DNA from: Syntrophus gentianae
GTDB lineage: Bacteria > Desulfobacterota > Syntrophia > Syntrophales > Syntrophaceae
Direction of reading: 5' to 3'
DNA length: 64,000 bases
Assembly (NCBI RefSeq): GCF_900109885.1
Contig: NZ_FOBS01000011.1
Coordinates: forward strand, 1 to 64,000
Position numbers and translations under genes: made by a program. Positions 1 through 64,000 of this stretch are shown piece by piece (the first letter of the stretch is position 1; each line of letters begins with the position of its first letter). The notes under the pieces were generated by a model, which saw only the letters and a program-made list of their open reading frames with translations, had not been told where the DNA came from and did not search any database.

Positions 1-161
1 GAAAGGGAGCGCACCAGGTTCTCAATATCGCCCTTGGCCTGTAGTTGTTCCATGCGGCCGACTGTGGCGATAACCCGCTGGATGGTTTTTTTGCCCTCAC
101 GTCGGTTTTCGACTATCTGGAGGTATTCGTATGGACCGGTTTTCTTGACTCTGGCAAACAT
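1..161 (-). CDS. IS1634-type transposase, N-terminal part (runs off window)
   Basis: The minus strand reads MFARVKKTGPYEYLQIVENR, then a basic stretch ending VIATVGRMEQLQ. This is the characteristic start of IS1634-type (IS4-related) DDE transposases, which cut and paste their own element. About 53 codons are visible; the DDE core lies beyond the left edge. The start codon is the ATG at 159-161. A well-formed promoter lies 27-55 bp upstream. The element stands just beyond the broken 3' end of the FHA phosphatase gene on the same strand, so it is the probable cause of that truncation. The far end of the element is not visible, so its length, inverted repeats and target duplication cannot be checked here. 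Confidence 0.75.
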   Translation of the reverse strand, partial: MFARVKKTGPYEYLQIVENRREGKKTIQRVIATVGRMEQLQAKGDIENLVRSL

Positions 162-187
162 GGGGAGACACCTTTCTTGACACCCCA

Positions 188-216
188 TGAATATGAAATA
201 TGCTCTGCTATGTCAA
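188..216 (-). promoter_or_regulatory. Sigma-70 type promoter of the IS transposase
   Basis: On the minus strand a perfect -35 box TTGACA (211-216) and a -10 box TATTCA (188-193) are separated by exactly 17 bp. The start codon of the transposase fragment lies about 27 bp downstream. The short leader carries GGGG and CCCC tracts that could pair just before the start codon. The call rests on sequence and spacing alone. Confidence 0.6.
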
Positions 217-230
217 GAATATTCAACCTA

Positions 231-1652
231 TCATTTGGCACCACATTTTTGAGATGGCCCCGATTTTTTCAAAGAGCGATACAGTGAATTCAGAAGGTTA
301 GAGATCCCAATGGGCACAAAAGCCCAATTAACTGTAAAAGAAAAGTCTAAAGGAACGATCTCCCCGGTGCAGCGGCAGAGCAACGGCTGGTTGTGCCCCG
401 CATTGGCATACCGGATCTGGTGATTGCGGGAATTGAGCGTCATCAGAAAACAGGTGATGAACCGTCCTTCACCCACCCGGCTGATGAGATCGGCATTGAT
501 CTTTTCCAGAAGCAGGGAGGGCTCGGAGAACTGCTGCGCCAGGGATCGCACCATAGCCTGCAGATTTGACATCAGCATGGCTGCGCCGATACCCTTGCCA
601 ACGACATCGGCAATCGTAATCACATAGGTGCCTCCAACGGCGAAGACATCGAAATAATCTCCCCCGATTTCGCGACAGGGATGGACGCGCACCGAAAGGT
701 CATATCCTGCGACCGTGGGCAGTTCCGCGGGGAAGAGATGCGCCTGAATGTCACTGGCGGCCACTAGCTCCGCATCTAGTCTCCGCTTTTCCCTGGCAAT
801 CTCTGAGAGTCGGACATTCGCGACCTTTTCTGCAATCATAGCAGAAAGGGTTGAAAAGAAGAGAAGGTCCACCTCGCCAAACTGGCGCTCGTGTCGAGTT
901 GTATCAAGGAAAAACACGCCAATCGTCGTTTCCCCGGCGCACAGCGGGGCGCATATTGCCGACCTGGCCTTCAGGCCATAAAGACTTTCGCTCATATCCG
1001 GACCGGCAAAGCCCGCCACATCCCGGAGAAGTTGTGCCTTGTTTTCCGTCATGGCCTTCCGGGCCATCGTCCTGCTTATGGCGAAGGGATCTGAGGAGGG
1101 GATGGTCGAGAAATAGGCGCAGGGGACCAGCTGACCGGCATCATTCAGGAGCATGATGGAAGCCCTTTCCGCACCTGTCTTCTCCACACAGAGGACCAGA
1201 ATCGAGTTCAGGAGTTCCTCCAGGGATCTGTCTCCCCCAATCTGGCGGGCGATGTCCGCCACGGTTTCCAGCAACTCCATAGGCGGTGTCGACCGCCCGG
1301 CAGGGGACGGCATGGAAAGGGTTTCCGAAGTGACATCCTCTTTTGCCGAGTTGACGCCCCGTTTTATCGAGGGCTCATAAATAATCCGGACAGTCCCGAC
1401 TCCGATGATGTCGCCACTGGAAAGGGTCGTCGATGATATCCGCGTACCGTTGACGGAGGTTCCATTGCGGCTCCCCAGATCCGAAAGGACAGGGTTGCCA
1501 TCGTCAAGGGTAAGCGTTGCATGCCTTCGAGAAACGGAAGGATCATCAATCCAGATCTCGTTATCGGGCAGCCGGCCGATTCGAATCTTCTGTTTCTCGC
1601 TGGAAACGAGCTGTTGTTCCCCTGTGGACCGTATCAAGAGAAATGACGACAC
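231..1652 (-). CDS. FHA-GAF-PP2C (RsbU/SpoIIE-type) phosphatase, C-terminus truncated
   Basis: Likely a signalling serine/threonine phosphatase of the RsbU/SpoIIE class. Residues about 20-95 form an FHA phosphothreonine-binding domain (RIGR, SRRHA, SDLGSRNGT). A GAF-like sensor follows at about 130-285, then a PP2C/SpoIIE domain from about 290 with EIGGDYFD and the metal-site segment IADVVGKGIGAAML. Homology continues through YANAGHNQPLL and then stops near EIVPL. The last 35-40 residues are unlike the family, which normally goes on with a PLG and LYTDG segment holding a further metal-binding aspartate. The gene ends beside the start of an IS1634-type element, so I infer that insertion or a linked deletion removed the end. 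It may be inactive. No partner anti-sigma genes are nearby. Confidence 0.8.
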   Translation of the reverse strand: MSSFLLIRSTGEQQLVSSEKQKIRIGRLPDNEIWIDDPSVSRRHATLTLDDGNPVLSDLGSRNGTSVNGTRISSTTLSSGDIIGVGTVRIIYEPSIKRGVNSAKEDVTSETLSMPSPAGRSTPPMELLETVADIARQIGGDRSLEELLNSILVLCVEKTGAERASIMLLNDAGQLVPCAYFSTIPSSDPFAISRTMARKAMTENKAQLLRDVAGFAGPDMSESLYGLKARSAICAPLCAGETTIGVFFLDTTRHERQFGEVDLLFFSTLSAMIAEKVANVRLSEIAREKRRLDAELVAASDIQAHLFPAELPTVAGYDLSVRVHPCREIGGDYFDVFAVGGTYVITIADVVGKGIGAAMLMSNLQAMVRSLAQQFSEPSLLLEKINADLISRVGEGRFITCFLMTLNSRNHQIRYANAGHNQPLLCRCTGEIVPLDFSFTVNWAFVPIGISNLLNSLYRSLKKSGPSQKCGAK

Positions 1653-1836
1653 GTCGGAACCCTCATCGTGGTTGGTTTATTGATGTATGTGGAAAACTTG
1701 TTTAGAAAGGAACTTGTTATTCGCGAAAAATTATAAGAACAAGAGCCATTTATGTCAATGCAAGAATGGACCCGGAATTAATATGGGTGGTCTGGAAAAA
1801 AAATAAAAGGGCCGGAGGGATGGCGGGAATTTCTTT

Positions 1837-2325
1837 TTATAAATCCTCTTTTCGCCTTTTAAGCATCTCCACGATAAGGAAAAAGGCTCCGATGGAGATG
1901 GCTGAATCGGCGATGTTGAAGGCGGGCCAGTGATAGGTTCCGATGTAGAGATCCAGAAAGTCGACGACTTCACCAAAGCGGAAACGATCCACGAGATTTC
2001 CCAGGGCGCCTGCAAGGACGAGGGCCAGGGGTATCAGAAGCCACAAATCGCCCACCTTGTTCTCGATGAGGTAGTAGAGGATCAGGCCGACGGCGATGAG
2101 GGTCACCAGAGAGAAGAACGTCCCCCGAAAAAGGGGGGACGCCTCTGAGAGAAACCCGAAAGCGGCTCCGGGATTCCGGATATAGGTGAGATTGAAGAAG
2201 CCGGAAATCACCGGAATCGATTCGTGAAGCTGGAAATGAGAAACCACATAAAGCTTGGTGACCTGATCCAGAAGCAGCACCAGTCCGGCCGTGCAAAGAA
2301 AAATAAGGATGTTTTTCTTCGTCAT
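1837..2325 (-). CDS. lspA: Lipoprotein signal peptidase (signal peptidase II)
   Basis: Inner-membrane aspartic protease that removes the signal peptide from prolipoproteins after lipid attachment to the +1 cysteine. The 162-residue protein has four hydrophobic segments. It shows the family blocks NLTYIRNPGAAFGF (about 45-58), GNLVDRFRFGEVVDFL (about 109-124) and FNIADSAIS (about 137-145); the catalytic aspartates are those in LVDR and IADS. I start at the ATG two bases after the ileS stop because GAAGG lies seven bases before it; an upstream in-frame ATG would overlap ileS. The ileS-lspA order is common in bacteria and implies co-transcription. Lipobox proteins at 47.4 kb and 55.0 kb are plausible substrates. 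Confidence 0.95.
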   Translation of the reverse strand: MTKKNILIFLCTAGLVLLLDQVTKLYVVSHFQLHESIPVISGFFNLTYIRNPGAAFGFLSEASPLFRGTFFSLVTLIAVGLILYYLIENKVGDLWLLIPLALVLAGALGNLVDRFRFGEVVDFLDLYIGTYHWPAFNIADSAISIGAFFLIVEMLKRRKEDL

Positions 2326-2327
2326 GA

Positions 2328-5129
2328 TCAGGCCTTCAGGTTCGTGAGGCAACGGTCGCAGACCTCTGGATGTTCCGGATCCATGCCCACGGATTCACTG
2401 TACATCCAGCAACGGTTGCATTTGAAGCCTTTGGCTCGGGTCACACCGATCATCAGCCCTTCGAAATCCGTTCCCGGACAGGGATTCGGCTCCGCAATCT
2501 CCGCTATAGGGACGATTCGCATCTGGGATACGATCAGAAGACTCCGCAATTCCTCCAGATGCTCTTCCAGGAAGGCCTTCAGATTTTCCGGAGGGGCAAG
2601 TTCGATAAAGGCATCAAGGGAGTGGCCGATGACCTTGTTTTTCCTCGCGATCTCGATCACCTTGGAAATTTCGCTTTTCAAGCTGATCAATCTGGCCCAC
2701 GTATCGGCCAGATTGGAATCCATGGAGGCCGCGTCAACTTCGGGGAACTGGGCCAGATGAACGCTTTCGGCCTTGCCTTCATAGGCGGGGAGCGCTGCCC
2801 AGATCTCTTCCGCGGTAAAGGTGAGAATCGGGGCCAGAAGCCGGGTCAGAGCGCTGGTAATAGCAAACATTGCCGTCTGTGCCGACCGTCGCTGCCGGGA
2901 ATCAGTCTTGGACGTATAAAGGCGGTCTTTGAGGACATCGAGATAAAGGGAGCTTAAATCGACGGTGCAGAAATTATAAAGGGAGGAGAAAACCCCGTGG
3001 AACTGGAAGTTCTCGTAAGCCGTTCTTACTTTCTGGATCAGTTCCTGGAGCCGGTGCAGTGCCCAGCGATCCATCGGTTCCATCTCCGAATAGGGGAGGG
3101 AATTTGAGGCGACATCAAAATCATAGAGGTTACCCAGGATAAAGCGGCTGGTGTTGCGGATCCGGCGATAGGCCTCAACCAGGCGTTTGAGGATTTCGTC
3201 TGAAATCCTGATATCGTCCGTATAATCCGCTGACGCCACCCAGAGGCGGAGGATTTCTGCGCCATAGGCATCAATGACCTGCTGGGATTCGATGACGTTG
3301 CCCACGGATTTGGACATCTTTTTGCCTTCTCCGTCTACGACGAAGCCGTGCGTCAGGACATTGCGATAAGGGGCGCGGCTGCGTGTTCCCACAGACTCCA
3401 GCAGCGAGGAATGAAACCAGCCCCGGTGCTGGTCGCTGCCTTCCAGGTACATGTCCGAAGGCGAGCGGAGGTTGGGCCATTGCTCCAGGACTGCGGCATG
3501 GCTGACCCCGGAATCAAACCAGACATCGAGGATATTTGTTTCCTTCCGGAATTCCTTGCCTTGACATTCCGGACAGACAATCCCGGGGGGCAGAAGATCC
3601 GCAGCCTCCCGTTCAAACCAGACATCTGCGCCGAATTTCCGGACGAGACCCACCAGATGATTCATGATCTCCGAATTCATCAGATGGGCGCCGCAGGATT
3701 CGCAGTAAAACATGGTGATCGGAACGCCCCACAGGCGCTGCCGAGAGATACACCAGTCCGGGCGGTTCTCAATCATTCCGTAAATCCTGTCCCGTCCCCA
3801 GGAAGGAATCCAACGCACGCTTTCCACCGCTTCCAGGGCCTTTTTCCTCAGATCATTCTTTTCCATGGAGATGAACCACTGCTCCGTGGAGCGGAAAATG
3901 ATCGGATTCTTACACCGCCAGCAGTGGGGATAGGAATGCTCAATATCCACGAGCCCCAGCAGGGCGCCGACTTCCTTTAGCTTCCGGTTGACGCTGTCGT
4001 TGGCGTCAAAGACGAACTCGCCTGCAAAATCGGCTACATCGGGGGTAAAGCGCCCGTCGGCATCGACGGGGGCGTAGTTGTCCAAGCCATATTTCATTCC
4101 GATTTCGTAGTCCTCCTGCCCGTGGCCCGGGGCGATATGGACACAGCCCGTTCCGGCATCTAAAGTGACAAAGGGAGCCAGAATGACGAGGCTTTCCCGG
4201 TCAATCAAAGGGTGACGGGCTTTTTGACCTTCCAGGACCGCTCCGGGAAATTCATCCAGAATCTCGTAAGACTTCCCGCGGTAACCGAAGGCGTCGATGC
4301 AGTAATCCAGCATCTCCTTGGCAAAGATCAGGACATCTTCTTCAAACTTGACCGCCACGTATTCAAATTCTTCGTGGAGGGCAATGGCCAGATTCGCAGG
4401 GATCGTCCAGGGAGTTGTCGTCCAGATGACGATGCTGACCTTCTGTCCGGTCAGTTTGGGCCGCACCGCCGCGATATCTGAGATCATGGGGAACTTTACA
4501 TAGATGGAAGGCGTGGTATGATCGGCATACTCAACTTCCGCCTCAGCCAGGGCCGTTTTACAGGAGGCGCACCAGTACACGGGTTTCTTTCCCTTATAAA
4601 CCGCTCCGTTCAGATAGAGCTTCCCGAACTCCTCGACCGTCGTCGCCTCATAGTCGTAGCTCATGGTCAGATAGGGGTGGTCCCATTCCCCGAAAACCCC
4701 AAGACGAACGAACTGCTCCCGTTGAATCCCCACGTATTTGTCGGCATAGACCCGGCAGAGACGCCTCTTTTCCGTCTGGGACAACTCCGCCTTCTTCTCT
4801 CCAAGCTCCTTGTCCACCTGGTGTTCGATGGGTAGGCCATGGCAATCCCATCCCGGAACATAAACACAGTCAAAGCCGATCATGGTCTTGGATTTGATGA
4901 CGATATCCTTGATAATCTTGTTGAGGGCCGTCCCGAGGTGGATGTTGCCGTTCGCGTAGGGAGGTCCATCGTGAAGGATATAGGATTCATGACCCTGGGA
5001 GGCCTCGCGGATACGGTCGTAGATGCGGATTTCGTCCCATTTTTTCAGTTGTTCAGGTTCCTTCTTGGCCAGATTCGCCTTCATGGGGAAATCGGTCTTG
5101 GGTAGATTCAGGCTGTCTTTATAATCCAT
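2328..5129 (-). CDS. ileS: Isoleucine-tRNA ligase
   Basis: Class I aminoacyl-tRNA synthetase that charges tRNA-Ile in the cytoplasm. The length of 933 residues is typical of the bacterial enzyme. Visible features are the HIGH-type motif GNIHLGTALNK near residue 60, WTTTPWTIPANLA of the CP1 editing domain, GKKMSKSVGN near 600, and a C-terminal zinc finger with CNRC and CDRC. The start ATG is preceded by GAGGAG at seven bases. lspA follows after two bases. The gene lies downstream of nadB on the same strand with a 307-bp gap that may hold its own control region. Confidence 0.97.
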   Translation of the reverse strand: MDYKDSLNLPKTDFPMKANLAKKEPEQLKKWDEIRIYDRIREASQGHESYILHDGPPYANGNIHLGTALNKIIKDIVIKSKTMIGFDCVYVPGWDCHGLPIEHQVDKELGEKKAELSQTEKRRLCRVYADKYVGIQREQFVRLGVFGEWDHPYLTMSYDYEATTVEEFGKLYLNGAVYKGKKPVYWCASCKTALAEAEVEYADHTTPSIYVKFPMISDIAAVRPKLTGQKVSIVIWTTTPWTIPANLAIALHEEFEYVAVKFEEDVLIFAKEMLDYCIDAFGYRGKSYEILDEFPGAVLEGQKARHPLIDRESLVILAPFVTLDAGTGCVHIAPGHGQEDYEIGMKYGLDNYAPVDADGRFTPDVADFAGEFVFDANDSVNRKLKEVGALLGLVDIEHSYPHCWRCKNPIIFRSTEQWFISMEKNDLRKKALEAVESVRWIPSWGRDRIYGMIENRPDWCISRQRLWGVPITMFYCESCGAHLMNSEIMNHLVGLVRKFGADVWFEREAADLLPPGIVCPECQGKEFRKETNILDVWFDSGVSHAAVLEQWPNLRSPSDMYLEGSDQHRGWFHSSLLESVGTRSRAPYRNVLTHGFVVDGEGKKMSKSVGNVIESQQVIDAYGAEILRLWVASADYTDDIRISDEILKRLVEAYRRIRNTSRFILGNLYDFDVASNSLPYSEMEPMDRWALHRLQELIQKVRTAYENFQFHGVFSSLYNFCTVDLSSLYLDVLKDRLYTSKTDSRQRRSAQTAMFAITSALTRLLAPILTFTAEEIWAALPAYEGKAESVHLAQFPEVDAASMDSNLADTWARLISLKSEISKVIEIARKNKVIGHSLDAFIELAPPENLKAFLEEHLEELRSLLIVSQMRIVPIAEIAEPNPCPGTDFEGLMIGVTRAKGFKCNRCWMYSESVGMDPEHPEVCDRCLTNLKA

Positions 5130-5436
5130 GGGTTGCTCCTCGAATATTGGTCAAAGAGATTTTTAAAAAAATCCTCCGGCTGAGTTTGATGGCTCAGGAG
5201 AAAGGAAGCAGAAACTGTTAAGCGGCAAGGCCGGGGAAAAACAGAAGGCCCGTATTTCGGCGTGGATGGCTTTCGCTTCCCTTTGATTGCAACAATGTTG
5301 CCTATCACAGAAGACCCTGATTTTCAAGTCAAAGTAAATCGGACCATCCTTTAAAGAGGGCGAGAGCGTTGACGGATTTGCTCTCGGAGTTGCAGGGGAA
5401 AAACAGCCCCAGATGAGATCAGATGAGATCAGACTT
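5130..5436 (-). other. Non-coding gap between nadB and ileS
   Basis: No convincing gene is seen on either strand in these 307 bp. It holds a perfect 7-bp inverted repeat, CGAGAGC at 5361-5367 and GCTCTCG at 5380-5386, and a GGGG/CCCC pair around a T-rich loop near 5392-5409. It also holds a tandem copy of AGATGAGATC at 5411-5430. These could form the nadB 3' end or an ileS leader. I do not recognise a known riboswitch or a T-box here. Confidence 0.5.
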
Positions 5437-7050
5437 TCAAACAACCCTTTTTGAGACGATTGTATCCCTCTGCCAGTCTGCTTCATTCCTCTCCGGGTAA
5501 TCGATATTGTAATGCAACCCCCTGCTTTCCTTCCTGAGCTTGGCGCACTGGACGATCAGTTTGGCTGCGGTCGTGATATTGCGAAGTTCAATGAGGTCTT
5601 TTGTAATAAAGAATTGCTGATAGTATTCGTCGATTTCCCGGCTGATCATATCGATACGCCTTTCAGCCCGTTCCAAACGTTTGTTGGAACGGACGATGCC
5701 GACATAATTCCACATGCACCGTCGGATTTCATCCCAGTTGTGCGAGACAACGACCGATTCGTCGCTTTCATTGGCCTTCTGCTGACCCCAGGGAGGGATG
5801 GCAAGGGAAACTCCCCTGTGCTGAGAAAACCGTTCGGAGATCCTGACAAAGGCCCGGTGGGCATAGACGACGGCTTCGAGGAGGGAGTTGCTGGCCAGCC
5901 GATTGGCTCCGTGAAGACCCGTGCAGGATACCTCCCCCAGGGCGAAAAGCCCGTCGATGTTCGTTTCACCGTAATGATTGACCACGACACCGCCACAGAG
6001 ATAGTGGGCTGCGGGAACAACGGGAATGGCTTCCCGGGTCATATCGATGCCGAATTCAAGGCATTTGTGGTAAATATTGGGAAAGCGGTCGAGAATAAAC
6101 GCCTGATCTCGATGGGAAATGTCAAGAAGGACATAATCTTCGCCTGATTTCTTCAGCTCGTAGTCAATGGCTTTGGCGACCACATCCCGGGGCGCCAGGC
6201 TTTTCATGGGATGGTATCTGTCCATGAACGGTTCGCCGTTTTTCAGCTTCAGGATGCCACCTTCCCCTCGGACAGCTTCACTGATCAGAAAAAATTTGGC
6301 TTCAGGATGATAGAGACAGGTGGGGTGAAACTGGATGAACTCCATGTTTGAGATTAGGGCGCCCGCCCGGTAAGCCATGGCGACGCCGTCTGCCGTTGCA
6401 ATGTCCGGATTGGTTGTAATGAGATAAACCTTGCCCGCGCCCCCTGTTGCCAGAATGACAAAGTCGGCAAGAAAGGTGTGAACCTCATTGGAAAGGATAT
6501 CGAGTACGTAAGCGCCGAGGCAGCGGTCCGGAGGACCCTTTTCCTCATCTGTCAGGGAAGACATCATGATCAGATCGACAGCCAGATGATTCTCATAGAC
6601 GGAAATTTTGGGGTTGGAGCCGGTCTTATCGTTCAGGGCGCGTTCAATTTCACTACCCGTCAGATCCTTGGCGTGAAGCACCCTCCGCATCGAATGGCCA
6701 CCCTCACGGCCCAGGTCGTAAACCGTAGAAGAGCCTGACTGCGACTTCGTGAATTCGACACCCCAGTCAACGAGTTCTTTGATCCTTTCAGGGGCTTCCG
6801 TAACAACGAATTTGACGACCTCGTCCTTACAGAGCCCGGCCCCGCAAAGCATCGTATCGCGGATATGATATTCGAACCGATCCGCCGAATCCGAAACAGC
6901 GGCAATGCCGCCTTGGGCGTAATTGGTGTTGGCTTCAGATTTTTCTTTTTTGGTGACAATAGCCACCGTACCCAACTCGGCGGCCTTGATGGCGAAACTG
7001 AGGCCGGCGATGCCGCTGCCCAGAACCAAAAAATCCGTTTTAATTTCCAT
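5437..7050 (-). CDS. nadB: L-aspartate oxidase
   Basis: FAD enzyme that oxidises L-aspartate to iminoaspartate, the first step of de novo NAD synthesis. In anaerobes fumarate replaces oxygen as electron acceptor. The N-terminus LVLGSGIAGLSFAIKAAELG is the FAD-binding Rossmann motif. Residues NTNYAQGGIAAV, SNMEFIQFHPT, APRDVV with the catalytic arginine, and HGANRLASNSLLE are family signatures. The length of 537 residues is normal. nadA and nadC are not in this window; the only other NAD gene is nadK at 52 kb. tsaD is transcribed divergently 107 bp away. Confidence 0.95.
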   Translation of the reverse strand: MEIKTDFLVLGSGIAGLSFAIKAAELGTVAIVTKKEKSEANTNYAQGGIAAVSDSADRFEYHIRDTMLCGAGLCKDEVVKFVVTEAPERIKELVDWGVEFTKSQSGSSTVYDLGREGGHSMRRVLHAKDLTGSEIERALNDKTGSNPKISVYENHLAVDLIMMSSLTDEEKGPPDRCLGAYVLDILSNEVHTFLADFVILATGGAGKVYLITTNPDIATADGVAMAYRAGALISNMEFIQFHPTCLYHPEAKFFLISEAVRGEGGILKLKNGEPFMDRYHPMKSLAPRDVVAKAIDYELKKSGEDYVLLDISHRDQAFILDRFPNIYHKCLEFGIDMTREAIPVVPAAHYLCGGVVVNHYGETNIDGLFALGEVSCTGLHGANRLASNSLLEAVVYAHRAFVRISERFSQHRGVSLAIPPWGQQKANESDESVVVSHNWDEIRRCMWNYVGIVRSNKRLERAERRIDMISREIDEYYQQFFITKDLIELRNITTAAKLIVQCAKLRKESRGLHYNIDYPERNEADWQRDTIVSKRVV

Positions 7051-7157
7051 AGGGAAGATTTTCTTTCAGAGAATAGGTATGAAGAAAAGTTTATTTACAA
7101 ACACTTATTTTTTCTATATAACCATCCCCAGTTTTTGTACAAGGAAATATTTCGAAT

Positions 7158-8174
7158 ATGATCGTTTTAGGTATTGAATCATCCTGCGATGAAACAGCAG
7201 CCGCAGTCGTTCGTGATGGCAGGATCCTGCTTTCCAATGTCATTGCCTCTCAGATAAAAGACCATTCAAAGTACGGCGGCGTGGTGCCAGAAATCGCGTC
7301 GCGAAAGCACATGGAAGCCATTGTTCCGGTTATTCTACAGGCCCTTGATGATGCCGGAATGGAATTGTCGGATATCGAGGGGATCGCCGTAACAAGAGGT
7401 CCGGGACTCGTCGGATCTCTCCTTGTTGGTCTTTCCGTTGCCAAAGCCCTGGCCTTTTCCCGGAGACTTCCCTGGGTGGGAGTAAATCACCTGGAAGCCC
7501 ATATCGCCTCGGTCTTCCTTAATGAAAAAGCGCCGGTCTTCCCCTTTGTGGCCCTTGTGGTATCGGGGGGACACACCAACATTTATTATGTGGAAAATTT
7601 CGGAGTCTTCACCCTTCTGGGGCAAACGAGGGACGACGCAGCCGGTGAGGCTTTTGACAAGGCGGCTAAGCTCCTGGACATCGGATACCCGGGAGGCATG
7701 ATTATTGATAACCTGGCAAAGGAAGGAAACCGGAATTTACTGCCTTTTCCCAGGGCCATGCGGGATAGCCTCGATTTCAGCTTCAGCGGAGTCAAAACGT
7801 CTCTTCTGGTGCATGTAAAAAAACATGGGAAGCCCTCATCACGCCAGGATCTAGCTCATCTGGCGGCAGGATATCAGGAAGCCATTGTTGATGTTTTGGT
7901 CGAGAAGACGCTGAAGGCCGCTGAATTGAAATCCGCCACGCAGGTTGTTGTTTGCGGTGGGGTGGCCTCCAACAGCCGCTTGAGGGAGCATTTTGCAGAG
8001 AGAAGCGCGGAAGACGGAATCGATCTTTTTATTCCCCCTCCCGTACTTTGTACCGATAATGCCGCCATGGTTGCCGTTGTGGGTGAAAATCTATTGAGCA
8101 GGGGAAAAATCGATGAGTTCAGTCTCAATGCCGTATCGAGATGGCCGCTCGACTTACCCCTTTCGGTCGAGTAA
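7158..8174 (+). CDS. tsaD: tRNA N6-adenosine threonylcarbamoyltransferase
   Basis: Transfers the threonylcarbamoyl group to A37 of ANN-decoding tRNAs, working with TsaB and TsaE, with TsaC making the intermediate. The ASKHA-fold protein starts MIVLGIESSCDETAAAVV. It shows the metal-binding HLEAH near residue 111 and VSGGHTNIY near 137, plus VVCGGVASNSRLR toward the end. The 338-residue length fits the family. AAGGA lies about ten bases before the ATG. It is the first gene of a plus-strand run with the DUF2062 gene three bases after its stop, then rsmA, so an RNA-modification operon is likely. Confidence 0.96.
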   Translation: MIVLGIESSCDETAAAVVRDGRILLSNVIASQIKDHSKYGGVVPEIASRKHMEAIVPVILQALDDAGMELSDIEGIAVTRGPGLVGSLLVGLSVAKALAFSRRLPWVGVNHLEAHIASVFLNEKAPVFPFVALVVSGGHTNIYYVENFGVFTLLGQTRDDAAGEAFDKAAKLLDIGYPGGMIIDNLAKEGNRNLLPFPRAMRDSLDFSFSGVKTSLLVHVKKHGKPSSRQDLAHLAAGYQEAIVDVLVEKTLKAAELKSATQVVVCGGVASNSRLREHFAERSAEDGIDLFIPPPVLCTDNAAMVAVVGENLLSRGKIDEFSLNAVSRWPLDLPLSVE

Positions 8175-8177
8175 AGC

Positions 8178-8651
8178 ATGACCATACGACAAAGGATGCA
8201 AAATTTTTATCAGCAGTTTCTCAGTCTCAAAGGGGATCCGACCTCCATTGCCTGTGGCATGGCCATGGGGGTATTTGTCGGCATTACGCCGACAATTCCT
8301 TTTCACACTCTCATGGTTGTGGTTTTCGGTTTTTTATTCAAAATAAATCTGACCTCCGCTTATCTCGGATCCTGGCTGGTGTGCAATCCATTCACCATCC
8401 CGCTGCTTTATCTCGGCGAGTATCAGATCGGTCGATATATCCTCGGGCGAGGCGAATCGGAGCTCGTCATAAGAGAATATTCGTTTTCCGCTCTCCTCCA
8501 GCTGGGTTGGGATGTGTGCGCACCTCTGCTCATAGGCGGGTTTGTCCTGGCCGTCCTGGTTACCGTGCCGGCTTACTTCCTCTCTTACCGCTTCATCTCC
8601 GCAGTTCGGAAGAACGAATCCCATGAGATCTGTTCGGCAGATACTCCGTGA
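8178..8651 (+). CDS. DUF2062 integral membrane protein
   Basis: Small membrane protein of the DUF2062 family, whose molecular role is not established. The diagnostic segment is the glycine- and proline-rich GDPTSIACGMAMGVFVGITP near residues 18-40. It is followed by hydrophobic helices and the GSWLVCNPFTIPLLY block, and a last helix at about 115-140. It begins three bases after tsaD and overlaps the start of rsmA by 29 bp in another frame, so the three genes are probably translated from one message. Nothing in the sequence suggests enzymatic residues. Confidence 0.85.
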   Translation: MTIRQRMQNFYQQFLSLKGDPTSIACGMAMGVFVGITPTIPFHTLMVVVFGFLFKINLTSAYLGSWLVCNPFTIPLLYLGEYQIGRYILGRGESELVIREYSFSALLQLGWDVCAPLLIGGFVLAVLVTVPAYFLSYRFISAVRKNESHEICSADTP

Positions 8652-9465
8652 TTTCGATATTCGGCCGGAGAAGCGGCTGGGGCAGTCGTTCCTTGTCGAT
8701 CTCTCCGTCATGGAAAAAATCGTAGACATCGCCGATATCAGGAGAGAAGAAACCGTTGTGGAGATCGGCTCCGGGTTGGGGATCATGACCGCCATGATCG
8801 CCGACAGGGCAGGGCAAGTGACTGCCGTGGAAGTTGATAGGAAACTGATTCCCATCCTCAGGGAACGGCTTGAAGGCCACGGCAATGTCGAATTGATCCA
8901 GAAAGACATCCTCGAATACGACTTCCTGCCGAAAAAGGGAGAAAGCCCGGATCAGAAAGTCAAGATTGTGGGCAATATCCCTTACAGCATTTCTTCGCCA
9001 ATCCTCTTTCACATTCTTGAAAATAGAAAAAAAATCTCGGCAGCCGTGCTGATGATGCAAAAGGAAGTGGCTGACCGCCTCTGCGCCGTTCCCGGAACGA
9101 AGGCCTATGGAATTCCATCTGTCCTTTTTGGACTTCATACCCGGATTTCACGGGAACTCACCGTGGCACCGGAATGTTTTTACCCGAAACCTCAGGTAAC
9201 CTCTTCCGTCGTAAAAATCTCAATTTTTGAAGAACCGCCTTTCCCTGTCCTGGATCAAAGCCTGTTTACTCTTCTGGTTAAAACAGCTTTTGCAAAACGC
9301 CGTAAGACTCTGTTCAACAATCTCAAAAGCAGGGATTGGCAGGGTCATGATTACAAGAATCTCCAGCATCTTCTGGAAAAGTTGGGGATAGGTGAAATGA
9401 GAAGGGCTGAAGAACTGTCAATTCAACAATTTGCAGAGCTGAGCAATGCCCTTTCGGAGATATGA
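8623..9465 (+). CDS. rsmA: 16S rRNA (adenine1518/1519-N6)-dimethyltransferase
   Basis: SAM-dependent enzyme (KsgA) that dimethylates two adjacent adenosines in the 3' terminal helix of 16S rRNA during 30S assembly. The 280-residue protein has the opening FDIRPEKRLGQSFL, SAM motif I EIGSGLGIMTAMI, and the catalytic motif IV NIPYSISSP. The C-terminal block has FYPKPQVTSSVV and KTAFAKRRKTL. I place the start at the ATG inside the end of the DUF2062 gene because the protein then begins like other KsgA proteins; the longer open frame has a non-homologous leader. Confidence 0.95.
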   Translation: MRSVRQILRDFDIRPEKRLGQSFLVDLSVMEKIVDIADIRREETVVEIGSGLGIMTAMIADRAGQVTAVEVDRKLIPILRERLEGHGNVELIQKDILEYDFLPKKGESPDQKVKIVGNIPYSISSPILFHILENRKKISAAVLMMQKEVADRLCAVPGTKAYGIPSVLFGLHTRISRELTVAPECFYPKPQVTSSVVKISIFEEPPFPVLDQSLFTLLVKTAFAKRRKTLFNNLKSRDWQGHDYKNLQHLLEKLGIGEMRRAEELSIQQFAELSNALSEI

Positions 9466-9484
9466 AATAAAGAAATAAATATTC

Positions 9485-9513
9485 TTGACAAGGCGAAAGT
9501 CTGTCTGTATAGG
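9485..9513 (+). promoter_or_regulatory. Sigma-70 promoter of the panCD leader
   Basis: TTGACA at 9485-9490 and TATAGG at 9508-9513 are separated by exactly 17 bp. It lies 20 bp after the rsmA stop and points toward panC. Transcription would begin near 9520, giving an untranslated leader of about 97 nt before panC. Confidence 0.65.
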
Positions 9514-9519
9514 AATCAG

Positions 9520-9616
9520 TGCCGCTTGGATCCGGTACAGGACTGAGACGGAAGGCGCAGCCATTGGAATATATAGGGATAATAGCCTCCCCGTCTAGTA
9601 CGGTGAGGTTTTTTTT
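9520..9616 (+). ncRNA. Structured 5' leader of panC, candidate 'pan' motif RNA
   Basis: The leader between the promoter and panC can fold. CGCTT (9523-9527) pairs with AGGCG (9553-9557), and inside it TCCG (9531-9534) pairs with CGGA (9549-9552), leaving an A- and G-rich loop and a one-sided bulge. A GGG at 9576-9578 can pair with the CCC that also starts the next hairpin, which would be a switch between two folds. The leader ends in a terminator-like hairpin. From established knowledge, the 'pan' motif RNA is found before panB, panC and panD in Chloroflexi, Firmicutes and deltaproteobacteria. Position and taxon fit; I could not compare with the covariance model. Its ligand is not known to me. 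Confidence 0.5.
9586..9616 (+). terminator. Terminator-like hairpin that also covers the panC ribosome site
   Basis: CCTC (9586-9589) pairs with GAGG (9605-9608) and CCGT (9591-9594) with ACGG (9600-9603), with one C-T mismatch and a five-base loop. Eight T follow directly. The shape is that of an intrinsic terminator. The GAGG of the stem is also the best Shine-Dalgarno sequence for the ATG at 9617, so the same hairpin could stop transcription or block translation of panC. Confidence 0.65.
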
Positions 9617-10495
9617 ATGGGGAATAATCAGCCGATGAAGATCATTGCTACGGTTCCGGAGATGCAGCGTTATTCGGAGGCCCTGAGGAATTCAGGAAAA
9701 AAGATCGCCTTCGTCCCGACAATGGGATATTTTCACGACGGGCATCTCAATCTCATGCGCGAAGCAAGAAAACAGGGCGATTGCGTTGTCATCAGCATCT
9801 ACGTCAACCCCACCCAGTTCGGGCCATCGGAAGATCTTGAGAAATATCCCCGAAACTTCGAGAGAGACAGCAAATTGGCAGAAGAGGTCGGTGTTGACGT
9901 CATTTTCTTCCCCTCAAATGCCGAGATGTATCCGGATCACTATCAGACCTATGTAACCGTGGAGGAAGTGACGAAAAATCTCTGCGGCTTGTCACGACCC
10001 GTTCATTTTCGAGGCGTAGCCACGGTCTGTGCGAAACTGTTCAATATGGTCAAGCCGCATATGGCGATCTTCGGGAAAAAAGATTTCCAGCAGCTGGTCA
10101 CGATCAAGCGCATGGTGTCTGATTTGAACATGGACCTTCAGATCTTCGGCCTGCCTACGACGAGAGAAACGGATGGACTGGCGATGAGTTCGCGCAATGT
10201 TTATCTGAGTCCGGAAGAAAGGCAGTCCGCCCTGTGTCTGAGCCTTTCCCTGAAAAAAGCCAAAGAATCGTACGATCAGGGGGAACGGGACGCCGGCCGC
10301 ATACTGGAATCGATTACCAACTATATTAAAGGGATTCCTTTCACCAGAATTGATTACATAAAAATCTGCGACACGACGACCATGCAGGATGTCAGCAGCC
10401 TTGAGAAAGAATCTGTTCTGGCCCTTGCTGTTTTTGTCGGTTCTACAAGACTTATAGACAATTACGTGTTCGGTGAAGAACTGAACATCGAATAA
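9617..10495 (+). CDS. panC: Pantothenate synthetase (pantoate-beta-alanine ligase)
   Basis: Joins pantoate and beta-alanine using ATP, the last step of pantothenate synthesis. Signatures are [15 protein letters not shown], the HIGH-like nucleotide site, then [27 protein letters not shown] and the KMSKS-like MSSRN. Two starts are possible: ATG 9617, with GAGG eight bases upstream inside the leader hairpin, or ATG 9635, which begins nearer the conserved KIIATV. I prefer 9617 for its ribosome site, giving 292 residues. panD, which makes the beta-alanine, follows after 58 bp. panB is not in the window. Confidence 0.95.
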
Positions 10496-10553
10496 AAAAG
10501 AAAATACGAGATCGGGCTGGGATTTCTCCCAGTTCCGGCAGGAAGGTGAATTC

Positions 10554-10904
10554 ATGCAAAGGGTGATGCTTAAATCCAAAATTCACAGAGCGACCGTAAC
10601 AGACGCGGATCTTCATTATGAGGGCAGTATTTCCATCGATGAAGCGTTAATGGAAGCTGCAGGACTTTTGCCTTATGAAAAAGTCTCCATTTATGATGTG
10701 AATAATGGTGAGCGTTTTTCCACCTACGTCATCACGGGTAAACGGGATTCAGGGGTAATCTGCCTGAATGGCGCCGCGGCGAGAAAAGTTGCCAAAGGGG
10801 ACTTGGTCATTATTGCCAGTTACGTGTATGTGGACGGCGACGAAGCAAAGGGTTGGAAGCCCGTTGCCGTGTTTGTTGACCAGGACAACCACATCAAGCA
10901 TTAG
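10554..10904 (+). CDS. panD: Aspartate 1-decarboxylase
   Basis: Makes beta-alanine from L-aspartate for pantothenate and coenzyme A. The proenzyme cleaves itself to form a pyruvoyl group. Cleavage occurs between Gly24 and Ser25, seen here as HYEGSISID. The start [16 protein letters not shown] and the NGAAAR segment are also diagnostic. The 116-residue length is close to the family norm. AGGAAGGTGA stands just upstream of the ATG. With panC it forms a two-gene unit behind the leader RNA. Confidence 0.96.
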
Positions 10905-11003
10905 TTTACGCAATGGCGGGATAGGAAGATTGGCATCGAACCACTCTTTTGATAGGGACTTTTTGTTTTTTTCTATCTGAAATGTAACTCATCAAGAAAA
11001 CAA

Positions 11004-11051
11004 CAAAACAGGGGTATGGGTGAAGTTCATGCTCCTGTTTTGCTGTTTTTT
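11004..11051 (+). terminator. Probable intrinsic terminator after panCD
   Basis: A perfect 9-bp stem, CAAAACAGG (11004-11012) with CCTGTTTTG (11034-11042), encloses a 21-base loop and is followed by CTG and six T. It lies about 100 bp after panD. The rest of the 246-bp gap up to the DUF502 gene shows no gene. Confidence 0.6.
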
Positions 11052-11150
11052 CCCACTGATCCTTTCCATGGCCATTACAAATGGTCCCTTATTTGCATTT
11101 TTAAATATAACAAGACTTCATCATATATCTGACAGCAGCATTTCGAGAGC

Positions 11151-11819
11151 ATGACATTCCTTGGAAAAAAACTAAGAGGCATCTTTTTAACAGGACTGGC
11201 GGTGACTGTCCCGCTCGGACTGACGATTTATATCCTTTCCTTCCTTGTCAGGATCATGGACAGCCTCCTGGACATTATTCCCCAGCCGTATCAACCGGGA
11301 ACTCTGTTGGGAATCCACATTCCCGGATCGGGAATCATCGTTACACTGGCCATTATCTTTGTCTGCGGACTCATCACTCAAAGTTATCTCGGCACAAAAT
11401 TCGTCAATTTCGGAGAATCCCTGCTGGATAAAATTCCCGTTGTTCGCAGCATTTATCAGGCAACGAAACAAATTTTTGAAAATATTTTTCTCAACAAGAA
11501 TCAAAGTTTTAAAAAAGTTGTTCTTGTTGAATTTCCCCGTCAAGGGATATATAGTCTCGGATTCGTCACCGGAATAACCGGAAAAGAATTTTCAGATAAG
11601 ATGGGCGAAGAAGCCCTTCATGTCTTTATTCCCAAAACGCCCAATCCAACAGCGGGTTTTTTTATCATGGCCCGCAGTGATGAGTTGATTGAATTGGATA
11701 TGTCCGTAGAGGCAGCCTTTACGCTCATCATATCCGGGGGGATCGTTACACCACCGAATAGATCGGGAAGTAAAGGATCTGTGAAAAGAGCTCAAAGAGC
11801 ACTAACGGTAGATGTGTAA
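11151..11819 (+). CDS. DUF502 family membrane protein
   Basis: Membrane protein of the DUF502 family, of unknown function, common in proteobacteria and chlorobi. Residues 7-30 form one helix (GIFLTGLAVTVPLGLTIYIL) and about 53-77 a second. They are followed by the conserved segment DKIPVVRSIYQATKQIFE and a soluble C-terminal part with TGFFIMAR-like sequence and the conserved SGGIVTPP near the end. No enzyme motif is visible. It stands alone between the panCD terminator and metK and may share a message with metK, which starts 62 bp downstream. Confidence 0.85.
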   Translation: MTFLGKKLRGIFLTGLAVTVPLGLTIYILSFLVRIMDSLLDIIPQPYQPGTLLGIHIPGSGIIVTLAIIFVCGLITQSYLGTKFVNFGESLLDKIPVVRSIYQATKQIFENIFLNKNQSFKKVVLVEFPRQGIYSLGFVTGITGKEFSDKMGEEALHVFIPKTPNPTAGFFIMARSDELIELDMSVEAAFTLIISGGIVTPPNRSGSKGSVKRAQRALTVDV

Positions 11820-11881
11820 AATTTTTTAAGAGGATTTGAATATCGATCATTATGAACAAGGAAGATAAAGGAGAAGATTCA

Positions 11882-13060
11882 ATGCGGATTACATCAGAAA
11901 GCGTGAAAGTTGGACATCCGGATATCGTTGCGGATTCCATTGCGGCCAATATCATTGCGGCCATTCTGGATAAGGAAAAAGAGAGAGGCTTGACCGTGGA
12001 CAACATGCCCCATTGCGGCATAGAAGTCTTTCTTGGCAAGGGGCTCTGCATTGTCGGGGGTGAAGTAGCCACCCGTGTTTATGTGGATATTGAGAGATCT
12101 GTCCGGGATACGGTTCTGAAGCTCGGGTACTGTGATTATGAACTCGGTCTGAACGGGAATTCCATGGGTATTCTCAATACGATCATTCCGCAGTCACCGG
12201 ATATCAACATCGGCACGCGTGCCGACCTGGGCAAGTACAAAGAAATCGGTGCGGGAGATCAGGGAATTATTTTCGGATTCGCCTGTGATGAAACGCCGGA
12301 GTTACTCCCCCTGCCTTATGTGCTGGCCACCCGGATGATGAGGGCTTTTGAGGAGATCAATAATCCAGTCTTCGCTCCCGATGGAAAAGGGCAGGTTACC
12401 GTGGAATATGACAACGATGGCCGACCCCAGCGGGTTGCCACGGTCTTGATGTCCAATGCCATTGATTACCGTCATGTGCCGGAGGGGTTCCGAAACAGCA
12501 TCGAGCCTCTGGCCAAACAGATCGCCATGAGCTGCTTAAAAGACTGGGTGGATGAACAGACGGATTTCCTCTTTAATCCAACGGGTGAATGGCAGGCGGT
12601 TAATTCCTGCAGTTCCGCCGATTCAGGTGTAACCGGCAGAAAGCTGGTTGTGCAGCTTTATGGAGGATACCCTGGTGCTCAGATCGGGGGAGGCTCCGTT
12701 GTAAATAAAACATCTGAGAAGGTTGACTGCTCCGCGGCTCTGGGCGCCCGTTACGTGGCAAAAAACATTGTTGCGGCAGGACTGGCAAGGAAATGTGCGA
12801 TTCAGTTGTCCTATGCGATCGGGATTGCCCGCCCGATTTCCATTTATGTCCATACCTTTGGCACAGGCATCATTTCGGATGAAAAGATCGGGACGCTGAT
12901 CCGGGAATATTTTGATCTTTCACCGCGAGGCATGATCGAACGGTTCAACCTCCTTGACGGCGATGTCTATAGAAAACTGCCGAAGACGCTCTTCCTAGGC
13001 GATTATAACTGGGAAAATACGGATGTGGTGGATCAATTGAAAGGCGCCGCCAATATTTAA
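11882..13060 (+). CDS. metK: S-adenosylmethionine synthetase, divergent form
   Basis: Forms SAM from methionine and ATP, feeding methylation and, through ahcY just downstream, the SAM cycle. I chose the ATG at 11882 (392 residues) because AGGAG lies eight bases upstream and the protein then begins MRITSESV as usual. Seen: GHPD near residue 14, GAGDQG near 110, GKGQVTV, TGRKLVV, GGGS, then KTSEKVD and SYAIGIARPISI. Several normally invariant blocks differ. HPDK reads HPDI, GDAGLTGRK reads SADSGVTGRK, and GGGAFSGKD reads GGGSVVNKT, although the two later lysines and the aspartate of KVD stay aligned. It is probably active but belongs to a separate branch of the family. Confidence 0.9.
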   Translation: MRITSESVKVGHPDIVADSIAANIIAAILDKEKERGLTVDNMPHCGIEVFLGKGLCIVGGEVATRVYVDIERSVRDTVLKLGYCDYELGLNGNSMGILNTIIPQSPDINIGTRADLGKYKEIGAGDQGIIFGFACDETPELLPLPYVLATRMMRAFEEINNPVFAPDGKGQVTVEYDNDGRPQRVATVLMSNAIDYRHVPEGFRNSIEPLAKQIAMSCLKDWVDEQTDFLFNPTGEWQAVNSCSSADSGVTGRKLVVQLYGGYPGAQIGGGSVVNKTSEKVDCSAALGARYVAKNIVAAGLARKCAIQLSYAIGIARPISIYVHTFGTGIISDEKIGTLIREYFDLSPRGMIERFNLLDGDVYRKLPKTLFLGDYNWENTDVVDQLKGAANI

Positions 13061-13102
13061 CAAGCTCAAAATGTGCTGTATCCGCAGAATTGGAGGAGAA
13101 AG

Positions 13103-14527
13103 ATGAGTTTTCTGGAGATTCACGCTTTGTTGCCTTATCGGGTGGCAGATCTATCCCTTGCAGAGTGGGGGCGAAAGGAGATGTCCCTGGCCGAAAATGA
13201 AATGCCGGGACTGATGGCTGTAAGGGCGAAATATGGGCAGACGAAGCCTCTTGCAGGTCTGAAGGTGATGGGCAGTCTTCACATGACCATTCAGACGGCC
13301 ATGCTGATCGAGACTCTTAAAATTCTGGGTGCAGATATCCGCTGGGCTTCCTGCAATATTTTCTCGACACAGGACCATGCCGCCGCTGCGATTGCCAAAG
13401 CGGGAACGGCGGCCGTTTATGCCTGGAAAGGTGAAAGCCTCGAAGAATACTGGTGGTGTACCGAACAGGCATTGACGTGGCCGGACGGCAGCGGCCCGGA
13501 TCTCATCGTCGACGATGGTGGAGACGCCACCCTTTTTATTCATCAGGGGGCGCGCTTCGAGAAGAATCCTGATCTGTTAGAGGAGGAGCAGGACAACAAA
13601 GAGATGCAGATCATCATGGAAAGGATGAAGCACTCCGTTGCCGCAGATAAATCCCGATGGACCCGAATTGCCGCCGGAATTCGCGGCGTATCGGAAGAAA
13701 CGACGACGGGTGTGCATCGCCTTTATTCGATGGCCAAGGCGGGGGAACTCCTCTTTCCGGCCATCAATGTCAATGACTCCGTCACCAAGTCGAAATTTGA
13801 CAACCTTTATGGATGTCGTGAATCACTGGCCGACGGGATCAAACGGGCGACGGACATCATGGTTGCCGGGAAAGTGGTTGTCGTCTGCGGCTATGGAGAT
13901 GTTGGCAAGGGCTGCGCACAGTCCATGCGCGGATTCGGTGCCAGGGTCATCATTACCGAAGTAGACCCCATCTGTGCCCTTCAGGCTGCAATGGAAGGGT
14001 ATGAGGTCAAAAGGCTGGAGGATGTCGTCGGCGAGGGGGATATTTTCGTTACGGCGACGGGATGCTGCGATGTCATTACCGGGGAACATATGGAACGCAT
14101 GAAAAATGAAGCGATCGTATGCAATATCGGTCATTTTGACAGTGAAATCGCCATGTATTACCTGGAAGGAAATCCAGCTTTTCAAAAGGAAGAAATTAAA
14201 CCCCAGGTCGATAAGTGGACCTTGGCCTCAGGACGCTCCATCATCGTCCTGGCGGAAGGCCGCCTGGTGAATCTGGGCTGCGCTACGGGACATCCCAGTT
14301 TTGTGATGAGCAACAGCTTTACCAATCAATGTCTGGCGCAGATCGAACTGGCCGGAAAAAAATATCAGCCGGGCGTCTACACGCTGCCCAAGAAACTGGA
14401 TGAAGAGGTGGCCAGATTGCACCTCGGACGTCTGGGTGTCCATCTGACATCCCTCACCCAAAAGCAGGCTGATTATCTGGGGGTTCCCGTTGAGGGCCCT
14501 TATAAGGCGGAACACTATCGCTACTGA
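13103..14527 (+). CDS. ahcY: Adenosylhomocysteinase
   Basis: NAD-dependent enzyme that splits S-adenosylhomocysteine into adenosine and homocysteine. The start is the ATG after GGAGGAGAAAG, giving 474 residues. Seen: [31 protein letters not shown], the substrate block [24 protein letters not shown] with the catalytic lysine and aspartate, and the NAD fold [15 protein letters not shown] near residue 265. The C-terminus ends PYKAEHYRY, the NAD-contacting tail. It lies 42 bp after metK, so the two enzymes of the SAM cycle are almost certainly co-transcribed. I see no SAH riboswitch in the short gap. Confidence 0.97.
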
Positions 14528-14547
14528 TCCATTCGAAGTAAGCTCCC

Positions 14548-15627
14548 TTATGTTCGAACGTGCTTGAAGAGGTAAAGGGCAGCCGCGCCGAAAATCAGGT
14601 TTGCAATCCAGGCTGCAAGAATCGGGGGGAGATTTCCGGATCTCCCCAGCGACATGGTAAAGGCGAAAAGAATCCAGTAAGAAAATCCGATGGTGACGCC
14701 GACAAAGATGCTCCCCGCAAGCCCACCGCTCCGTTCAGTTTTCAATGAAAATGAGATGCCGAGAATGGCCAGTATGACGCAGACGAAAGGAAAGGCAATC
14801 TTTCCTTGTAGATCAACAAGATACCGTGTCGCATCATAGCCCTCGGAACGAATTTTTTTTACATATTTTCTTAATTCAAAATATCCCATCTGTTCTGAAT
14901 CTTTCTGGACCACCTGAAAATCAGAGGGCTTTTCCGGAAGATCAAGAATTTTCTCTTTGTAACGTTCCATAAGGGGAAACCCTTCTTCATCAAACCGGAT
15001 GACCAAAACATTGTAAAAATTCCAGTGATCCTTTTCCCACACGGCACGCTCCGCGTCGACGCGTAAAAGGAGATTCATTTTACGATCCAGATAATTCAGA
15101 GTAATTCCCTGAAGAACGTTCTTGGACGGATCATAGAGCTTGAAGCTGTAAATTCCTTTGGCGCCGCGATACCAAATCTGTTCCTGTTTGAAGATTCCCT
15201 GAAATTCCTTCTTCCGGATGTCCACCGTCATGATATATTCCGCCTTGGCGTTCGCATAAGGGGTAATCAGTTCACTGAAAATAAACGTAAACAGGGTGAT
15301 CAGAAAAGAGAGAAGCAATATTGGAACAGATGTCCGGTAGAGACTGATTCCGTTAGCACGCATGGCCACGATCTCACTGTTTTTGGAAAGGGAGCCGAAG
15401 GTCAACAATGCGGAAAGGAGGACCGTGGCAGGAATGGTAAAAGAAAGCATCATGGGGATGCGGAAGAAGAAATAGCTGAGCACTTGATCGAGAGAGGCGC
15501 TCTTTCTCATGAGGATGTCCAGTTTCTCAAAAAAATCGATGATTAGAAAAAGGGCGAGGAAAGAAAGGATGACCAGCAGAAAGATTCGCAGAAATTCTCT
15601 GGAGATATAGAGATCGAGGGTTTTCAT
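14548..15627 (-). CDS. lptG: LPS export permease LptG (YjgP/YjgQ family)
   Basis: One of two transmembrane subunits of the LptB2FG exporter that extracts lipopolysaccharide from the inner membrane. The 359-residue protein has about three N-terminal helices (residues 12-125), a periplasmic beta-jellyroll segment, and three C-terminal helices (about 270-355). LYRTSVPILLLSFLIT and the GISLY coupling region are typical of the family. It overlaps lptF by four bases (ATGA) and is the second gene of the pair. lptB, lptA and lptC are not here. Its end faces ahcY with a 20-bp gap and no clear terminator. Confidence 0.88.
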   Translation of the reverse strand: MKTLDLYISREFLRIFLLVILSFLALFLIIDFFEKLDILMRKSASLDQVLSYFFFRIPMMLSFTIPATVLLSALLTFGSLSKNSEIVAMRANGISLYRTSVPILLLSFLITLFTFIFSELITPYANAKAEYIMTVDIRKKEFQGIFKQEQIWYRGAKGIYSFKLYDPSKNVLQGITLNYLDRKMNLLLRVDAERAVWEKDHWNFYNVLVIRFDEEGFPLMERYKEKILDLPEKPSDFQVVQKDSEQMGYFELRKYVKKIRSEGYDATRYLVDLQGKIAFPFVCVILAILGISFSLKTERSGGLAGSIFVGVTIGFSYWILFAFTMSLGRSGNLPPILAAWIANLIFGAAALYLFKHVRT

Positions 15628-16811
15628 GGCCGCTCCTCGTTTCTTTTGTACTTTTTACGATGCCATTCCTTGATGACATTTACGGGAGATGTCCAGTCAA
15701 CGGGTTTGTCGGCCGCGGCAGCGAAATAAAGATAAATCCCGGTTACGGTAAAAAGGAACGTGGGAATCCATGAACCCAAAAAGGGAAGCAGTTTCCCCGA
15801 GGTGACCAAGGCATCGCATCCCAGTTGCAGGAGATAATAAAGTAGTACGGTCAAAAACCCGAGGGCAAATCCCCTCGCCTTGACGGAACGATGATGGGTT
15901 CTTACACCGAGAGGAATGCCGAGAATTCCGAAGATCAGACAGGAAAAAGGAAGAGAAAATTTTCTGTTCAATTCAAGAACATATTCCCGATAGATCTTAT
16001 CACTTGGATTGCTGTTCGTTATTTTTTCTCTTAATTCCTCCAGGGTCATTTCTTTTGTCGACTTTGTGCGTTTCTTTTGAGCCTCATTCAGAGACGATGA
16101 AATATCGAGATTGATATCATAATATTTGAAATCCATTTTACGGAAATTTTTCATGTCTTTCGTGACGGAGTAGGTGCTTCCATTCTCAAGGCGCAAAGTG
16201 ATGTCCATGGATTTCGGATCAGAGATCAGAAAAGCCTTTCTGGCAAGAATGGTCGCCGGATCGTCATCGGTTCGTTGATCTGAAACGAGGACACCCTCCA
16301 GAAATGAACCATCAGAGGGAATCTTGTTGGCATAGAGAAGAATCCCTTTAAAGTCCGCGTAAAAAACTTTCTCCTTAATACCAATGCTGGCTTTTGTCCT
16401 GGCAATTTTAAAAAGGAGGGATTTCGTGGCTGCATTGCTGTAAGGAGCCAGAAAAAGCGTCGTAAATACGGTGAGAAGAAATGCCGCTGCTGCAATCAGG
16501 ACAATGGGCGGAGTAATGCGATAAAGGCTGAGGCCGGAGGCTTTGAGAACGGTAAGTTCATTGTCGCTGGACAACCTTCCCAGGGCGATGAGGATGGAAA
16601 TGAGCAGGGCAATGGGAATTGTGAAAACAAGAAAAGAAGGCAAAAGAAGGAGGATAACCTGCCCGATGGTGATCAGGCCGACCCCCTTGTTGATCATGAG
16701 GTCCATCAGCTGGAGAATCTTTCCCATCAGAAGGACAAAGGTCATTACAAACAACACGATGCCGAAGGGCTGCAGCACCTCTTTTATCAGGTAGCGATCT
16801 AAAATTTTCAA
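15624..16811 (-). CDS. lptF: LPS export permease LptF (YjgP/YjgQ family)
   Basis: Partner subunit of LptG in the lipopolysaccharide exporter. It has 395 residues with the same arrangement: an N-terminal helix block (LIKEVLQPFGIVLFVMTFVL), the cytoplasmic coupling segment SSDNELTVLKASGLSLYRI, a periplasmic domain, and C-terminal helices containing PFSCLIFGILGIPLG. The start codon is TTG, with AGGT six bases upstream; no ATG is suitably placed. The 223 bp upstream toward the PHP gene hold the divergent control region, in which I see no clear promoter. Confidence 0.88.
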   Translation of the reverse strand: MKILDRYLIKEVLQPFGIVLFVMTFVLLMGKILQLMDLMINKGVGLITIGQVILLLLPSFLVFTIPIALLISILIALGRLSSDNELTVLKASGLSLYRITPPIVLIAAAAFLLTVFTTLFLAPYSNAATKSLLFKIARTKASIGIKEKVFYADFKGILLYANKIPSDGSFLEGVLVSDQRTDDDPATILARKAFLISDPKSMDITLRLENGSTYSVTKDMKNFRKMDFKYYDINLDISSSLNEAQKKRTKSTKEMTLEELREKITNSNPSDKIYREYVLELNRKFSLPFSCLIFGILGIPLGVRTHHRSVKARGFALGFLTVLLYYLLQLGCDALVTSGKLLPFLGSWIPTFLFTVTGIYLYFAAAADKPVDWTSPVNVIKEWHRKKYKRNEERP

Positions 16812-17034
16812 TTTAAACCTGTTTCCACGGTAAAATCAATTTTCTCCTGATCAGTAAGACTCAATTTGCCCCCTCAATTAGAAGAAGAGCAGAAATTTGT
16901 CAATTTCAAATGACGACAGATCATCATTGACCACTGTTGTTGAGAATGCTAGTAATGCTCAAATATGACAATAAAAGCCAGTCTTTTTTATAGAAATAGA
17001 ACGGCATCGCAGTTATGAAAAAAAGGGGGAGACC

Positions 17035-17691
17035 ATGATTGATTTACATACCCATTCCTTTCACAGCGATGGAGAACTGATCCCATCCGAGCTTGTCAGA
17101 CGCGCGCTGGTCGTAGGCTATCGAGCCATGGCCATAACAGATCACGGGGATCACTCCAATGTGCATTTGATTCTACCGGGGATTGTCGCCGTTTGCAAAA
17201 AGCTTTCAGAAGCGTACGGCATGCCGATTCTTCCGGGAATTGAGCTGACCCATGTTCCACCGATCTATATCAGGGAGCTTGCCGAGGAAGCCCGGGGAAG
17301 AGGTGCAAAAATCATCGTCGTTCATGGAGAAACGCTTGTCGAGCCGGTCATGGAGGGAACCAATCGGGCAGCCCTTTCGGCACCGATTGATATTCTTGCC
17401 CATCCAGGGCTGATTGGGGAGGAAGAGGCTCTGCTTGCAGCTCAAAATTCCATCTGTCTGGAGATCACGACAAGAAAGGGCCATTCTCTTTCAAACGGTC
17501 ATGTCGCCGCAATGGCGAAGCAATATCATGTGCCGCTGGTCTTGAATACGGACACCCATGAATCGGGGAATCTCACCTCACGGCAAATGGCCGAGAAGGT
17601 AGCCCGGGGAGCAGGGATGATAACAGAAGAAATACTGACCATGTTCAGAAATTCTGAAAATCTTGTAAAAAAGGCTATGGATGCCGGCTAA
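17035..17691 (+). CDS. PHP-domain metallohydrolase, histidinol-phosphatase-like
   Basis: Predicted phosphoesterase of the PHP superfamily, which uses a cluster of metal ions. The N-terminus MIDLHTHSFHSDGELIPSE gives the first two histidines and an aspartate. ITDHGDHSN gives the second motif, GIELTHV the conserved glutamate, VVHGETLVEPV a further histidine, and DILAHPG and NTDTHESG the last ligands. The 218 residues are a single domain without polymerase parts. The substrate cannot be told from sequence; hisC is far away at 45 kb. GGGGGAG precedes the ATG. Confidence 0.8.
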   Translation: MIDLHTHSFHSDGELIPSELVRRALVVGYRAMAITDHGDHSNVHLILPGIVAVCKKLSEAYGMPILPGIELTHVPPIYIRELAEEARGRGAKIIVVHGETLVEPVMEGTNRAALSAPIDILAHPGLIGEEEALLAAQNSICLEITTRKGHSLSNGHVAAMAKQYHVPLVLNTDTHESGNLTSRQMAEKVARGAGMITEEILTMFRNSENLVKKAMDAG

Positions 17692-17827
17692 GAAGCCGCG
17701 ATACGGTAAGCCTGCAGAAAATCAAATGAAGATCCAAAGGATACCTTCAGGTTGTTGAAAGGCCGTCAATACATTCCATCGCAAAATCCTCTTAATCAAC
17801 TTTTGTAAAACTTATTTCTTGATTATT

Positions 17828-17875
17828 AATCAATATATGGTATCGTGTCACAACATGTTGCCCAATATATTGATG
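17828..17875 (+). promoter_or_regulatory. Tandem NrdR boxes before nrdD
   Basis: Two copies of a CAATATAT-centred palindrome lie at 17831-17838 and 17863-17870, with 16-bp boxes at about 17828-17843 and 17860-17875. The second core reads CCAATATATTGA. Their spacing is 32 bp, about three helical turns. NrdR boxes are known to be 16-bp palindromes built around ATATAT that occur in pairs at 31-32 bp before ribonucleotide reductase genes. The NrdR repressor gene itself is not in the window. Confidence 0.8.
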
Positions 17876-17934
17876 GTGTGCCTGCCTGGAGATATTTTTA
17901 TGAGGTCAGGTACCGATTGCGAAGGAGTCTTTTC

Positions 17935-20025
17935 ATGTATACGGAAATTATCAAAAGGGATGGAAGGCAGGTTAAGTTCGACGCGGAAAAAATTACTTCC
18001 GCCATTGCCAAAGCAGGCCTTGCGACTGGGGAATTTGATCCTGGAACGGCTCGCAGATTAACCATCAAGGTTTTGAGTCTTGCGGAAAAACTCTTCGAAG
18101 ATTCTACGCCATCCGTTGAGGAAATTCAGGACATCGTGGAGGAAGTCCTTCTCTCGACCTCCTATCGCCGAACGGCAAAAGCCTATATCATTTATCGTGA
18201 TCAGCATGCCCGGCTGAGGGAGATCACGAACCGGATGGAAGTTGAACTGGTAGATTCCTATCTGAAGAAAAAAGATTGGAAAATAAATGAAAACAGCAAT
18301 ATGGACTATTCCCTTCAGGGTTTGAACAACTATATCTCATCCGAAGTCAGCAAAATATACTGGCTTAATGAGGTTTACTCTCCGGAAGTCCGAAAAGCGC
18401 ACATCGACGGAGATTTTCATATTCATGACCTGAGCCTGTTATCCGTGTACTGTGTCGGATGGGATCTCCAGGATCTCTTGATGACCGGTTTCAAGGGGGT
18501 TTCCGGCAAGGTGGAAAGCAGGCCGGCAAAACATCTCCGCAGCGCGCTGGGTCAGGTAGTCAATTTTTTCTACACCCTCCAGGGTGAAGCAGCCGGGGCG
18601 CAGGCCTTTTCCAACTTCGACACCCTCTTGGCCCCTTTCATCCGTTATGACGGCCTGACCTTTGATGAAGTGAAGCAGGCCCTGCAGGAATTTATCTTCA
18701 ATATCAATGTGCCGACGCGAGTCGGTTTTCAGACGCCCTTCACCAATGTGACCCTCGATTTGACAGTCCCCAGATATTACGCCGGACAGAATGTGATCGT
18801 CGGCGGTGAGCCCCGAAAAGAAACCTATGCGGAGTTTCAGCAAGAATTGAATCTGTTCAACTCGGCCTTTCTGCAGGTCATGGCTGAAGGAGATGCCAAG
18901 GGGCGGGTATTCACCTTCCCGATTCCTACGTACAACATCACCCGGGATTTCAACTGGGATGATCCCCATCTGAAAGATCTCTGGGAAATGACGGCCAAAT
19001 ACGGCGTTCCCTATTTTTCAAATTTTATCAATTCCGAGATGAATCCGGAGGACGCCAGGAGCATGTGCTGCCGGTTGAGAATCGATAACCGGCAGTTACA
19101 GGTCCGGGGTGGCGGACTGTTCGGTTCCAATCCTCTGACGGGTTCCATCGGGGTTATCACCATGAATATGCCTCGCATCGCTTACCTCGCGAATTCGGAA
19201 AATGACTTTCTGGATCGGTTGAATCGGATGATGTCTCTGGCCTGTGAAAGTCTGGAGACAAAAAGAAAAGTTCTGGAAAATTTCACGGATCGCAATCTCT
19301 ACCCTTATACAAAATATTATTTGAGAAGCGTAAAGGAGCGTTTTGACGAATATTGGAAAAATCACTTTTCCACCATCGGCCTGGTGGGCATGAATGAAGC
19401 CTGCCTGAATCTTTTCGGCAAGAACATAGCGACGCCGGAGGGACAGGAATTCACAAAGAAAATTCTGGATTTTATGAGAGCAAAACTCATCTCGTTTCAG
19501 AACGAGACGGGAAACAACTATAATCTTGAATCAACGCCGGCGGAAGGGACCTCTTATCGGCTGGCCCAGATTGATCGGAAAAAATATCCGGATATGATCC
19601 TGGCCGCTTATGAAGAGGAGAACGAGGGGGGAGGGGAGCCCTTTTATACGAATTCAACCCAACTACCGGTTAATTATACGGACGATGTCTTTGAAGCCCT
19701 TGAACTGCAGGATGAGATACAATCCAAGTATACCGGCGGGACGGTTTTTCACATGTATGCCGGGGAAAGAATCGAAGATCCGGAAACCGTCAAAAAACTC
19801 GTTCGTAAAATCTGCTCTCAGTACCATATCCCTTATCTGACCTTCACACCGACATTCAGTGTCTGCCCCTCGCACGGATATCTTCGCGGAGAACAGGAGG
19901 TCTGTCCGGAATGTCACTCGCCCTGTGAGATTTATTCCCGCGTTGTCGGCTATCTTCGACCCGTCCAGCAGTGGAACAAGGGTAAACAGAAGGAATTCTC
20001 CCTGCGAAGGGAATATGTTTTCTGA
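17935..20025 (+). CDS. nrdD: Anaerobic (class III) ribonucleoside-triphosphate reductase
   Basis: Oxygen-sensitive glycyl-radical enzyme that makes deoxyribonucleotides. The start is the ATG after AAGGAG, giving 696 residues that begin with an ATP-cone (YTEIIKRDGRQVKFD, about 1-95), the allosteric nucleotide site. The core includes GEAAGAQAFSNFDTLLAPF and NINVPTRVGFQTPFTN. The C-terminus carries a four-cysteine zinc site (SVCPSHGYL, CPECHSPC) and the glycyl-radical motif RVVGYLRPVQQWNKGK. The paired NrdR boxes predict repression when dATP or ATP status is sufficient. nrdG overlaps the end. Confidence 0.97.
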   Translation: MYTEIIKRDGRQVKFDAEKITSAIAKAGLATGEFDPGTARRLTIKVLSLAEKLFEDSTPSVEEIQDIVEEVLLSTSYRRTAKAYIIYRDQHARLREITNRMEVELVDSYLKKKDWKINENSNMDYSLQGLNNYISSEVSKIYWLNEVYSPEVRKAHIDGDFHIHDLSLLSVYCVGWDLQDLLMTGFKGVSGKVESRPAKHLRSALGQVVNFFYTLQGEAAGAQAFSNFDTLLAPFIRYDGLTFDEVKQALQEFIFNINVPTRVGFQTPFTNVTLDLTVPRYYAGQNVIVGGEPRKETYAEFQQELNLFNSAFLQVMAEGDAKGRVFTFPIPTYNITRDFNWDDPHLKDLWEMTAKYGVPYFSNFINSEMNPEDARSMCCRLRIDNRQLQVRGGGLFGSNPLTGSIGVITMNMPRIAYLANSENDFLDRLNRMMSLACESLETKRKVLENFTDRNLYPYTKYYLRSVKERFDEYWKNHFSTIGLVGMNEACLNLFGKNIATPEGQEFTKKILDFMRAKLISFQNETGNNYNLESTPAEGTSYRLAQIDRKKYPDMILAAYEEENEGGGEPFYTNSTQLPVNYTDDVFEALELQDEIQSKYTGGTVFHMYAGERIEDPETVKKLVRKICSQYHIPYLTFTPTFSVCPSHGYLRGEQEVCPECHSPCEIYSRVVGYLRPVQQWNKGKQKEFSLRREYVF

Positions 20026-20725
20026 AATGAGAATTGGCGGTTTTCAGAAGGTATCCCTAATTGATTATCCCGGCGAGATCTGCTCCGTTGTGTTTTGTCA
20101 AGGTTGCAATTTTCGTTGCCCCTACTGTCATAATCCGGAACTGGTCAACCCAGAACTCTTTGCCGAATGTCTTCCTGTGGATTCGATCCTTGCCTTTCTT
20201 CGTAACCGGATCGGCAAGCTGGATGCCGTTACCGTGACAGGGGGGGAACCAACAATTCAGCAAGATCTTTCGCGGTTTTTGGTGTGCCTTAAAGAACTGG
20301 GCTATTTGGTCAAGATCGATACCAATGGTTCGCTTCCGGATGTTCTTGAACATCTAATTGATGAAAAACTGGTGGATTACATAGCCATGGATATCAAGGG
20401 ACCGCTTGATAAGTACGGGAAAACCGCTGGAGTTCAGGTAATTCAAGAGAATATTGCAGAATCCGTTCAATTGATCCTGTCCTCGGGTTTGAACCATGAG
20501 TTCCGGACAACCGTTGTGGACACTCTCCTGACTGAAGAGGATCTGGTTTCTATAGGAGGACTGATCGCAAAGGCGAGACGTTACGCCATTCAACCTTTTG
20601 TTCCAACCAAAACGCTTTCCCCGCACTTTCTGAATGCAAAATCGCATGCCATGGACATTCTTGAGAAAATCAAGGGGCAACTTGGGGAAAAGATTAACTC
20701 CGTTGTCATCCGGCCTTCAAATTAG
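20015..20725 (+). CDS. nrdG: Anaerobic RNR-activating radical SAM protein
   Basis: Generates the glycyl radical on NrdD using SAM and a [4Fe-4S] cluster. The cluster motif CNFRCPYC lies near residue 30, followed by the SAM-binding TVTGGEPTIQ near 75. About 236 residues, longer than the short NrdG type and like the second family (NrdG2) found in anaerobes. The ATG at 20015 overlaps nrdD by 11 bp and has GAAGG just upstream; ATG 20027 is the alternative. The stop codon overlaps the stop of the convergent protease gene. Confidence 0.92.
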   Translation: MFSEMRIGGFQKVSLIDYPGEICSVVFCQGCNFRCPYCHNPELVNPELFAECLPVDSILAFLRNRIGKLDAVTVTGGEPTIQQDLSRFLVCLKELGYLVKIDTNGSLPDVLEHLIDEKLVDYIAMDIKGPLDKYGKTAGVQVIQENIAESVQLILSSGLNHEFRTTVVDTLLTEEDLVSIGGLIAKARRYAIQPFVPTKTLSPHFLNAKSHAMDILEKIKGQLGEKINSVVIRPSN

Positions 20726-22173
20726 AAAGAAAAACCCGCTGTCGCATTCCGGTCTCCAGGAGATGGAGGTTTGGGGGGCTTCTCTTTTTGCATCTCTTCG
20801 ATTTCTTTTTCAATATCCTGTCTTTTCGGATTACCGGCAGCATAATAATTCAACGCAGCCTTGAAATGAAAGAGGGCGCTGTCCTTTTTGCGAATTTTCT
20901 TGAAATACATTCCAAAATGGTAGTGCGAGGCCCCCTGATCCTTCGTCTCACCGTAGGCCATCGCCAGCTGATAATGGGCATCCGCTTCAATCGAAGGTTT
21001 GTTCTCAATTTTTTTCAATATTTTCAACGCTTCCTGGAAGCGGCCTTCGGCTTGGTAAGCCCTTCCAAGATAAACGATCGTATTTGAGTCGTCGGGATTG
21101 AGAGACAAAGCCCGTGACAAATAATGGATGGCTTCGCCTGTTTGACCCGATCTAAAGCAGGTAATGCCCAAATCCCTGACGATATCCCCATCACTGGGAG
21201 AAAGAGTCAGGGCCTTTTTAAAGTTCTTGATGGACTCCGAAGTCAATCCAAGCTTTTCCTGCGTCAAAGCGAGGCCATAGAGAGCATCAACATTGGATGG
21301 GTTAGCCTGAACAGAATTTTGAAAATATGTCAGCTTTAGTTCCGGATTTTTCCCGATAAAGCGGAGGTAAACCTGGATCCTTGTCAACCCCCCGATGATG
21401 CTTTCTTTGCCTATGTTTCTGTACCGGACCTGCAGAAGGCCGTCGAGATAACGGATTCTCTCATCGGTTCCCGGATGGGTCAGGAAATAGGAAGGAACGC
21501 TCTTTGAGTAAAATTCATACTTTCTCATGATCTTCAGGAAATCGAGCATGGATTTCCCGTCATAACCGGAGCTTACCAGGTAGGCCATTCCCAGTCGATC
21601 GGCTTCTTCTTCATGATCCCGGCTGTACTTGAGATTCATACTGGTCACTGCCGCCATGGAAAAGCTCGCAAGGGCGGCTGTCACTTCTCCACCGCCACCG
21701 AGAAATGCACCTGCCAGGATGGCGGCTAAGGCCGCGATGTTCAGCTTGGTTGATTTTTCAATGATCGCGGCGATATGTCTCGCATTGATGTGAGCAATTT
21801 CATGGGCAAGAACCCCTGCCAGTTCACTTTCGTTTTCGCAAAGATTGATGAGGCCTTTGTTGACATAGACATACCCTCCCGGAGTGGCAAAGGCATTGAT
21901 TGCAGAGCTGTTGATCACAGAGAATTTGAATTCAAAGGGGGCCTTCGGTGAAGAAGCCAGGACAAGCTGGCCCACACGATTCAAATAGTTATTGATTTTC
22001 GGGTTTGAAATAAGAACTTTGCTTTTTTCTAATTTCTCGTAAAACTCCTTTCCAAGTTTCTTTTCATCCTCTAATGTAAAAGAAGCTTGCGCACCGTAGC
22101 TCGAGAGAAAAAGAAATAAAACAACGAAGAGGGCAATAAATGCAATCTTCAGGCTGGGAACCACATGCGGCAT
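20722..22173 (-). CDS. M48 family metalloprotease with TPR repeats, BepA-like
   Basis: Predicted periplasmic zinc metalloprotease that would check outer-membrane protein assembly, as BepA (YfgC) does in E. coli. An N-terminal signal peptide is seen (about 1-30). The M48 domain has VLAHEIAHINARH, with the HEXXH zinc site and catalytic glutamate near residue 125, and the third ligand in DHEEEADRLG near 195. From about 280 to 450 there are TPR-type repeats (NVDALYGLALTQEKLG, DIVRDLGITCFRSGQ, NTIVYLGRAYQAEG). The last 30 residues are proline- and lysine-rich. The length of 483 fits BepA. It ends tail to tail with nrdG, the two stop codons sharing bases. Confidence 0.88.
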   Translation of the reverse strand: MPHVVPSLKIAFIALFVVLFLFLSSYGAQASFTLEDEKKLGKEFYEKLEKSKVLISNPKINNYLNRVGQLVLASSPKAPFEFKFSVINSSAINAFATPGGYVYVNKGLINLCENESELAGVLAHEIAHINARHIAAIIEKSTKLNIAALAAILAGAFLGGGGEVTAALASFSMAAVTSMNLKYSRDHEEEADRLGMAYLVSSGYDGKSMLDFLKIMRKYEFYSKSVPSYFLTHPGTDERIRYLDGLLQVRYRNIGKESIIGGLTRIQVYLRFIGKNPELKLTYFQNSVQANPSNVDALYGLALTQEKLGLTSESIKNFKKALTLSPSDGDIVRDLGITCFRSGQTGEAIHYLSRALSLNPDDSNTIVYLGRAYQAEGRFQEALKILKKIENKPSIEADAHYQLAMAYGETKDQGASHYHFGMYFKKIRKKDSALFHFKAALNYYAAGNPKRQDIEKEIEEMQKEKPPKPPSPGDRNATAGFSF

Positions 22174-22268
22174 TGAAAAATAGCATCCTTACTCTTTAAT
22201 GTTCTATTTATATCATTACTGATAGTCACATGCTATATGATAATGAACGAAAAGAAGACAGGAAATTT

Positions 22269-22943
22269 ATGGGAAAGAAACTGCTCATTACCATAGATGG
22301 CCCGGCGGGCGCCGGAAAAAGTACCGTGAGCAAAGCCCTGGCGCAGATCCTCTCCTACCTTTATCTGGATACCGGCTCCCTTTATCGCGCAATTGCATAC
22401 AAAATGATCAAGGAAAAGAAGAATTCGGAGGATACGCAATTTATAGCGAACCTTTCGAATTCTCTCAATCTGCACCTTTTGGCAGAAAAGAACATCTTAA
22501 AGATCATCCTTGACGATGTCGACATCACGGATCTTCTAAGAACCGAAGGACTTGCTCTATTGGCATCCAGAATCTCCGCCATTCCGATCATCCGAGAGAC
22601 GCTCCTGCCGATTCAGAGGCAATTCGGAAAAATTGGGGGAATGATCGCGGAAGGCAGAGATATGGGAACGGTTGTTTTTCCAAATGCCGATCTCAAGTAT
22701 TATCTCACCGCAACCCTTGAGGAAAGGGTGCGAAGGCGCCACAAAGAACTGCTGGAGGCGGGAAATGATTCAGAAAGAGAGGAGATTAGAGATCAGATGA
22801 TACTAAGAGATCGACAGGACATGGAGCGTTTGATCGCGCCTCTGAAGGTCCCGGTGGATGCCCTGGTGATTGATTCAACAGGTATGGCCGTCGGTGAGAT
22901 CGTGGCGGCAATAACGCATGATGTGGAACTCAAACAATCATGA
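22269..22943 (+). CDS. cmk: Cytidylate kinase
   Basis: Phosphorylates CMP and dCMP using ATP. P-loop IDGPAGAGKSTVSKALA starts near residue 8, followed by YLDTGSLYRAIA. EGRDMGTVVFPNADLKYYLTA and RRRHKELLE form the substrate and lid parts. I start at the ATG after AGGA (224 residues); an upstream in-frame ATG adds a non-homologous leader. It precedes rpsA, the usual order in proteobacteria, with a 192-bp gap that probably holds the rpsA control region. Confidence 0.95.
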   Translation: MGKKLLITIDGPAGAGKSTVSKALAQILSYLYLDTGSLYRAIAYKMIKEKKNSEDTQFIANLSNSLNLHLLAEKNILKIILDDVDITDLLRTEGLALLASRISAIPIIRETLLPIQRQFGKIGGMIAEGRDMGTVVFPNADLKYYLTATLEERVRRRHKELLEAGNDSEREEIRDQMILRDRQDMERLIAPLKVPVDALVIDSTGMAVGEIVAAITHDVELKQS

Positions 22944-23135
22944 TCTCAAAAGGGACCTTATCTTCATGATTGAAAAATAATTGGCTGCATTCGGGCCCAT
23001 GCGATTCGCCTCCGCCGGCACCATTTATTTTGAAGCATTTCAGGGAATCGAAATAATCTTGATGTTTTTATAGTAGTGTGTTATTTTTCTAAAATTATTT
23101 AAAGGTTTTTTACAAAACTCAAGGGGGATAGTTAA

Positions 23136-24896
23136 ATGGTTAACGATGACAACTTAATTTCAGAACAGAATGAAGAAAAAGGAGAAAACGCGGGAAGTCA
23201 GCAAAATCAGAGCAATGAAGATACGATGGGCTTTAAGGAATTATATGAACAAAGTCTTCAAAATGTTCACCTGGGAGAACTCGTAACGGGAAAAATTGTT
23301 CAGATCAATTCCGATGTCGTCATGGTCGATGTTGGCTGGAAAACGGAAGGGTATATCCTCGCAAAGGAACTGAAAGATGAGGAAGGCAACATCACCGTCA
23401 ATGTAGGAGATGAAATAGAAGTGATGGTGGAGAGAAGAGATCAGGAAGGAAATCTCGTCCTCTCTAGAGATAAAGCCGCGAAAATGAAGGTGTGGGATGA
23501 TGTTAAGAGTGCCTGTGACAATAGTCTGCCTGTGAAAGGAACGATCATCGAGAGGGTAAAGGGCGGGTTGTCTGTTGATATCGGAATCACGGCCTTTCTT
23601 CCCGGTTCGCAAGTCGATATCCGTCCGGTCAGAGATCTTGATAAATACGTTGGCCAGAACTTGATGTTCGATGTTCTTAAGTACGACCGTAAAAGAAATA
23701 ATGTCGTTCTTTCCCGCAGATCCATCCTGGAGCATGAACGGGAAGCGGAAAAGCTGGAAACTCTGGCGAATATTTCTGAAGGCGCCATTGTTGAGGGAAT
23801 CATTAAAAATATTACCGATTATGGTTTATTCATAGATCTTGGCGGGATTGATGGCCTTCTCCATGTGACGGATATCTCCTGGGGTAGAATTACAAAGCCC
23901 TCAGAAAATTTTACCAAGGGCGACACGATTACGGTCAAGGTCCTTTCCTTCGATCGCGAGAAAGAACGCGTCTCTCTTGGGCTCAAGCAATTGACTGAAA
24001 ATCCATGGGAAAATATTACAGAGAAGTATCCTGTGGGAGGCATTATTGAAGGTAAGGTGGTCAACCTTACGGATTATGGCGCCTTTGTGGAACTGGATCC
24101 CGGCGTGGAGGGCTTGATTCATGTATCAGAGATGTTCTGGACGAGGGAAATCAAGCATCCATCCAAAGTATTGTCCTTGGGACAGAATTTAAAGGCCATG
24201 ATCCTCGACGTGAATAAGGAGAATAAGAGGATTTCCTTAGGGCTCAAGCAGACAACGGATAATCCGTGGGAAACACTGAAGCAGAAATATCCCGAAGGGA
24301 CCGTCATCAAGGGAATCATTCGAAATGTAACAAACTTCGGAATCTTTGTCGGCGTGGAGGATGGAATCGATGGACTTGTCCATGTATCGGACATTTCCTG
24401 GAAGCAACGGGTCAAGCATCCATCGGAAATCTATAAAAAAGGACAGGAGATCGAAGCTGTCGTCCTGAACATCGATGTTGAAAATGAAAAGTTCTCTCTT
24501 GGTATCAAGCAGATTGAAAAGAACCCCTGGGAAGAGTTCTGTGATAAATATTCAACAGGCTCCATCGTCTCCGGAAAAATTACGAACTTGACGGAATTTG
24601 GAGTTTTTGTCGAGGTTGAGGAAGGCATAGAAGGACTGGTCCATATTTCAGAATTAAGCCACAAAAGGGTCAAATCCGCGTCAGAAGTCTACTCTGTAGG
24701 GGATACGATTTCCGCAGTTGTGAAAAGTGTGGATGTTAAAGGAAGAAAAATAAGGCTGAGCATTAAGGATACGGAAGTAAATACCGAAGGAAACCATTCC
24801 GTCAGCCAGTACCTCAACAACCGGGAAAATGTTGGATCAAATCTGGGTAAGGCCCTGGTAGAGGCTGATGTAAAGCTGATTGATCCGAATAAATAA
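23136..24896 (+). CDS. rpsA: 30S ribosomal protein S1
   Basis: Large RNA-binding ribosomal protein that helps mRNA bind the 30S subunit. Six S1 repeats fill residues about 45-560; each repeat has the pattern G-x-V-x-N(I/L)-TDYG-x-F-V followed by GL-hVSE(I/M)-W. Examples are IVEGIIKNITDYGLFIDLGG and SGKITNLTEFGVFVEV. An acidic, polar N-terminus of about 40 residues comes before the first repeat. The 586-residue length is as expected for a six-domain S1. GGGGGA precedes the start. sppA follows after 15 bp. Confidence 0.97.
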   Translation: MVNDDNLISEQNEEKGENAGSQQNQSNEDTMGFKELYEQSLQNVHLGELVTGKIVQINSDVVMVDVGWKTEGYILAKELKDEEGNITVNVGDEIEVMVERRDQEGNLVLSRDKAAKMKVWDDVKSACDNSLPVKGTIIERVKGGLSVDIGITAFLPGSQVDIRPVRDLDKYVGQNLMFDVLKYDRKRNNVVLSRRSILEHEREAEKLETLANISEGAIVEGIIKNITDYGLFIDLGGIDGLLHVTDISWGRITKPSENFTKGDTITVKVLSFDREKERVSLGLKQLTENPWENITEKYPVGGIIEGKVVNLTDYGAFVELDPGVEGLIHVSEMFWTREIKHPSKVLSLGQNLKAMILDVNKENKRISLGLKQTTDNPWETLKQKYPEGTVIKGIIRNVTNFGIFVGVEDGIDGLVHVSDISWKQRVKHPSEIYKKGQEIEAVVLNIDVENEKFSLGIKQIEKNPWEEFCDKYSTGSIVSGKITNLTEFGVFVEVEEGIEGLVHISELSHKRVKSASEVYSVGDTISAVVKSVDVKGRKIRLSIKDTEVNTEGNHSVSQYLNNRENVGSNLGKALVEADVKLIDPNK

Positions 24897-24911
24897 TTTG
24901 AGTCCAGATTG

Positions 24912-25841
24912 ATGAAACGACATCCTGTGATTTGGGGAATTGCTCTCTTGCTTTTTCTCCTACTCATGTTTTTTTCCCTGATTCATGGATTAACCTTCAT
25001 CGCTGGAAAAAGGAGTGCCTTTACCAGTACGAATAAGATCGGCATTGTCGATGTCGAAGGAATCATCAAAGATTCAACGGAGGTTGTGGAGAATCTGCAG
25101 GAATTCGGCAAAGATGATTCCGTCAAAGGGGTGATCCTCCGGATTAATTCTCCCGGTGGCGGTGTTGCGGCATCCCAGGAGATCTATGACGCGGTCATGG
25201 AACTCAGAAAGAGAAAAAGAGTTCTCGCTTCCATGAGTTCTGTGGCCGCATCCGGTGGATATCTGGTTGCCTGTGCGGGGGAAAAGATTGTCGCCAATCC
25301 CGGTACACTGACGGGGAGTATTTCCGCCGTCATGTATTTTACCAATACGGAAGAATTGCTGAGCAAGGTCGGCGTGAAGGCTTCCGTGATAAAAAGTGGA
25401 AAATACAAGGATATCGGGTCGCCAATTCGAGAAATGACCGAAGATGAAAAGAGCTTGCTGCAAGGGCTGGTTGATGACATTTATCGCCAGTTCCTTGATG
25501 TCGTCATTCGCCATCGCGCGATATCTTCCAATACAATCAAAAATATTGCAGATGGCCGAATTTTTACGGGCAGGCAGGCTCAGCAGCTGGGACTTGTGGA
25601 CTATCTCGGCGATAAACAGTATGCGATCAAGATGCTGGCGAAACTGGTCGGAATCCAAGGGGATCCCGTCGTCGTTTATCCCCGGAAAAGGTACGAGTCG
25701 ATGCTCGATTATTTTTTCCAGCAAACGGGTTCCACACTGTCTTCCGTACTTTCCAGAGAACAGAACCTTTCTTTTGGCATTCATTATCTTATGGATTCCT
25801 ACAGAATGCGGATGTCCGTTCTCCCGGACATGACCCATTGA
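24912..25841 (+). CDS. sppA: Signal peptide peptidase SppA, short form
   Basis: Membrane-anchored serine protease of the S49 family that degrades cleaved signal peptides. One N-terminal helix (about 8-32) is followed by the protease domain. The catalytic serine lies in MSSVAASGGYLVA near residue 115 and the lysine in VIKSGKYKDIGSP near 165. RINSPGGGVAASQEI is also typical. About 309 residues make the single-repeat form found outside enterobacteria. It starts 15 bp after rpsA, so cmk-rpsA-sppA is a likely operon. Confidence 0.92.
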   Translation: MKRHPVIWGIALLLFLLLMFFSLIHGLTFIAGKRSAFTSTNKIGIVDVEGIIKDSTEVVENLQEFGKDDSVKGVILRINSPGGGVAASQEIYDAVMELRKRKRVLASMSSVAASGGYLVACAGEKIVANPGTLTGSISAVMYFTNTEELLSKVGVKASVIKSGKYKDIGSPIREMTEDEKSLLQGLVDDIYRQFLDVVIRHRAISSNTIKNIADGRIFTGRQAQQLGLVDYLGDKQYAIKMLAKLVGIQGDPVVVYPRKRYESMLDYFFQQTGSTLSSVLSREQNLSFGIHYLMDSYRMRMSVLPDMTH

Positions 25842-25916
25842 AATTCAATCTTCAATAAAATATAAGTTGCCGATTTAATATCGAATCCTATATCCCAGAT
25901 AAAAGACTTTTCAGCG

Positions 25917-26687
25917 ATGCCTTATCAGACAATTATTGTTGAAAAAATGGATGGGTCAGCCATCATTACTTTGAATCGGCCTCGAGAGATGAATGCCGTT
26001 TCTCTGGGAATGCGAAGAGAATTGATGGATGCCTTTACCGTCTTGGAGAAGGATCGTTCCGTAAATACCATGATCCTTACCGGGGGAGGTTTTGTTTTTT
26101 CCGCCGGGACAGATATCAGGGAAATGGCCGAACTGGACGATGATGAAGTGGCGGATTACCTGACCTCCATCAAACAGTGTCTGACAGCTCTTTATACGTT
26201 TAAAAAGCCGGTTATTGCAGCTGTTGGTGGAATTGCCATGGGTGAAGGATTGAATTTAATAACCGTGTGCGACATCGTGATTGCCTCGGAGAGCGCTATT
26301 TTCAGTCATCCGGAAATAAAACTCTTTGGCGTCAACCCCTTGTTTCATGTCCTTAGAGATATCGTAGGGACCAACAAAGCAAAGGAAATGACGATGCTTG
26401 CTGAGCCTGTCGGAGCCATGGAAGCGTTTCGGATAGGTCTTGCCAATAAGGTTGCAACCCTTGAAAATTTCATGGGTGAGGCGATTGCGATGGCCAAAGA
26501 ACTCTCCAACCGATCACCCGAAGTTCTTCAAGCCCTGAAAAGGATTTGCAATCTAACCTCTTCCATGGATAAGCTTTCTTCCTTGGACCTGGAATACGAT
26601 GCCTGTGAGTATTTTTTATCTAAAAAGGAAAGGAAAGACTACATGGAAAAGTTTCGAGGAGAGGTAAAAAAAAGAAAGGGGACGTAG
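25917..26687 (+). CDS. Enoyl-CoA hydratase/isomerase family protein
   Basis: Crotonase-fold enzyme acting on an acyl-CoA. Seen: ITLNRPREMNAVSLGMRREL, the oxyanion-hole segments SAGTDIREM (about 61-69) and AVGGIAMGEGLNL (about 101-113), and FSHPEIKLFGVNP (about 125-137). The first crotonase glutamate is in PEIK. The position of the second catalytic glutamate, usually in a G-x-G segment, reads VNPLFHVL, so ordinary hydratase activity is not certain; an isomerase or another crotonase reaction is possible. Fatty-acid or aromatic beta-oxidation is the likely setting. Its neighbours do not tell the substrate, and the ribosome site is weak. Confidence 0.8.
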   Translation: MPYQTIIVEKMDGSAIITLNRPREMNAVSLGMRRELMDAFTVLEKDRSVNTMILTGGGFVFSAGTDIREMAELDDDEVADYLTSIKQCLTALYTFKKPVIAAVGGIAMGEGLNLITVCDIVIASESAIFSHPEIKLFGVNPLFHVLRDIVGTNKAKEMTMLAEPVGAMEAFRIGLANKVATLENFMGEAIAMAKELSNRSPEVLQALKRICNLTSSMDKLSSLDLEYDACEYFLSKKERKDYMEKFRGEVKKRKGT

Positions 26688-26705
26688 CGATTTCCCCTTT
26701 CTTTC
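26674..26705. terminator. Bidirectional terminator between convergent genes
   Basis: A 9-bp perfect stem, GAAAGGGGA (26674-26682) with TCCCCTTTC (26693-26701), has a ten-base loop that contains the stop of the crotonase gene. T-rich sequence follows on the plus strand and an A-rich run precedes it, so it can serve both converging genes. Confidence 0.7.
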
Positions 26706-26713
26706 GTGGACAT

Positions 26714-26998
26714 TCAGATAACATCCCACTCATTACTGGGTAGGGCAAAATCTTTCAGCTGGTCCCGTCTTTTTTTATGCTGCAATTTTTTTAATGCTTT
26801 CGCTTCGATCTGCCTTATTCTTTCTCGGGTAACGCCCATCATATCCCCAACTTCCTCTAAGGTAAAAGGACCGTAATTGCACGCAACCCAAGTGCAATTT
26901 AGAAAGGATTCATTTTTTAAATGCCATTCGCAAGAAGGATCTTCGCAAATCGCTTGAATCACCTTCCCTTTCTTTTTGCACCTGTATTTGTTAATCAA
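26714..26998 (-). CDS. Small sigma-region-4-like DNA-binding protein with cysteine-rich N-terminus
   Basis: The C-terminal half ([20 protein letters not shown], then [15 protein letters not shown]) is a helix-turn-helix like sigma-70 region 4.2, which reads the -35 box. No region 2 is present, so it cannot act as a complete sigma factor. The N-terminal half has cysteines arranged as [19 protein letters not shown] and LNCTWVAC, suggesting a small metal site. The start is uncertain. AAAGGAG lies nine bases before a TTG at 26998 (94 residues, chosen here), while ATG codons at 27007 and 27043 have poorer ribosome sites. It could be a transcription factor that binds RNA polymerase or DNA directly. 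Confidence 0.7.
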
Positions 26999-27506
26999 TG
27001 AGATCATCTCCTTTACATTTACATTTCTTTGAATTTTAATCATCCTGTTCCGGCATGTCAACATTGCCTGCCCATTGAACAATAGAAAAGCCATGAACTA
27101 CCGGTAACTTCATTATTATACAATTATGATTTCTTTCAAGAATGAATAGTCTTTTAAAATTTGATAAAATGATATGTGTTGGATAAAAGAATTTAAATTG
27201 ACATTTATCAAAAAAAAGAAAAAATACTTCGTGTAACTGAAAGCGATGAACCTTCTAATACAAAATGTAAAATAAATCAAGAATATTGGCCGTAGTATCA
27301 AAAATACATATTTTGATAAAATATACGCTCAAATTCATTTTAAAATATCCTTCCGGTAGGGGAAAATTGTCTTGACTTTCATCTTAAAATAAATGATAGT
27401 CCGCGAATTCGAGAGACATATTAGACGGTTATTTATAACGCTTCTTCATAAGCATCGATACGTATTCATATGAAATTCTAAGCAGGAATCACAAAAGGGA
27501 GGTATT
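26999..27506. other. AT-rich divergent control region before the HU gene
   Basis: About 500 bp of very AT-rich DNA lies between the divergent sigma-4-like gene and the first HU gene. No convincing coding frame is present; the AT-rich open frame on the minus strand at 27116-27301 reads as hydrophobic low-complexity sequence. A good promoter for the HU gene lies at 27372-27400. The region has several A and T tracts, which would make it curved. Confidence 0.6.
27372..27400 (+). promoter_or_regulatory. Sigma-70 promoter of the HU gene
   Basis: TTGACT (27372-27377) and GATAGT (27395-27400) are separated by 17 bp. It lies about 105 bp before the HU start codon and points toward it. Confidence 0.55.
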
Positions 27507-27788
27507 ATGAACAAGTCCGAACTCATCGAGGCTTTGAGTAAAAAAGAGGGTTTGACAGAAAAAAAAGCCATTGAGGTGATTAATCTGCTTTTTAAGGGTT
27601 TTACCGAGGAACTGCAGAATGGAGGACGAATAGAAATTCGTGGGTTTGGCAGCTTCGTTGTCAGAAACTATAATGCCTATACCGGGAGAAACCCAAAGAC
27701 GGGGAAAAATATCAAGGTGTCTCCGAAGAGATTGCCTTTTTTCAAGGTTGGCAAAGAACTCAAAGAGCGAGTTGATGGTAAAGAGTGA
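27507..27788 (+). CDS. HU/IHF family DNA-binding protein (first copy)
   Basis: Histone-like dimeric protein that bends DNA. The 93 residues begin MNKSELIEALSKKEGLTEKKA and have GGRIEIRGFGSFVVRNYNAY. The arm GRNPKTGKNIKV is the DNA-inserting beta ribbon with its conserved proline, and PFFKVGKELKERV closes the fold. The RGFGSF and PKRLPFFKVGKEL features look more like the IHF-type subunits than plain HU, but sequence alone does not settle it. AAGGGAGG precedes the start. It is a single-gene unit with its own promoter and terminator. A second family member is at 56.6 kb. Confidence 0.9.
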   Translation: MNKSELIEALSKKEGLTEKKAIEVINLLFKGFTEELQNGGRIEIRGFGSFVVRNYNAYTGRNPKTGKNIKVSPKRLPFFKVGKELKERVDGKE

Positions 27789-27855
27789 GCCTGTAAATTT
27801 AGTTTCAGGATGATCTAAGTAGGAAGATTTGAAATTGGCGTTTTTCGAACGCTTC

Positions 27856-27882
27856 AGGAGGCTGAAAACAGCCTCCTTTTTT
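27856..27882 (+). terminator. Intrinsic terminator after the HU gene
   Basis: AGGAGGCTG (27856-27864) and CAGCCTCCT (27869-27877) form a perfect 9-bp stem with an AAAA loop, followed by a run of T that runs into the end of the convergent radC gene. Confidence 0.85.
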
Positions 27883-28585
27883 ATTGCGAAAGGGGCATGA
27901 TTCCTTCTTCACGGAAGCTGAAAAATCTGTTTTCACCAATGATCAGGTGGTCATGTACAAGGATATCCAGAAGCCTTGCCGTCTCGGAGATGGTCCGCGT
28001 CAGGCGGATGTCAGCATCTGATGGTTTTACGAATCCTGAAGGATGGTTATGCACAAGGATCAACGCCGAAGATTTGTGAAGAAGCGCCTTTTCCAGCACC
28101 TGACGTGGGTAGACAATGGCCTGGTTCACAATTCCTTTTTGTAAGATTTCAAAGGCAATAACTCGGTTTTGCGTGTCGAGATACAGAACGCAGAAATTTT
28201 CATCCTTCAGTCCGCCCAGTGCTGTTTTGCAGAAATCAAGCAATTCACTCGTACAGGTAATCTGGGGTTTTTCTCTGACCTTTTCTTGAAGATAAAGCGC
28301 TCCAATTTCTATAACCAGTTTAAACAGGCCAGCGGCATGGAGACTGATGCCCCTTGTTTGGGTGAGATCTTTCAAATCAGCATCCAAAATGCCTTTAAGG
28401 GAACCGAAACGCCCCAGTAGATCCTTGGCCAGGATCTTGAGGTCTCTTCTAGGAATGGCATAGGAGAGAAGAAGCTCCACCACCTCGTAATCATGAAAGG
28501 ACTGAAGTCCGCACTCAAAGAATTTCTTTTTTAACCGCTGCCGGTGGCCGATATAGTGGGGGAGTGGAGTCGATGAAGGTTCCAT
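27881..28585 (-). CDS. radC: RadC family JAB/MPN metalloprotein
   Basis: RadC-type protein with an N-terminal helix-hairpin-helix part (LLSYAIPRRDLKILAKDLLG, about 40-65; LTQTRGISLHAAGLFKLV). Its JAB1/MPN metal domain has the zinc motif LVHNHPSGFVKPSDAD near residue 175 (HxH...S..D) and the upstream conserved FCVLYLDTQNRVI. The family was once linked to DNA repair, but the true role is unsettled. The length of 234 is typical. It is the last gene in a minus-strand run behind sodB, from which a terminator separates it. Confidence 0.92.
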   Translation of the reverse strand: MEPSSTPLPHYIGHRQRLKKKFFECGLQSFHDYEVVELLLSYAIPRRDLKILAKDLLGRFGSLKGILDADLKDLTQTRGISLHAAGLFKLVIEIGALYLQEKVREKPQITCTSELLDFCKTALGGLKDENFCVLYLDTQNRVIAFEILQKGIVNQAIVYPRQVLEKALLHKSSALILVHNHPSGFVKPSDADIRLTRTISETARLLDILVHDHLIIGENRFFSFREEGIMPLSQ

Positions 28586-28629
28586 ATATTCCGCTTTAAC
28601 GAAGATTCTGCCAAAAATGGGTTTCGCTC

Positions 28630-28683
28630 AAAAAAGAAGGCATCCCCGTCCTGAATGCAAATCTGTTTAGACAGGGATGCCTT
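28630..28683 (-). terminator. Intrinsic terminator after sodB
   Basis: On the minus strand AAGGCATCCC (complement of 28674-28683) pairs with its partner at 28637-28646 as a perfect 10-bp stem, and CTTTTTT follows. It lies just after the sodB stop and before the radC start, so radC is probably transcribed from its own promoter or by read-through. Confidence 0.75.
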
Positions 28684-28690
28684 TTGGTCT

Positions 28691-29284
28691 TTAACCAAGA
28701 AGGAAATTGACAAAATTCCAGTTAATCAATTTTTCAACAAAAGTGTTCAGATAATCAGCCCTGCGGTTCTGATAATCGAGATAATAGGCATGTTCCCATA
28801 CATCGACCGTCAAAAGTGGCTTCAGGCCATGGGCGATCGGAGTGTCCGCGTTGGCTGTCTTGACGATTTTGAGTTGATCCTTTTCCAGGACAAGCCACGC
28901 CCACCCACTGCCGAACTGGGTCATCCCGGCGTTTTTGAATTCCTCCGCGAATTTTTCAAAACTTCCCCATGTTGATTGAATTTTTGCAGCGATTGCGCCG
29001 GTTGCGGGTCCTCCGCCATTGGGCTGCATGCACTGCCAGTAAAAGCTGTGGTTCCAGACTTGAGCCACATTGTTGAAGATTCCAACTCTGGCTGCATCAC
29101 CGGCCGTTTTCAGGATGATCGATTCCAGACTTTCGTTGACGAGATCCGTCTCTGCAAGAAGCTTATTGGCATTGTCCACATAGGTCTTGTGGTGTTTGCC
29201 ATGATGAAAATCAAAGGTGTTCGAACTGATGTACGGTGCCAGTGCATCTTTGGCATAGGGTAAATCGGGCAGCAAAATGGACAT
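28691..29284 (-). CDS. sodB: Superoxide dismutase (Fe/Mn type)
   Basis: Converts superoxide into peroxide and oxygen. The metal ligands are visible: the histidine in FDFHHGKHH (about 26-32), WNHSFYW (about 77), and the aspartate and histidine of DVWEHAYYLDYQNRR (about 157-161). GPATGAIAAKI and WAWLV favour the iron form, but metal choice cannot be fixed by eye. The 197-residue length is normal. AAAGGAG is seven bases before the ATG. In an anaerobe it would protect Fe-S and radical enzymes such as NrdD and NrdG during brief oxygen exposure. No catalase or superoxide reductase gene is in the window. Confidence 0.95.
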   Translation of the reverse strand: MSILLPDLPYAKDALAPYISSNTFDFHHGKHHKTYVDNANKLLAETDLVNESLESIILKTAGDAARVGIFNNVAQVWNHSFYWQCMQPNGGGPATGAIAAKIQSTWGSFEKFAEEFKNAGMTQFGSGWAWLVLEKDQLKIVKTANADTPIAHGLKPLLTVDVWEHAYYLDYQNRRADYLNTFVEKLINWNFVNFLLG

Positions 29285-29387
29285 AACGTGTCTCCTTTCT
29301 AATGTTGTTGAATTCCAAAGGTTTTATTTGGGCTTTCAGGTCATCCTTTAAAAATTTCGGCATCATTTCTTCGCAGGAAGAATACCT

Positions 29388-30047
29388 CTAAGAGGATGCA
29401 AGCTCCAAAACTTTCATCACCAGATTTTCGATGCCTACCGCGACGTTCTTAATACTTGGCCCCAGCATGTAAGCCGGGGTTGTGACCAGCTTATGGGGTA
29501 AATCGACGCAGATCTCTTCGACGGTGGCGATACGATGTCTGCCGCCCATGGCTTCAATGGCGGAAGACATCTTGGAATCATCGCCGATCGTTACCTCGGG
29601 TTGAATACCGCTCAAGGCCTTGGTCAATGTTGCGGGTGCAATGCAAATGGCGCCGATGGGTTTGCCAGCCTGGACCATTTCGTTAAGGAGCCGTTTCACC
29701 TCGGGATGTACCTCGGCTTTCGTCCCCTTCACAGCAAAGTTGCTGAGGTTTTTTGCCGCGCCAAAACCGCCGGGTAGAATGATGCCATCCAGGTCCGCAG
29801 CGGTGAAATCCCGGATATTTTGAATGTTGCCTCGTGCGATCCTTGCCGATTCGACCAGAACATTTCTCTTTTCAGCCATCGGCTGGCCTGTCAGATGATT
29901 CAGGACATCGAGCTGATCCATATCGGGCGCCAGGCATAAGATGTCCGCTCCTGCCTTGTCCAGGTAGAGAAGTGTCAGTACCGCTTCATGAATTTCCGCT
30001 CCGTCGTATACGCCGCACCCTGACAGCAGAACACCGATTTTAGCCAT
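29388..30047 (-). CDS. elbB: ElbB-type DJ-1/PfpI family protein
   Basis: Member of the DJ-1/PfpI superfamily closest to ElbB (YhbL), described as a glyoxalase-like protein tied to isoprenoid metabolism. The N-terminus KIGVLLSGCGVYDGAEIHEA and the block DFTAADLDGIILPGGFGAAKNLSNFA near residues 78-104 are characteristic. The nucleophile elbow reads AICIAPA, with the conserved cysteine near 136. The 219-residue length fits. AAGGAAGG precedes the start. It lies upstream of sodB with a 103-bp gap and downstream of priA; a stress role alongside sodB would be inference only. Confidence 0.88.
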   Translation of the reverse strand: MAKIGVLLSGCGVYDGAEIHEAVLTLLYLDKAGADILCLAPDMDQLDVLNHLTGQPMAEKRNVLVESARIARGNIQNIRDFTAADLDGIILPGGFGAAKNLSNFAVKGTKAEVHPEVKRLLNEMVQAGKPIGAICIAPATLTKALSGIQPEVTIGDDSKMSSAIEAMGGRHRIATVEEICVDLPHKLVTTPAYMLGPSIKNVAVGIENLVMKVLELASS

Positions 30048-30156
30048 ATTCCTTCCTTTCCTGCCTCGATGGCAAGAGTTTTTTGGGAAAGATTAAAAGA
30101 GAAGAATTCTTATCGTGCAATAATTTAATCAAAAGAGTGGAGTGTGTCAATTCAAA

Positions 30157-32580
30157 TTACATGAAGCTGAAGGGGTCTATATCCACCTGAATATCCAGAG
30201 TCCCGTTCTTATCGGAACTCGTCAGATGGCGGGCCAGGGAATGAAGGGCATGGAGATTTTCGCTTTTAAGAAGAATCTGCCAGCGATATCGATTCTTTAT
30301 TCGTGAAATGGGAGCTTCAGCGGGTCCGATGATCTCCACCACTGGAAAAGAGCCAGATTCCTTTTGTTTCCAATTCCTTGCCCTGCGTCCAAGCTCTTCA
30401 GCCTCCATGCGCCCACGATCCTCCTTCAGGCTGGAGAGCTGAAGATTGATCAAACGGGAAAAGGGGGGATAGTCCAGGGATTTTCGTATTTCAAGTTCAT
30501 CTTCGATAAAACCAAGATAATCGTGATATTTTGCCCTCAAAATGGCGTAGTGGTCAGGGTTGAATGTCTGAATGACGACGTATCCCTTTTCACTGCCTCG
30601 CCCCCCCCTTCCCGACACCTGTGTCAACAGCTGGAAGGTTCTTTCCGCGGCTCGGAAATCCGGAAGATTAAGGGAGGTATCGGCGGAGATGACGCCGACA
30701 AGCGTTACCTTTGAAAAATCATGTCCTTTCGTGATCATCTGTGTTCCGATGAGAAGATCGTACTCCCCCCGTTCGAAAGCCTTGAGAATTCGAGTATGGG
30801 CTCCTCTGCGAACGGTGGTGTCCCGGTCCATTCTGGCGGTCCGGATGTCAGGAAAAGCTTTTGTGATCTCATTTTCCAGACGCTCCGTTCCGGCGCCATA
30901 AAATGAAATGTGCCGTCCTTTGCATTTAGGACAGAAAGAGGGGATGGAAACGGAATAATCGCAGTAATGACAGCGCAGTTGATTCGCTTTGGCATGAAGG
31001 GTAAGGGAAACGGCACAATTGGGACAGGAAAAAGAGGAGCCGCAGTCCGGACAGAAAAGAAAGGTATGATAACCCCTCCTGTTCAGAAAAAGGAGCGCCT
31101 GCCTGCCTTCAAGGTAAGTTTTCCTCAGGGCCGTTACCAGCCTTTCGGAGAGCACGGGAATTTGACCCGTCTTGTCCTGCTGCGTCTTCATGTCGACTAT
31201 TTCGACTTCCGGAAGCGGACGGTTCTCGATCCGGGAGGGTAACAACAGGTAAGCATATTTCCCCTGGCGTGCCGAATAAAAGGTGCGGATGTCCGGAGTC
31301 GCCGAACCCAGGACAACGACGGCAGATTGCATCTTGCCACGGACAACGGCCAGGTCACGGGCGGAGTAACGCATCCGTACGTCCTGTTTATAGGATGGGT
31401 CATGCTCCTCATCGACGATGATCAGTCTCAGTTTGACAAGAGGGGCAAAAATCGCCGAACGGGCGCCGACGACCAGACGTATTTCTCCTTTCTGGATGCG
31501 GCGCCAGTAATCATATCGAATTCCCTGGGCAATATCGCTGTGAAGAACGGCAATTTCTTCCCTTGGGAAGCGCTGTTGGACACGGGAAATCAATTGAGGC
31601 GTCAAGGCGATTTCCGGTACCAGATAGACCGCTCCGTCACCGGCAGCGAGCACATTTTCGATGGCGGAGAAGTAAACCTCGGTCTTCCCGCTGCCCGTTA
31701 CGCCATGGAGAAGGTAGGTCAAGAACTGCTTTGACTCAATTCGGCCCTTCAGAGTTCTGCAGGCGGTAACCTGGTCATCATTCAGAAGGAAGGTCTTATC
31801 GGTTTGATTTTCTGAATGTTCCCTGGATAGACGGTACACTTCCCTTTCGGTCAGGGAAAAAACGCCTTTGTCAAGGAGCTGGCGAACGATTGGGGAAGAA
31901 GACTTGAAGACCGTGCGAAGTTCCCTGATACGGACCATTCCTTTTTCTTTCAGGTAAGAAACTATTTCCTGTTGGCGCGGCGAAAGATGCGGATTAGAAG
32001 AGCCGACCACTGCAAGGCTGACCCATTGCTCCATTTTTTTTTGAATAAGGGGCTTTTTCAGGCATTCCTCGAGAATCACTCGCTTTGATGAAACAAGGGC
32101 GTCAAGATCTTTCCGGATCGGGCCATTCTTGAAAAGGTTCTGCAGACGCTTCGAGGAGATTCCCTTTGGAGAAGCTTCCAGCAAATCCAGAATACTCTGC
32201 TGCCTTTCCGGAAGCGGTTCAGAAAGAGAAAACGAGGTTCTCTCGGCCTTATAGATTCGGTCAGACATCAAGTCGATGCCGCCTGGAAGGATTTCATGAA
32301 GGGCTTTGCCGAGGGGATAGTGGTAATAGGAAGCCGCCCAGGAATAAAAAGAAAGATCATCGGGAGTAAAGAGAGGGTCCGTATCAAGGATGTCTATTAT
32401 ATCGCGGATGTTCTCGATATCCGGGATATCGAGAAAGCCGATGATGTATCCGGTCAGCTGCCGTCGACCGAAGGGAACAAGCGCCCGTTTCCCGATGGAG
32501 GAAAACATCCGGAGGTTCTCCGGCACCGAATAGGTGAAAGAGACGTCCATCGGAAGATTAATTGCGATTTTAACATACAT
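30157..32580 (-). CDS. priA: Primosomal protein N' (replication restart helicase PriA)
   Basis: 3'-5' helicase that reloads the replisome at stalled forks. The N-terminal fork-binding part starts YVKIAINLPMDVSFTYSVP. The helicase core has Walker A HGVTGSGKTEVYF (about residue 290), Walker B IVDEEHDPSYKQ, and VVLGSATPDIRT. Between them and the last motifs lie eight zinc-binding cysteines (FCPDCGSSFSCPNC, LRCHYCDYS, FCPKC). MITKGHDFSKVTLVGV and VSGRGGRGSEKG complete the core. The 807-residue length is usual. Confidence 0.96.
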   Translation of the reverse strand: MYVKIAINLPMDVSFTYSVPENLRMFSSIGKRALVPFGRRQLTGYIIGFLDIPDIENIRDIIDILDTDPLFTPDDLSFYSWAASYYHYPLGKALHEILPGGIDLMSDRIYKAERTSFSLSEPLPERQQSILDLLEASPKGISSKRLQNLFKNGPIRKDLDALVSSKRVILEECLKKPLIQKKMEQWVSLAVVGSSNPHLSPRQQEIVSYLKEKGMVRIRELRTVFKSSSPIVRQLLDKGVFSLTEREVYRLSREHSENQTDKTFLLNDDQVTACRTLKGRIESKQFLTYLLHGVTGSGKTEVYFSAIENVLAAGDGAVYLVPEIALTPQLISRVQQRFPREEIAVLHSDIAQGIRYDYWRRIQKGEIRLVVGARSAIFAPLVKLRLIIVDEEHDPSYKQDVRMRYSARDLAVVRGKMQSAVVVLGSATPDIRTFYSARQGKYAYLLLPSRIENRPLPEVEIVDMKTQQDKTGQIPVLSERLVTALRKTYLEGRQALLFLNRRGYHTFLFCPDCGSSFSCPNCAVSLTLHAKANQLRCHYCDYSVSIPSFCPKCKGRHISFYGAGTERLENEITKAFPDIRTARMDRDTTVRRGAHTRILKAFERGEYDLLIGTQMITKGHDFSKVTLVGVISADTSLNLPDFRAAERTFQLLTQVSGRGGRGSEKGYVVIQTFNPDHYAILRAKYHDYLGFIEDELEIRKSLDYPPFSRLINLQLSSLKEDRGRMEAEELGRRARNWKQKESGSFPVVEIIGPAEAPISRIKNRYRWQILLKSENLHALHSLARHLTSSDKNGTLDIQVDIDPFSFM

Positions 32581-32839
32581 AAACGGGCAAGAAGGGAAGG
32601 GATGTAATAGGGATAAGAAAAAAGGAAAACTCCAATTTCCAGATTAAGGAGGCTCTATCCTGCTTTATAATCGGCGTTTCAATATCTCTCTGAAGTATGC
32701 CTGAGCCCGCCCGGGCCTTTCCACCTTAACCGTCTCTTTAGATTTGAAATTGGAATATTGTTCAAAGAAGTCAGAAGAGCGGGTGATTGATCCTGCAAAA
32801 TAAGGTATGCGACAAAAAACTCTGGTAAACCCCTCAGGG

Positions 32840-33208
32840 TCATTCCCCTTTAAGTTTCTCCATTTTCTCCTGCCTGGTCTTGCAATCGATGCAAAGGGTC
32901 GTCACCGGTCTGGCCACAAGTCGTTTCTCGGAAATCGGTCCCCCGCAGACGTCGCATACGCCGAACTCTCCGTCATCAATGCGCTTGATGGCCTCCTGCA
33001 TCTTGGCAATCAGCCTTCTTTCCCGGTCACGCATTCTCAGTTCAAAATTTCGGTCGGATTCCAGGGAAGCCCTGTCTGTTGGATCCGGATAATTTTCCTT
33101 GCTGTCCGTCATATCGGCGACAGTCTTTTCGGCATCCTCAAGTAACTCATTGATCTTCTGGTTCAGCAGTCTACGAAAGAAATCAAGCTTTTCGGACGAT
33201 AGAGTCAT
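32840..33208 (-). CDS. dksA: DksA/TraR family zinc-finger RNA polymerase regulator
   Basis: Binds the secondary channel of RNA polymerase and works with ppGpp in the stringent response. A coiled-coil region (about 10-75) with DPTDRASLESDR precedes the four-cysteine zinc finger CDVCGGPISEKRLVARPVTT, ending CIDC (about 83-108). The coil-tip acidic residues typical of E. coli DksA (two aspartates) are not clearly placed here, so it may be one of the related deltaproteobacterial paralogs. It has 122 residues. AAGGT precedes the start. The 259-bp gap toward priA holds no gene I can support. Confidence 0.9.
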   Translation of the reverse strand: MTLSSEKLDFFRRLLNQKINELLEDAEKTVADMTDSKENYPDPTDRASLESDRNFELRMRDRERRLIAKMQEAIKRIDDGEFGVCDVCGGPISEKRLVARPVTTLCIDCKTRQEKMEKLKGE

Positions 33209-33308
33209 TTCACTTACCTTAAACTTATCTCAATTTGGTGATGATGGAGACGTCAAAATTATCGGAAACGCAGTTTGTACACAAATCGATCAAATTTGTA
33301 AAGGAAAA

Positions 33309-33794
33309 TTATGCCTTTTCTCCGTAAACCATTAAAATCTTTTCCACAATGTTTGTTGTGGAAGCGCCCGGAATTTCTGGGATAATAGCCACGCTTCCAC
33401 CCCAGCTTCTCACTTCCTCCCGGCCGACCACCTGATCTTCCGCCCAGTCTCCGCCTTTGATAAGAACATCCGGTTTCAGATAAAGAATAAGTTTCAGGGG
33501 GGTTGTTTCGTCGAAAATCGTGACATAATCGACGAACTCCAGGCAGGAAAGGAGATCCGCCCGTTCGTCCTCCGGTATCAGGGGCCTCTTTTCCCCCTTG
33601 ATTTTACGGACGGAGGCGTCACTGTTCAAGGCTAGAACAAGGACATCTCCCTTTTCACGTGCCTGCCGAAGATATCGGGTATGTCCGACGTGGAGAATAT
33701 CGAAACAACCGTTCGTGAAGGCGATTTTCTTCCCTTCCCGGCGAAGTTCGTCAAGGGTCCTTTTCAGGTTTTCCCAATCGAGTATTTTGCCCAT
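33309..33794 (-). CDS. rfaE2: D-glycero-beta-D-manno-heptose 1-phosphate adenylyltransferase
   Basis: Makes ADP-heptose for the LPS inner core. This is the stand-alone nucleotidyltransferase half; the kinase half that is fused in HldE of enterobacteria is absent here and must lie elsewhere. The nucleotidyl-transfer motif FTNGCFDILHVGHTRYL (about 25-41) has HxGH. ALNSDASVRKIKGEKRP and KPDVLIKGGDW are typical of the family. The length of 161 agrees with the one-domain form. It sits between dksA and comF on the same strand. Confidence 0.93.
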   Translation of the reverse strand: MGKILDWENLKRTLDELRREGKKIAFTNGCFDILHVGHTRYLRQAREKGDVLVLALNSDASVRKIKGEKRPLIPEDERADLLSCLEFVDYVTIFDETTPLKLILYLKPDVLIKGGDWAEDQVVGREEVRSWGGSVAIIPEIPGASTTNIVEKILMVYGEKA

Positions 33795-33876
33795 TTTTAA
33801 AAGATCTCCAAAAAAGCATTATGAAAGTTTGTTCTAAAGAGCCAACCCGGAAGTCATTGGAAAGTAAGAGAGATCG

Positions 33877-34596
33877 TCAGGCCCGTGCTACGGTTGCCAC
33901 CGCCACCGACTTCGCGCCACCCTCAAGGAGAACGCGGGAACATTCCCTGACGGTGCTTCCTGTCGTATAAACATCGTCTATCAGCAGTATCCGTGAATTC
34001 GCGATTTGATCTCTGCGGACGCATTCAAAGGCTTCCCGGACATTTGTCTCCCGCTGTTTCCGACCCAGACCAATCTGCGGATCGGTATGGACGCGTCGCT
34101 TCAGGGACTGAAAATCGAGGGGAAGAGAAAAATCCCGGGCCATTGCCCTGGCGAGAATCAGAGACTGGTTGAATCCCCGTTTCCTCAGGCGCTTCTTGTG
34201 CAGCGGAACAGGAATAATCCGGTCGTAATCCCCGAAAGGGAGGAGATTTGCGACATGGGCCGAAAGGATCTTTCCCAGGACAACGCCAGCCGGGATTTTA
34301 CGCTGATATTTCAAGGCATGGATGGCTTCCATAAGGACGGAATCGTATCGCCCCACGGAACGACATATTTCAAAAGGAGGCGCTGAAACGGTGCATCGGT
34401 GACAGATGTTGGAACTCTGAACGCCGGCAGGTAGGGGAGAACCGCAGATTTGACAGAAAGGAGGGAATAGAAAGCTGATCCGCGTCTGACAGTCCGGGCA
34501 GAAGCCCTGCTCCTCGCCGGAAATCAGCAAGTTTTGGCAGGACAGGCAACGGGGAGGGAAGAGAAGATCGAAGATAGCCTTGAAGAAAGAATTCAA
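33877..34596 (-). CDS. comF: ComF family phosphoribosyltransferase-like protein
   Basis: ComF family protein, tied to DNA uptake in competent bacteria but widespread elsewhere with an unclear role. The N-terminus has a cysteine-rich zinc ribbon (RCLSCQNLL, FCPDCQTR, FCQICGSPLP, ICHRC; about 16-70). The C-terminus has the phosphoribosyltransferase fold with PRPP loop ILLIDDVYTTGSTVRE near residue 203. RKRGFNQSLILARAMA is family-typical. The start codon is TTG directly after the rsfS stop; no earlier ATG is better. No other competence genes are in the window. Confidence 0.9.
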   Translation of the reverse strand: MNSFFKAIFDLLFPPRCLSCQNLLISGEEQGFCPDCQTRISFLFPPFCQICGSPLPAGVQSSNICHRCTVSAPPFEICRSVGRYDSVLMEAIHALKYQRKIPAGVVLGKILSAHVANLLPFGDYDRIIPVPLHKKRLRKRGFNQSLILARAMARDFSLPLDFQSLKRRVHTDPQIGLGRKQRETNVREAFECVRRDQIANSRILLIDDVYTTGSTVRECSRVLLEGGAKSVAVATVARA

Positions 34597-34598
34597 GA

Positions 34599-34955
34599 TT
34601 ACATCCCGTTGCTTAAACTGTTCAGTTCCGTGGCTTCGTCCGGGATTTCCATCCGGGGCACGTCGTCCCAGAGACGTTCCAGATCGTAAAACTCCCGTAC
34701 CGGCTGATGAAAAATGTGGACGATGACGTCAGCGTAATCGAGAAGGATCCATTTACCGGCGCTTTCCCCTTCCACACCCAGGGGATGGATTCCGGATTTT
34801 TTCATCCGTTCCTGGACAGAACCTGCAATTGCCTGCACCTGACGATCCGATGTGCCGTCACAGATGACAAAATAATCCGTAAAAGCGGATATTTCCTTGA
34901 CATTGAGGATCACCAGCCGCCCGGCTTTTTTTTCCAGAATGGCATTGACGATCAT
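34599..34955 (-). CDS. rsfS: Ribosomal silencing factor RsfS
   Basis: Binds L14 on the 50S subunit and keeps subunits apart when nutrients run low. The 118 residues show KKAGRLVILNVKEISAFTDYFVICDG, SDRQVQAIAGSVQERMK and WILLDYADVIVHIFHQPVREFYDLERLW, which is the whole conserved family core. It ends two bases before the comF start on the minus strand. nadD and proA, common neighbours elsewhere, are not here. Confidence 0.95.
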   Translation of the reverse strand: MIVNAILEKKAGRLVILNVKEISAFTDYFVICDGTSDRQVQAIAGSVQERMKKSGIHPLGVEGESAGKWILLDYADVIVHIFHQPVREFYDLERLWDDVPRMEIPDEATELNSLSNGM

Positions 34956-35121
34956 CAGGACCTTCGACCTTGAATCCGGTTCGTTGTCTTTGTTAATAAT
35001 GGAAAATGGCCCTCCTTCATTTAACGGAAAAAGCTGAAAAGATGAAATTTAAGTAACAAAACCGAACTGAACTGTCAATTGGTAATTGGCGGGAATATGA
35101 CGTTGTGCAAAAGGTATTGTT

Positions 35122-35934
35122 GTGATATCGGTAACCATTATGGGCAATATTCTAAACTATTTGCAGGTTCACATCCCCATCAGCATGCTTCTGGGGGACT
35201 TTCTGGATCGGATCATCGCGAACGGCATTTCCCCGGAAATCGGATTCAACTACGCCATTTTAGATTCAACGGGGAAAGATAAGTTCTCAGAGGTTGCCGA
35301 TCGCCTTGTCGATGCGGGACTGAAGGTCACCTTTCATGCGCCATTCATGGATCTGCGGCCGGGTGCCGTTGATCCCCGTATCCGTGAGGTATCCAGAGAC
35401 CGTCTTTTGCAGGTATTCGAACTGGTTCCCCTTTTTCATCCGCTGAGCGTTGTTTGTCATCCTTCCTTCGATGCTCGGTATTACGTCTCAACAGAGGAAG
35501 AGTGGCTGCGGAACAGCCTGGAAACCTGGCAGTCCTTTGCAGATCTGGCAGCAGAGATGGACACGATGGTCGCTCTGGAAAATGTCTACGAAGAAACCCC
35601 GCGGCAGTTCGTTTCTCTCCTGACTTCCCTGGATCGTCCCTCGCTTAGGTTCTGTTTCGACACCGGTCATTATAATGCCTTTTCCGATGCGCCTCTGGAA
35701 GACTGGCTGACGGAATTGGGCGATCATCTGGGAGAGGTTCATCTTCATGATAACGATGGACGCCGGGATACGCATCTCCCGGTAGGGGAGGGGGGGTTCC
35801 CCTTTGACCGACTCTTTCACTTTCTTAAGGAGCTGCCCCAAAAGCCGATCCTGACTCTGGAGGCTCATTCGGAGGCTCATTTTCTTAAAACAGTGGAAAC
35901 ACTCCGGCAAAACCGCCTTTTCGGGTTGTTGTGA
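35122..35934 (+). CDS. Sugar phosphate isomerase/epimerase-like TIM barrel protein
   Basis: Xylose-isomerase-type TIM barrel (AP endonuclease 2 superfamily). Seen: KVTFHAPFMDLRPGA near residue 73, VVCHPSF near 113, ALENVYEETP near 150 with the metal glutamate, CFDTGHYNAF near 181, VHLHDNDGRRDTHLPVGEG near 208, and LTLEAHSE near 247. These give the His, Glu and Asp ligands of the barrel. The substrate cannot be read from sequence. The start is GTG at 35122 with AAAGG upstream; ATG at 35140 is the alternative. It is followed by a pair of ABC permeases, but no functional link is evident. Confidence 0.8.
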   Translation: MISVTIMGNILNYLQVHIPISMLLGDFLDRIIANGISPEIGFNYAILDSTGKDKFSEVADRLVDAGLKVTFHAPFMDLRPGAVDPRIREVSRDRLLQVFELVPLFHPLSVVCHPSFDARYYVSTEEEWLRNSLETWQSFADLAAEMDTMVALENVYEETPRQFVSLLTSLDRPSLRFCFDTGHYNAFSDAPLEDWLTELGDHLGEVHLHDNDGRRDTHLPVGEGGFPFDRLFHFLKELPQKPILTLEAHSEAHFLKTVETLRQNRLFGLL

Positions 35935-36082
35935 ATTTCTGCGGCATGTCAATGGGTAAAATAGCGAAAAAAGAGAGGGGCGTCACCGTGCCGGAAACAC
36001 ATCACAGCTGCGGCGGCATCACCTTGAAAGAAGATCGAGAAATGGCGGCTTTGGGGAATGCAGGTCTGGAAGGAGGGAGGTC

Positions 36083-37057
36083 GTGCTCCGGTACATATTG
36101 AAACGCCTGCTTTTCATGATCCCTCTGCTGATCGGAATTTCGATCATCTGTTTTGTCGTAATGCACCTTGCCCCCGGCCTGCCCACCGATCTGGAAACAC
36201 AGATGAATCCGAGAGCTTCAGCAGAAGCCAGAGAGAGACTGAAAGCCCTTTATGATCTGGATAAACCCCTTCATCAGCAGTATCTGATCTGGGCGAAAAA
36301 GCTTCTCGTTTTTGACCTGGGGACCTCGTTTTCCGCCGATCACCGTCCTGTGGCGGACAAGATCATGGAAAGGCTTCCAATCACAATTACCTTGAATGTC
36401 CTTTCCCTGCTGATGATTTTCCTGATCGCCATCCCTCTTGGCGTACTTTCCGCAGTCCATCAGGATTCCCTTTTTGACCGGATTACCAGCCTCCTTGTGT
36501 TTATCGGCTTTGCCACACCTACCTTCTGGCTTGCCCTCCTGCTCATGATCTTCTTCGGTATTCAACTCGGCTGGCTTCCCGTTTCCGGGATCCGTTCTCT
36601 TAATTATGAATATCTATTGCCGGGGGCAGCGCTCCTTGATTTCGGCAAACATCTGATTCTTCCCGTTTTCCTGTCCGCCTTCGGCGGTCTTGCCGGACTG
36701 TCCCGCTACATGCGGGCCAATATGCTGGAGGTGATCCGTCAGGATTACATCATGACGGCGCGGGCAAAAGGGTTGAGGGAAAGAACCGTCATCTACAAGC
36801 ATGCCCTGCGAAACGCCCTTCTGCCGGTCATCACGATCCTGGGGCTGTCCGTGCCCGGTCTGATCGGCGGGAGTGTGATCTTTGAGACGATATTCGCCAT
36901 CCCCGGCATGGGCCAGCTATTTTACATGTCCGTTATGGCCCGGGATTATCCAACGGTGATGGGTATCCTCTTTATCGGCGCCATTCTGACCTTGATTGGC
37001 AACCTGCTGGCTGATGTCGGTTACGCCCTGGCCGATCCCCGGATTCGGGTGTCCTGA
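36083..37057 (+). CDS. Peptide/nickel-type ABC transporter permease (DppB-like)
   Basis: Inner-membrane subunit of a peptide- or nickel-type importer. It starts with GTG behind GGAGGGAGG and reads [20 protein letters not shown], the usual DppB opening. Six helices are predicted. The ATPase-coupling EAA loop [20 protein letters not shown] and [20 protein letters not shown] is intact near residues 213-255. The length of 324 is normal. Its partner permease follows after 15 bp. Binding-protein and ATPase genes are not adjacent, so the complete transporter must draw on genes elsewhere. Confidence 0.9.
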
Positions 37058-37072
37058 AAGGATCTCCTTGAC

Positions 37073-37909
37073 ATGCGTAAGGACTTCTGGAAGCGATTTC
37101 GAAAAAACCGCCTTGCATTGGCTGGAAGTGTGCTGGTCCTGTTCCTCTTTGTCGTTTCTCTCCTGGCGCCCTGGCTGGCCCCTTATGATCCAAGCGCCAT
37201 CGATCTGAAGAATATTCTCGCGCCGCCTTCCGGTGCGCACTGGTTCGGAACGGATCAACTCGGAAGGGACGTGTGCAGCCGGATGATCTGGGGCGCGGGA
37301 ATTTCCCTCAAGGTCGGCTTTGTGGCTACGGGGATTGCCATTCTGATCGGAACGATTCTTGGTGCGGTTGCCGGTTATTATGGCGGTTGGGTCGATGCGG
37401 TCATCATGCGGTTTGTGGACATCATGCTCTGTTTTCCCACCTTTTTTCTGATCCTGGCCGTCATTGCTCTGCTGGAGCCTTCCATCTGGAACATCATGAT
37501 CATCATCGGCATTACCGGCTGGATGGGGATTACCCGGTTGGTCCGGGCCGATTTCATTTCGCTGAAAGAGCGGGATTTTATCCTTGCGGCAAAGACTATC
37601 GGAGCCAGTGATCTGCGGATCATCTTCTCCCACATGCTGCCCAATGCCATGGCCTCCGTGCTGGTGACCGCCACGCTCGGCGTCGCAGGGGCGATCTTGA
37701 CGGAATCGGCGCTGAGCTTCCTGGGTATCGGCGTCCAGCCACCCACCCCGAGCTGGGGAAACATCCTCACCGCCGGAAAGGACAACATCGATATCGCCTG
37801 GTGGCTTTCACTCTATCCGGGGCTGGCCATTCTCCTTACCGTCCTGGGTTACAACCTGCTGGGCGAAGGAATCCGCGATTCACTCGATCCCCGGCTGCGC
37901 CGCCGCTGA
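37073..37909 (+). CDS. Peptide/nickel-type ABC transporter permease (DppC-like)
   Basis: Second permease of the pair. The N-terminus FWKRFRKNRLALAGSVLVLFLF is the typical DppC first helix, followed by APPSGAHWFGTDQLGRDVCSRMIWGAG. The EAA loop (VRADFISLKERDFILAAKTIGASDLRII and LPNAMASVLVTAT) and the closing ESALSFLGIGVQPPTPSWGN are family hallmarks. The length of 278 is normal. Transport substrate is unknown. The gene ends 19 bp from the convergent phosphoglucomutase with no clear terminator between. Confidence 0.9.
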   Translation: MRKDFWKRFRKNRLALAGSVLVLFLFVVSLLAPWLAPYDPSAIDLKNILAPPSGAHWFGTDQLGRDVCSRMIWGAGISLKVGFVATGIAILIGTILGAVAGYYGGWVDAVIMRFVDIMLCFPTFFLILAVIALLEPSIWNIMIIIGITGWMGITRLVRADFISLKERDFILAAKTIGASDLRIIFSHMLPNAMASVLVTATLGVAGAILTESALSFLGIGVQPPTPSWGNILTAGKDNIDIAWWLSLYPGLAILLTVLGYNLLGEGIRDSLDPRLRRR

Positions 37910-37928
37910 CTGGGCAGACTAAAATTGA

Positions 37929-39581
37929 TTATACGCCATAGGCGTTGAAGGTCGTCTTGATCAGCGCCTGGGCCTCTTCCCTTATCAAATCCAAATGCTC
38001 CCTGCCTTTGAAGCTTTCCAGGTAGATTTTGTAAATGTCTTCCGTGCCCGAGGGTCTGGCTGCAAACCAACCGTTTTCCGTGACAACCTTGAGACCATCG
38101 ATAGGAGCCCGGTTCCCCGGCGCTTCCGTAAGGGTTGCCAGAATGGGTTCCCCTGCCAGATTTGATGCGGCGACCCGGTCGGGAGAAAGCTTCTTGAGGA
38201 CAGCCTTCTGGGCCGGTGATGCCGGAACATCCATCCGGTCATAGATCGATGCGCCGAATCGTTCGGTCAGTTCGTAGTAGATTTCTCCCGGGTCGCGTCG
38301 CGTACGGGCCAAAATTTCCGCCGACAGCAGATCCATAAGGATTCCGTCCTTGTCTGTTGTCCACACCGTCCCGTCTTTCCGGAGGAAGGACGCCCCGGCG
38401 CTTTCTTCGCCGCCGAAACCGTATTCTCCGGATAGCAGTCCCGGGACAAACCACTTGAACCCCACGGGAACCTCGGCCAGTTTCCGATCCAGAGAGGCTG
38501 CGATGCGGTCAATCATCCCGCTTGAAACCAGCGTCTTGCCAATGGCCACCTTTCGTCCCCATTCCGGGCGGTTCTGAAAGAGATACCAGATGGCCACGGA
38601 AAGGTAGGCATTGGGATTCAGAAGACCGGAACTCCGGGTCACAATCCCGTGGCGGTCAAAATCCGGATCGTTTCCGAAGGCGATGTCGAAACGGTCCTTC
38701 AGTTCGATCAGCCGGGCCATGGCATAGGGGGAGGAGCAATCCATCCGGATCTTGCCGTCCTTGTCCAGGGTCATAAATGAAAAGGTGGGGTCCACATAAG
38801 GATTGACCACGTCGATATTCAGCTTATAGCGCTGGGCGATCCGATCCCAGAAGGCCAATCCGGACCCTCCCATGGGATCGGCTCCGATCCGGAGTCCCGA
38901 GGCCGCCACGGCATCCATATCGAGGACGTTTTTCAGATCCTCCACGTAGGGTTGGATGTAATCATGCTGACGAACCGTTTCGCTCTTCAGGGCGCGTTCA
39001 AGGGGAATGCGGCGAATCCCCTTGAGTCCTTCATTCAGGAAGGCGTTTGAGCGCTTCTCGATATCTGCGGTGACGGCGGTATCGGCAGGACCGCCGTGAG
39101 GCGGGTTGTATTTGATTCCTCCGTCCTCCGGCGAATTATGGGAGGGGGTGATGACGATTCCGTCAGCTATATCCGTTGTCCGGCCCCTGTTCCAGGTCAG
39201 AATGGCATGGGAGATGACGGGTGTCGGCGTATAGCCGCCCCCCTCCTGAATACAAACCGTAATTCCATTGGCAGAAAATACTTCAAGGGCGGTGGCAAAG
39301 GCCGGTTCTGAAAGGGCGTGGGTGTCCATGCCGAGGAAAAGCGGTCCGGTCAGGCCTCTTTCTTTCCGGTACTCACAGATGGCCTGGCAAACCGCCAGGA
39401 TATGATCCTCATTGAAGGTCCTTTTCCGAGGCGTCCCGCGGTGTCCCGATGTGCCGAATGCAACGCGCTGCTCTTCGCAGGCTGCGTCGGGATGATGGGT
39501 ATAATATAAGGAAACCAGTTTAGGAATATTGGCCAGCATAGAAGGGGGGACCGGCTTTCCGGCCAAGGGATGAAGGGACAT
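37929..39581 (-). CDS. pgm: Phosphoglucomutase (alpha-D-glucose phosphate-specific)
   Basis: Interconverts glucose 1-phosphate and glucose 6-phosphate, linking glycogen and nucleotide-sugar synthesis to glycolysis. The phosphoserine loop [22 protein letters not shown] lies near residues 143-164. The metal site [10 protein letters not shown] is near 309. [15 protein letters not shown] contributes to sugar recognition, and [13 protein letters not shown] is the phosphate-binding C-terminus. The length of 550 fits the Pgm type. AGGAGG precedes the ATG. It may serve with the GH57-GT5 enzyme at 60 kb in alpha-glucan metabolism. Confidence 0.96.
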
Positions 39582-39743
39582 AAGGCGCCTCCTGGAAAAA
39601 AGTTAATCTCTTTTTAATATAACTCACTTCACAATTTGTCACCAGACAAATTAAAGAAGAGGAATAAGTTGCGGAAATGTAAAAAATATTATAGAAAAAA
39701 CCGGAAAATAAGCTTTGTCAAGAATGTTAATGGAGGTTTTTAC

Positions 39744-39935
39744 ATGGAGAAAAGTTCCAAAGGAATCCGGGGCGAAGTTGACCGCCGAATTTTAGACAAA
39801 ATGCTGATCCGGAAGGAAATTGCCCCCGAAGAATTAAAGCAATACACGGATTCTCTTCCCGATCTCTCCGAAAACATGGAGGAGATTGTTGTTGAGATAA
39901 CGGAAGATTCGGAAGAAGAAAGACATGATGATTGA
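39744..39935 (+). CDS. Small uncharacterised protein before tatD
   Basis: A 63-residue acidic protein with GGAGG eight bases before the ATG. The longer open frame upstream is lysine-rich and unlikely. It reads GEVDRRILDKMLIRKEIAPE, ELKQYTDSLPDLSENMEEIV and ends in an acidic tail. No membrane segment, cysteine pair or known motif is seen. The helix-turn pattern in the middle and the good ribosome site make it a credible gene. Its last bases overlap the tatD start, so the two are translated together. I know similar small proteins only as unnamed deltaproteobacterial families and assign no function. Confidence 0.65.
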   Translation: MEKSSKGIRGEVDRRILDKMLIRKEIAPEELKQYTDSLPDLSENMEEIVVEITEDSEEERHDD

Positions 39936-40692
39936 TTCTCATGCCCATATGGAAATGCCGGAATTCGATGCCGACCGCAAAGATGTGATCGCCCGGGCGA
40001 AGGAAGCAGGGGTTGATGCCATCGTCACCATCGGAACGGATCTTGATGACTGCTTCAAGGCGGTGGAAATTGCCGCAAGTTTCGATTCCGTCTATGCAGC
40101 TGTGGGGATTCATCCCCACGAAGTCAAGAAGATTGACGCACAGACTTACGATCAAATGCAGGAGTTGGCTGCACGTCCGAAGGTGGTGGCCTACGGGGAA
40201 ATCGGTTTGGATTTTTTCAAGAATCGCTCTCCCCGAGAGGTGCAGATTCGCCGATTCGGGGAACAGCTTGAACTGGCGAAAGACTTGAACCTTCCCATTA
40301 TTATTCATGACCGGGAGGCCCATCGAGAAACAATGGACCTCCTGTCTTCCTGGAAAGGTTCCAGGCGGGGCGTTATCCACTGCTTTTCCGGCGACTATGC
40401 CATGGCCCGGAAATGCCTCGATCTTGGTTTTTACATCTCTATTCCGGGGACGGTTACCTTTGCCAAGGCGGATAAACTGCGCGATGTCGTTAGCCGCGTC
40501 CCCGCAGAATCTCTTCTCGTGGAAACGGACGCCCCTTTTTTGACACCGGAACCTTTCCGCGGAAAGCGCAATGAATCGGCTTATGTGAAATATACAGCGA
40601 TGCGTGTAGCGGAAATCAAGGGAATTCCCTTTGAGGTCCTGGCGGAAATCACTGCGCGTAACGCCTGTGAAATATTTAAGATTGAACTGTAA
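39925..40692 (+). CDS. tatD: TatD family metal-dependent DNase
   Basis: Metal-dependent hydrolase of the TatD/YcfH type, with 3'-5' exonuclease activity described for E. coli TatD. The ligand motifs are all present: IDSHAHMEM at the start, AYGEIGLDFFKN near residue 91, IIIHDREAHRE near 128, VIHCFSGDY near 151 and LLVETDAPFLTPEP near 200. The 255-residue length is normal. The start has two adjacent ATG codons. The gene ends just before a perfect 22-bp inverted repeat. Confidence 0.95.
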   Translation: MMIDSHAHMEMPEFDADRKDVIARAKEAGVDAIVTIGTDLDDCFKAVEIAASFDSVYAAVGIHPHEVKKIDAQTYDQMQELAARPKVVAYGEIGLDFFKNRSPREVQIRRFGEQLELAKDLNLPIIIHDREAHRETMDLLSSWKGSRRGVIHCFSGDYAMARKCLDLGFYISIPGTVTFAKADKLRDVVSRVPAESLLVETDAPFLTPEPFRGKRNESAYVKYTAMRVAEIKGIPFEVLAEITARNACEIFKIEL

Positions 40693-40705
40693 AGTATAAC
40701 TGAAA

Positions 40706-40754
40706 GGACAGGAAGGGGCCATATCTGAACTGCAGATATGGCCCCTTCCTGTCC
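40706..40754. repeat. Perfect 22-bp inverted repeat between tatD and thiN
   Basis: The left arm 40706-40727 begins GGACAGGAAGGGG. The right arm 40733-40754 is its exact reverse complement, ending CCCCTTCCTGTCC. The loop is AACTG. No T run follows on either strand. The structure fills the gap between the tatD stop and the ribosome site of thiN. It could serve as a transcript end signal, a double-stranded RNA processing site or a dispersed palindromic element. Confidence 0.9.
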
Positions 40755-40766
40755 GGAGAAAAAGAG

Positions 40767-41438
40767 ATGAAGAAAAAAGCTGCAGTCATCTGTGGCGGTG
40801 AAATTCGGGACTATTCCTGGTTGCGGGCAAGAATATCCGCCATGGATCCCTGCCGAATCATCTGTGCCGATGTGGGCGCACGCCATTGCATGCGGATCGA
40901 TATCGATCCGGAAGTGGTGATCGGCGATATGGATTCCCTCGATCAGGAGATGGCGGAGATCCTTGTCCGGCGCGGGACAAGGATCTCCGGTTATCCGTCC
41001 CAAAAGGATGAGACGGATACACAGCTTGCGCTCCAATACGCCCTTTCCCTGGAGCCTGAAGAAATCCGGATTTTCGGCGCATTGGGCGGACGGATCGATC
41101 ACACACTTGCCAATATGTCCATTCTCAAGATCGCTCTGGATCAGGGTGTTCCGACCCGGCTGGTTGATGAGTGGTGTGAGATCGTCATGATTCGCGACCG
41201 TTGCGTTCTGGAGGGCGAAGAAGGACAGACAGTTTCCCTTTTTCCCTTTTCCTCTTCCGTAACGGGGATTACCCTCCGCGGCTTTGCCTATCCTTTGGAA
41301 AACAACATCATGGAAATCGGCCTTCCTTATGGAATCAGCAATGTTCTGACAGGGAACCGGGGCGTAATCTCTTTGAGCGACGGAATCCTCCTTGTCATTC
41401 ATTATTATCGCAAGGGACATTTCCCGGAAGGAGTTTGA
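40767..41438 (+). CDS. thiN: Thiamine pyrophosphokinase
   Basis: Makes thiamine diphosphate from thiamine and ATP. The start AAVICGGEIRDY, the motif VVIGDMDSLD near residue 51, SQKDETDTQLALQYAL near 79 and ALGGRIDHTLANM near 106 are all family features. The length of 223 fits. GGAG lies before the ATG, just after the hairpin. It is first in a thiN-thiD-thiC run, which together give de novo pyrimidine synthesis and the final activation step; thiE and thiazole genes are not here. Confidence 0.92.
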   Translation: MKKKAAVICGGEIRDYSWLRARISAMDPCRIICADVGARHCMRIDIDPEVVIGDMDSLDQEMAEILVRRGTRISGYPSQKDETDTQLALQYALSLEPEEIRIFGALGGRIDHTLANMSILKIALDQGVPTRLVDEWCEIVMIRDRCVLEGEEGQTVSLFPFSSSVTGITLRGFAYPLENNIMEIGLPYGISNVLTGNRGVISLSDGILLVIHYYRKGHFPEGV

Positions 41439-41445
41439 GCGGCCG

Positions 41446-42279
41446 ATGGACAGAAAACCGGCTCGCGTATTGACCGTCGCCGGATCTGATTCCGGCGGAG
41501 GAGCGGGAATTCAGGCGGATCTCAAGACGATCACCGTCCTGGGCGGTTTCGGGATGAGTGTCATTACTGCCCTGACGGCGCAGAATACCCTGGGCGTCCA
41601 GGGTATCTTCGAGGTGCCCATCCCCTTTATCGAACAGCAGTTCGATGCAGTAGCAACCGATATCGGCGTGGATGCCGCCAAAACGGGCATGCTGGTAAAC
41701 GCCGCTGTTGTGCGTGCGGTGGCAGCAAAAATCCGTCAGTACCACATTGAAAAACTGGTCGTCGACCCGGTCATGGTGGCCAAGGGAGGTGCCCTGCTGA
41801 TAGAAAATGACGCACGGGAAAACTTCATTTCCGAATTGGTTCCCCTCGCTCTGGTCTTGACTCCAAATATTCCAGAGGCCGAGGCTTTGGCGGGGTTGTC
41901 CATCCGTTCCGTTGAGGATATGAAGGAAGCGGCCATGAGGATCCGGGAGATGGGCGTCCCCAACGTGATCGTCAAGGGCGGCCATTTGCAAGGGCCGGCG
42001 ACGGATATCTTTTTTGATGGCCGCCGCTTTTACGAATTTTACAGTGAACGGATTGCCACGAAAGACAGCCATGGGACGGGGTGTACCTATTCCTCGGCCA
42101 TTGCCACCGGTCTTGCCGTGGGGAAGCCGCTTCTGGAAGCCGTCAGGGAGGCAAAGGCCTATGTTACCGAGGTCATCCGTTATGCCTGGCGGATTGGGCA
42201 GGGACACGGCCCGACGAATCATGCCGCCCCCCTTTTGAACGCCCTCGACCGCATTCTTCCCTTTCTCGACCAAAGGTGA
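41446..42279 (+). CDS. thiD: Hydroxymethylpyrimidine/phosphomethylpyrimidine kinase
   Basis: Phosphorylates HMP and HMP-P to HMP-PP for thiamine synthesis. Ribokinase-like fold: VLTVAGSDSGGGAGIQADLK at the start, VVDPVMVAKGG near 105, LTPNIPEAEALAG near 137, and KDSHGTGCTYSSAIAT near 206 with the catalytic aspartate and anion hole. I start at the ATG at 41446 (277 residues), seven bases after the thiN stop; an in-frame upstream ATG would lie inside thiN. Confidence 0.95.
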   Translation: MDRKPARVLTVAGSDSGGGAGIQADLKTITVLGGFGMSVITALTAQNTLGVQGIFEVPIPFIEQQFDAVATDIGVDAAKTGMLVNAAVVRAVAAKIRQYHIEKLVVDPVMVAKGGALLIENDARENFISELVPLALVLTPNIPEAEALAGLSIRSVEDMKEAAMRIREMGVPNVIVKGGHLQGPATDIFFDGRRFYEFYSERIATKDSHGTGCTYSSAIATGLAVGKPLLEAVREAKAYVTEVIRYAWRIGQGHGPTNHAAPLLNALDRILPFLDQR

Positions 42280-42439
42280 TATTCAAAAAGGCGAAGTGGC
42301 AAGATCGGCATAGAAAGGCATTGATTCAAGAACTGGAAAATATTTTTTGAAAAAAATCTCGTCGAGAGGGCATGAGATCCAACAATTATCTGCGCTATGT
42401 GGATTTGACACGATATAGAAGGAGGATAGAAGAAAAAAG

Positions 42440-43717
42440 ATGACGCAGCTGGAAGCGGCCAGGAAAGGCATAATCACCGAAGAGATGAAATTGTGTGCGG
42501 AACAGGAAAAGGTTGCGCCGGAATTTATCCGTCAGGGGGTTGAAGAAGGCAACATCGTTGTAATCCGCAATCAACGCCATACAGGCATTGTTCCGCTGGC
42601 CGTGGGTAAGGGACTGAGGACCAAGATCAACGCCAACATCGGAACCTCACGGGATCATGTGGATCTGGAGTTGGAAAAGGTTAAAGCCTGTACAGCCTCA
42701 GGAGCAGACGCCCTGATGGATCTCTCCACGGGGGGAGAAATCCGGAAAATCCGGCAGGCCGTGATGAAGGCTTCATCCATGGCGGTAGGAACCGTCCCGA
42801 TCTATTCTGCGGCAGCAGAAGCCCTGAATCGTCAGCAATCCATCATGGAGATGACCGCCGATGACATGTTTGCCGCCATTGAAGAAAATGGCGAGGACGG
42901 CGTGGATTTTATCACCGTCCATTGCGGTGTAACCCGTGAAAGCGTGGGTCGCATCGAGGCTCAGGGACGTCTTCTTGGAATCGTCAGCCGCGGCGGCTCC
43001 ATAACGGCCCGATGGATGGATTACAATGAATCGGACAATCCTCTTTATGCCCAGTACGACCGGCTGCTGGAAATCGCCCGGCGTTACGACATGGTCCTCA
43101 GCCTCGGTGATGGTTTGCGACCAGGATGCCTGGCCGATGCGACAGACCGGGGACAGGTTCAGGAACTCATCCTCCTGGGGGAACTGTGTCGACGAGCCAG
43201 GGCCCAGGATGTCCAGGTTATGATCGAAGGTCCGGGGCACGTGCCCTATCCCCAGATCGAAGCCAATATCGCCCTGCAGAAGAGCCTCTGCGAAGGCGCA
43301 CCTTTTTATGTCCTGGGACCTCTCCCCACGGATATCGCCCCCGGCTACGATCATATTACCGCCGCGATCGGCGGAGCCCTTGCCGGCGCCGCCGGTGCCG
43401 ATTTCCTCTGTTATGTGACACCATCGGAACATCTGCGCCTCCCCAATCTGGAGGATGTTCATGAAGGGATCATGGCTTCCCGGATCGCTGCGCACATCGC
43501 GGACATCGCCAAAGGATATCCGGGCGCGATGGAGAAGGATGTCCTCATGGCGAAGTATCGCAGCGAATTCAACTGGGACGGTCAGATCGAGCTGTCCGTC
43601 GATCCCGACAGGAGCCGGGCATGGCTGGAGCGCAGTGAAAGCGCCAAGGAAGAGGGCTGCACCATGTGCGGAGAATTCTGCGCCATCAAGCTCGGGAAAA
43701 AGGATGCCCATCGCTGA
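42440..43717 (+). CDS. thiC: Phosphomethylpyrimidine synthase ThiC
   Basis: Radical SAM enzyme that rearranges aminoimidazole ribotide to HMP-P. Its unusual [4Fe-4S] cluster is bound at the C-terminus, here CTMCGEFCAI. Blocks such as KINANIGTSRDHVDLE, ADALMDLSTGGEI, FITVHCGVTRE, SRGGSITARWM and LPTDIAPGYDHITAAIGGA are diagnostic. The 425 residues make the short form found in many anaerobes. The 160-bp gap before it shows no TPP riboswitch signature. It overlaps the next gene by 14 bp. Confidence 0.96.
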   Translation: MTQLEAARKGIITEEMKLCAEQEKVAPEFIRQGVEEGNIVVIRNQRHTGIVPLAVGKGLRTKINANIGTSRDHVDLELEKVKACTASGADALMDLSTGGEIRKIRQAVMKASSMAVGTVPIYSAAAEALNRQQSIMEMTADDMFAAIEENGEDGVDFITVHCGVTRESVGRIEAQGRLLGIVSRGGSITARWMDYNESDNPLYAQYDRLLEIARRYDMVLSLGDGLRPGCLADATDRGQVQELILLGELCRRARAQDVQVMIEGPGHVPYPQIEANIALQKSLCEGAPFYVLGPLPTDIAPGYDHITAAIGGALAGAAGADFLCYVTPSEHLRLPNLEDVHEGIMASRIAAHIADIAKGYPGAMEKDVLMAKYRSEFNWDGQIELSVDPDRSRAWLERSESAKEEGCTMCGEFCAIKLGKKDAHR

Positions 43718-45020
43718 TGAATCAGGAACGCACGCCCCGAGTCGGGACGTGGCCGTCGGCATTATCCGCCGTCTGAAGGAGGCCGGGCATGAGGCCTGGC
43801 TTGTGGGCGGCTGTGTCCGGGATTTTCTGCGTGGCGTGGAAGCGGTAGACTACGACATTGTAACATCAGCCTCTCCCGACGTTGTGCAGGGGCTTTTCCC
43901 CCATACGGCTGCCGTGGGGATCCGCTTCGGCATTCTCCTCGTTCTTGAGCAGGGTCACGCCTATCAGGTAGCGACTTACCGATGTCCTGGCGGATATCGC
44001 CAGGACATCGGGATGCGGGACTTTACCATCAATGCCATGCTGACGGATACGGATACCGGCCGGATTATCGATGAAGTGGGCGGACGGGCCGATCTGGAGG
44101 GCCGCCTGATCCGGACGGTCGGCCGGCCGGAAGACCGTTTTGCAGAAGACCGCCTGCGCATGCTCCGGGCCATACGGTTTGCCGCCAATCTTGGGTTTAA
44201 CATCGATCAAGAGACCTTTGCAGCCATTTCAGCCCATGCACCGGAAATCCGCACCGTCAGTGTTGAACGCATCGCCGATGAAATGACCCGGATGCTGACT
44301 CTCGGCGGGGCAGGGCAGGGGATGCGCCTGCTGGCGCAGTCCGGACTGCTGAAAGAGATCCTTCCGGAAGTTGCAGCTCTCCGAGGCGTGAAACAACCAC
44401 CCCGGTTTCATCCCGAAGGAGATGTCTGGACGCACACGGTAAAGATGCTGGACCTGATATCTTTCCCAGCTGATTCGCGGCTGGCCTGGGGGGTGCTGCT
44501 ACACGATGTGGGCAAGACGGATACAAAGAGCGAGGATGAGAGAGGCATTCATTTCTACGGCCATGCCAAACAAGGCATGATCCTGGGGGAAGCCATTCTG
44601 CGCCGCCTGCGGTTTTCCCGCCTGAATAGAGAAACGATCCTGAATCTCATCCGATTTCACATGAATTTTATCGGGGTCCGGGATATGCGTCCCAGCCGGC
44701 TGAAACGACTTATTAGGACAAAAGATTTCGATCTTGCTCTTGAATTGCACCGCCTCGATTGTCTGGCCAGTCATGGGCAGTTGGCAACCTATGAATTTTG
44801 CCGGAATAAACAGGAGGAATGGGCTAATGAGCTGCAGAAGCTCCCCCCTCTGCTGAATGGAAGAGATCTGCTCGCGATGGGATTCCAGCAGGGTCCCCTT
44901 TTCGGGGAAATTCTGACCGCCGTAGAAGAAGCTCAGCTCAACGGATTTATTCATACCCCTGAAGAGGCCCGCAGGCTGATCCTTCGCCGCTGGTCCTCTT
45001 TTCTTACCAAAAAAGGATAA
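43704..45020 (+). CDS. cca: CCA-adding tRNA nucleotidyltransferase/poly(A) polymerase family, with internal deletion
   Basis: Adds or repairs the tRNA 3' CCA. The nucleotidyltransferase motif WLVGGCVRDFLRGVEAVDYDIVT has the two catalytic aspartates. RDFTINAM, GGRADLEGRLIRTVG and EDRLRMLRAIRFAANLGF follow, then an HD domain with VWTHTVKMLD, LLHDVGKTD and HAKQGMILGE. Between VATYR and RDFTINAM family members usually have about 22-26 residues including a basic and acidic stretch; here only 11 remain, and their DNA is a perfect palindrome. Function may be kept or altered. The ATG at 43704 inside the end of thiC is the likely start; a later GTG is possible. Confidence 0.88.
   Translation: MPIADESGTHAPSRDVAVGIIRRLKEAGHEAWLVGGCVRDFLRGVEAVDYDIVTSASPDVVQGLFPHTAAVGIRFGILLVLEQGHAYQVATYRCPGGYRQDIGMRDFTINAMLTDTDTGRIIDEVGGRADLEGRLIRTVGRPEDRFAEDRLRMLRAIRFAANLGFNIDQETFAAISAHAPEIRTVSVERIADEMTRMLTLGGAGQGMRLLAQSGLLKEILPEVAALRGVKQPPRFHPEGDVWTHTVKMLDLISFPADSRLAWGVLLHDVGKTDTKSEDERGIHFYGHAKQGMILGEAILRRLRFSRLNRETILNLIRFHMNFIGVRDMRPSRLKRLIRTKDFDLALELHRLDCLASHGQLATYEFCRNKQEEWANELQKLPPLLNGRDLLAMGFQQGPLFGEILTAVEEAQLNGFIHTPEEARRLILRRWSSFLTKKG
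43979..44011. repeat. Perfect 14-bp inverted repeat inside cca
   Basis: The arms are 43979-43992 (CCGATGTCCTGGCG) and 43998-44011, exact reverse complements, with a GATAT spacer. In the cca frame it encodes RCPGGYRQDIG, which occupies the place of a normally longer conserved segment. The palindrome is therefore linked to a family-level gap in the protein, either as the scar of a deletion or as an inserted palindrome. Confidence 0.85.
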
Positions 45021-45025
45021 TTTGC

Positions 45026-46090
45026 ATGCTTTCTCGACGATTAATGTCCCTGACTCCCTATGTTCCCGGCGAACAGCCCCGGGACCGCTCCTATCTGAAA
45101 CTCAATACCAACGAAAGTCCCTATCCGCCTTCTCCGCGCATTGAGGCTTTCCTGCGAAGTTATGATATCTCCCTCCTCCGTCTTTATCCCGATCCCTGGT
45201 CGCTCAGTCTGCGCCAGACTATGGCGAAAAAATACGGCCTTACCGAGGATCATATTTTTGTAGGCAACGGCTCCGACGAGATCCTGAGCTTCGTCTGGTA
45301 TGCCTTCTTTGACGGCCAATACGGCAGACTTCTCTTCCCCCAATACACCTACAGTTTTTATCCCGTTTACTGCGACTACTATGACATTTCCTATCGCCGG
45401 ATTCCCGTGAATCCGGATTTTTCCCTGAATGTGGACGCCCTGATCGGAAACGAAGGCGATCCGTCCTGCGGGATCGTCTTTCCCAATCCCAACGCCCCCA
45501 CAGGGATTGCCCTTCCACTGGATAAAATACGTGATCTCCTGGAGCGCTATCCCCAGGACCGGGTCGTCGTAATCGACGAGGCCTATATCGATTTCGGGGG
45601 AGAGAGCGCTGTCGGCCTGATTTCCTCCCACGAAAACCTCCTGATCGTTCGGACCTGTTCCAAAAGCTTTTCCCTGGCCGGCCTTCGGCTTGGCTATGCG
45701 ATGGGAAGCCCGGGACTGATCCGGGCACTTTTCATCACGAAGGACTCCTTCAATTCCTATACGGTGGGCCGTCTGACGCAGGCCATCGGGGAGATCGCCC
45801 TGGAGGACGAGGACTGGTTTGCCGATAAGATTGCCCGCATCATTGAGGTGCGAACCTTTTTTTCTGCGGCGCTTGAAGAGCAGAACTGGCAGGTTCTTCC
45901 TTCCAAGGCGAATTTTGTCTTTGCCAGAAAACCGGGCGAAACGGGACAAAGAGTTTACGAAAGGCTGAAGGAGCGGGGAATTCTCGTCCGATATTTCAAT
46001 GTGGAGGGAATCCGGGATTTTGTCCGTATTACCATTGGGACGAGGGAGGATATGAACCGGTTGCTTGAAGAGACGAAAAGTCTCTTTTAA
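45026..46090 (+). CDS. hisC: Histidinol-phosphate aminotransferase
   Basis: PLP-dependent aminotransferase that forms histidinol phosphate. The N-terminus LKLNTNESPYPPSP is typical, as are FVGNGSDEILSF, NPNAPTGIALP near residue 155, VVIDEAYIDFGG near 181, the lysine motif RTCSKSFSLAGLRLGYAMG near 211 and VRITIGTREDMNRLL at the end. The 354-residue length is usual. It begins five bases after cca. The other his genes are absent, so the enzyme may also act on other aromatic substrates. Confidence 0.93.
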   Translation: MLSRRLMSLTPYVPGEQPRDRSYLKLNTNESPYPPSPRIEAFLRSYDISLLRLYPDPWSLSLRQTMAKKYGLTEDHIFVGNGSDEILSFVWYAFFDGQYGRLLFPQYTYSFYPVYCDYYDISYRRIPVNPDFSLNVDALIGNEGDPSCGIVFPNPNAPTGIALPLDKIRDLLERYPQDRVVVIDEAYIDFGGESAVGLISSHENLLIVRTCSKSFSLAGLRLGYAMGSPGLIRALFITKDSFNSYTVGRLTQAIGEIALEDEDWFADKIARIIEVRTFFSAALEEQNWQVLPSKANFVFARKPGETGQRVYERLKERGILVRYFNVEGIRDFVRITIGTREDMNRLLEETKSLF

Positions 46091-46152
46091 ATAATCACCA
46101 GTGCGTCACTCATTGAATTTTGTGATCGTCTTGACCACGATTAGAGGGATGG

Positions 46153-46188
46153 AAAAGATGCCCTGATGAAAACCATCGAACAGGGCAA
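46153..46188 (-). terminator. Intrinsic terminator after the Flp pilin gene
   Basis: On the minus strand TGCCCTG and CAGGGCA (plus-strand positions 46160-46166 and 46182-46188) form a perfect 7-bp stem with a 15-base loop, followed by TCTTTT. It lies 19 bases after the pilin stop codon. Confidence 0.55.
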
Positions 46189-46206
46189 TCAGAGAACCCT
46201 TGGCCA

Positions 46207-46332
46207 TTACATTTGTCTTGACAGAATACCAACGATGGCAAAAATCACAGCTGCAATCAGCGCAATAATCAAACCGCATTCAACTGCCGTTGCGCCTGCT
46301 TCGTCTCTGATGAATCTCTTCATCTCTTCCAT
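46207..46332 (-). CDS. Flp/Fap-type IVb pilin, orphan
   Basis: A 41-residue frame reading MEEMKRFIRDEAGATAVE, then CGLIIALIAAVIFAIVGILS. This is a class IVb (Flp) prepilin: short basic leader, cleavage site EAG-ATAVE and one long hydrophobic helix. The usual E-Y pair after the cleavage site reads E-C here. I start at the ATG at 46332 because AAAGGTG lies nine bases upstream; a second ATG three codons later is possible. No TadA, prepilin peptidase or secretin gene is nearby. A truncated transposase stands upstream on the same strand. Confidence 0.75.
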   Translation of the reverse strand: MEEMKRFIRDEAGATAVECGLIIALIAAVIFAIVGILSRQM

Positions 46333-46363
46333 CCCTATTTGCACCTTTTAAAAAATTCACTTT

Positions 46364-46894
46364 TTAAAAAATATGCTCTTTGACTGAAGCCTCTGAGAAT
46401 GCCCGGGCCTTGTAACCGCCGGTCTCCGAATTTTTAGCCCTTCGTCCGGAAGATGCCGCACTTCCGGATTTCTGTCTTCGATCCATGCGGTGGATCGTTT
46501 CGTCATCCACTTCCAGATACCACCCGGCGCCTCGGTAACTGGTGACGGTCGTCAGCCGGAGGATCTCTTCGGCAAAGCGTTTCGTGAAACGTCCGCTGAT
46601 CCAGTCCAGGTTTTCAACACGGATTTTCTTATCCCGGTCGCACAGGATTTTTCTCTTGGGGACCTGAAGGAAAACTCTTCTCCCGCAAAGGTGCAGATCC
46701 TGAACTGTCATGCTGCCCATGCTATGGACCGCGCCGCTATGGGTAGATCCGCAGCCGGAACAGACCGGCATCCCGGAATCAATGGGTTCAACCTGCATGT
46801 GGAGGGATTTCGAATTGATCTGGATAATCCTCACCACTTGATAATTTGGTATATTGAGAAGTTTTGTTATTGTTTCTAAGTCCATCGGTGCCAT
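46364..46894 (-). pseudogene. ISL3-family transposase remnant, truncated
   Basis: The frame begins MAPMDLETITKLLNIPNYQV and has the zinc-finger region of ISL3 (IS204/IS1001/IS1165) transposases: VCSGCGSTHS, SMTVQDLHLCGRRVFLQVPK, ILCDRDKK, followed by RFTKRFAEEILRLTT and the helix-turn-helix part ending EVDDETIHRMDRR. After this point the sequence no longer resembles the family and ends some 30 codons later, without the DDE catalytic core. It is about two-fifths of a full transposase. I see no intact terminal repeats around it. Its left end abuts the Flp pilin control region, so a past insertion and deletion shaped this site. Confidence 0.75.
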
Positions 46895-47386
46895 CCTTTC
46901 GGTTAATTGTTTCCGGAATCGGGATTCTCTAATCCTCTGTCTTGTTTTTTTGTTGTATCCGCCAACTTTTGATCCGATTATACGGATCGCTTGAAAACCA
47001 GCAATCAGGGAGGACCTTAATTTCAACATTAAGATATACTTAAGTGTTTCTAAGGATTAACCTTAGAACTGAGGGTAATATTTGAAAAGATAACAACAGG
47101 TTTGAATGAGACTATGGGGAGATAAGAACAGATTATTCCTGGTAATGTTTTAACAAGTCAGGATCATTGCGTATTTTTAGTATCGGATAATAATCTCGGT
47201 TTTAAAGTAATGTTACAGGAAATAAGGACATTCCCTTATGTCCGCCTCCAGAATGGTATTGAGAGCGCATCGGCAATTCCCTGGATCTCCCTAAGAGAGC
47301 CAATTGCCCTCCTACAATTATCTTGAGGATACTTTTGCTATCTGTTACGTATTTGCAAATTCCAGTGAAGATAAAAAAAATAGAAA
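46895..47386. other. Gene-free stretch beside the ISL3 remnant
   Basis: Nearly 500 bp without a supportable gene on either strand. It includes an 8-bp inverted repeat, TTCTAAGG (47048-47055) with CCTTAGAA (47061-47068), spaced by five bases. The DNA is richer in A and T than the neighbouring genes and is probably partly derived from the lost end of the element. The promoter of the NlpC lipoprotein gene should lie near its right end. Confidence 0.5.
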
Positions 47387-48208
47387 ATGAAGCAGAAGCT
47401 AAAGAATAGAACGGCTCTGAAAGTTGAATCTAAACGGCGAATGGCCTCCGCAGGCGCTTTCTGTCTCATTCTTTGTCTCTTTTTCCTCTCTGCCTGCGGA
47501 GGTCGTTCCGCAGCGCCTTCACGGCCGGAAGTGCGGCCCCGGCCGCCTGTTGCAAAAAAACTGGCCAACATGGGATTCACCATCCAGGCAGGGGCATTCT
47601 CCCGCGTGGAAAACGCGGCACGGATGACAGATGCCCTCCGCCTTCAAGGATTGGATGCCTACTATTTCGTTTCTTCCTCCGGACTTTTCAAGGTACGATT
47701 CGGAAACTTTTCGACCAAGAATGCTGCCCGACAAAGGGCGGAAGCCCTGCGGACGGCGGGTGTGATCGCGGAATTCTATATTGTCAGTCCTGAAGAATAC
47801 GCCGCCGCCCGGCGTACGACGCTGGGGGATGACTATCTGCGGGAACAATTGATAAAAACGGCAAAGGAATTTATCGGGGTTCCCTATCTCTGGGGTGGAA
47901 CGACGCCGGAAAACGGATTCGACTGCAGTGGCCTGGTCATGGCGGTTTACCAGCTGAATGGCCTGGCCCTTCCCCGCACATCCCGGGACCAGTTCGAAGC
48001 CGGGATGTCCGTTGATCGGGATCAAACGCAAAAAGGAGATCTCGTTTTTTTCGCCAATGGGAAAAATGATCCCATCTCTCATGTGGGAATCTACATCGGC
48101 AACGGAAGGTTTATTCACGCGCCGGGAAGGGGAAAGACCATCCGAATCGATTTTCTCTCCAGCCGTTTTTATATCAACCGTTACATGGGCAGCCGGACCT
48201 ATCTCTAA
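47387..48208 (+). CDS. SPOR-NlpC/P60 lipoprotein, predicted peptidoglycan hydrolase
   Basis: Predicted outer-envelope lipoprotein that binds and cuts peptidoglycan. The signal peptide ends in lipobox LSAC (cysteine near residue 37), followed by a proline- and arginine-rich linker. A SPOR domain (about 60-133, FTIQAGAFSRVENA, FKVRFGNFSTKNAAR) would bind denuded glycan at division sites. The NlpC/P60 domain (about 150-273) has the catalytic cysteine in NGFDCSGLVMAVY and histidines in ISHVGIYIG and FIHAPG. All three catalytic positions are present. LspA would process it. It stands 120 bp before smsC. Confidence 0.9.
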   Translation: MKQKLKNRTALKVESKRRMASAGAFCLILCLFFLSACGGRSAAPSRPEVRPRPPVAKKLANMGFTIQAGAFSRVENAARMTDALRLQGLDAYYFVSSSGLFKVRFGNFSTKNAARQRAEALRTAGVIAEFYIVSPEEYAAARRTTLGDDYLREQLIKTAKEFIGVPYLWGGTTPENGFDCSGLVMAVYQLNGLALPRTSRDQFEAGMSVDRDQTQKGDLVFFANGKNDPISHVGIYIGNGRFIHAPGRGKTIRIDFLSSRFYINRYMGSRTYL

Positions 48209-48328
48209 AGGTATGCACTCGCCAGGGCTTTTGTCGATTGACTTTGGAGATTTTTTCAATAAGATAGATTATCTAATATGAAAAGTGTCGCGGTTTACAG
48301 AAATTCTGGAAAATGTGAGGTACCTGCC

Positions 48329-49093
48329 ATGCTGGAGCTTCGAGATTTACACTTTGCCGTTGATCGCGGCGATGGCCCCGAAGGAGGGGGAAAACGCGGG
48401 ATCATCAACGGAATCAATTTTAATTTCGAAAAGGGAAAATTCTACGCCATCACCGGTCCCAACGGGAGTGGAAAGACGACCCTGGCCAAACTGATCATGG
48501 GAATCAATCCGACCACCTCCGGATCCATTATCTTTGATGGCCAGGATATTACGGGGCTTTCTATTACCGATCGCGCCAAAGCCGGCATCGCCTACAGTTT
48601 CCAGCAACCGGCCCGTTTCAAGGGCATCACCTTCCGGGAGCTCTTGAGTATAGCCACAGGCATTGATGAGGAGCAAAAACTCATTTCCCTGCTCATGCGG
48701 GTGGGGATCTGCCCCATGGATTTTCTGGAGAAGGCGGTGGACGCCAAGCTCTCCGGCGGAGAGATCAAAAAGATCGAACTGGCCACCACCATTGCCCGTA
48801 ATCCCAAACTGGCCATCTACGATGAACCCGACACGGGAATCGATCTCTGGACGATCGGACCCATGGTGGATCTCCTGAAGCGCGAACAGAAGAATTACGG
48901 GACGACAACGATCGTCGTCAGCCACAACAAGGTCTTTCTGGAAGCGGCCGATGAGATTCTGATCATCAACGGCGGTCGCATCGTTTTCCGGGGAATCCTG
49001 GACGAAGCCATGGCCTTACTCAATGACCTGAGTATCTGCAGTTTCAAACCCTGCTGTGAAGGAGAAGACCAGAATGTTAGATGCTTTAGATAA
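48329..49093 (+). CDS. smsC: SufC-type ABC ATPase (SmsC, minimal SUF system)
   Basis: ATPase of the Fe-S cluster scaffold. Walker A ITGPNGSGKTTLAKLIMG, signature LSGGEIKKIELATTIA, Walker B LAIYDEPDTGIDLW and H-loop VVSHNK are present, with the SufC-type Q-loop FQQPARFKGI. I start at the ATG at 48329 because GAGG lies eight bases upstream and the protein then begins LELRDLHFA. Its end overlaps the partner gene. It is a soluble ATPase with no permease beside it, and the next gene is a SufB/D-fold protein, so Fe-S assembly rather than transport is indicated. Confidence 0.88.
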   Translation: MLELRDLHFAVDRGDGPEGGGKRGIINGINFNFEKGKFYAITGPNGSGKTTLAKLIMGINPTTSGSIIFDGQDITGLSITDRAKAGIAYSFQQPARFKGITFRELLSIATGIDEEQKLISLLMRVGICPMDFLEKAVDAKLSGGEIKKIELATTIARNPKLAIYDEPDTGIDLWTIGPMVDLLKREQKNYGTTTIVVSHNKVFLEAADEILIINGGRIVFRGILDEAMALLNDLSICSFKPCCEGEDQNVRCFR

Positions 49094-49994
49094 AGAGCTT
49101 TTGAAAGCCGTCGCCGACCTGGAGGACATCCCCAAGGGCGCCTATAATATTCGGAAAAACGGAAAGCTGCTGACAAGGGCAACGAGCGCCAACATCAACA
49201 TCGAAAGCAACGCCGAAGGCACGGGAATCGTCGTGACGATCGCTCCGGGGACGGTCAATGAATCCGTGCATATACCCGTAATCCTGAGTCAGGCGGGACT
49301 CTACGATGTGGTTTACAATAATTTCATCATCGGGGAAGGGGCGGATGTGACCATTGTGGCCGGATGCGGCATCCACTGTGGAACAGCCAGCCCGGAAGGA
49401 CATGCGGGCATTCATGAATTCCGCGTCGGCCGGGGGGCCAAGGTGAAATACGTGGAAAAACATTACGCCACGGGTCCGGGGTCGGGAAAACGTTCCCTCA
49501 ATCCCACGACCAAGGTGTTTCTGGCGGAAGGGGCGCAGGCCGAGATGGAACTGACGCAGATCGGCGGCGTGGATGAGGCCGACCGCCTGAACGAGGCCAC
49601 CCTGGAGGCTTCCAGCCTGCTGATGGTTATGGAACGGGTTATGACGGAGAAGGACCAGAGGGCTGTTTCGAGAAACGAAATCAAGCTGGTTGGCGCCGAC
49701 AGCCGGGCGAACATGATTTCCCGTTCCGTCATGAAGGGAAATTCAAAACAGAATTTCTACGCCACGATCGAAGCCCTGGCAAAATGTTTCGGACACATCG
49801 AATGTGACGCCATCATCATGGATAACGGGACCAACGAAACCATCCCCTCCCTGAAGGCTATGCATCCTGACGCGGAGTTGACCCACGAAGCATCCATCGG
49901 CAAAATCGCCAATGACCAACTCATGAAGCTCATGAGTCTGGGCCTGACATACGACGACGCCGTTAACCGCATCATACAGGGTTTCCTGAAATGA
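49074..49994 (+). CDS. smsB: SufB/SufD-fold scaffold protein (SmsB)
   Basis: Fe-S scaffold partner of SmsC. At 306 residues it is much shorter than SufB (about 480). It keeps the beta-helix core: VHIPVILSQAGLYDVVYNNF, ADVTIVAGCGIHCGTASPEG, LEASSLLMVMERVMTEKDQR, and a C-terminal block with HIECDAIIMDNGTNETIPSL and LTHEASIGKI. The H-E of THEASIG corresponds to the conserved SufB histidine and glutamate, and CGIHC supplies candidate cysteine ligands. AGGAG precedes the ATG. No sufS, sufE, sufU, sufA or iscU is adjacent. A two-gene CB system is the ancestral minimal form described in archaea and anaerobic bacteria. Confidence 0.88.
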   Translation: MLDALDKELLKAVADLEDIPKGAYNIRKNGKLLTRATSANINIESNAEGTGIVVTIAPGTVNESVHIPVILSQAGLYDVVYNNFIIGEGADVTIVAGCGIHCGTASPEGHAGIHEFRVGRGAKVKYVEKHYATGPGSGKRSLNPTTKVFLAEGAQAEMELTQIGGVDEADRLNEATLEASSLLMVMERVMTEKDQRAVSRNEIKLVGADSRANMISRSVMKGNSKQNFYATIEALAKCFGHIECDAIIMDNGTNETIPSLKAMHPDAELTHEASIGKIANDQLMKLMSLGLTYDDAVNRIIQGFLK

Positions 49995-50083
49995 CAGGAT
50001 GTATTTACAAAGATAAAAGCTCGGTTTATCCAACCATTGCCGAATCGTCCGTTGAACAAAGTAAACAACAGGAGGAAGTTTGA

Positions 50084-50539
50084 ATGGATGCCTTTCCCAA
50101 TGAACCGATGGGCTTTCGGGGAATCCTCTGGGGTCAGCGCCTGGAAAGCCTGACCGGCCGGACCTTTTTGCCGCTCAGCGAGGAGGGGGATGTCAGTTCA
50201 TACCGCCTGCAGAATGATTCCCTGCGGATCGGCAATGCAGAGGTTTCCGATATTATCTATCGTTTTTTCAGGCACCGGTTTTACCGCGCCACGGTCTTGA
50301 TCGATTCCTATGAGAATTTCGCTCGGATAAAAGAGAGTTTTTTCGACAGCTACGGCGAAGGCGTATCGGTCAGTCGCGAGGAAACAGAAACCTATTACTG
50401 GTCGGGTGCCGAACTTGATCTTTCCCTCGAATTCAGTGAAGCGACCTGTGGACGGATTGAATATTCCTTTCGGCCGATTCACAAACAGGAAGAGAAAAAG
50501 GCCAAGCTGAAGGCGATACAGGACTGGGATCAGGCGTGA
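50084..50539 (+). CDS. Uncharacterised protein after smsB
   Basis: A 151-residue soluble protein with AGGAGG before the ATG. It begins FPNEPMGFRGILWGQ, and includes VSDIIYRFFRHRFYRATVLID and YYWSGAELDLSLEFSEATCGR, ending in a lysine-rich tail. No signal peptide, helix of membrane length or known catalytic motif is seen. The opening GFRGILWG pattern resembles small secreted or sensory hypothetical proteins of deltaproteobacteria, but I do not recognise it with confidence. Its position 90 bp after smsB on the same strand makes co-transcription possible, not proven. Confidence 0.6.
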   Translation: MDAFPNEPMGFRGILWGQRLESLTGRTFLPLSEEGDVSSYRLQNDSLRIGNAEVSDIIYRFFRHRFYRATVLIDSYENFARIKESFFDSYGEGVSVSREETETYYWSGAELDLSLEFSEATCGRIEYSFRPIHKQEEKKAKLKAIQDWDQA

Positions 50540-50654
50540 TTTGTATTCCAGATGAGCGCTGCTGAGCATCAACTCCTTGGCGTATGTCTCTTTCCATCAG
50601 CGCCGAGGGTGCCTTTCCGATTCCTGGAATTGAAGTGAAAAACCGATTTCCGGC

Positions 50655-51785
50655 CTATTGCTGCAGCCAGCTGGCTATTCGGGGCGCTTCGGAAGAGAGC
50701 CAGCGGGGAGACAGGCGCATATCGAGAAAGAGGCGGAAAAGCGAAATCATCATTTTTATCGCCCTTTCAATCAGATAGATTCGCTCCAGAATCGCACCGT
50801 CCCGGTCCTCCGAATCGTCCAGCTTGTCCGTCATGACGGGAATTTTCAGGGATTGAAAGGAAAAGCGATCCGCCTTCAGGGTGAATTCCCAGATATCCTC
50901 GTCTTTGCCAAGTTTAATCCGGGCTTCCTTGATTTTCTTTCCTTGGCGCAGGGCCTCCTTCCCCTCCTTGAGATCCGCATGCATTCCCTGGCAGACCACG
51001 GTTTCCGCGTATTCTCCATCGCCGGATTCGAGAACCAGACGGCGGACCAGAATCAGTTCCACATCCCCTGTCCCCGGAATAGAAATCGTCCCATTGCGCT
51101 CCTCGCTCTTGAACCATAACCAGGTTAGAAACTCGCGGCCCAGTGAGGTCCGGTCAACGGCCTGGAGGCCGTCTGTTCCGGTGGAATCGGGCAGGGCGGC
51201 CTTCTCTGCCAGAGAGAGCCGTGCCGACATTTCTTCATCCAGCCAGAGGGGGTCCCAGGGGGTATAGGGATAGACGGGCAAGGAAAAGGACTGTTTGAAA
51301 AAGTCCTGGAAATCGTCGATCACCTTTTCCGAAAGGCTGCACAGAATCAGTGTTTTCTGCGATACGGACCAGCAGAATTCATAAAAGGCTGGTACCGCGT
51401 GGGTTTTGTTGAACAGCTCCAGATGGACCCGCTCCCGAAGGTCCTCCCGTTGCTCCCGGTAAATTCTCTTCTGGCCCGACTCGGCTAGAAAATCCTGTTC
51501 CGCTTCCAAAAGTTTGATCTTGAGAAGGGAAGGGGGGATGGTCTTACGGTCGATCCGCATGGCCAGCATCAGGTTATCGCCCCAGATATACTTCGCCCCT
51601 TCAAAATCCGTATCGAGGACATTTTCCAGGCTTGTCCAGCCGATGGCCTTTTCTTCGGAGGTCAAGGCAAAGCTCCTGAAGGCAAAGGCCCGCAGCTGCT
51701 GATTGATGAAATCGTCTGCCGATTCCGGCAACGAACCTTCCAGACGGTATAGAGAAAAAGAAATTGTACCTTTGAGCAATCCCAT
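50655..51785 (-). CDS. rdgC: RdgC-like recombination-associated protein
   Basis: Resembles RdgC, a ring-forming DNA-binding protein that limits RecA action in E. coli. The start GLLKGTISFSLYRLEGSLPE, the IGWTSLENVLD segment, MLAMRIDRKTIPPSLLKIKL and the later EFCWSVSQKTLILCSLSEKV match the family's general plan. Overall conservation is low, and I judge by layout and length (376 residues) more than by invariant residues. GAGGTGG precedes the ATG. It is a single gene opposed to nadK-recN, another recombination gene set. A distant phage-type relative cannot be excluded. Confidence 0.7.
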   Translation of the reverse strand: MGLLKGTISFSLYRLEGSLPESADDFINQQLRAFAFRSFALTSEEKAIGWTSLENVLDTDFEGAKYIWGDNLMLAMRIDRKTIPPSLLKIKLLEAEQDFLAESGQKRIYREQREDLRERVHLELFNKTHAVPAFYEFCWSVSQKTLILCSLSEKVIDDFQDFFKQSFSLPVYPYTPWDPLWLDEEMSARLSLAEKAALPDSTGTDGLQAVDRTSLGREFLTWLWFKSEERNGTISIPGTGDVELILVRRLVLESGDGEYAETVVCQGMHADLKEGKEALRQGKKIKEARIKLGKDEDIWEFTLKADRFSFQSLKIPVMTDKLDDSEDRDGAILERIYLIERAIKMMISLFRLFLDMRLSPRWLSSEAPRIASWLQQ

Positions 51786-51978
51786 AAATCCACCTCGACG
51801 GACAAATTACAACTTTAAAATCCCCAAAAAGAGAATGGGGGAACCTATCTCATCCCTCTGATCCTTGTCAAGGGGAATACCTGCCTCATTGCGGGCATGG
51901 AATTATATCGTAGACACTCCTGGCTATTTATGATAGCAAATAGCGTTTATTATTGACTTCAATTCGAGAGGCCGAGGA

Positions 51979-52866
51979 ATGCCGGGCGGAAAGCGAATTC
52001 AAAAAGTCGGGATCATCGCCAATATAAGAAAAGATATCGCCCTTGAATGCTCATCCGGCCTGAAGAAGTGGTTGCAGGAGCAGGGCACTGAGGTCTTTCT
52101 CGATGCGGAGATCGCCGCCGCCCTGGGGGAAAAATGCGGTTTGGAACGGCAAACGCTGGCAGCCCGTGCGGACCTGCTGGTCGTTCTCGGCGGGGATGGC
52201 GCCATGCTGCGGGCGTCCAGGTCCGTGCGCAAATTCAATATCCCCATCGTGGGCATCAACCTGGGAACCTTCGGTTATCTTACGGAAGTCAATCTCAATG
52301 AAATGTATCCTTCCCTGGAGCGCATACTCCGCGGGGATTACTCAACGGAAGAGCGGATGATGCTCGATATGGAGGTGGTTCGGGATGGGCAGACCTCCTG
52401 CGAATACACCGTGCTCAACGATGTGGTCATCAGCCGGGGGAGTCTCACCCGGATCATCGACATGGAAACCGCCGTTGATGGCTCCTATCTGACGACCTTT
52501 CGGGCAGACGGGCTGATCATCAGCACCCCGACCGGTTCGACGGCTTATTCCCTTTCCGCCGGCGGCCCAATCGTCTTTCCTTCACAGAATGTCATTATTG
52601 TAAATCCCATCTGTCCCCATACGCTGACCAATCGGCCGATCATCCTTCCCAGCAGCATAACCATTAACGTCAAGGTCTGGTCGGAAGAGGAAGGGGTGAA
52701 CGTCGACCTCGACGGACAGGAATCCATTACGTTGAAATCCGGGGATACCCTGATCGTCCGCAAATCCCGATATGTAACCACCCTGGTTTCTTCCTCGAAT
52801 CGAGACTATCTCGAAATTCTTCGATCCAAACTGGGATGGGGACGACTGCCCGCCATAAACCGATAA
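51979..52866 (+). CDS. nadK: NAD kinase
   Basis: Phosphorylates NAD to NADP. The GGDG motif is seen as VVLGGDGAMLRASR near residue 69. GINLGTFGYLTE, LNDVVISRGS, DGLIISTPTGSTAYSLSAGGP (about 175-195) and ICPHTLTNRP follow in normal order. The 295-residue length fits. It starts a plus-strand run with recN, an acetyltransferase and mltA. The nadK-recN pair is a common arrangement in bacteria. Confidence 0.96.
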   Translation: MPGGKRIQKVGIIANIRKDIALECSSGLKKWLQEQGTEVFLDAEIAAALGEKCGLERQTLAARADLLVVLGGDGAMLRASRSVRKFNIPIVGINLGTFGYLTEVNLNEMYPSLERILRGDYSTEERMMLDMEVVRDGQTSCEYTVLNDVVISRGSLTRIIDMETAVDGSYLTTFRADGLIISTPTGSTAYSLSAGGPIVFPSQNVIIVNPICPHTLTNRPIILPSSITINVKVWSEEEGVNVDLDGQESITLKSGDTLIVRKSRYVTTLVSSSNRDYLEILRSKLGWGRLPAINR

Positions 52867-52874
52867 TCAAGATA

Positions 52875-54557
52875 ATGCTGTCACAACTGAAGATCCGTAA
52901 TTTTGCCCTGATCGATACGCTGGATATCTCCTTCGGCGAAGGCCTCAACATTCTTACAGGAGAAACCGGCGCAGGGAAATCCATTATTGTCGGGGCCATC
53001 GGGCTTTTACTGGGCGACAGGGCATCAACCGAAGACATCCGTTCGGGAACCGAGGCGGCAGAGGTGGAAGCCTTATTTGAATTGGACAAGGGGGACATTG
53101 TTCAGGATAAATTAGCGCAGGCTGGTCTTGACTGCGCAGAGGAACTAGTCATTCGGCGGGTGATTTCACGCTCCGGAAAAAACCGCGTCTATATCAACGG
53201 AAATCTGGCGACCCTGAATCTCCTGGCTAAAGTCAGCGAATCGCTGATGAACATCTGCGGTCAACGGGAACACTCGATCCTTTTGGATGCGGATCGCCAC
53301 CTGGATATGCTCGATTCCTTCGGACGACTGGACTCTCTCCGGAGCGAGTATAGCGGGATGTTTTCAGCCTGGCAGGATCTTCAACTGAAATTTGCAGAAT
53401 TGGCCGAGACAAAGAAACGCCGCTCTGAACAGGAAGAACTTGCCCGCTTTCAACTGTCCGAGATCCGTTCGGCGAAAATAACGCTTCAGGAAGATGATCT
53501 TCTGGAAGCCCGACGGGGCATACTGCTTTCCGTACAGAAACTGATGGACGCTGCCGGTCTTGCCCATGAGCTCCTCTACGACCGGGAGGAATCTGTTCTT
53601 GCCTCCCTGAAGAATGTGATCTCCTGTGTTCGGGAAATCCGGAAGATTGACAAATCGCTGAACCTTTCAGAATCAGAGCTGGAAGCCCATTATTATCCCC
53701 TGGAGGAAGCAGCCTTTACCCTGCGGGATTACGCACGGCACTTGGCCCCGGATCCGGAAAGGCTCATTGAAATTGAAGATCGTCTGGAGGTCTTGAAACG
53801 TCTGAAAAAAAAATACGGCGGTACGCTCGAAGGGGTTCTTAAAAAGAAGGAGAAACTGGAGAAGGCCCTGACGGATCTATCCTGCCTGGAAGAGGATCTG
53901 GAGCGGACGAAGTCGACAGTGCGGGATGCAGAACTTCAAATGGAGGATATTGCCCGAAAGCTCTCTTCCGCAAGGCGGCAGACCGCAACGCGGCTGGAGC
54001 AGGCCATCGAAGAGGAACTGCGAAGTCTTCGCATGGAAGAGGCGGTTTTCAAGGTGATCTTTATAAATGAGATAGAGAATCGGGATCTGTTCTTCAATTC
54101 CCGGGGAATCGACCGTGTCGAGTTTTATCTTTCCGCCAATGCCGGTGAAGAACCGAAACCGCTGAATCGGATCGCTTCCGGGGGAGAACTGTCCCGAATC
54201 GTCCTGGTGATGAAAAAGGTTCTGGCAGAGGTCGGCGACGTCGGCATCATTATTTTCGATGAAGTGGACAGTGGCATCGGTGGAGAAACGGCGGACCGTG
54301 TGGGAAATAAACTGCGCGACGTCGCCCGACATTCCCAGGTGCTCTGTATTACGCATCTTCCTCAGATTGCTTGTTATGGAGACCGGCATTACCAGGTTGT
54401 CAAAACCGCGGACAATTTTCGGACAACGACGAGGATTCAACCCCTTTCCGAGGAGGACCGACCGAGGGAAATAGCCCGGATGCTCGGCGGACGGGAACAG
54501 ACGGAAATCACGAAACGTCATGCCCGGGAAATGCTTGAACGGGCGGCAGGGAGGTAG
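52875..54557 (+). CDS. recN: DNA repair protein RecN
   Basis: SMC-like ATPase involved in double-strand break repair. The N-terminus MLSQLKIRNFALIDTLDI leads to Walker A LTGETGAGKSIIVGA. The middle (about 150-380) is a coiled coil rich in leucine, glutamate and lysine. The C-terminus has the signature RIASGGELSRIVLVMK and Walker B IIIFDEVDSGIGGETADRVG, then CITHLPQIACYGD. The 560-residue length from the ATG at 52875 is typical. It starts eight bases after the nadK stop, without a strong ribosome site, which suggests translational coupling. Confidence 0.96.
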   Translation: MLSQLKIRNFALIDTLDISFGEGLNILTGETGAGKSIIVGAIGLLLGDRASTEDIRSGTEAAEVEALFELDKGDIVQDKLAQAGLDCAEELVIRRVISRSGKNRVYINGNLATLNLLAKVSESLMNICGQREHSILLDADRHLDMLDSFGRLDSLRSEYSGMFSAWQDLQLKFAELAETKKRRSEQEELARFQLSEIRSAKITLQEDDLLEARRGILLSVQKLMDAAGLAHELLYDREESVLASLKNVISCVREIRKIDKSLNLSESELEAHYYPLEEAAFTLRDYARHLAPDPERLIEIEDRLEVLKRLKKKYGGTLEGVLKKKEKLEKALTDLSCLEEDLERTKSTVRDAELQMEDIARKLSSARRQTATRLEQAIEEELRSLRMEEAVFKVIFINEIENRDLFFNSRGIDRVEFYLSANAGEEPKPLNRIASGGELSRIVLVMKKVLAEVGDVGIIIFDEVDSGIGGETADRVGNKLRDVARHSQVLCITHLPQIACYGDRHYQVVKTADNFRTTTRIQPLSEEDRPREIARMLGGREQTEITKRHAREMLERAAGR

Positions 54558-54560
54558 ATT

Positions 54561-55019
54561 ATGTTAAGAAAAGCTCGAATCGGCGATGTCAAAACGATTC
54601 ACCGGATGATCAATGTCTCTTCGGGAAAAGGAGAAATCCTCCCCCGTTCCCTCATGGATATTTACGGCAACTTGCGGGATTTTTTCGTTTATACCGATGA
54701 AGAGCAGAATTCTCTGATCGGGATCTGCGCCATGAGCATCATCTGGGAAAATCTCGCTGAAATACGCTCACTCTTTGTCGAGGAGTCACGACGAAAGGAA
54801 GGTATCGGCCGTCGGCTCGTGGAGGCCTGCATTTCCGAAGCCATTACCTTGGATCTTTACCGCATCTTCACCCTGACCTTCCAAGTGGAGTTCTTTTCCA
54901 GGCTGGGATTCGAGATTGTTGACCGCTCGACTCTATCGGAAAAAATATGGACGGATTGCTTCCGCTGTTCAAAATATCCGGATTATTGCGACGAAGTGGC
55001 CATGATCCTCGAACTTTAG
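54561..55019 (+). CDS. argA: GNAT N-acetyltransferase, probable short N-acetylglutamate synthase
   Basis: A 152-residue GNAT-fold acetyltransferase that resembles the short, single-domain ArgA seen in deltaproteobacteria and other anaerobes. The start KARIGDVKTIHRMINVSSGK and the block AEIRSLFVEESRRKEGIGRR hold the acetyl-CoA-binding R-x-x-G-x-G-R/K pattern. FQVEFFSRLGFEIVD and IWTDCFRCSKYPDYCDEVAM close the sequence. The C-terminal cysteines are typical of this group. The exact substrate is inferred from family resemblance. It begins four bases after recN, so it belongs to that operon. Confidence 0.8.
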   Translation: MLRKARIGDVKTIHRMINVSSGKGEILPRSLMDIYGNLRDFFVYTDEEQNSLIGICAMSIIWENLAEIRSLFVEESRRKEGIGRRLVEACISEAITLDLYRIFTLTFQVEFFSRLGFEIVDRSTLSEKIWTDCFRCSKYPDYCDEVAMILEL

Positions 55020-55037
55020 TACCTGAGGGATTAAACA

Positions 55038-56432
55038 ATGAAGAAGAAAAGTAAGAATAGGCGAAGGTCATGGATTGTCCTGATTGGTCTTCTGTTTCTC
55101 ATACCTTTTTTGACCTGGGGGTGTGCCTCCCAGCCAAAACCCCGGGATCAGCAACCCCAACCGCAGCCGCAAATTCAGCCAAGCACGCCTGTTCCAATTC
55201 CGCCACCCATATCAAAACCGCCGCAATCGCCGCATCCCGGATCGACTCAAGAGCCGAAAGCCACGCTTCCGGAAGAACTTGAACCTCCCCATCCGTACTC
55301 TCTGACACTCCTGAAGCCGGAAGAGATCCCCCTGCTGCTGGATGATCTCCCAACGGATTCCCTGCTGGCGGCTATTGATAAGAGCCTGCTCTTCTACAGC
55401 CGCGTTCCTGCAGAAATCCGTTATCCCATGGGACCGATTTTCTGCACCGCTGAAGAGTTAAGGGAAACCCTTTTATTGTTCCGGAAAATCCTTAAAAACA
55501 GCTCTTCCGAGGAGGAAAAAAAGAGGATAATCGCCGCATCCTTTGATTTTTACCAATCAGCAGGTCGTGATCAAAAGGGGACGGTTCTGTTTACCGGATA
55601 TTTTGAGCCGATCTTCAAAGGATCCCTGCAAAAAGAAGAGGCTTATCCCTTCCCTCTCTATCAGCCGCCGGAAGAAACCGTGGTAATCAATTTAGGGAAA
55701 TTTAAAAGAAAATACGAAGGGGAATCTCTGACCGGGCGTCTTCTCAATGGGGAAGTGGTCCCTCATTACACCCGCAAGGAGATTGATGGGCAGGGAAGCC
55801 TGTCAGGCCGGAATCTCGAAATTGGATGGGCAGCCGATTCAATTGATCTGTTTTTCCTGCACATTCAGGGATCGGGCATCATGGTGCTGCCGGATGGAAG
55901 GAACGTACGGGTCGGTTATGCCCGATCAAACGGCCACCCCTTCCGCGGTTTGGCGAAAGTGCTTCTGGAAAGAGGGAAAATTACGGAAAGGGACATGACG
56001 CACGAGGCCGTCAAAAGTTATCTTCAAAACCACCCGGAGGAGCGCGCCGAACTGATGCAGCAGAATCCGAGCTATGTCTTTTTCCGGATACTGGATAGCG
56101 AGAATGTCGGTTCGCACAATGTACCGCTCACAGCCGGACGTTCCATTGCCACGGATCCGAAATATTTCCCCAAGGGTGCACTGGCCCTGATTCGTCTGCG
56201 GAAACCCGTATTTTCGGGAAATGGTTCAGGGACGGGATGGGTTCCCTTTTCGCGATTTGTTCTCAATCAGGATGCGGGGGGAGCCATCAAGGGGACCGGA
56301 AGGGTTGACCTGTTCTGTGGAACCGGTCATGATGCAGAGAAAGTCGCCGGCAGCATCAAGGAGCAGGGGAACCTTTTTTTCCTTCTGAAGAAAAAAGGAA
56401 TCTCCGGTAATGGCGCAGCCACGGTCTTTTGA
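55038..56432 (+). CDS. mltA: Membrane-bound lytic murein transglycosylase A
   Basis: Lipoprotein enzyme that cleaves the glycan strands of peptidoglycan with anhydro-sugar formation. The signal peptide ends in LTWGC (cysteine near residue 29). A linker of about 45 residues rich in proline and glutamine follows and precedes the catalytic domain (about 140-460). The 3D-type region has GTVLFTGYFEPIFKG, PHYTRKEI, FFLHIQGSGIMVLPDG with the conserved RVGYARSNGHPF, and FVLNQDAGGAIKGTGRVDLFCG with the catalytic aspartates. The linker is long for MltA. It follows the acetyltransferase by 18 bp. Confidence 0.94.
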   Translation: MKKKSKNRRRSWIVLIGLLFLIPFLTWGCASQPKPRDQQPQPQPQIQPSTPVPIPPPISKPPQSPHPGSTQEPKATLPEELEPPHPYSLTLLKPEEIPLLLDDLPTDSLLAAIDKSLLFYSRVPAEIRYPMGPIFCTAEELRETLLLFRKILKNSSSEEEKKRIIAASFDFYQSAGRDQKGTVLFTGYFEPIFKGSLQKEEAYPFPLYQPPEETVVINLGKFKRKYEGESLTGRLLNGEVVPHYTRKEIDGQGSLSGRNLEIGWAADSIDLFFLHIQGSGIMVLPDGRNVRVGYARSNGHPFRGLAKVLLERGKITERDMTHEAVKSYLQNHPEERAELMQQNPSYVFFRILDSENVGSHNVPLTAGRSIATDPKYFPKGALALIRLRKPVFSGNGSGTGWVPFSRFVLNQDAGGAIKGTGRVDLFCGTGHDAEKVAGSIKEQGNLFFLLKKKGISGNGAATVF

Positions 56433-56587
56433 AACATCTTTCGTTCTGAAGGCCTTGCAGAGTCCATTATTTACCGATACAATCCCGGCAAACCCGGATT
56501 TATACTTGCTTATGTAAATATTTTATGTTACTTTCACTTCGATTCATTAAACCGTTTCATTAAAAAATTAAATGGGGGAGATGAGAA

Positions 56588-56860
56588 ATGACGAAGGCGG
56601 AATTGATTTCAGTGATTGCAGAAGAAGCAGGAATTACAAAAGCGTCCGCGTCAAAAGCACTGGCCAGCTATGTCGGAGTAGTGGCCAGGGAACTTAAAAA
56701 GAATGGGAAACTGGGGCTTGTCGGCTTTGGAACATTTTCCGTCGTCAAGAGAAAAGCCCGCGAGGGCAGAAATCCCCAGACGGGTAAAGCCATCAAGATT
56801 CCGGCAAAGAAGGTCGTTAAATTCAAGCCGGGGAAGGAATTATCGGACAAAGTAAAATAA
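56588..56860 (+). CDS. HU family DNA-binding protein (second copy)
   Basis: A 90-residue HU protein beginning MTKAELISVIAEEAGITKAS. It shows KLGLVGFGTFSVVKRKAREG, the DNA arm GRNPQTGKAIKIPAKKVV and the FKPGKEL end. It is closer to true HU-beta than the copy at 27.5 kb, which has IHF-like features. Two different family members could form heterodimers or bind different sites. A good ribosome site GGGGGAG precedes the ATG, and a hairpin terminator follows the gene, so it is probably an independent unit. Confidence 0.93.
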   Translation: MTKAELISVIAEEAGITKASASKALASYVGVVARELKKNGKLGLVGFGTFSVVKRKAREGRNPQTGKAIKIPAKKVVKFKPGKELSDKVK

Positions 56861-56886
56861 TTTTTTCTCGACATTTTAATAATCTG

Positions 56887-56928
56887 AGAAGGCCCTCGGA
56901 GGATTCCACAAAGAGGGCCTTCTTGCGT
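56887..56928 (+). terminator. Hairpin terminator after the second HU gene
   Basis: AGAAGGCCCTC (56887-56897) and GAGGGCCTTCT (56913-56923) make a perfect 11-bp stem with a 15-base loop. The tail is TTGCGTTT, weaker than a standard T run. Confidence 0.65.
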
Positions 56929-56989
56929 TTGATGGATATCTTTGATAAAGGACGAAATAATTTAAAATATTAACAGGGAGGCGCCTTCC

Positions 56990-57979
56990 TTGACGACGAA
57001 AAGAATACTAAGCGGAATGAGGCCCACGGGAAAACTTCATCTTGGCAATCTGCACGGGGCGTTAAAGAACTGGGTGAATCTTCAGAACGAAAATAATTAT
57101 GAATGTTTTTATTTCGTGGCCGACTGGCACGCGCTGACCAGTGATTATGGCGACACGGGACAGATCCTGGAAAACATTACCGATATGGTCATTGACTGGT
57201 TGAGCGCTGGTCTGGATCCTCAGAAGAGCACGCTTTTCGTTCAATCAAAGATCAAGGAGCATGCGGAACTCTTTCTCCTGCTGTCCATGATTACCCCGCT
57301 TCCATGGCTGGAGCGAAATCCCACTTATAAGGAGATGAAAGAAGAGCTTACCAATCGCGATCTGTCGACTTTCGGTTTTCTGGGGTATCCCGTGCTTCAA
57401 GCGGCGGACATCATCATTTACAAGGCACACGGCGTACCTGTGGGCGTTGATCAGTTGCCCCACGTGGAACTGACTCGGGAGATCGCCCGGCGATTCAACT
57501 TCCTCTACCGGGAAATTTTTCCCATTCCCGAGCCGCTGATTTCGGACGTCCCCAAACTCCTGGGAATCGATGGAAGAAAAATGAGCAAGTCCTATGGCAA
57601 TTCCATCTTCATCAGCGACACGGGCGACGAGCTGAGCAAGAAAATCATGTCGATGTTCACGGATCCCCAGCGGATGAGAAAGACCGATCCCGGAAGACCT
57701 GAGATCTGCAATGTCTTCAGTTTTCACCAGCTTTATTCAGAGGAGGAAAGTATCAAGGAAATCGACGTCGAGTGCCGCAGGGCGGGAATCGGATGCATTG
57801 AATGCAAGAAACGCCTGGCTGCTCGAATTACCGAGGGGCTGAAGTCCGTTCATGAACGGCAGGAATACTATCGGAGTCATATGCAGGAAGTCTCTGATAT
57901 CATTGAGGACGGCAATGCCCGTGCCGAGAAAATTGCAAAAGCGACTCTCGGTGAAGTTCGGGAAGCCGTGAAAATCTGA
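56990..57979 (+). CDS. trpS: Tryptophan-tRNA ligase
   Basis: Class I synthetase that charges tRNA-Trp. The HIGH-type motif is in RPTGKLHLGNLHGALKNW near residue 11, and KMSKS in IDGRKMSKSYGNSIF near 195. LQAADIIIYKAHGVPVGVDQ is the tryptophan pocket. The length of 329 is typical. The start codon is TTG at 56990, with GGGAGG nine bases upstream; the next methionine would cut into the conserved opening, so the unusual start is favoured. rluB follows by 18 bp. Confidence 0.96.
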   Translation: MTTKRILSGMRPTGKLHLGNLHGALKNWVNLQNENNYECFYFVADWHALTSDYGDTGQILENITDMVIDWLSAGLDPQKSTLFVQSKIKEHAELFLLLSMITPLPWLERNPTYKEMKEELTNRDLSTFGFLGYPVLQAADIIIYKAHGVPVGVDQLPHVELTREIARRFNFLYREIFPIPEPLISDVPKLLGIDGRKMSKSYGNSIFISDTGDELSKKIMSMFTDPQRMRKTDPGRPEICNVFSFHQLYSEEESIKEIDVECRRAGIGCIECKKRLAARITEGLKSVHERQEYYRSHMQEVSDIIEDGNARAEKIAKATLGEVREAVKI

Positions 57980-57997
57980 AATAAAACGGTCATCGTC

Positions 57998-58753
57998 ATG
58001 AAAGAAAGGCTGCAGAAGATCATCGCCCGCTCGGGACTGGCCTCCCGGCGTAAAGCGGAGGAAATGATCCGCGAAGGACGGGTCAGTGTCAATTCGGAAA
58101 TCGTTCGGGAGTTCGGTTCCAAGGCGGATATCGACCGGGACGAGATCCGCGTGGATGGAAAACTGATCTGTGCCGAAGAAACGAAGACCTATCTGATGCT
58201 GAACAAGCCCCGGGGATATGTGACGACACTTCATGACCCCCAAAAAAGGCCCATGGTGATTTCCCTTCTTCCGGAGCTGGGGGTGCGGCTTTTCCCCGTC
58301 GGGCGTCTCGATTACGATTCTGAAGGTCTGCTCCTGATGACCAATGACGGTCGTTTTGCCCAGCATGTTCAACACCCCCGTTATCGTATCTCCAAAACGT
58401 ACCGGGTCAAGATTTCAGGCAGGCTGAACGCCGGTGAATTTCGTCGTCTGCAGAGCGGTCTGGATCTGGAAGATGGGAAATTCATTCCCGATGAGGTTTC
58501 CCTCGAAGAAATCAACCCTAAGAGCTCATGGCTGATCCTGAAGATCAGCGAGGGACGCAACCGGGTCATTCGCCGGGCTTTTGAACAACTGGGGCATCCT
58601 GTTTTAAGACTGATCCGGACTGCCGTTGCGGATCTGCAGCTTGGAAGTCTCGGAGAAGGGGATTACCGTTTCCTCAAGGGATGGGAAATCCGTCAGCTTC
58701 TCTCGCCTCGGAAAAAGAGCGAATCACTTGACAGATCCAGGGAGGGAAAATGA
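57998..58753 (+). CDS. rluB: Pseudouridine synthase of the RluB/RsuA family
   Basis: Isomerises a uridine in ribosomal RNA. An S4 RNA-binding domain (about 1-60, RLQKIIARSGLASRRKAEEMI) precedes the catalytic domain with GRLDYDSEGLLLMTNDG near residue 104, where the aspartate of RLDYDS is catalytic. Further features are LNKPRGYVTT and SEGRNRVIRRAFEQLGHPV. The length of 251 and S4 domain are equally compatible with RluB and close paralogs, so the exact uridine is inferred. It overlaps the DUF4139 gene by four bases (ATGA). Confidence 0.88.
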   Translation: MKERLQKIIARSGLASRRKAEEMIREGRVSVNSEIVREFGSKADIDRDEIRVDGKLICAEETKTYLMLNKPRGYVTTLHDPQKRPMVISLLPELGVRLFPVGRLDYDSEGLLLMTNDGRFAQHVQHPRYRISKTYRVKISGRLNAGEFRRLQSGLDLEDGKFIPDEVSLEEINPKSSWLILKISEGRNRVIRRAFEQLGHPVLRLIRTAVADLQLGSLGEGDYRFLKGWEIRQLLSPRKKSESLDRSREGK

Positions 58754-60288
58754 AAAATATCGGGACTTTTGTCGCCCCTTTGTCGGCATTGGCACTGATC
58801 ACTCTATTTTTCCCTTTTTTACGGGTCTTTGCCGCACCCGTCGACGTGACCCTTTTTCCCCAATCTGCTCAGGTGATGGAGATATCCCGAGTACCGGTGC
58901 ATTTTGAGGGCATGGGACGGGGAACGGTTCAACTGATCCTTCCCGGACGGGTTTCGCCGGAGGATCTGAAAATTTTTCTGGACGAAGATCCGGATTTGAA
59001 AATATCCAATCTTTCCTGGCGTATCCTGCCATCTCGCAGATCTGCCCAGAGCGAGGCGCAATCGAAACAGCTCCGGAACCTGATGGAGGAACGGAAGCGG
59101 CTTTCGGCGGTCATCAAGGGCTTGGAAACAGAAATCGCCTTCTGGCAATCGCAGACGAAGGCAAAGACCAAAACACTGAAAGATGCGATGAACCTTTCTG
59201 CCGCTATTTCCCGGAGTACGAAAAAAGCCTGGCAGGAAAAGATGAACCTGGAAGGAGAATGCGAAAAACTGGATCTGCGCATCAAAAACCTTTCGGAGGA
59301 ATTGAAGAAAACCTCTACAGAAGACAATGCCGAGCGGGAAGTGACTCTGTCGCTGACGGGATTGAACCCGGAGAAGAAGAATCTTTCTCTTAAATATTCC
59401 TATACCCTGGCAAATTGCGGCTGGTCGCCTCTTTACCGTCTTGAAGGTCGGTCTCTCCAAGGGCGCGTCGACTTTTCCTGGGATGCCGAGGTATGGCAGA
59501 ACAGCACACAGGACTGGAATGGTGTGAAGCTTTCCCTGGCAAGCCAACCTGTTGTTCCATCGACTTTGACAACTCGTGAAAAATCAACGGAATGGAAAAT
59601 AGAAGCTCCGAAGACGGTTAAACGCAAGAGTTCTGGAAAAGTTGAACAAGCAGATTCGGCTTCAATCCCAACCCAAAATCCTGTCGCTCCCTTCAAGAGA
59701 TTTCTGGGACAGCGTTCTCTTCCCAAGGGGCAAAAGCAGATTATTCCCGTTGAAAATGCAACCTGGCCGGCTACGTTTACCCCATTGCTTCGGCCCTTTT
59801 CCCAGCGCTCCTCGCTCATCGGGGCAGCCGTCATCTCCCCTTTACCCCTGCAGATTCCGCTAAATTCAGCTTTGTTCCTGCTGGATGGCGTGCTGGTGGG
59901 TCGCTATGATTTTGATTTTTACGGCCAGGAGAAGAAGCTGTTTTTCGGCAGTGATCCTTCTATCTTTGCCGAAATCAAGATGCTGTCAAAACCGCAGGAT
60001 GTAACGGTCATAGAAGGGGAAAAGCAGGTTTGGGATTGGCACTGGCAGACGGTCGTAAAAAATGAAGGGAGCCGGGAAGTTAAAGTCCGGATCGAAGAAC
60101 CGGTCCCACAGATAAGGGATCGCCGGATCAAGTCAGAAGTTCGGGGAGAGCCGGAGGTTCTCACCGAAGCGTCGGGCGTCGGGAGCCGGGATCTGGAATT
60201 AAAGCCAGGCGGCAGCCGCACCCTGGAAACATCGGTTCACATCGAAGCCCCTCGCGACCTTCATGTGGAAATGAGCTGGACTCCTTGA
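58750..60288 (+). CDS. DUF4139 (mucoidy-inhibitor-like) exported protein
   Basis: A 512-residue protein with an N-terminal signal segment (about 8-29, ending FAA). It has a leading beta domain, a long coiled-coil (about 100-190, rich in K, E and L), and a DUF4139 beta-rich region with LSLKYSYTLANCGWSPLYRL near 215 and IVRN-like strands to the end. The family, some members called mucoidy inhibitor A, is of unknown biochemical role; family members in bacteria tend to be secreted or periplasmic. No catalytic residues are evident. Its start overlaps the rluB stop, so both are on one message, though their tasks appear unrelated. Confidence 0.82.
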   Translation: MKNIGTFVAPLSALALITLFFPFLRVFAAPVDVTLFPQSAQVMEISRVPVHFEGMGRGTVQLILPGRVSPEDLKIFLDEDPDLKISNLSWRILPSRRSAQSEAQSKQLRNLMEERKRLSAVIKGLETEIAFWQSQTKAKTKTLKDAMNLSAAISRSTKKAWQEKMNLEGECEKLDLRIKNLSEELKKTSTEDNAEREVTLSLTGLNPEKKNLSLKYSYTLANCGWSPLYRLEGRSLQGRVDFSWDAEVWQNSTQDWNGVKLSLASQPVVPSTLTTREKSTEWKIEAPKTVKRKSSGKVEQADSASIPTQNPVAPFKRFLGQRSLPKGQKQIIPVENATWPATFTPLLRPFSQRSSLIGAAVISPLPLQIPLNSALFLLDGVLVGRYDFDFYGQEKKLFFGSDPSIFAEIKMLSKPQDVTVIEGEKQVWDWHWQTVVKNEGSREVKVRIEEPVPQIRDRRIKSEVRGEPEVLTEASGVGSRDLELKPGGSRTLETSVHIEAPRDLHVEMSWTP

Positions 60289-60373
60289 ACCTCTCCTCTC
60301 AAGAGGGCATCCCAATACCCGCCCCCGATAGATGCGCCCTGCTCATTTCACGAATAAATGATCGGCTGCAGAA

Positions 60374-63079
60374 TTAAACGAGGGGTTTCCCGCCGTTGAG
60401 TTTTTCGTAGATCCGAATGTACTGGGCAATCATCGCCTGAAGGTCATATTTTTCCCGCGATTCCTTCATGATCCGCCGAATTTGAGCTTCCCGGACATGG
60501 AGGGGTTTTCTGTGGAAAAACATACTTTTTTCCAGACCATACCACAAACCGCCCGGGTCATAATCACGGAAAAGAAAGCCATTGCCCACATCCTGGGGAG
60601 CGCCGTCAATCTTGAGGCGTAATTCGGAGATCTTGTCGTGATAGCCGCCGGTATCCCGGTTGGTGGCTGTGGCGCCGAAAAGGTTTCCCACCTGGTCGAT
60701 CTGACCGCATGGCTCGTAGAGGGATGCGCCGAAGACATCGCTTGCAGCGGCAAAACCAAGCATTGAGAGGCCTTCATCAAATCTATGATAGGCGATTCGA
60801 CCCTGCGAGGCATAGGCAATTTTCCCGAGAATATCCACATGGGTACGATCGCTGCCTATCCCGTCGCCTACAATGGCGATCTGGACGCTGGGATAGGTCG
60901 TAATGAAACGCTGAGCAACGGCCTCCAGTAGTTCAACCCCCTTCTGGACAGGATCCAGGCGGGAAGGCCAGAAAAAGAGAATCGCGTCCGGATTGACATT
61001 CAATCCGGTTCTTTTCTGAAACTCAACCAGATTTTCCCTTTTCGCCTGCATGATGGGGTCGTCAACGCCATACTTCTGTACCAGAGATGGACAGTTTTCC
61101 GGGTACATGACGGAAGCCGGGGCATTGATGATCGCCCGGGCCGCGTCGTTGTAATACTTCGCTTTGACTTCACTCCGAACACTGGATGGGACGAGGGGAC
61201 GATCAAGGAAGAAGTCATTCACCACCTCACGGAGAAATCGCTCTCCCACGAAGTTGATGAGTGTAGCATTTTTAATGGCTGTAGCCTGACAGTCGACGCA
61301 AGCCTGTCCGTACGCCTCAGAGTAATAGATGTCCTCAGCTATGCTGGGGAGATTGACGCCTTCCAGAAGGCTCAGCGGCAGGTTTTCCGTAAAGACATTG
61401 TGAACGGTATGCAGAACAGGAACATTGGTCGATTTTGCATAGGCCGTAATGACACCGCCGGCCATCCAGTCGTGGCTATGGAGGATCAGCCGGCCATCGT
61501 GCCTTGATCGGACGGTCTTGATGACGTTGTTGACGATTTCCCGTTGAAATTCAGCTGCGGTTCGCAGAGGATCTCCGGAATAGGCACTGAGATTGTCGGC
61601 AAAAATCGCGGAACTGATCAGATGAATATTTTCCGCTTCGATTTTGTAGCGGATTTCACGCCACTGGCTTTCGGTCATCTGAGATTCCAGTTGAAAACGC
61701 TTCTTGAGATTCAGCGTAGCCAGATGAACATCGACCCCCCTTTCCAGCAATCCCTCGCACAGAGCTGCAACGACCTCTCCCTGGCCGCCGCTTTTGCCGG
61801 AAATGTATTGCGCCAACGTACCCATATGGTGTGGCAATCGACCGGTTTCCGGTGTGATCAGCATAATGGGTGTTTTCGCGGGTTTTTTCAATATTTCGAA
61901 ACGGTGAATAAAACTCTCCAGATAATCGATTTTCCTTGTCAGAATTTGTGTTGCACGGATCGGAGATCCCTCATAGGGATTGTCGTAACGGCAAATGGCA
62001 TTCTCTGGTCCCATACGGTTGTTAAGATAGTAGAGCTGATCCGAAATCGTAAGATTGCGCCAGCGAGTGAGAAATTCACTCCCAGCCCGGCGCGCCGAGC
62101 CTTCCAGATTTTCCACGTCCTTGAATAGTTCGTATTGCGTTGGACTTTCCAGCCAGCCGAAGGTGTTCCGTACGATATCCATCCAGGAGGAAGACGATGA
62201 ATATTGGAGATCCAGGGAGGGACAGGACTCATATTTGTAGCGTGCCGCGACGTTTGTCGGAGTTTCAATGCGGAGATTTTCATATTTTTCCAGGGTGGCG
62301 GGCAATCCTCTCCAGAAGTCGAAGATTCCCTCACTTTCGCGGATGTGGCCGCCGATATGCTCCAGATCATAGCCCAGCAGGACCACGTTACCGTCTACTG
62401 CGGCAATCGAACTTGCGTATTGCTCCGGGGATAAGCGCCGTTGGACGAATTCGAAGGCAACGGCATTACTCAGGAGATGGTTGCGGGGAATCACAATAAG
62501 ATTCGTCCCCTTGGCGCGGTACACGGTATTCGGCAGTATCGGACCTGTTTCTGCAGCGGCTGAAGAATTCCAGCGGGGTTCACACAATATGGAAAGGTAC
62601 CCCATGTCGGCAACGATATCGGCCACGGAATTGTTATAGATCAGCTCCGTATTCCGAAAGGAAAGGGGGAATATGCCAAAGAGCTTTCGGATGCATTTCC
62701 GATGTCCCGTTACCTGTTCCCGGAATTCCTCTTTGTGCGGATCGGAAAAGAGAGAGGTCAGGGAGTGAAAGTATGTTTCATTGAGAAACTCCACCTGTTG
62801 GTTGTCTCTTCCGGCGTCCAGAAGGGACCTCAGGGCATTGATCACTCCAGGATCATAGAGAGTTGCCTGTTCCAGAAAGGTCCCTGACATGCTCAGGGTA
62901 ATCCTGAACTCAGGATGTCGTTGGATCAGAGCGGTAAACATATCCAGCGCAGGGCGATAGGATCTTTCTGAAGTCTTGAGAAAAATTTCTTTATTTTCCT
63001 CATCCCAGAGAAATTTATCTCGATCGGGATGAATACGGAAAGGCTGGTGCAACTGAAAATAAAAAATGACAGATGGCAT
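60374..63079 (-). CDS. GH57 glycoside hydrolase fused to GT5-type glycogen synthase
   Basis: A 901-residue two-domain protein. Residues about 1-400 are a GH57 alpha-amylase-type barrel: SVIFYFQLHQPFRIH at the start, EFLNETYFHSL with the nucleophile glutamate near residue 97, and LLGYDLEHIGGH with the acid aspartate near 245. Residues about 410-900 are a GT-B glycosyltransferase: GKSGGQGEVVAALCEGL replaces the usual K-x-GGLGDV opening, LHTVHNVF follows, then FWPSRLDPVQKGVELL and the C-terminal ASLYEPCGQIDQVGNL with the E-x7-E-like donor site. The fusion likely processes and extends an alpha-glucan such as glycogen. AAGGTGA precedes the ATG. Confidence 0.87.
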   Translation of the reverse strand: MPSVIFYFQLHQPFRIHPDRDKFLWDEENKEIFLKTSERSYRPALDMFTALIQRHPEFRITLSMSGTFLEQATLYDPGVINALRSLLDAGRDNQQVEFLNETYFHSLTSLFSDPHKEEFREQVTGHRKCIRKLFGIFPLSFRNTELIYNNSVADIVADMGYLSILCEPRWNSSAAAETGPILPNTVYRAKGTNLIVIPRNHLLSNAVAFEFVQRRLSPEQYASSIAAVDGNVVLLGYDLEHIGGHIRESEGIFDFWRGLPATLEKYENLRIETPTNVAARYKYESCPSLDLQYSSSSSWMDIVRNTFGWLESPTQYELFKDVENLEGSARRAGSEFLTRWRNLTISDQLYYLNNRMGPENAICRYDNPYEGSPIRATQILTRKIDYLESFIHRFEILKKPAKTPIMLITPETGRLPHHMGTLAQYISGKSGGQGEVVAALCEGLLERGVDVHLATLNLKKRFQLESQMTESQWREIRYKIEAENIHLISSAIFADNLSAYSGDPLRTAAEFQREIVNNVIKTVRSRHDGRLILHSHDWMAGGVITAYAKSTNVPVLHTVHNVFTENLPLSLLEGVNLPSIAEDIYYSEAYGQACVDCQATAIKNATLINFVGERFLREVVNDFFLDRPLVPSSVRSEVKAKYYNDAARAIINAPASVMYPENCPSLVQKYGVDDPIMQAKRENLVEFQKRTGLNVNPDAILFFWPSRLDPVQKGVELLEAVAQRFITTYPSVQIAIVGDGIGSDRTHVDILGKIAYASQGRIAYHRFDEGLSMLGFAAASDVFGASLYEPCGQIDQVGNLFGATATNRDTGGYHDKISELRLKIDGAPQDVGNGFLFRDYDPGGLWYGLEKSMFFHRKPLHVREAQIRRIMKESREKYDLQAMIAQYIRIYEKLNGGKPLV

Positions 63080-63149
63080 GATTCACCTTAGGATCCAATG
63101 GTTCCTCGAAAGGTTATAGGGTTGTTCTCGTTTTATGTGACGATTTACT

Positions 63150-64000
63150 CTAGCTTACCGCGTGTTGAAAAATCAGTCGTTTTGTTTCTTCAAGTATCTT
63201 TTCGCCATGGCGGCTGTTTTGTGGGATGTAATAATATTTTCTAACATAATATGGGTTTTTGGAAATATTTTCAAGAAAGGAATGAATTTTTGCCGAACGG
63301 TTAAAGGTGTGAATATAGAGCTCCCCCCAGTTGTTCAAGGTCAGAATGCGAAGCGTGGCAAGGGCTGACACATCGGGATCATCGGCGAAATTGCTGATGA
63401 TCAGCATTTTTTTAATACGTTCCGGTTGAAGAAAATTCTCGAATTCGATGGAACTGACGTCGTAGATACCAAAGACGTCTTTAATTTTTTTACAGAGATT
63501 GATGACTTCCGGCATCGTCGTTGAGGTCGTATTGGGCAACATCCGTATTAATCCCGGGAAGTAGAGTCCATTCCAGACAAGATGCGCCAGACAGTACACA
63601 AGATCGGACTTTTCGCTGATGATGGATGAGAAATCATTTTCGGGAAAGATCTGCCATATGCCTTCCTGAGCACGGATCGTCAATGAAGGAAGATTATGCG
63701 TGTCCAACGGCCTGAGAAGGATCTGTATTTTATTGGATTTCTTTTTCAGGGAAGAGGACAGTTTTCGACCGAGAATCGTCAGGTCCTGAGGCGCGACATC
63801 ACCGGTCACATTCCGGGCGATTTCACTGATGTCCTTGTAAATCTTGACCAGAAACATGAAAATGGTTTTCCCGAACTGAACCTGCGCGGAGTAACTCCAG
63901 TCGGAAAAACGATTGAGTTCGTAAATCGTATTCCGGTCCAGATCGTATTTCTTAAAAAGTTCAAGGGTATTTTCCTCTTTGAGAGTCACTCTTCTGGAAA
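63150..64000 (-). CDS. Class I adenylate cyclase, C-terminal part (runs off window)
   Basis: The frame is open to the right edge and ends at 63150; about 283 residues are visible. The sequence has RFSDWSYSAQVQFGKTIFMF, DLTILGRKLSSSLKKKSNKI, LVYCLAHLVWNGLY, FENFLQPERIKKMLIISNFA and LTLNNWGELYIHTFN. These agree in order with the C-terminal region of deltaproteobacterial class I (CyaA-type) adenylate cyclases, which make cAMP. The catalytic domain is upstream of this part, outside the window. A GTG near the edge gives a start in the raw frame, but a large protein makes this unlikely. It is adjacent to the glucan enzyme on the same strand. Confidence 0.72.
   Translation of the reverse strand, partial: SRRVTLKEENTLELFKKYDLDRNTIYELNRFSDWSYSAQVQFGKTIFMFLVKIYKDISEIARNVTGDVAPQDLTILGRKLSSSLKKKSNKIQILLRPLDTHNLPSLTIRAQEGIWQIFPENDFSSIISEKSDLVYCLAHLVWNGLYFPGLIRMLPNTTSTTMPEVINLCKKIKDVFGIYDVSSIEFENFLQPERIKKMLIISNFADDPDVSALATLRILTLNNWGELYIHTFNRSAKIHSFLENISKNPYYVRKYYYIPQNSRHGEKILEETKRLIFQHAVS

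Follow-up and report, generated by a model that had tools for sequence, protein, structure and literature searches.

A single-hairpin pan motif RNA before panC in Syntrophus gentianae and its proposed antiterminator/terminator switch

The window analysed here, a stretch of 64,000 nucleotides from Syntrophus gentianae (positions 1 to 64,000 of contig NZ_FOBS01000011.1, RefSeq assembly GCF_900109885.1), contains a pantothenate locus in which a leader lies between ksgA/rsmA and panC, followed by panD; metK also adjoins. Inspection of the sequence at 9485-9616 reveals a promoter, a hairpin and a terminator with its U8 tract, in that order, with panC and panD downstream. The features are listed below with the evidence for each; R1 denotes a single-hairpin model built from 32 single-hairpin leader sequences of relatives.

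9485..9490, plus strand: -35 element TTGACA (sequence)
9508..9513, plus strand: -10 element TATAGG, 4/6 consensus match, after a 17-nt spacer (sequence)
about 9520, plus strand: predicted transcription start (from the promoter position)
9522..9551, plus strand: single pan hairpin with bulged A9530 and A9548 (RF01749 29.2 bits; R1 51.3 bits; pair counts)
9546..9556, plus strand: putative antiterminator strand AGACGGAAGGC, the pan 3' strand plus conserved tail (duplex with 9585-9596, -16.4 kcal/mol)
9584..9610, plus strand: intrinsic terminator hairpin, whose last pairs use the start of the U-tract (fold; kept in relatives)
9585..9596, plus strand: terminator 5' arm GCCUCCCCGUCU, also the antiterminator partner (conservation in 58 relatives)
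9609..9616, plus strand: U8 tract of the terminator (sequence)
9635..10495, plus strand: panC, pantoate--beta-alanine ligase; most likely start 9635, alternative in-frame ATG 9617 (TIGR00018 337.9 bits; relatives' starts)
10554..10904, plus strand: panD, aspartate 1-decarboxylase, probably on the same transcript as panC (TIGR00223 172.6 bits)

The consensus promoter with 17-bp spacing that had been predicted is indeed read at 9485-9513 as TTGACA-17-TATAGG, with a -10 element that agrees with the consensus at only four of six positions; a consensus promoter scan, which demands a final T, missed this TATAGG. Among relatives, the best -35 match in the upstream region reaches at least 5/6 in 73 of 88 panC units, and such a match lies 20-60 nt 5' of the hairpin in 78% of them, against 21% in shuffled upstream DNA; the commonest -35/-10 spacing is 17, and the -10 element usually ends 6-10 nt 5' of the hairpin. 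Judged by these elements, the promoter can be assigned to the sigma-70 type. The terminator hairpin with eight T was likewise confirmed (hairpin 9584-9610, T8 9609-9616), and a terminator is present in 83 of the 88 panC units. Folding energy was rejected as evidence for the leader; in fact, the leader folds no better than its shuffled versions (z -0.35), so that the case for it rests on conservation and comparison.

The hairpin at 9522-9551 reads CCGCUUGG-A-UCC...GGA-CUGAG-A-CGG, and the AAGG tail that follows it at 9552-9555 is also conserved in the Rfam model. In a sensitive Rfam scan the top family is pan (RF01749), at 29.2 bits and with an E-value of 0.0064 over 4227 families; together with panC and then panD downstream, this bears out the earlier suggestion of a pan motif RNA before a pantothenate gene. 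The cmsearch check that had been recommended thus returns the expected family, but with a score below the RF01749 gathering score of 36.2 bits, and the unit is missed at that threshold. The RF01749 model has 92 positions and two different hairpins, of which only the second aligns here while the first is skipped; the score is low since the unit has a single hairpin where the Rfam model expects a tandem of two, and the cut-off is here a curation limit for the tandem form, not a biological feature. The R1 model, in a whole-genome search, scores the unit at 51.3 bits with an E-value of 5.7e-10. In eight relatives (L071, L096, L100, L105, L110, L111, L118 and L126) the R1 matches coincide with the 3' hairpin of tandem hits that pass the Rfam cut-off, which identifies the hairpin at 9522-9551 as the pan hairpin. 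A strict pattern for the first tandem hairpin retrieved almost none, being too strict for counting tandems. The covarying pairs anticipated among related leaders were found: the pan stem has 17 cells with two-sided changes (3.3 in shuffles), and the share of paired cells is 97%, against at most 51% when slid. The element has 16 invariant positions, among them both bulged A residues, A9530 and A9548, which are the same in the 32 relatives and in 58 aligned leaders. By its sequence, the unit is classified as an additional member of the known pan motif class, whose bulged A residues and gene context are already described in the pan passage of the defining paper (PMC2864571).

Matches to R1 occur in 143 of 155 genomes of the order, in 52 of its 53 genera, and, at a loose threshold, in 184 of 395 genomes sampled across the phylum; the Rfam tandem model reaches its cut-off in 2 of 60 relatives. 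All the panC loci of relatives that were fetched carry the same hairpin. In a census of hairpin units by a loose pattern, in which a few hits are chance matches inside genes, the downstream gene was panC in 88 cases, panB in 59, DUF2520 in 8 and panD in 1, with 19 units unclassified. Many pan members in this group have been overlooked as a consequence of the tandem model, and the RF01749 entry would gain from a single-hairpin model.

Other gene contexts were also observed. In three clostridial loci (L071, L118 and L126) a pan RNA lies 5' of genes for a BioY-type protein and the type III pantothenate kinase coaX, with kinase family matches for L071 and L126; the genes downstream of the pan RNA in L071 and L118 also include one for a second ECF-type transporter S component. 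This BioY-type/ECF/coaX context suggests control of uptake and of CoA synthesis. In L109, L042, L041 and L142 the pan RNA precedes genes for an aldehyde ferredoxin oxidoreductase and/or a ThiS/MoaD-like protein, after which panB comes next in L041 and L142, and panB-panC-panD in L109. In L063 and L196 it precedes genes for 6-phospho-3-hexuloisomerase and hexulose-6-phosphate synthase, which is unexpected for a pantothenate regulator. The contexts beyond panB, panC and panD, namely DUF2520, ECF transporters and pantothenate kinase, narrow the likely effector.

A second, degenerate pan unit exists in the same genome outside the window, at G000:C10:23338-23377 (L035, minus strand), where it precedes a DUF2520/Rossmann gene. 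Its match to R1 is weak (20.9 bits, E 0.11), and its terminator, which is a different one, forms nine perfect pairs with the pan tail (CGGAAGGCC:GGCCUUCCG). Of 20 loci sampled from other genomes of the order, all 20 have the second pan copy before DUF2520, and so do the remaining three genus members. Downstream of this copy, DUF2520 often has panB after it, as in L206 and L218; the order pan-DUF2520-panB recurs in L094, L098 and L149, and a clostridial locus (L085) has pan-DUF2520-panB-panC-panD. The DUF2520 family (Rv3603c, COG5495) has been linked to pantothenate operons (PMC3317503) and suggested as ketopantoate reductase (PMC4572677), and the pan element before DUF2520 adds independent support. 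No PanE above the curated cut-off was found in this genome, and no pan element was seen before its panB. Where a genome has no clear PanE, the DUF2520 protein is a candidate for the ketopantoate reductase.

The pan 3' strand and the conserved tail together carry GACGGAAGG at 9547-9555, and the strand GAGACGGAAGG is complementary to the terminator 5' arm. This predicted pairing of the pan 3' strand with the terminator 5' arm is the main regulatory feature proposed for the leader and was missed by the original prediction. In 139 of 141 units, lying before panC, panB and DUF2520 genes, the pan tail forms a stronger duplex with the terminator 5' arm than with the 3' arm, and over the 141 units the mean energy of the duplex between tail and 5' arm is -13.6 kcal/mol, against -7.3 for shuffled arms. 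The complementary terminator sequences vary, being CCUCCCGUC in many panC units and CCUUCUG, CCUUUCG or CCUUCCG elsewhere; in L021 the terminator loop holds a CGUCUC that could pair with the pan strand by complementarity. Among the 58 aligned leaders, the ten columns of the terminator 5' arm show 91% mean identity, against 71% for the 3' arm, an asymmetry that would be unexpected if selection acted on the terminator only and that counts for an antiterminator role. When own and swapped terminators were compared by permutation, the tails fitted their own better over all 141 units (p 0.0005) and in the 25 DUF2520 units, whose tails are more variable (AAGG, AATGG, AACGG, ACGGC, AAAGGGG; p 0.00055); for the panC units alone the comparison was not significant (p 0.16). 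The significance in all these tests is inflated by the relatedness of the sequences, which is not corrected for. The antiterminator pairs are conserved in the 58 panC leaders and show no covariation beyond shuffles, one side hardly varying at all, and the pair of columns 34:80 is usually an A.C mismatch.

Pairing probabilities were predicted for a nascent state, defined as the RNA ending just before the terminator 3' arm. In this state the mean antiterminator probability is 0.73 for panC, 0.68 for panB and 0.79 for DUF2520 units, against 0.22, 0.06 and 0.13, respectively, with shuffled arms; in the full-length RNA it drops to 0.03 in panC and 0.00 in panB units, where pan stem and terminator form again. 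For the unit itself, antiterminator (0.51) and pan stem (0.49) are predicted about equally before the 3' arm. With the terminator reverse-complemented, so that its arms are swapped, the predicted antiterminator probability is still 0.36-0.47, and part of the signal is therefore not specific to arm polarity. As modelled, the predicted pairings are the behaviour of a co-transcriptional switch, and the unit has the conserved, mutually exclusive sensor stem/antiterminator and terminator of a riboswitch-like terminator switch, the panC-only set being the one without covariation beyond shuffles.

We propose, with a probability of about 0.83, that a cis-acting, transcription-terminating pan RNA controls panC-panD through an antiterminator/terminator switch; the regulation through the terminator that had been envisaged is upheld, as far as sequence can show. 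Because the antiterminator draws on bases of the pan lower stem as well as of the terminator, the alternatives are the antiterminator on one side and the pan hairpin plus terminator on the other. RNA from the promoter would begin beside the single pan hairpin (9522-9551), and its 3' strand and tail (9546-9556) could pair instead with the terminator 5' arm (9585-9596). Without effector, the tail would capture the terminator arm during its transcription, the antiterminator would then branch-migrate through the three lowest pan pairs, and the polymerase would read into panC; the effector would stabilise the pan stem, the terminator would form and transcription would stop (the OFF state). The effector may be a pathway end product such as pantothenate, phosphopantothenate or CoA, or else a protein reporting it, and vitamin B5 and CoA synthesis would in this way be repressed by feedback. 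This antiterminator logic is a well-supported proposal, which was not found published in those parts of the literature reached by accession and name.

An ordinary constitutive promoter with an attenuating terminator, its likeness to pan being due to chance, would agree with the unremarkable folding z-score and with an Rfam score under the curated cut-off; it is already contradicted by the R1 match to the unit and by the spread of the hairpin through nearly every genus of the order, with pantothenate genes downstream in nearly all classified units, and we give it a negligible probability. A different mode of control follows from the position of the panC start. The original prediction described a compact unit ending at the panC ATG, in which the GAGG of the terminator stem also served as ribosome site, so that one switch could act on transcription and on translation. 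Promoter, hairpin and terminator of this unit stand, but the ATG at 9617 is doubtful as a start: the starts of relatives align with the codon at 9635 (ATGAAGATCATT), homology begins at that ATG, and the 9617 codon keeps the panC frame only in this unit and, as GTG, in L006, its equivalent in the congeners L005 and L007 running into a stop. By this comparison panC more probably starts at 9635, and the GAGG of the stem need not then be its ribosome site. A dual switch, in which terminator formation would also hide the GAGG at 9605-9608, could point to the 8 nt between this GAGG and ATG 9617, and to L124 and L157, where the start codon comes directly after the U-tract and a GGAGG lies in the stem; with the start conserved at 9635, the 9617 equivalent closed in two congeners and separate G-rich sites after the U-tract in most relatives, we hold it to be improbable. 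The GAGG of the stem is probably not the main panC ribosome site in this unit, and the idea of a single switch acting at both levels is not supported, while occlusion of the ribosome site by the terminator stem is possible in L124 and L157. An ATG or GTG stands immediately 3' of the U-tract in 30 of 77 panC units (9609-9635 here). A leader mini-ORF after the U-tract was rejected, its frames having no consistent relation to panC; the frequent 4-nt overlap of the post-U-tract frame with panC arises because panC begins with ATGA.

The proposed switch can be refined in two ways according to the nature of its effector. A protein sensing pantothenate or CoA status could bind the pan hairpin, the bound form favouring the terminator, and this comes close to an even chance: a nearly invariant helix with two bulged A residues resembles a protein site, and a protein was proposed, from the tandem arrangement, in the pan passage of PMC2864571, but most panC units have the promoter directly before one hairpin, which makes a dimeric site unnecessary. 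More tentatively, the pan hairpin could itself be a metabolite aptamer, making the leader a riboswitch for CoA, a CoA precursor or pantothenate that acts via the antiterminator. The shortness of the element with its invariant positions, the switch-like alternative pairing, the clostridial BioY-type/ECF S component/coaX contexts, which suggest sensing of a late product, and a 2022 review in which a CoA riboswitch is called notably absent (PMC9971707) are in its favour, against the facts that a lone short hairpin makes a very simple structure for a selective aptamer and that the discoverers, in the same pan passage, favoured protein binding. It seems unlikely that one pan hairpin of 36 nt suffices by itself as an aptamer for CoA or a precursor, with the GACGGAAGG tail as a class-wide antiterminator strand; if true, the riboswitch missing from the CoA pathway would be this one.

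Since 2010 the pan motif has stood as an orphan, no ligand or mechanism having been found in the portions of the literature searched. The unit and its relatives present a minimal form of about 100 nt and account for the conserved GAAGG tail, and the proposed antiterminator/terminator switch predicts the direction of regulation and names the exact bases involved.

With pan RF01749, as treated in the pan passage of its defining paper (Weinberg et al. 2010, PMC2864571), the unit shares a stem with two conserved bulged A residues, the consensus GGAUC...GGAC.GRGAC.GAAGG and the site before panC-panD, whereas the antiterminator pairing is absent from that passage. The hairpin of the unit equals the 3' hairpin of tandem members, and the difference lies in its being one hairpin instead of two, the tandem arrangement being stated for most but not all pan members, in the promoter directly before it and in the score below the gathering cut-off. 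In OFF-riboswitch terminator/antiterminator leaders, the 3' strand of a conserved stem competes with a terminator arm; the proposed switch would work in the same manner, since the stabilised stem should terminate transcription, with the difference that the sensor is here one short hairpin. The Bacillus subtilis trp and pyr leaders are protein-dependent RNA antitermination or termination leaders; their binding site differs from the putative one here, while in both cases a short RNA site, in this unit possibly bound by a regulator, overlaps the antiterminator.
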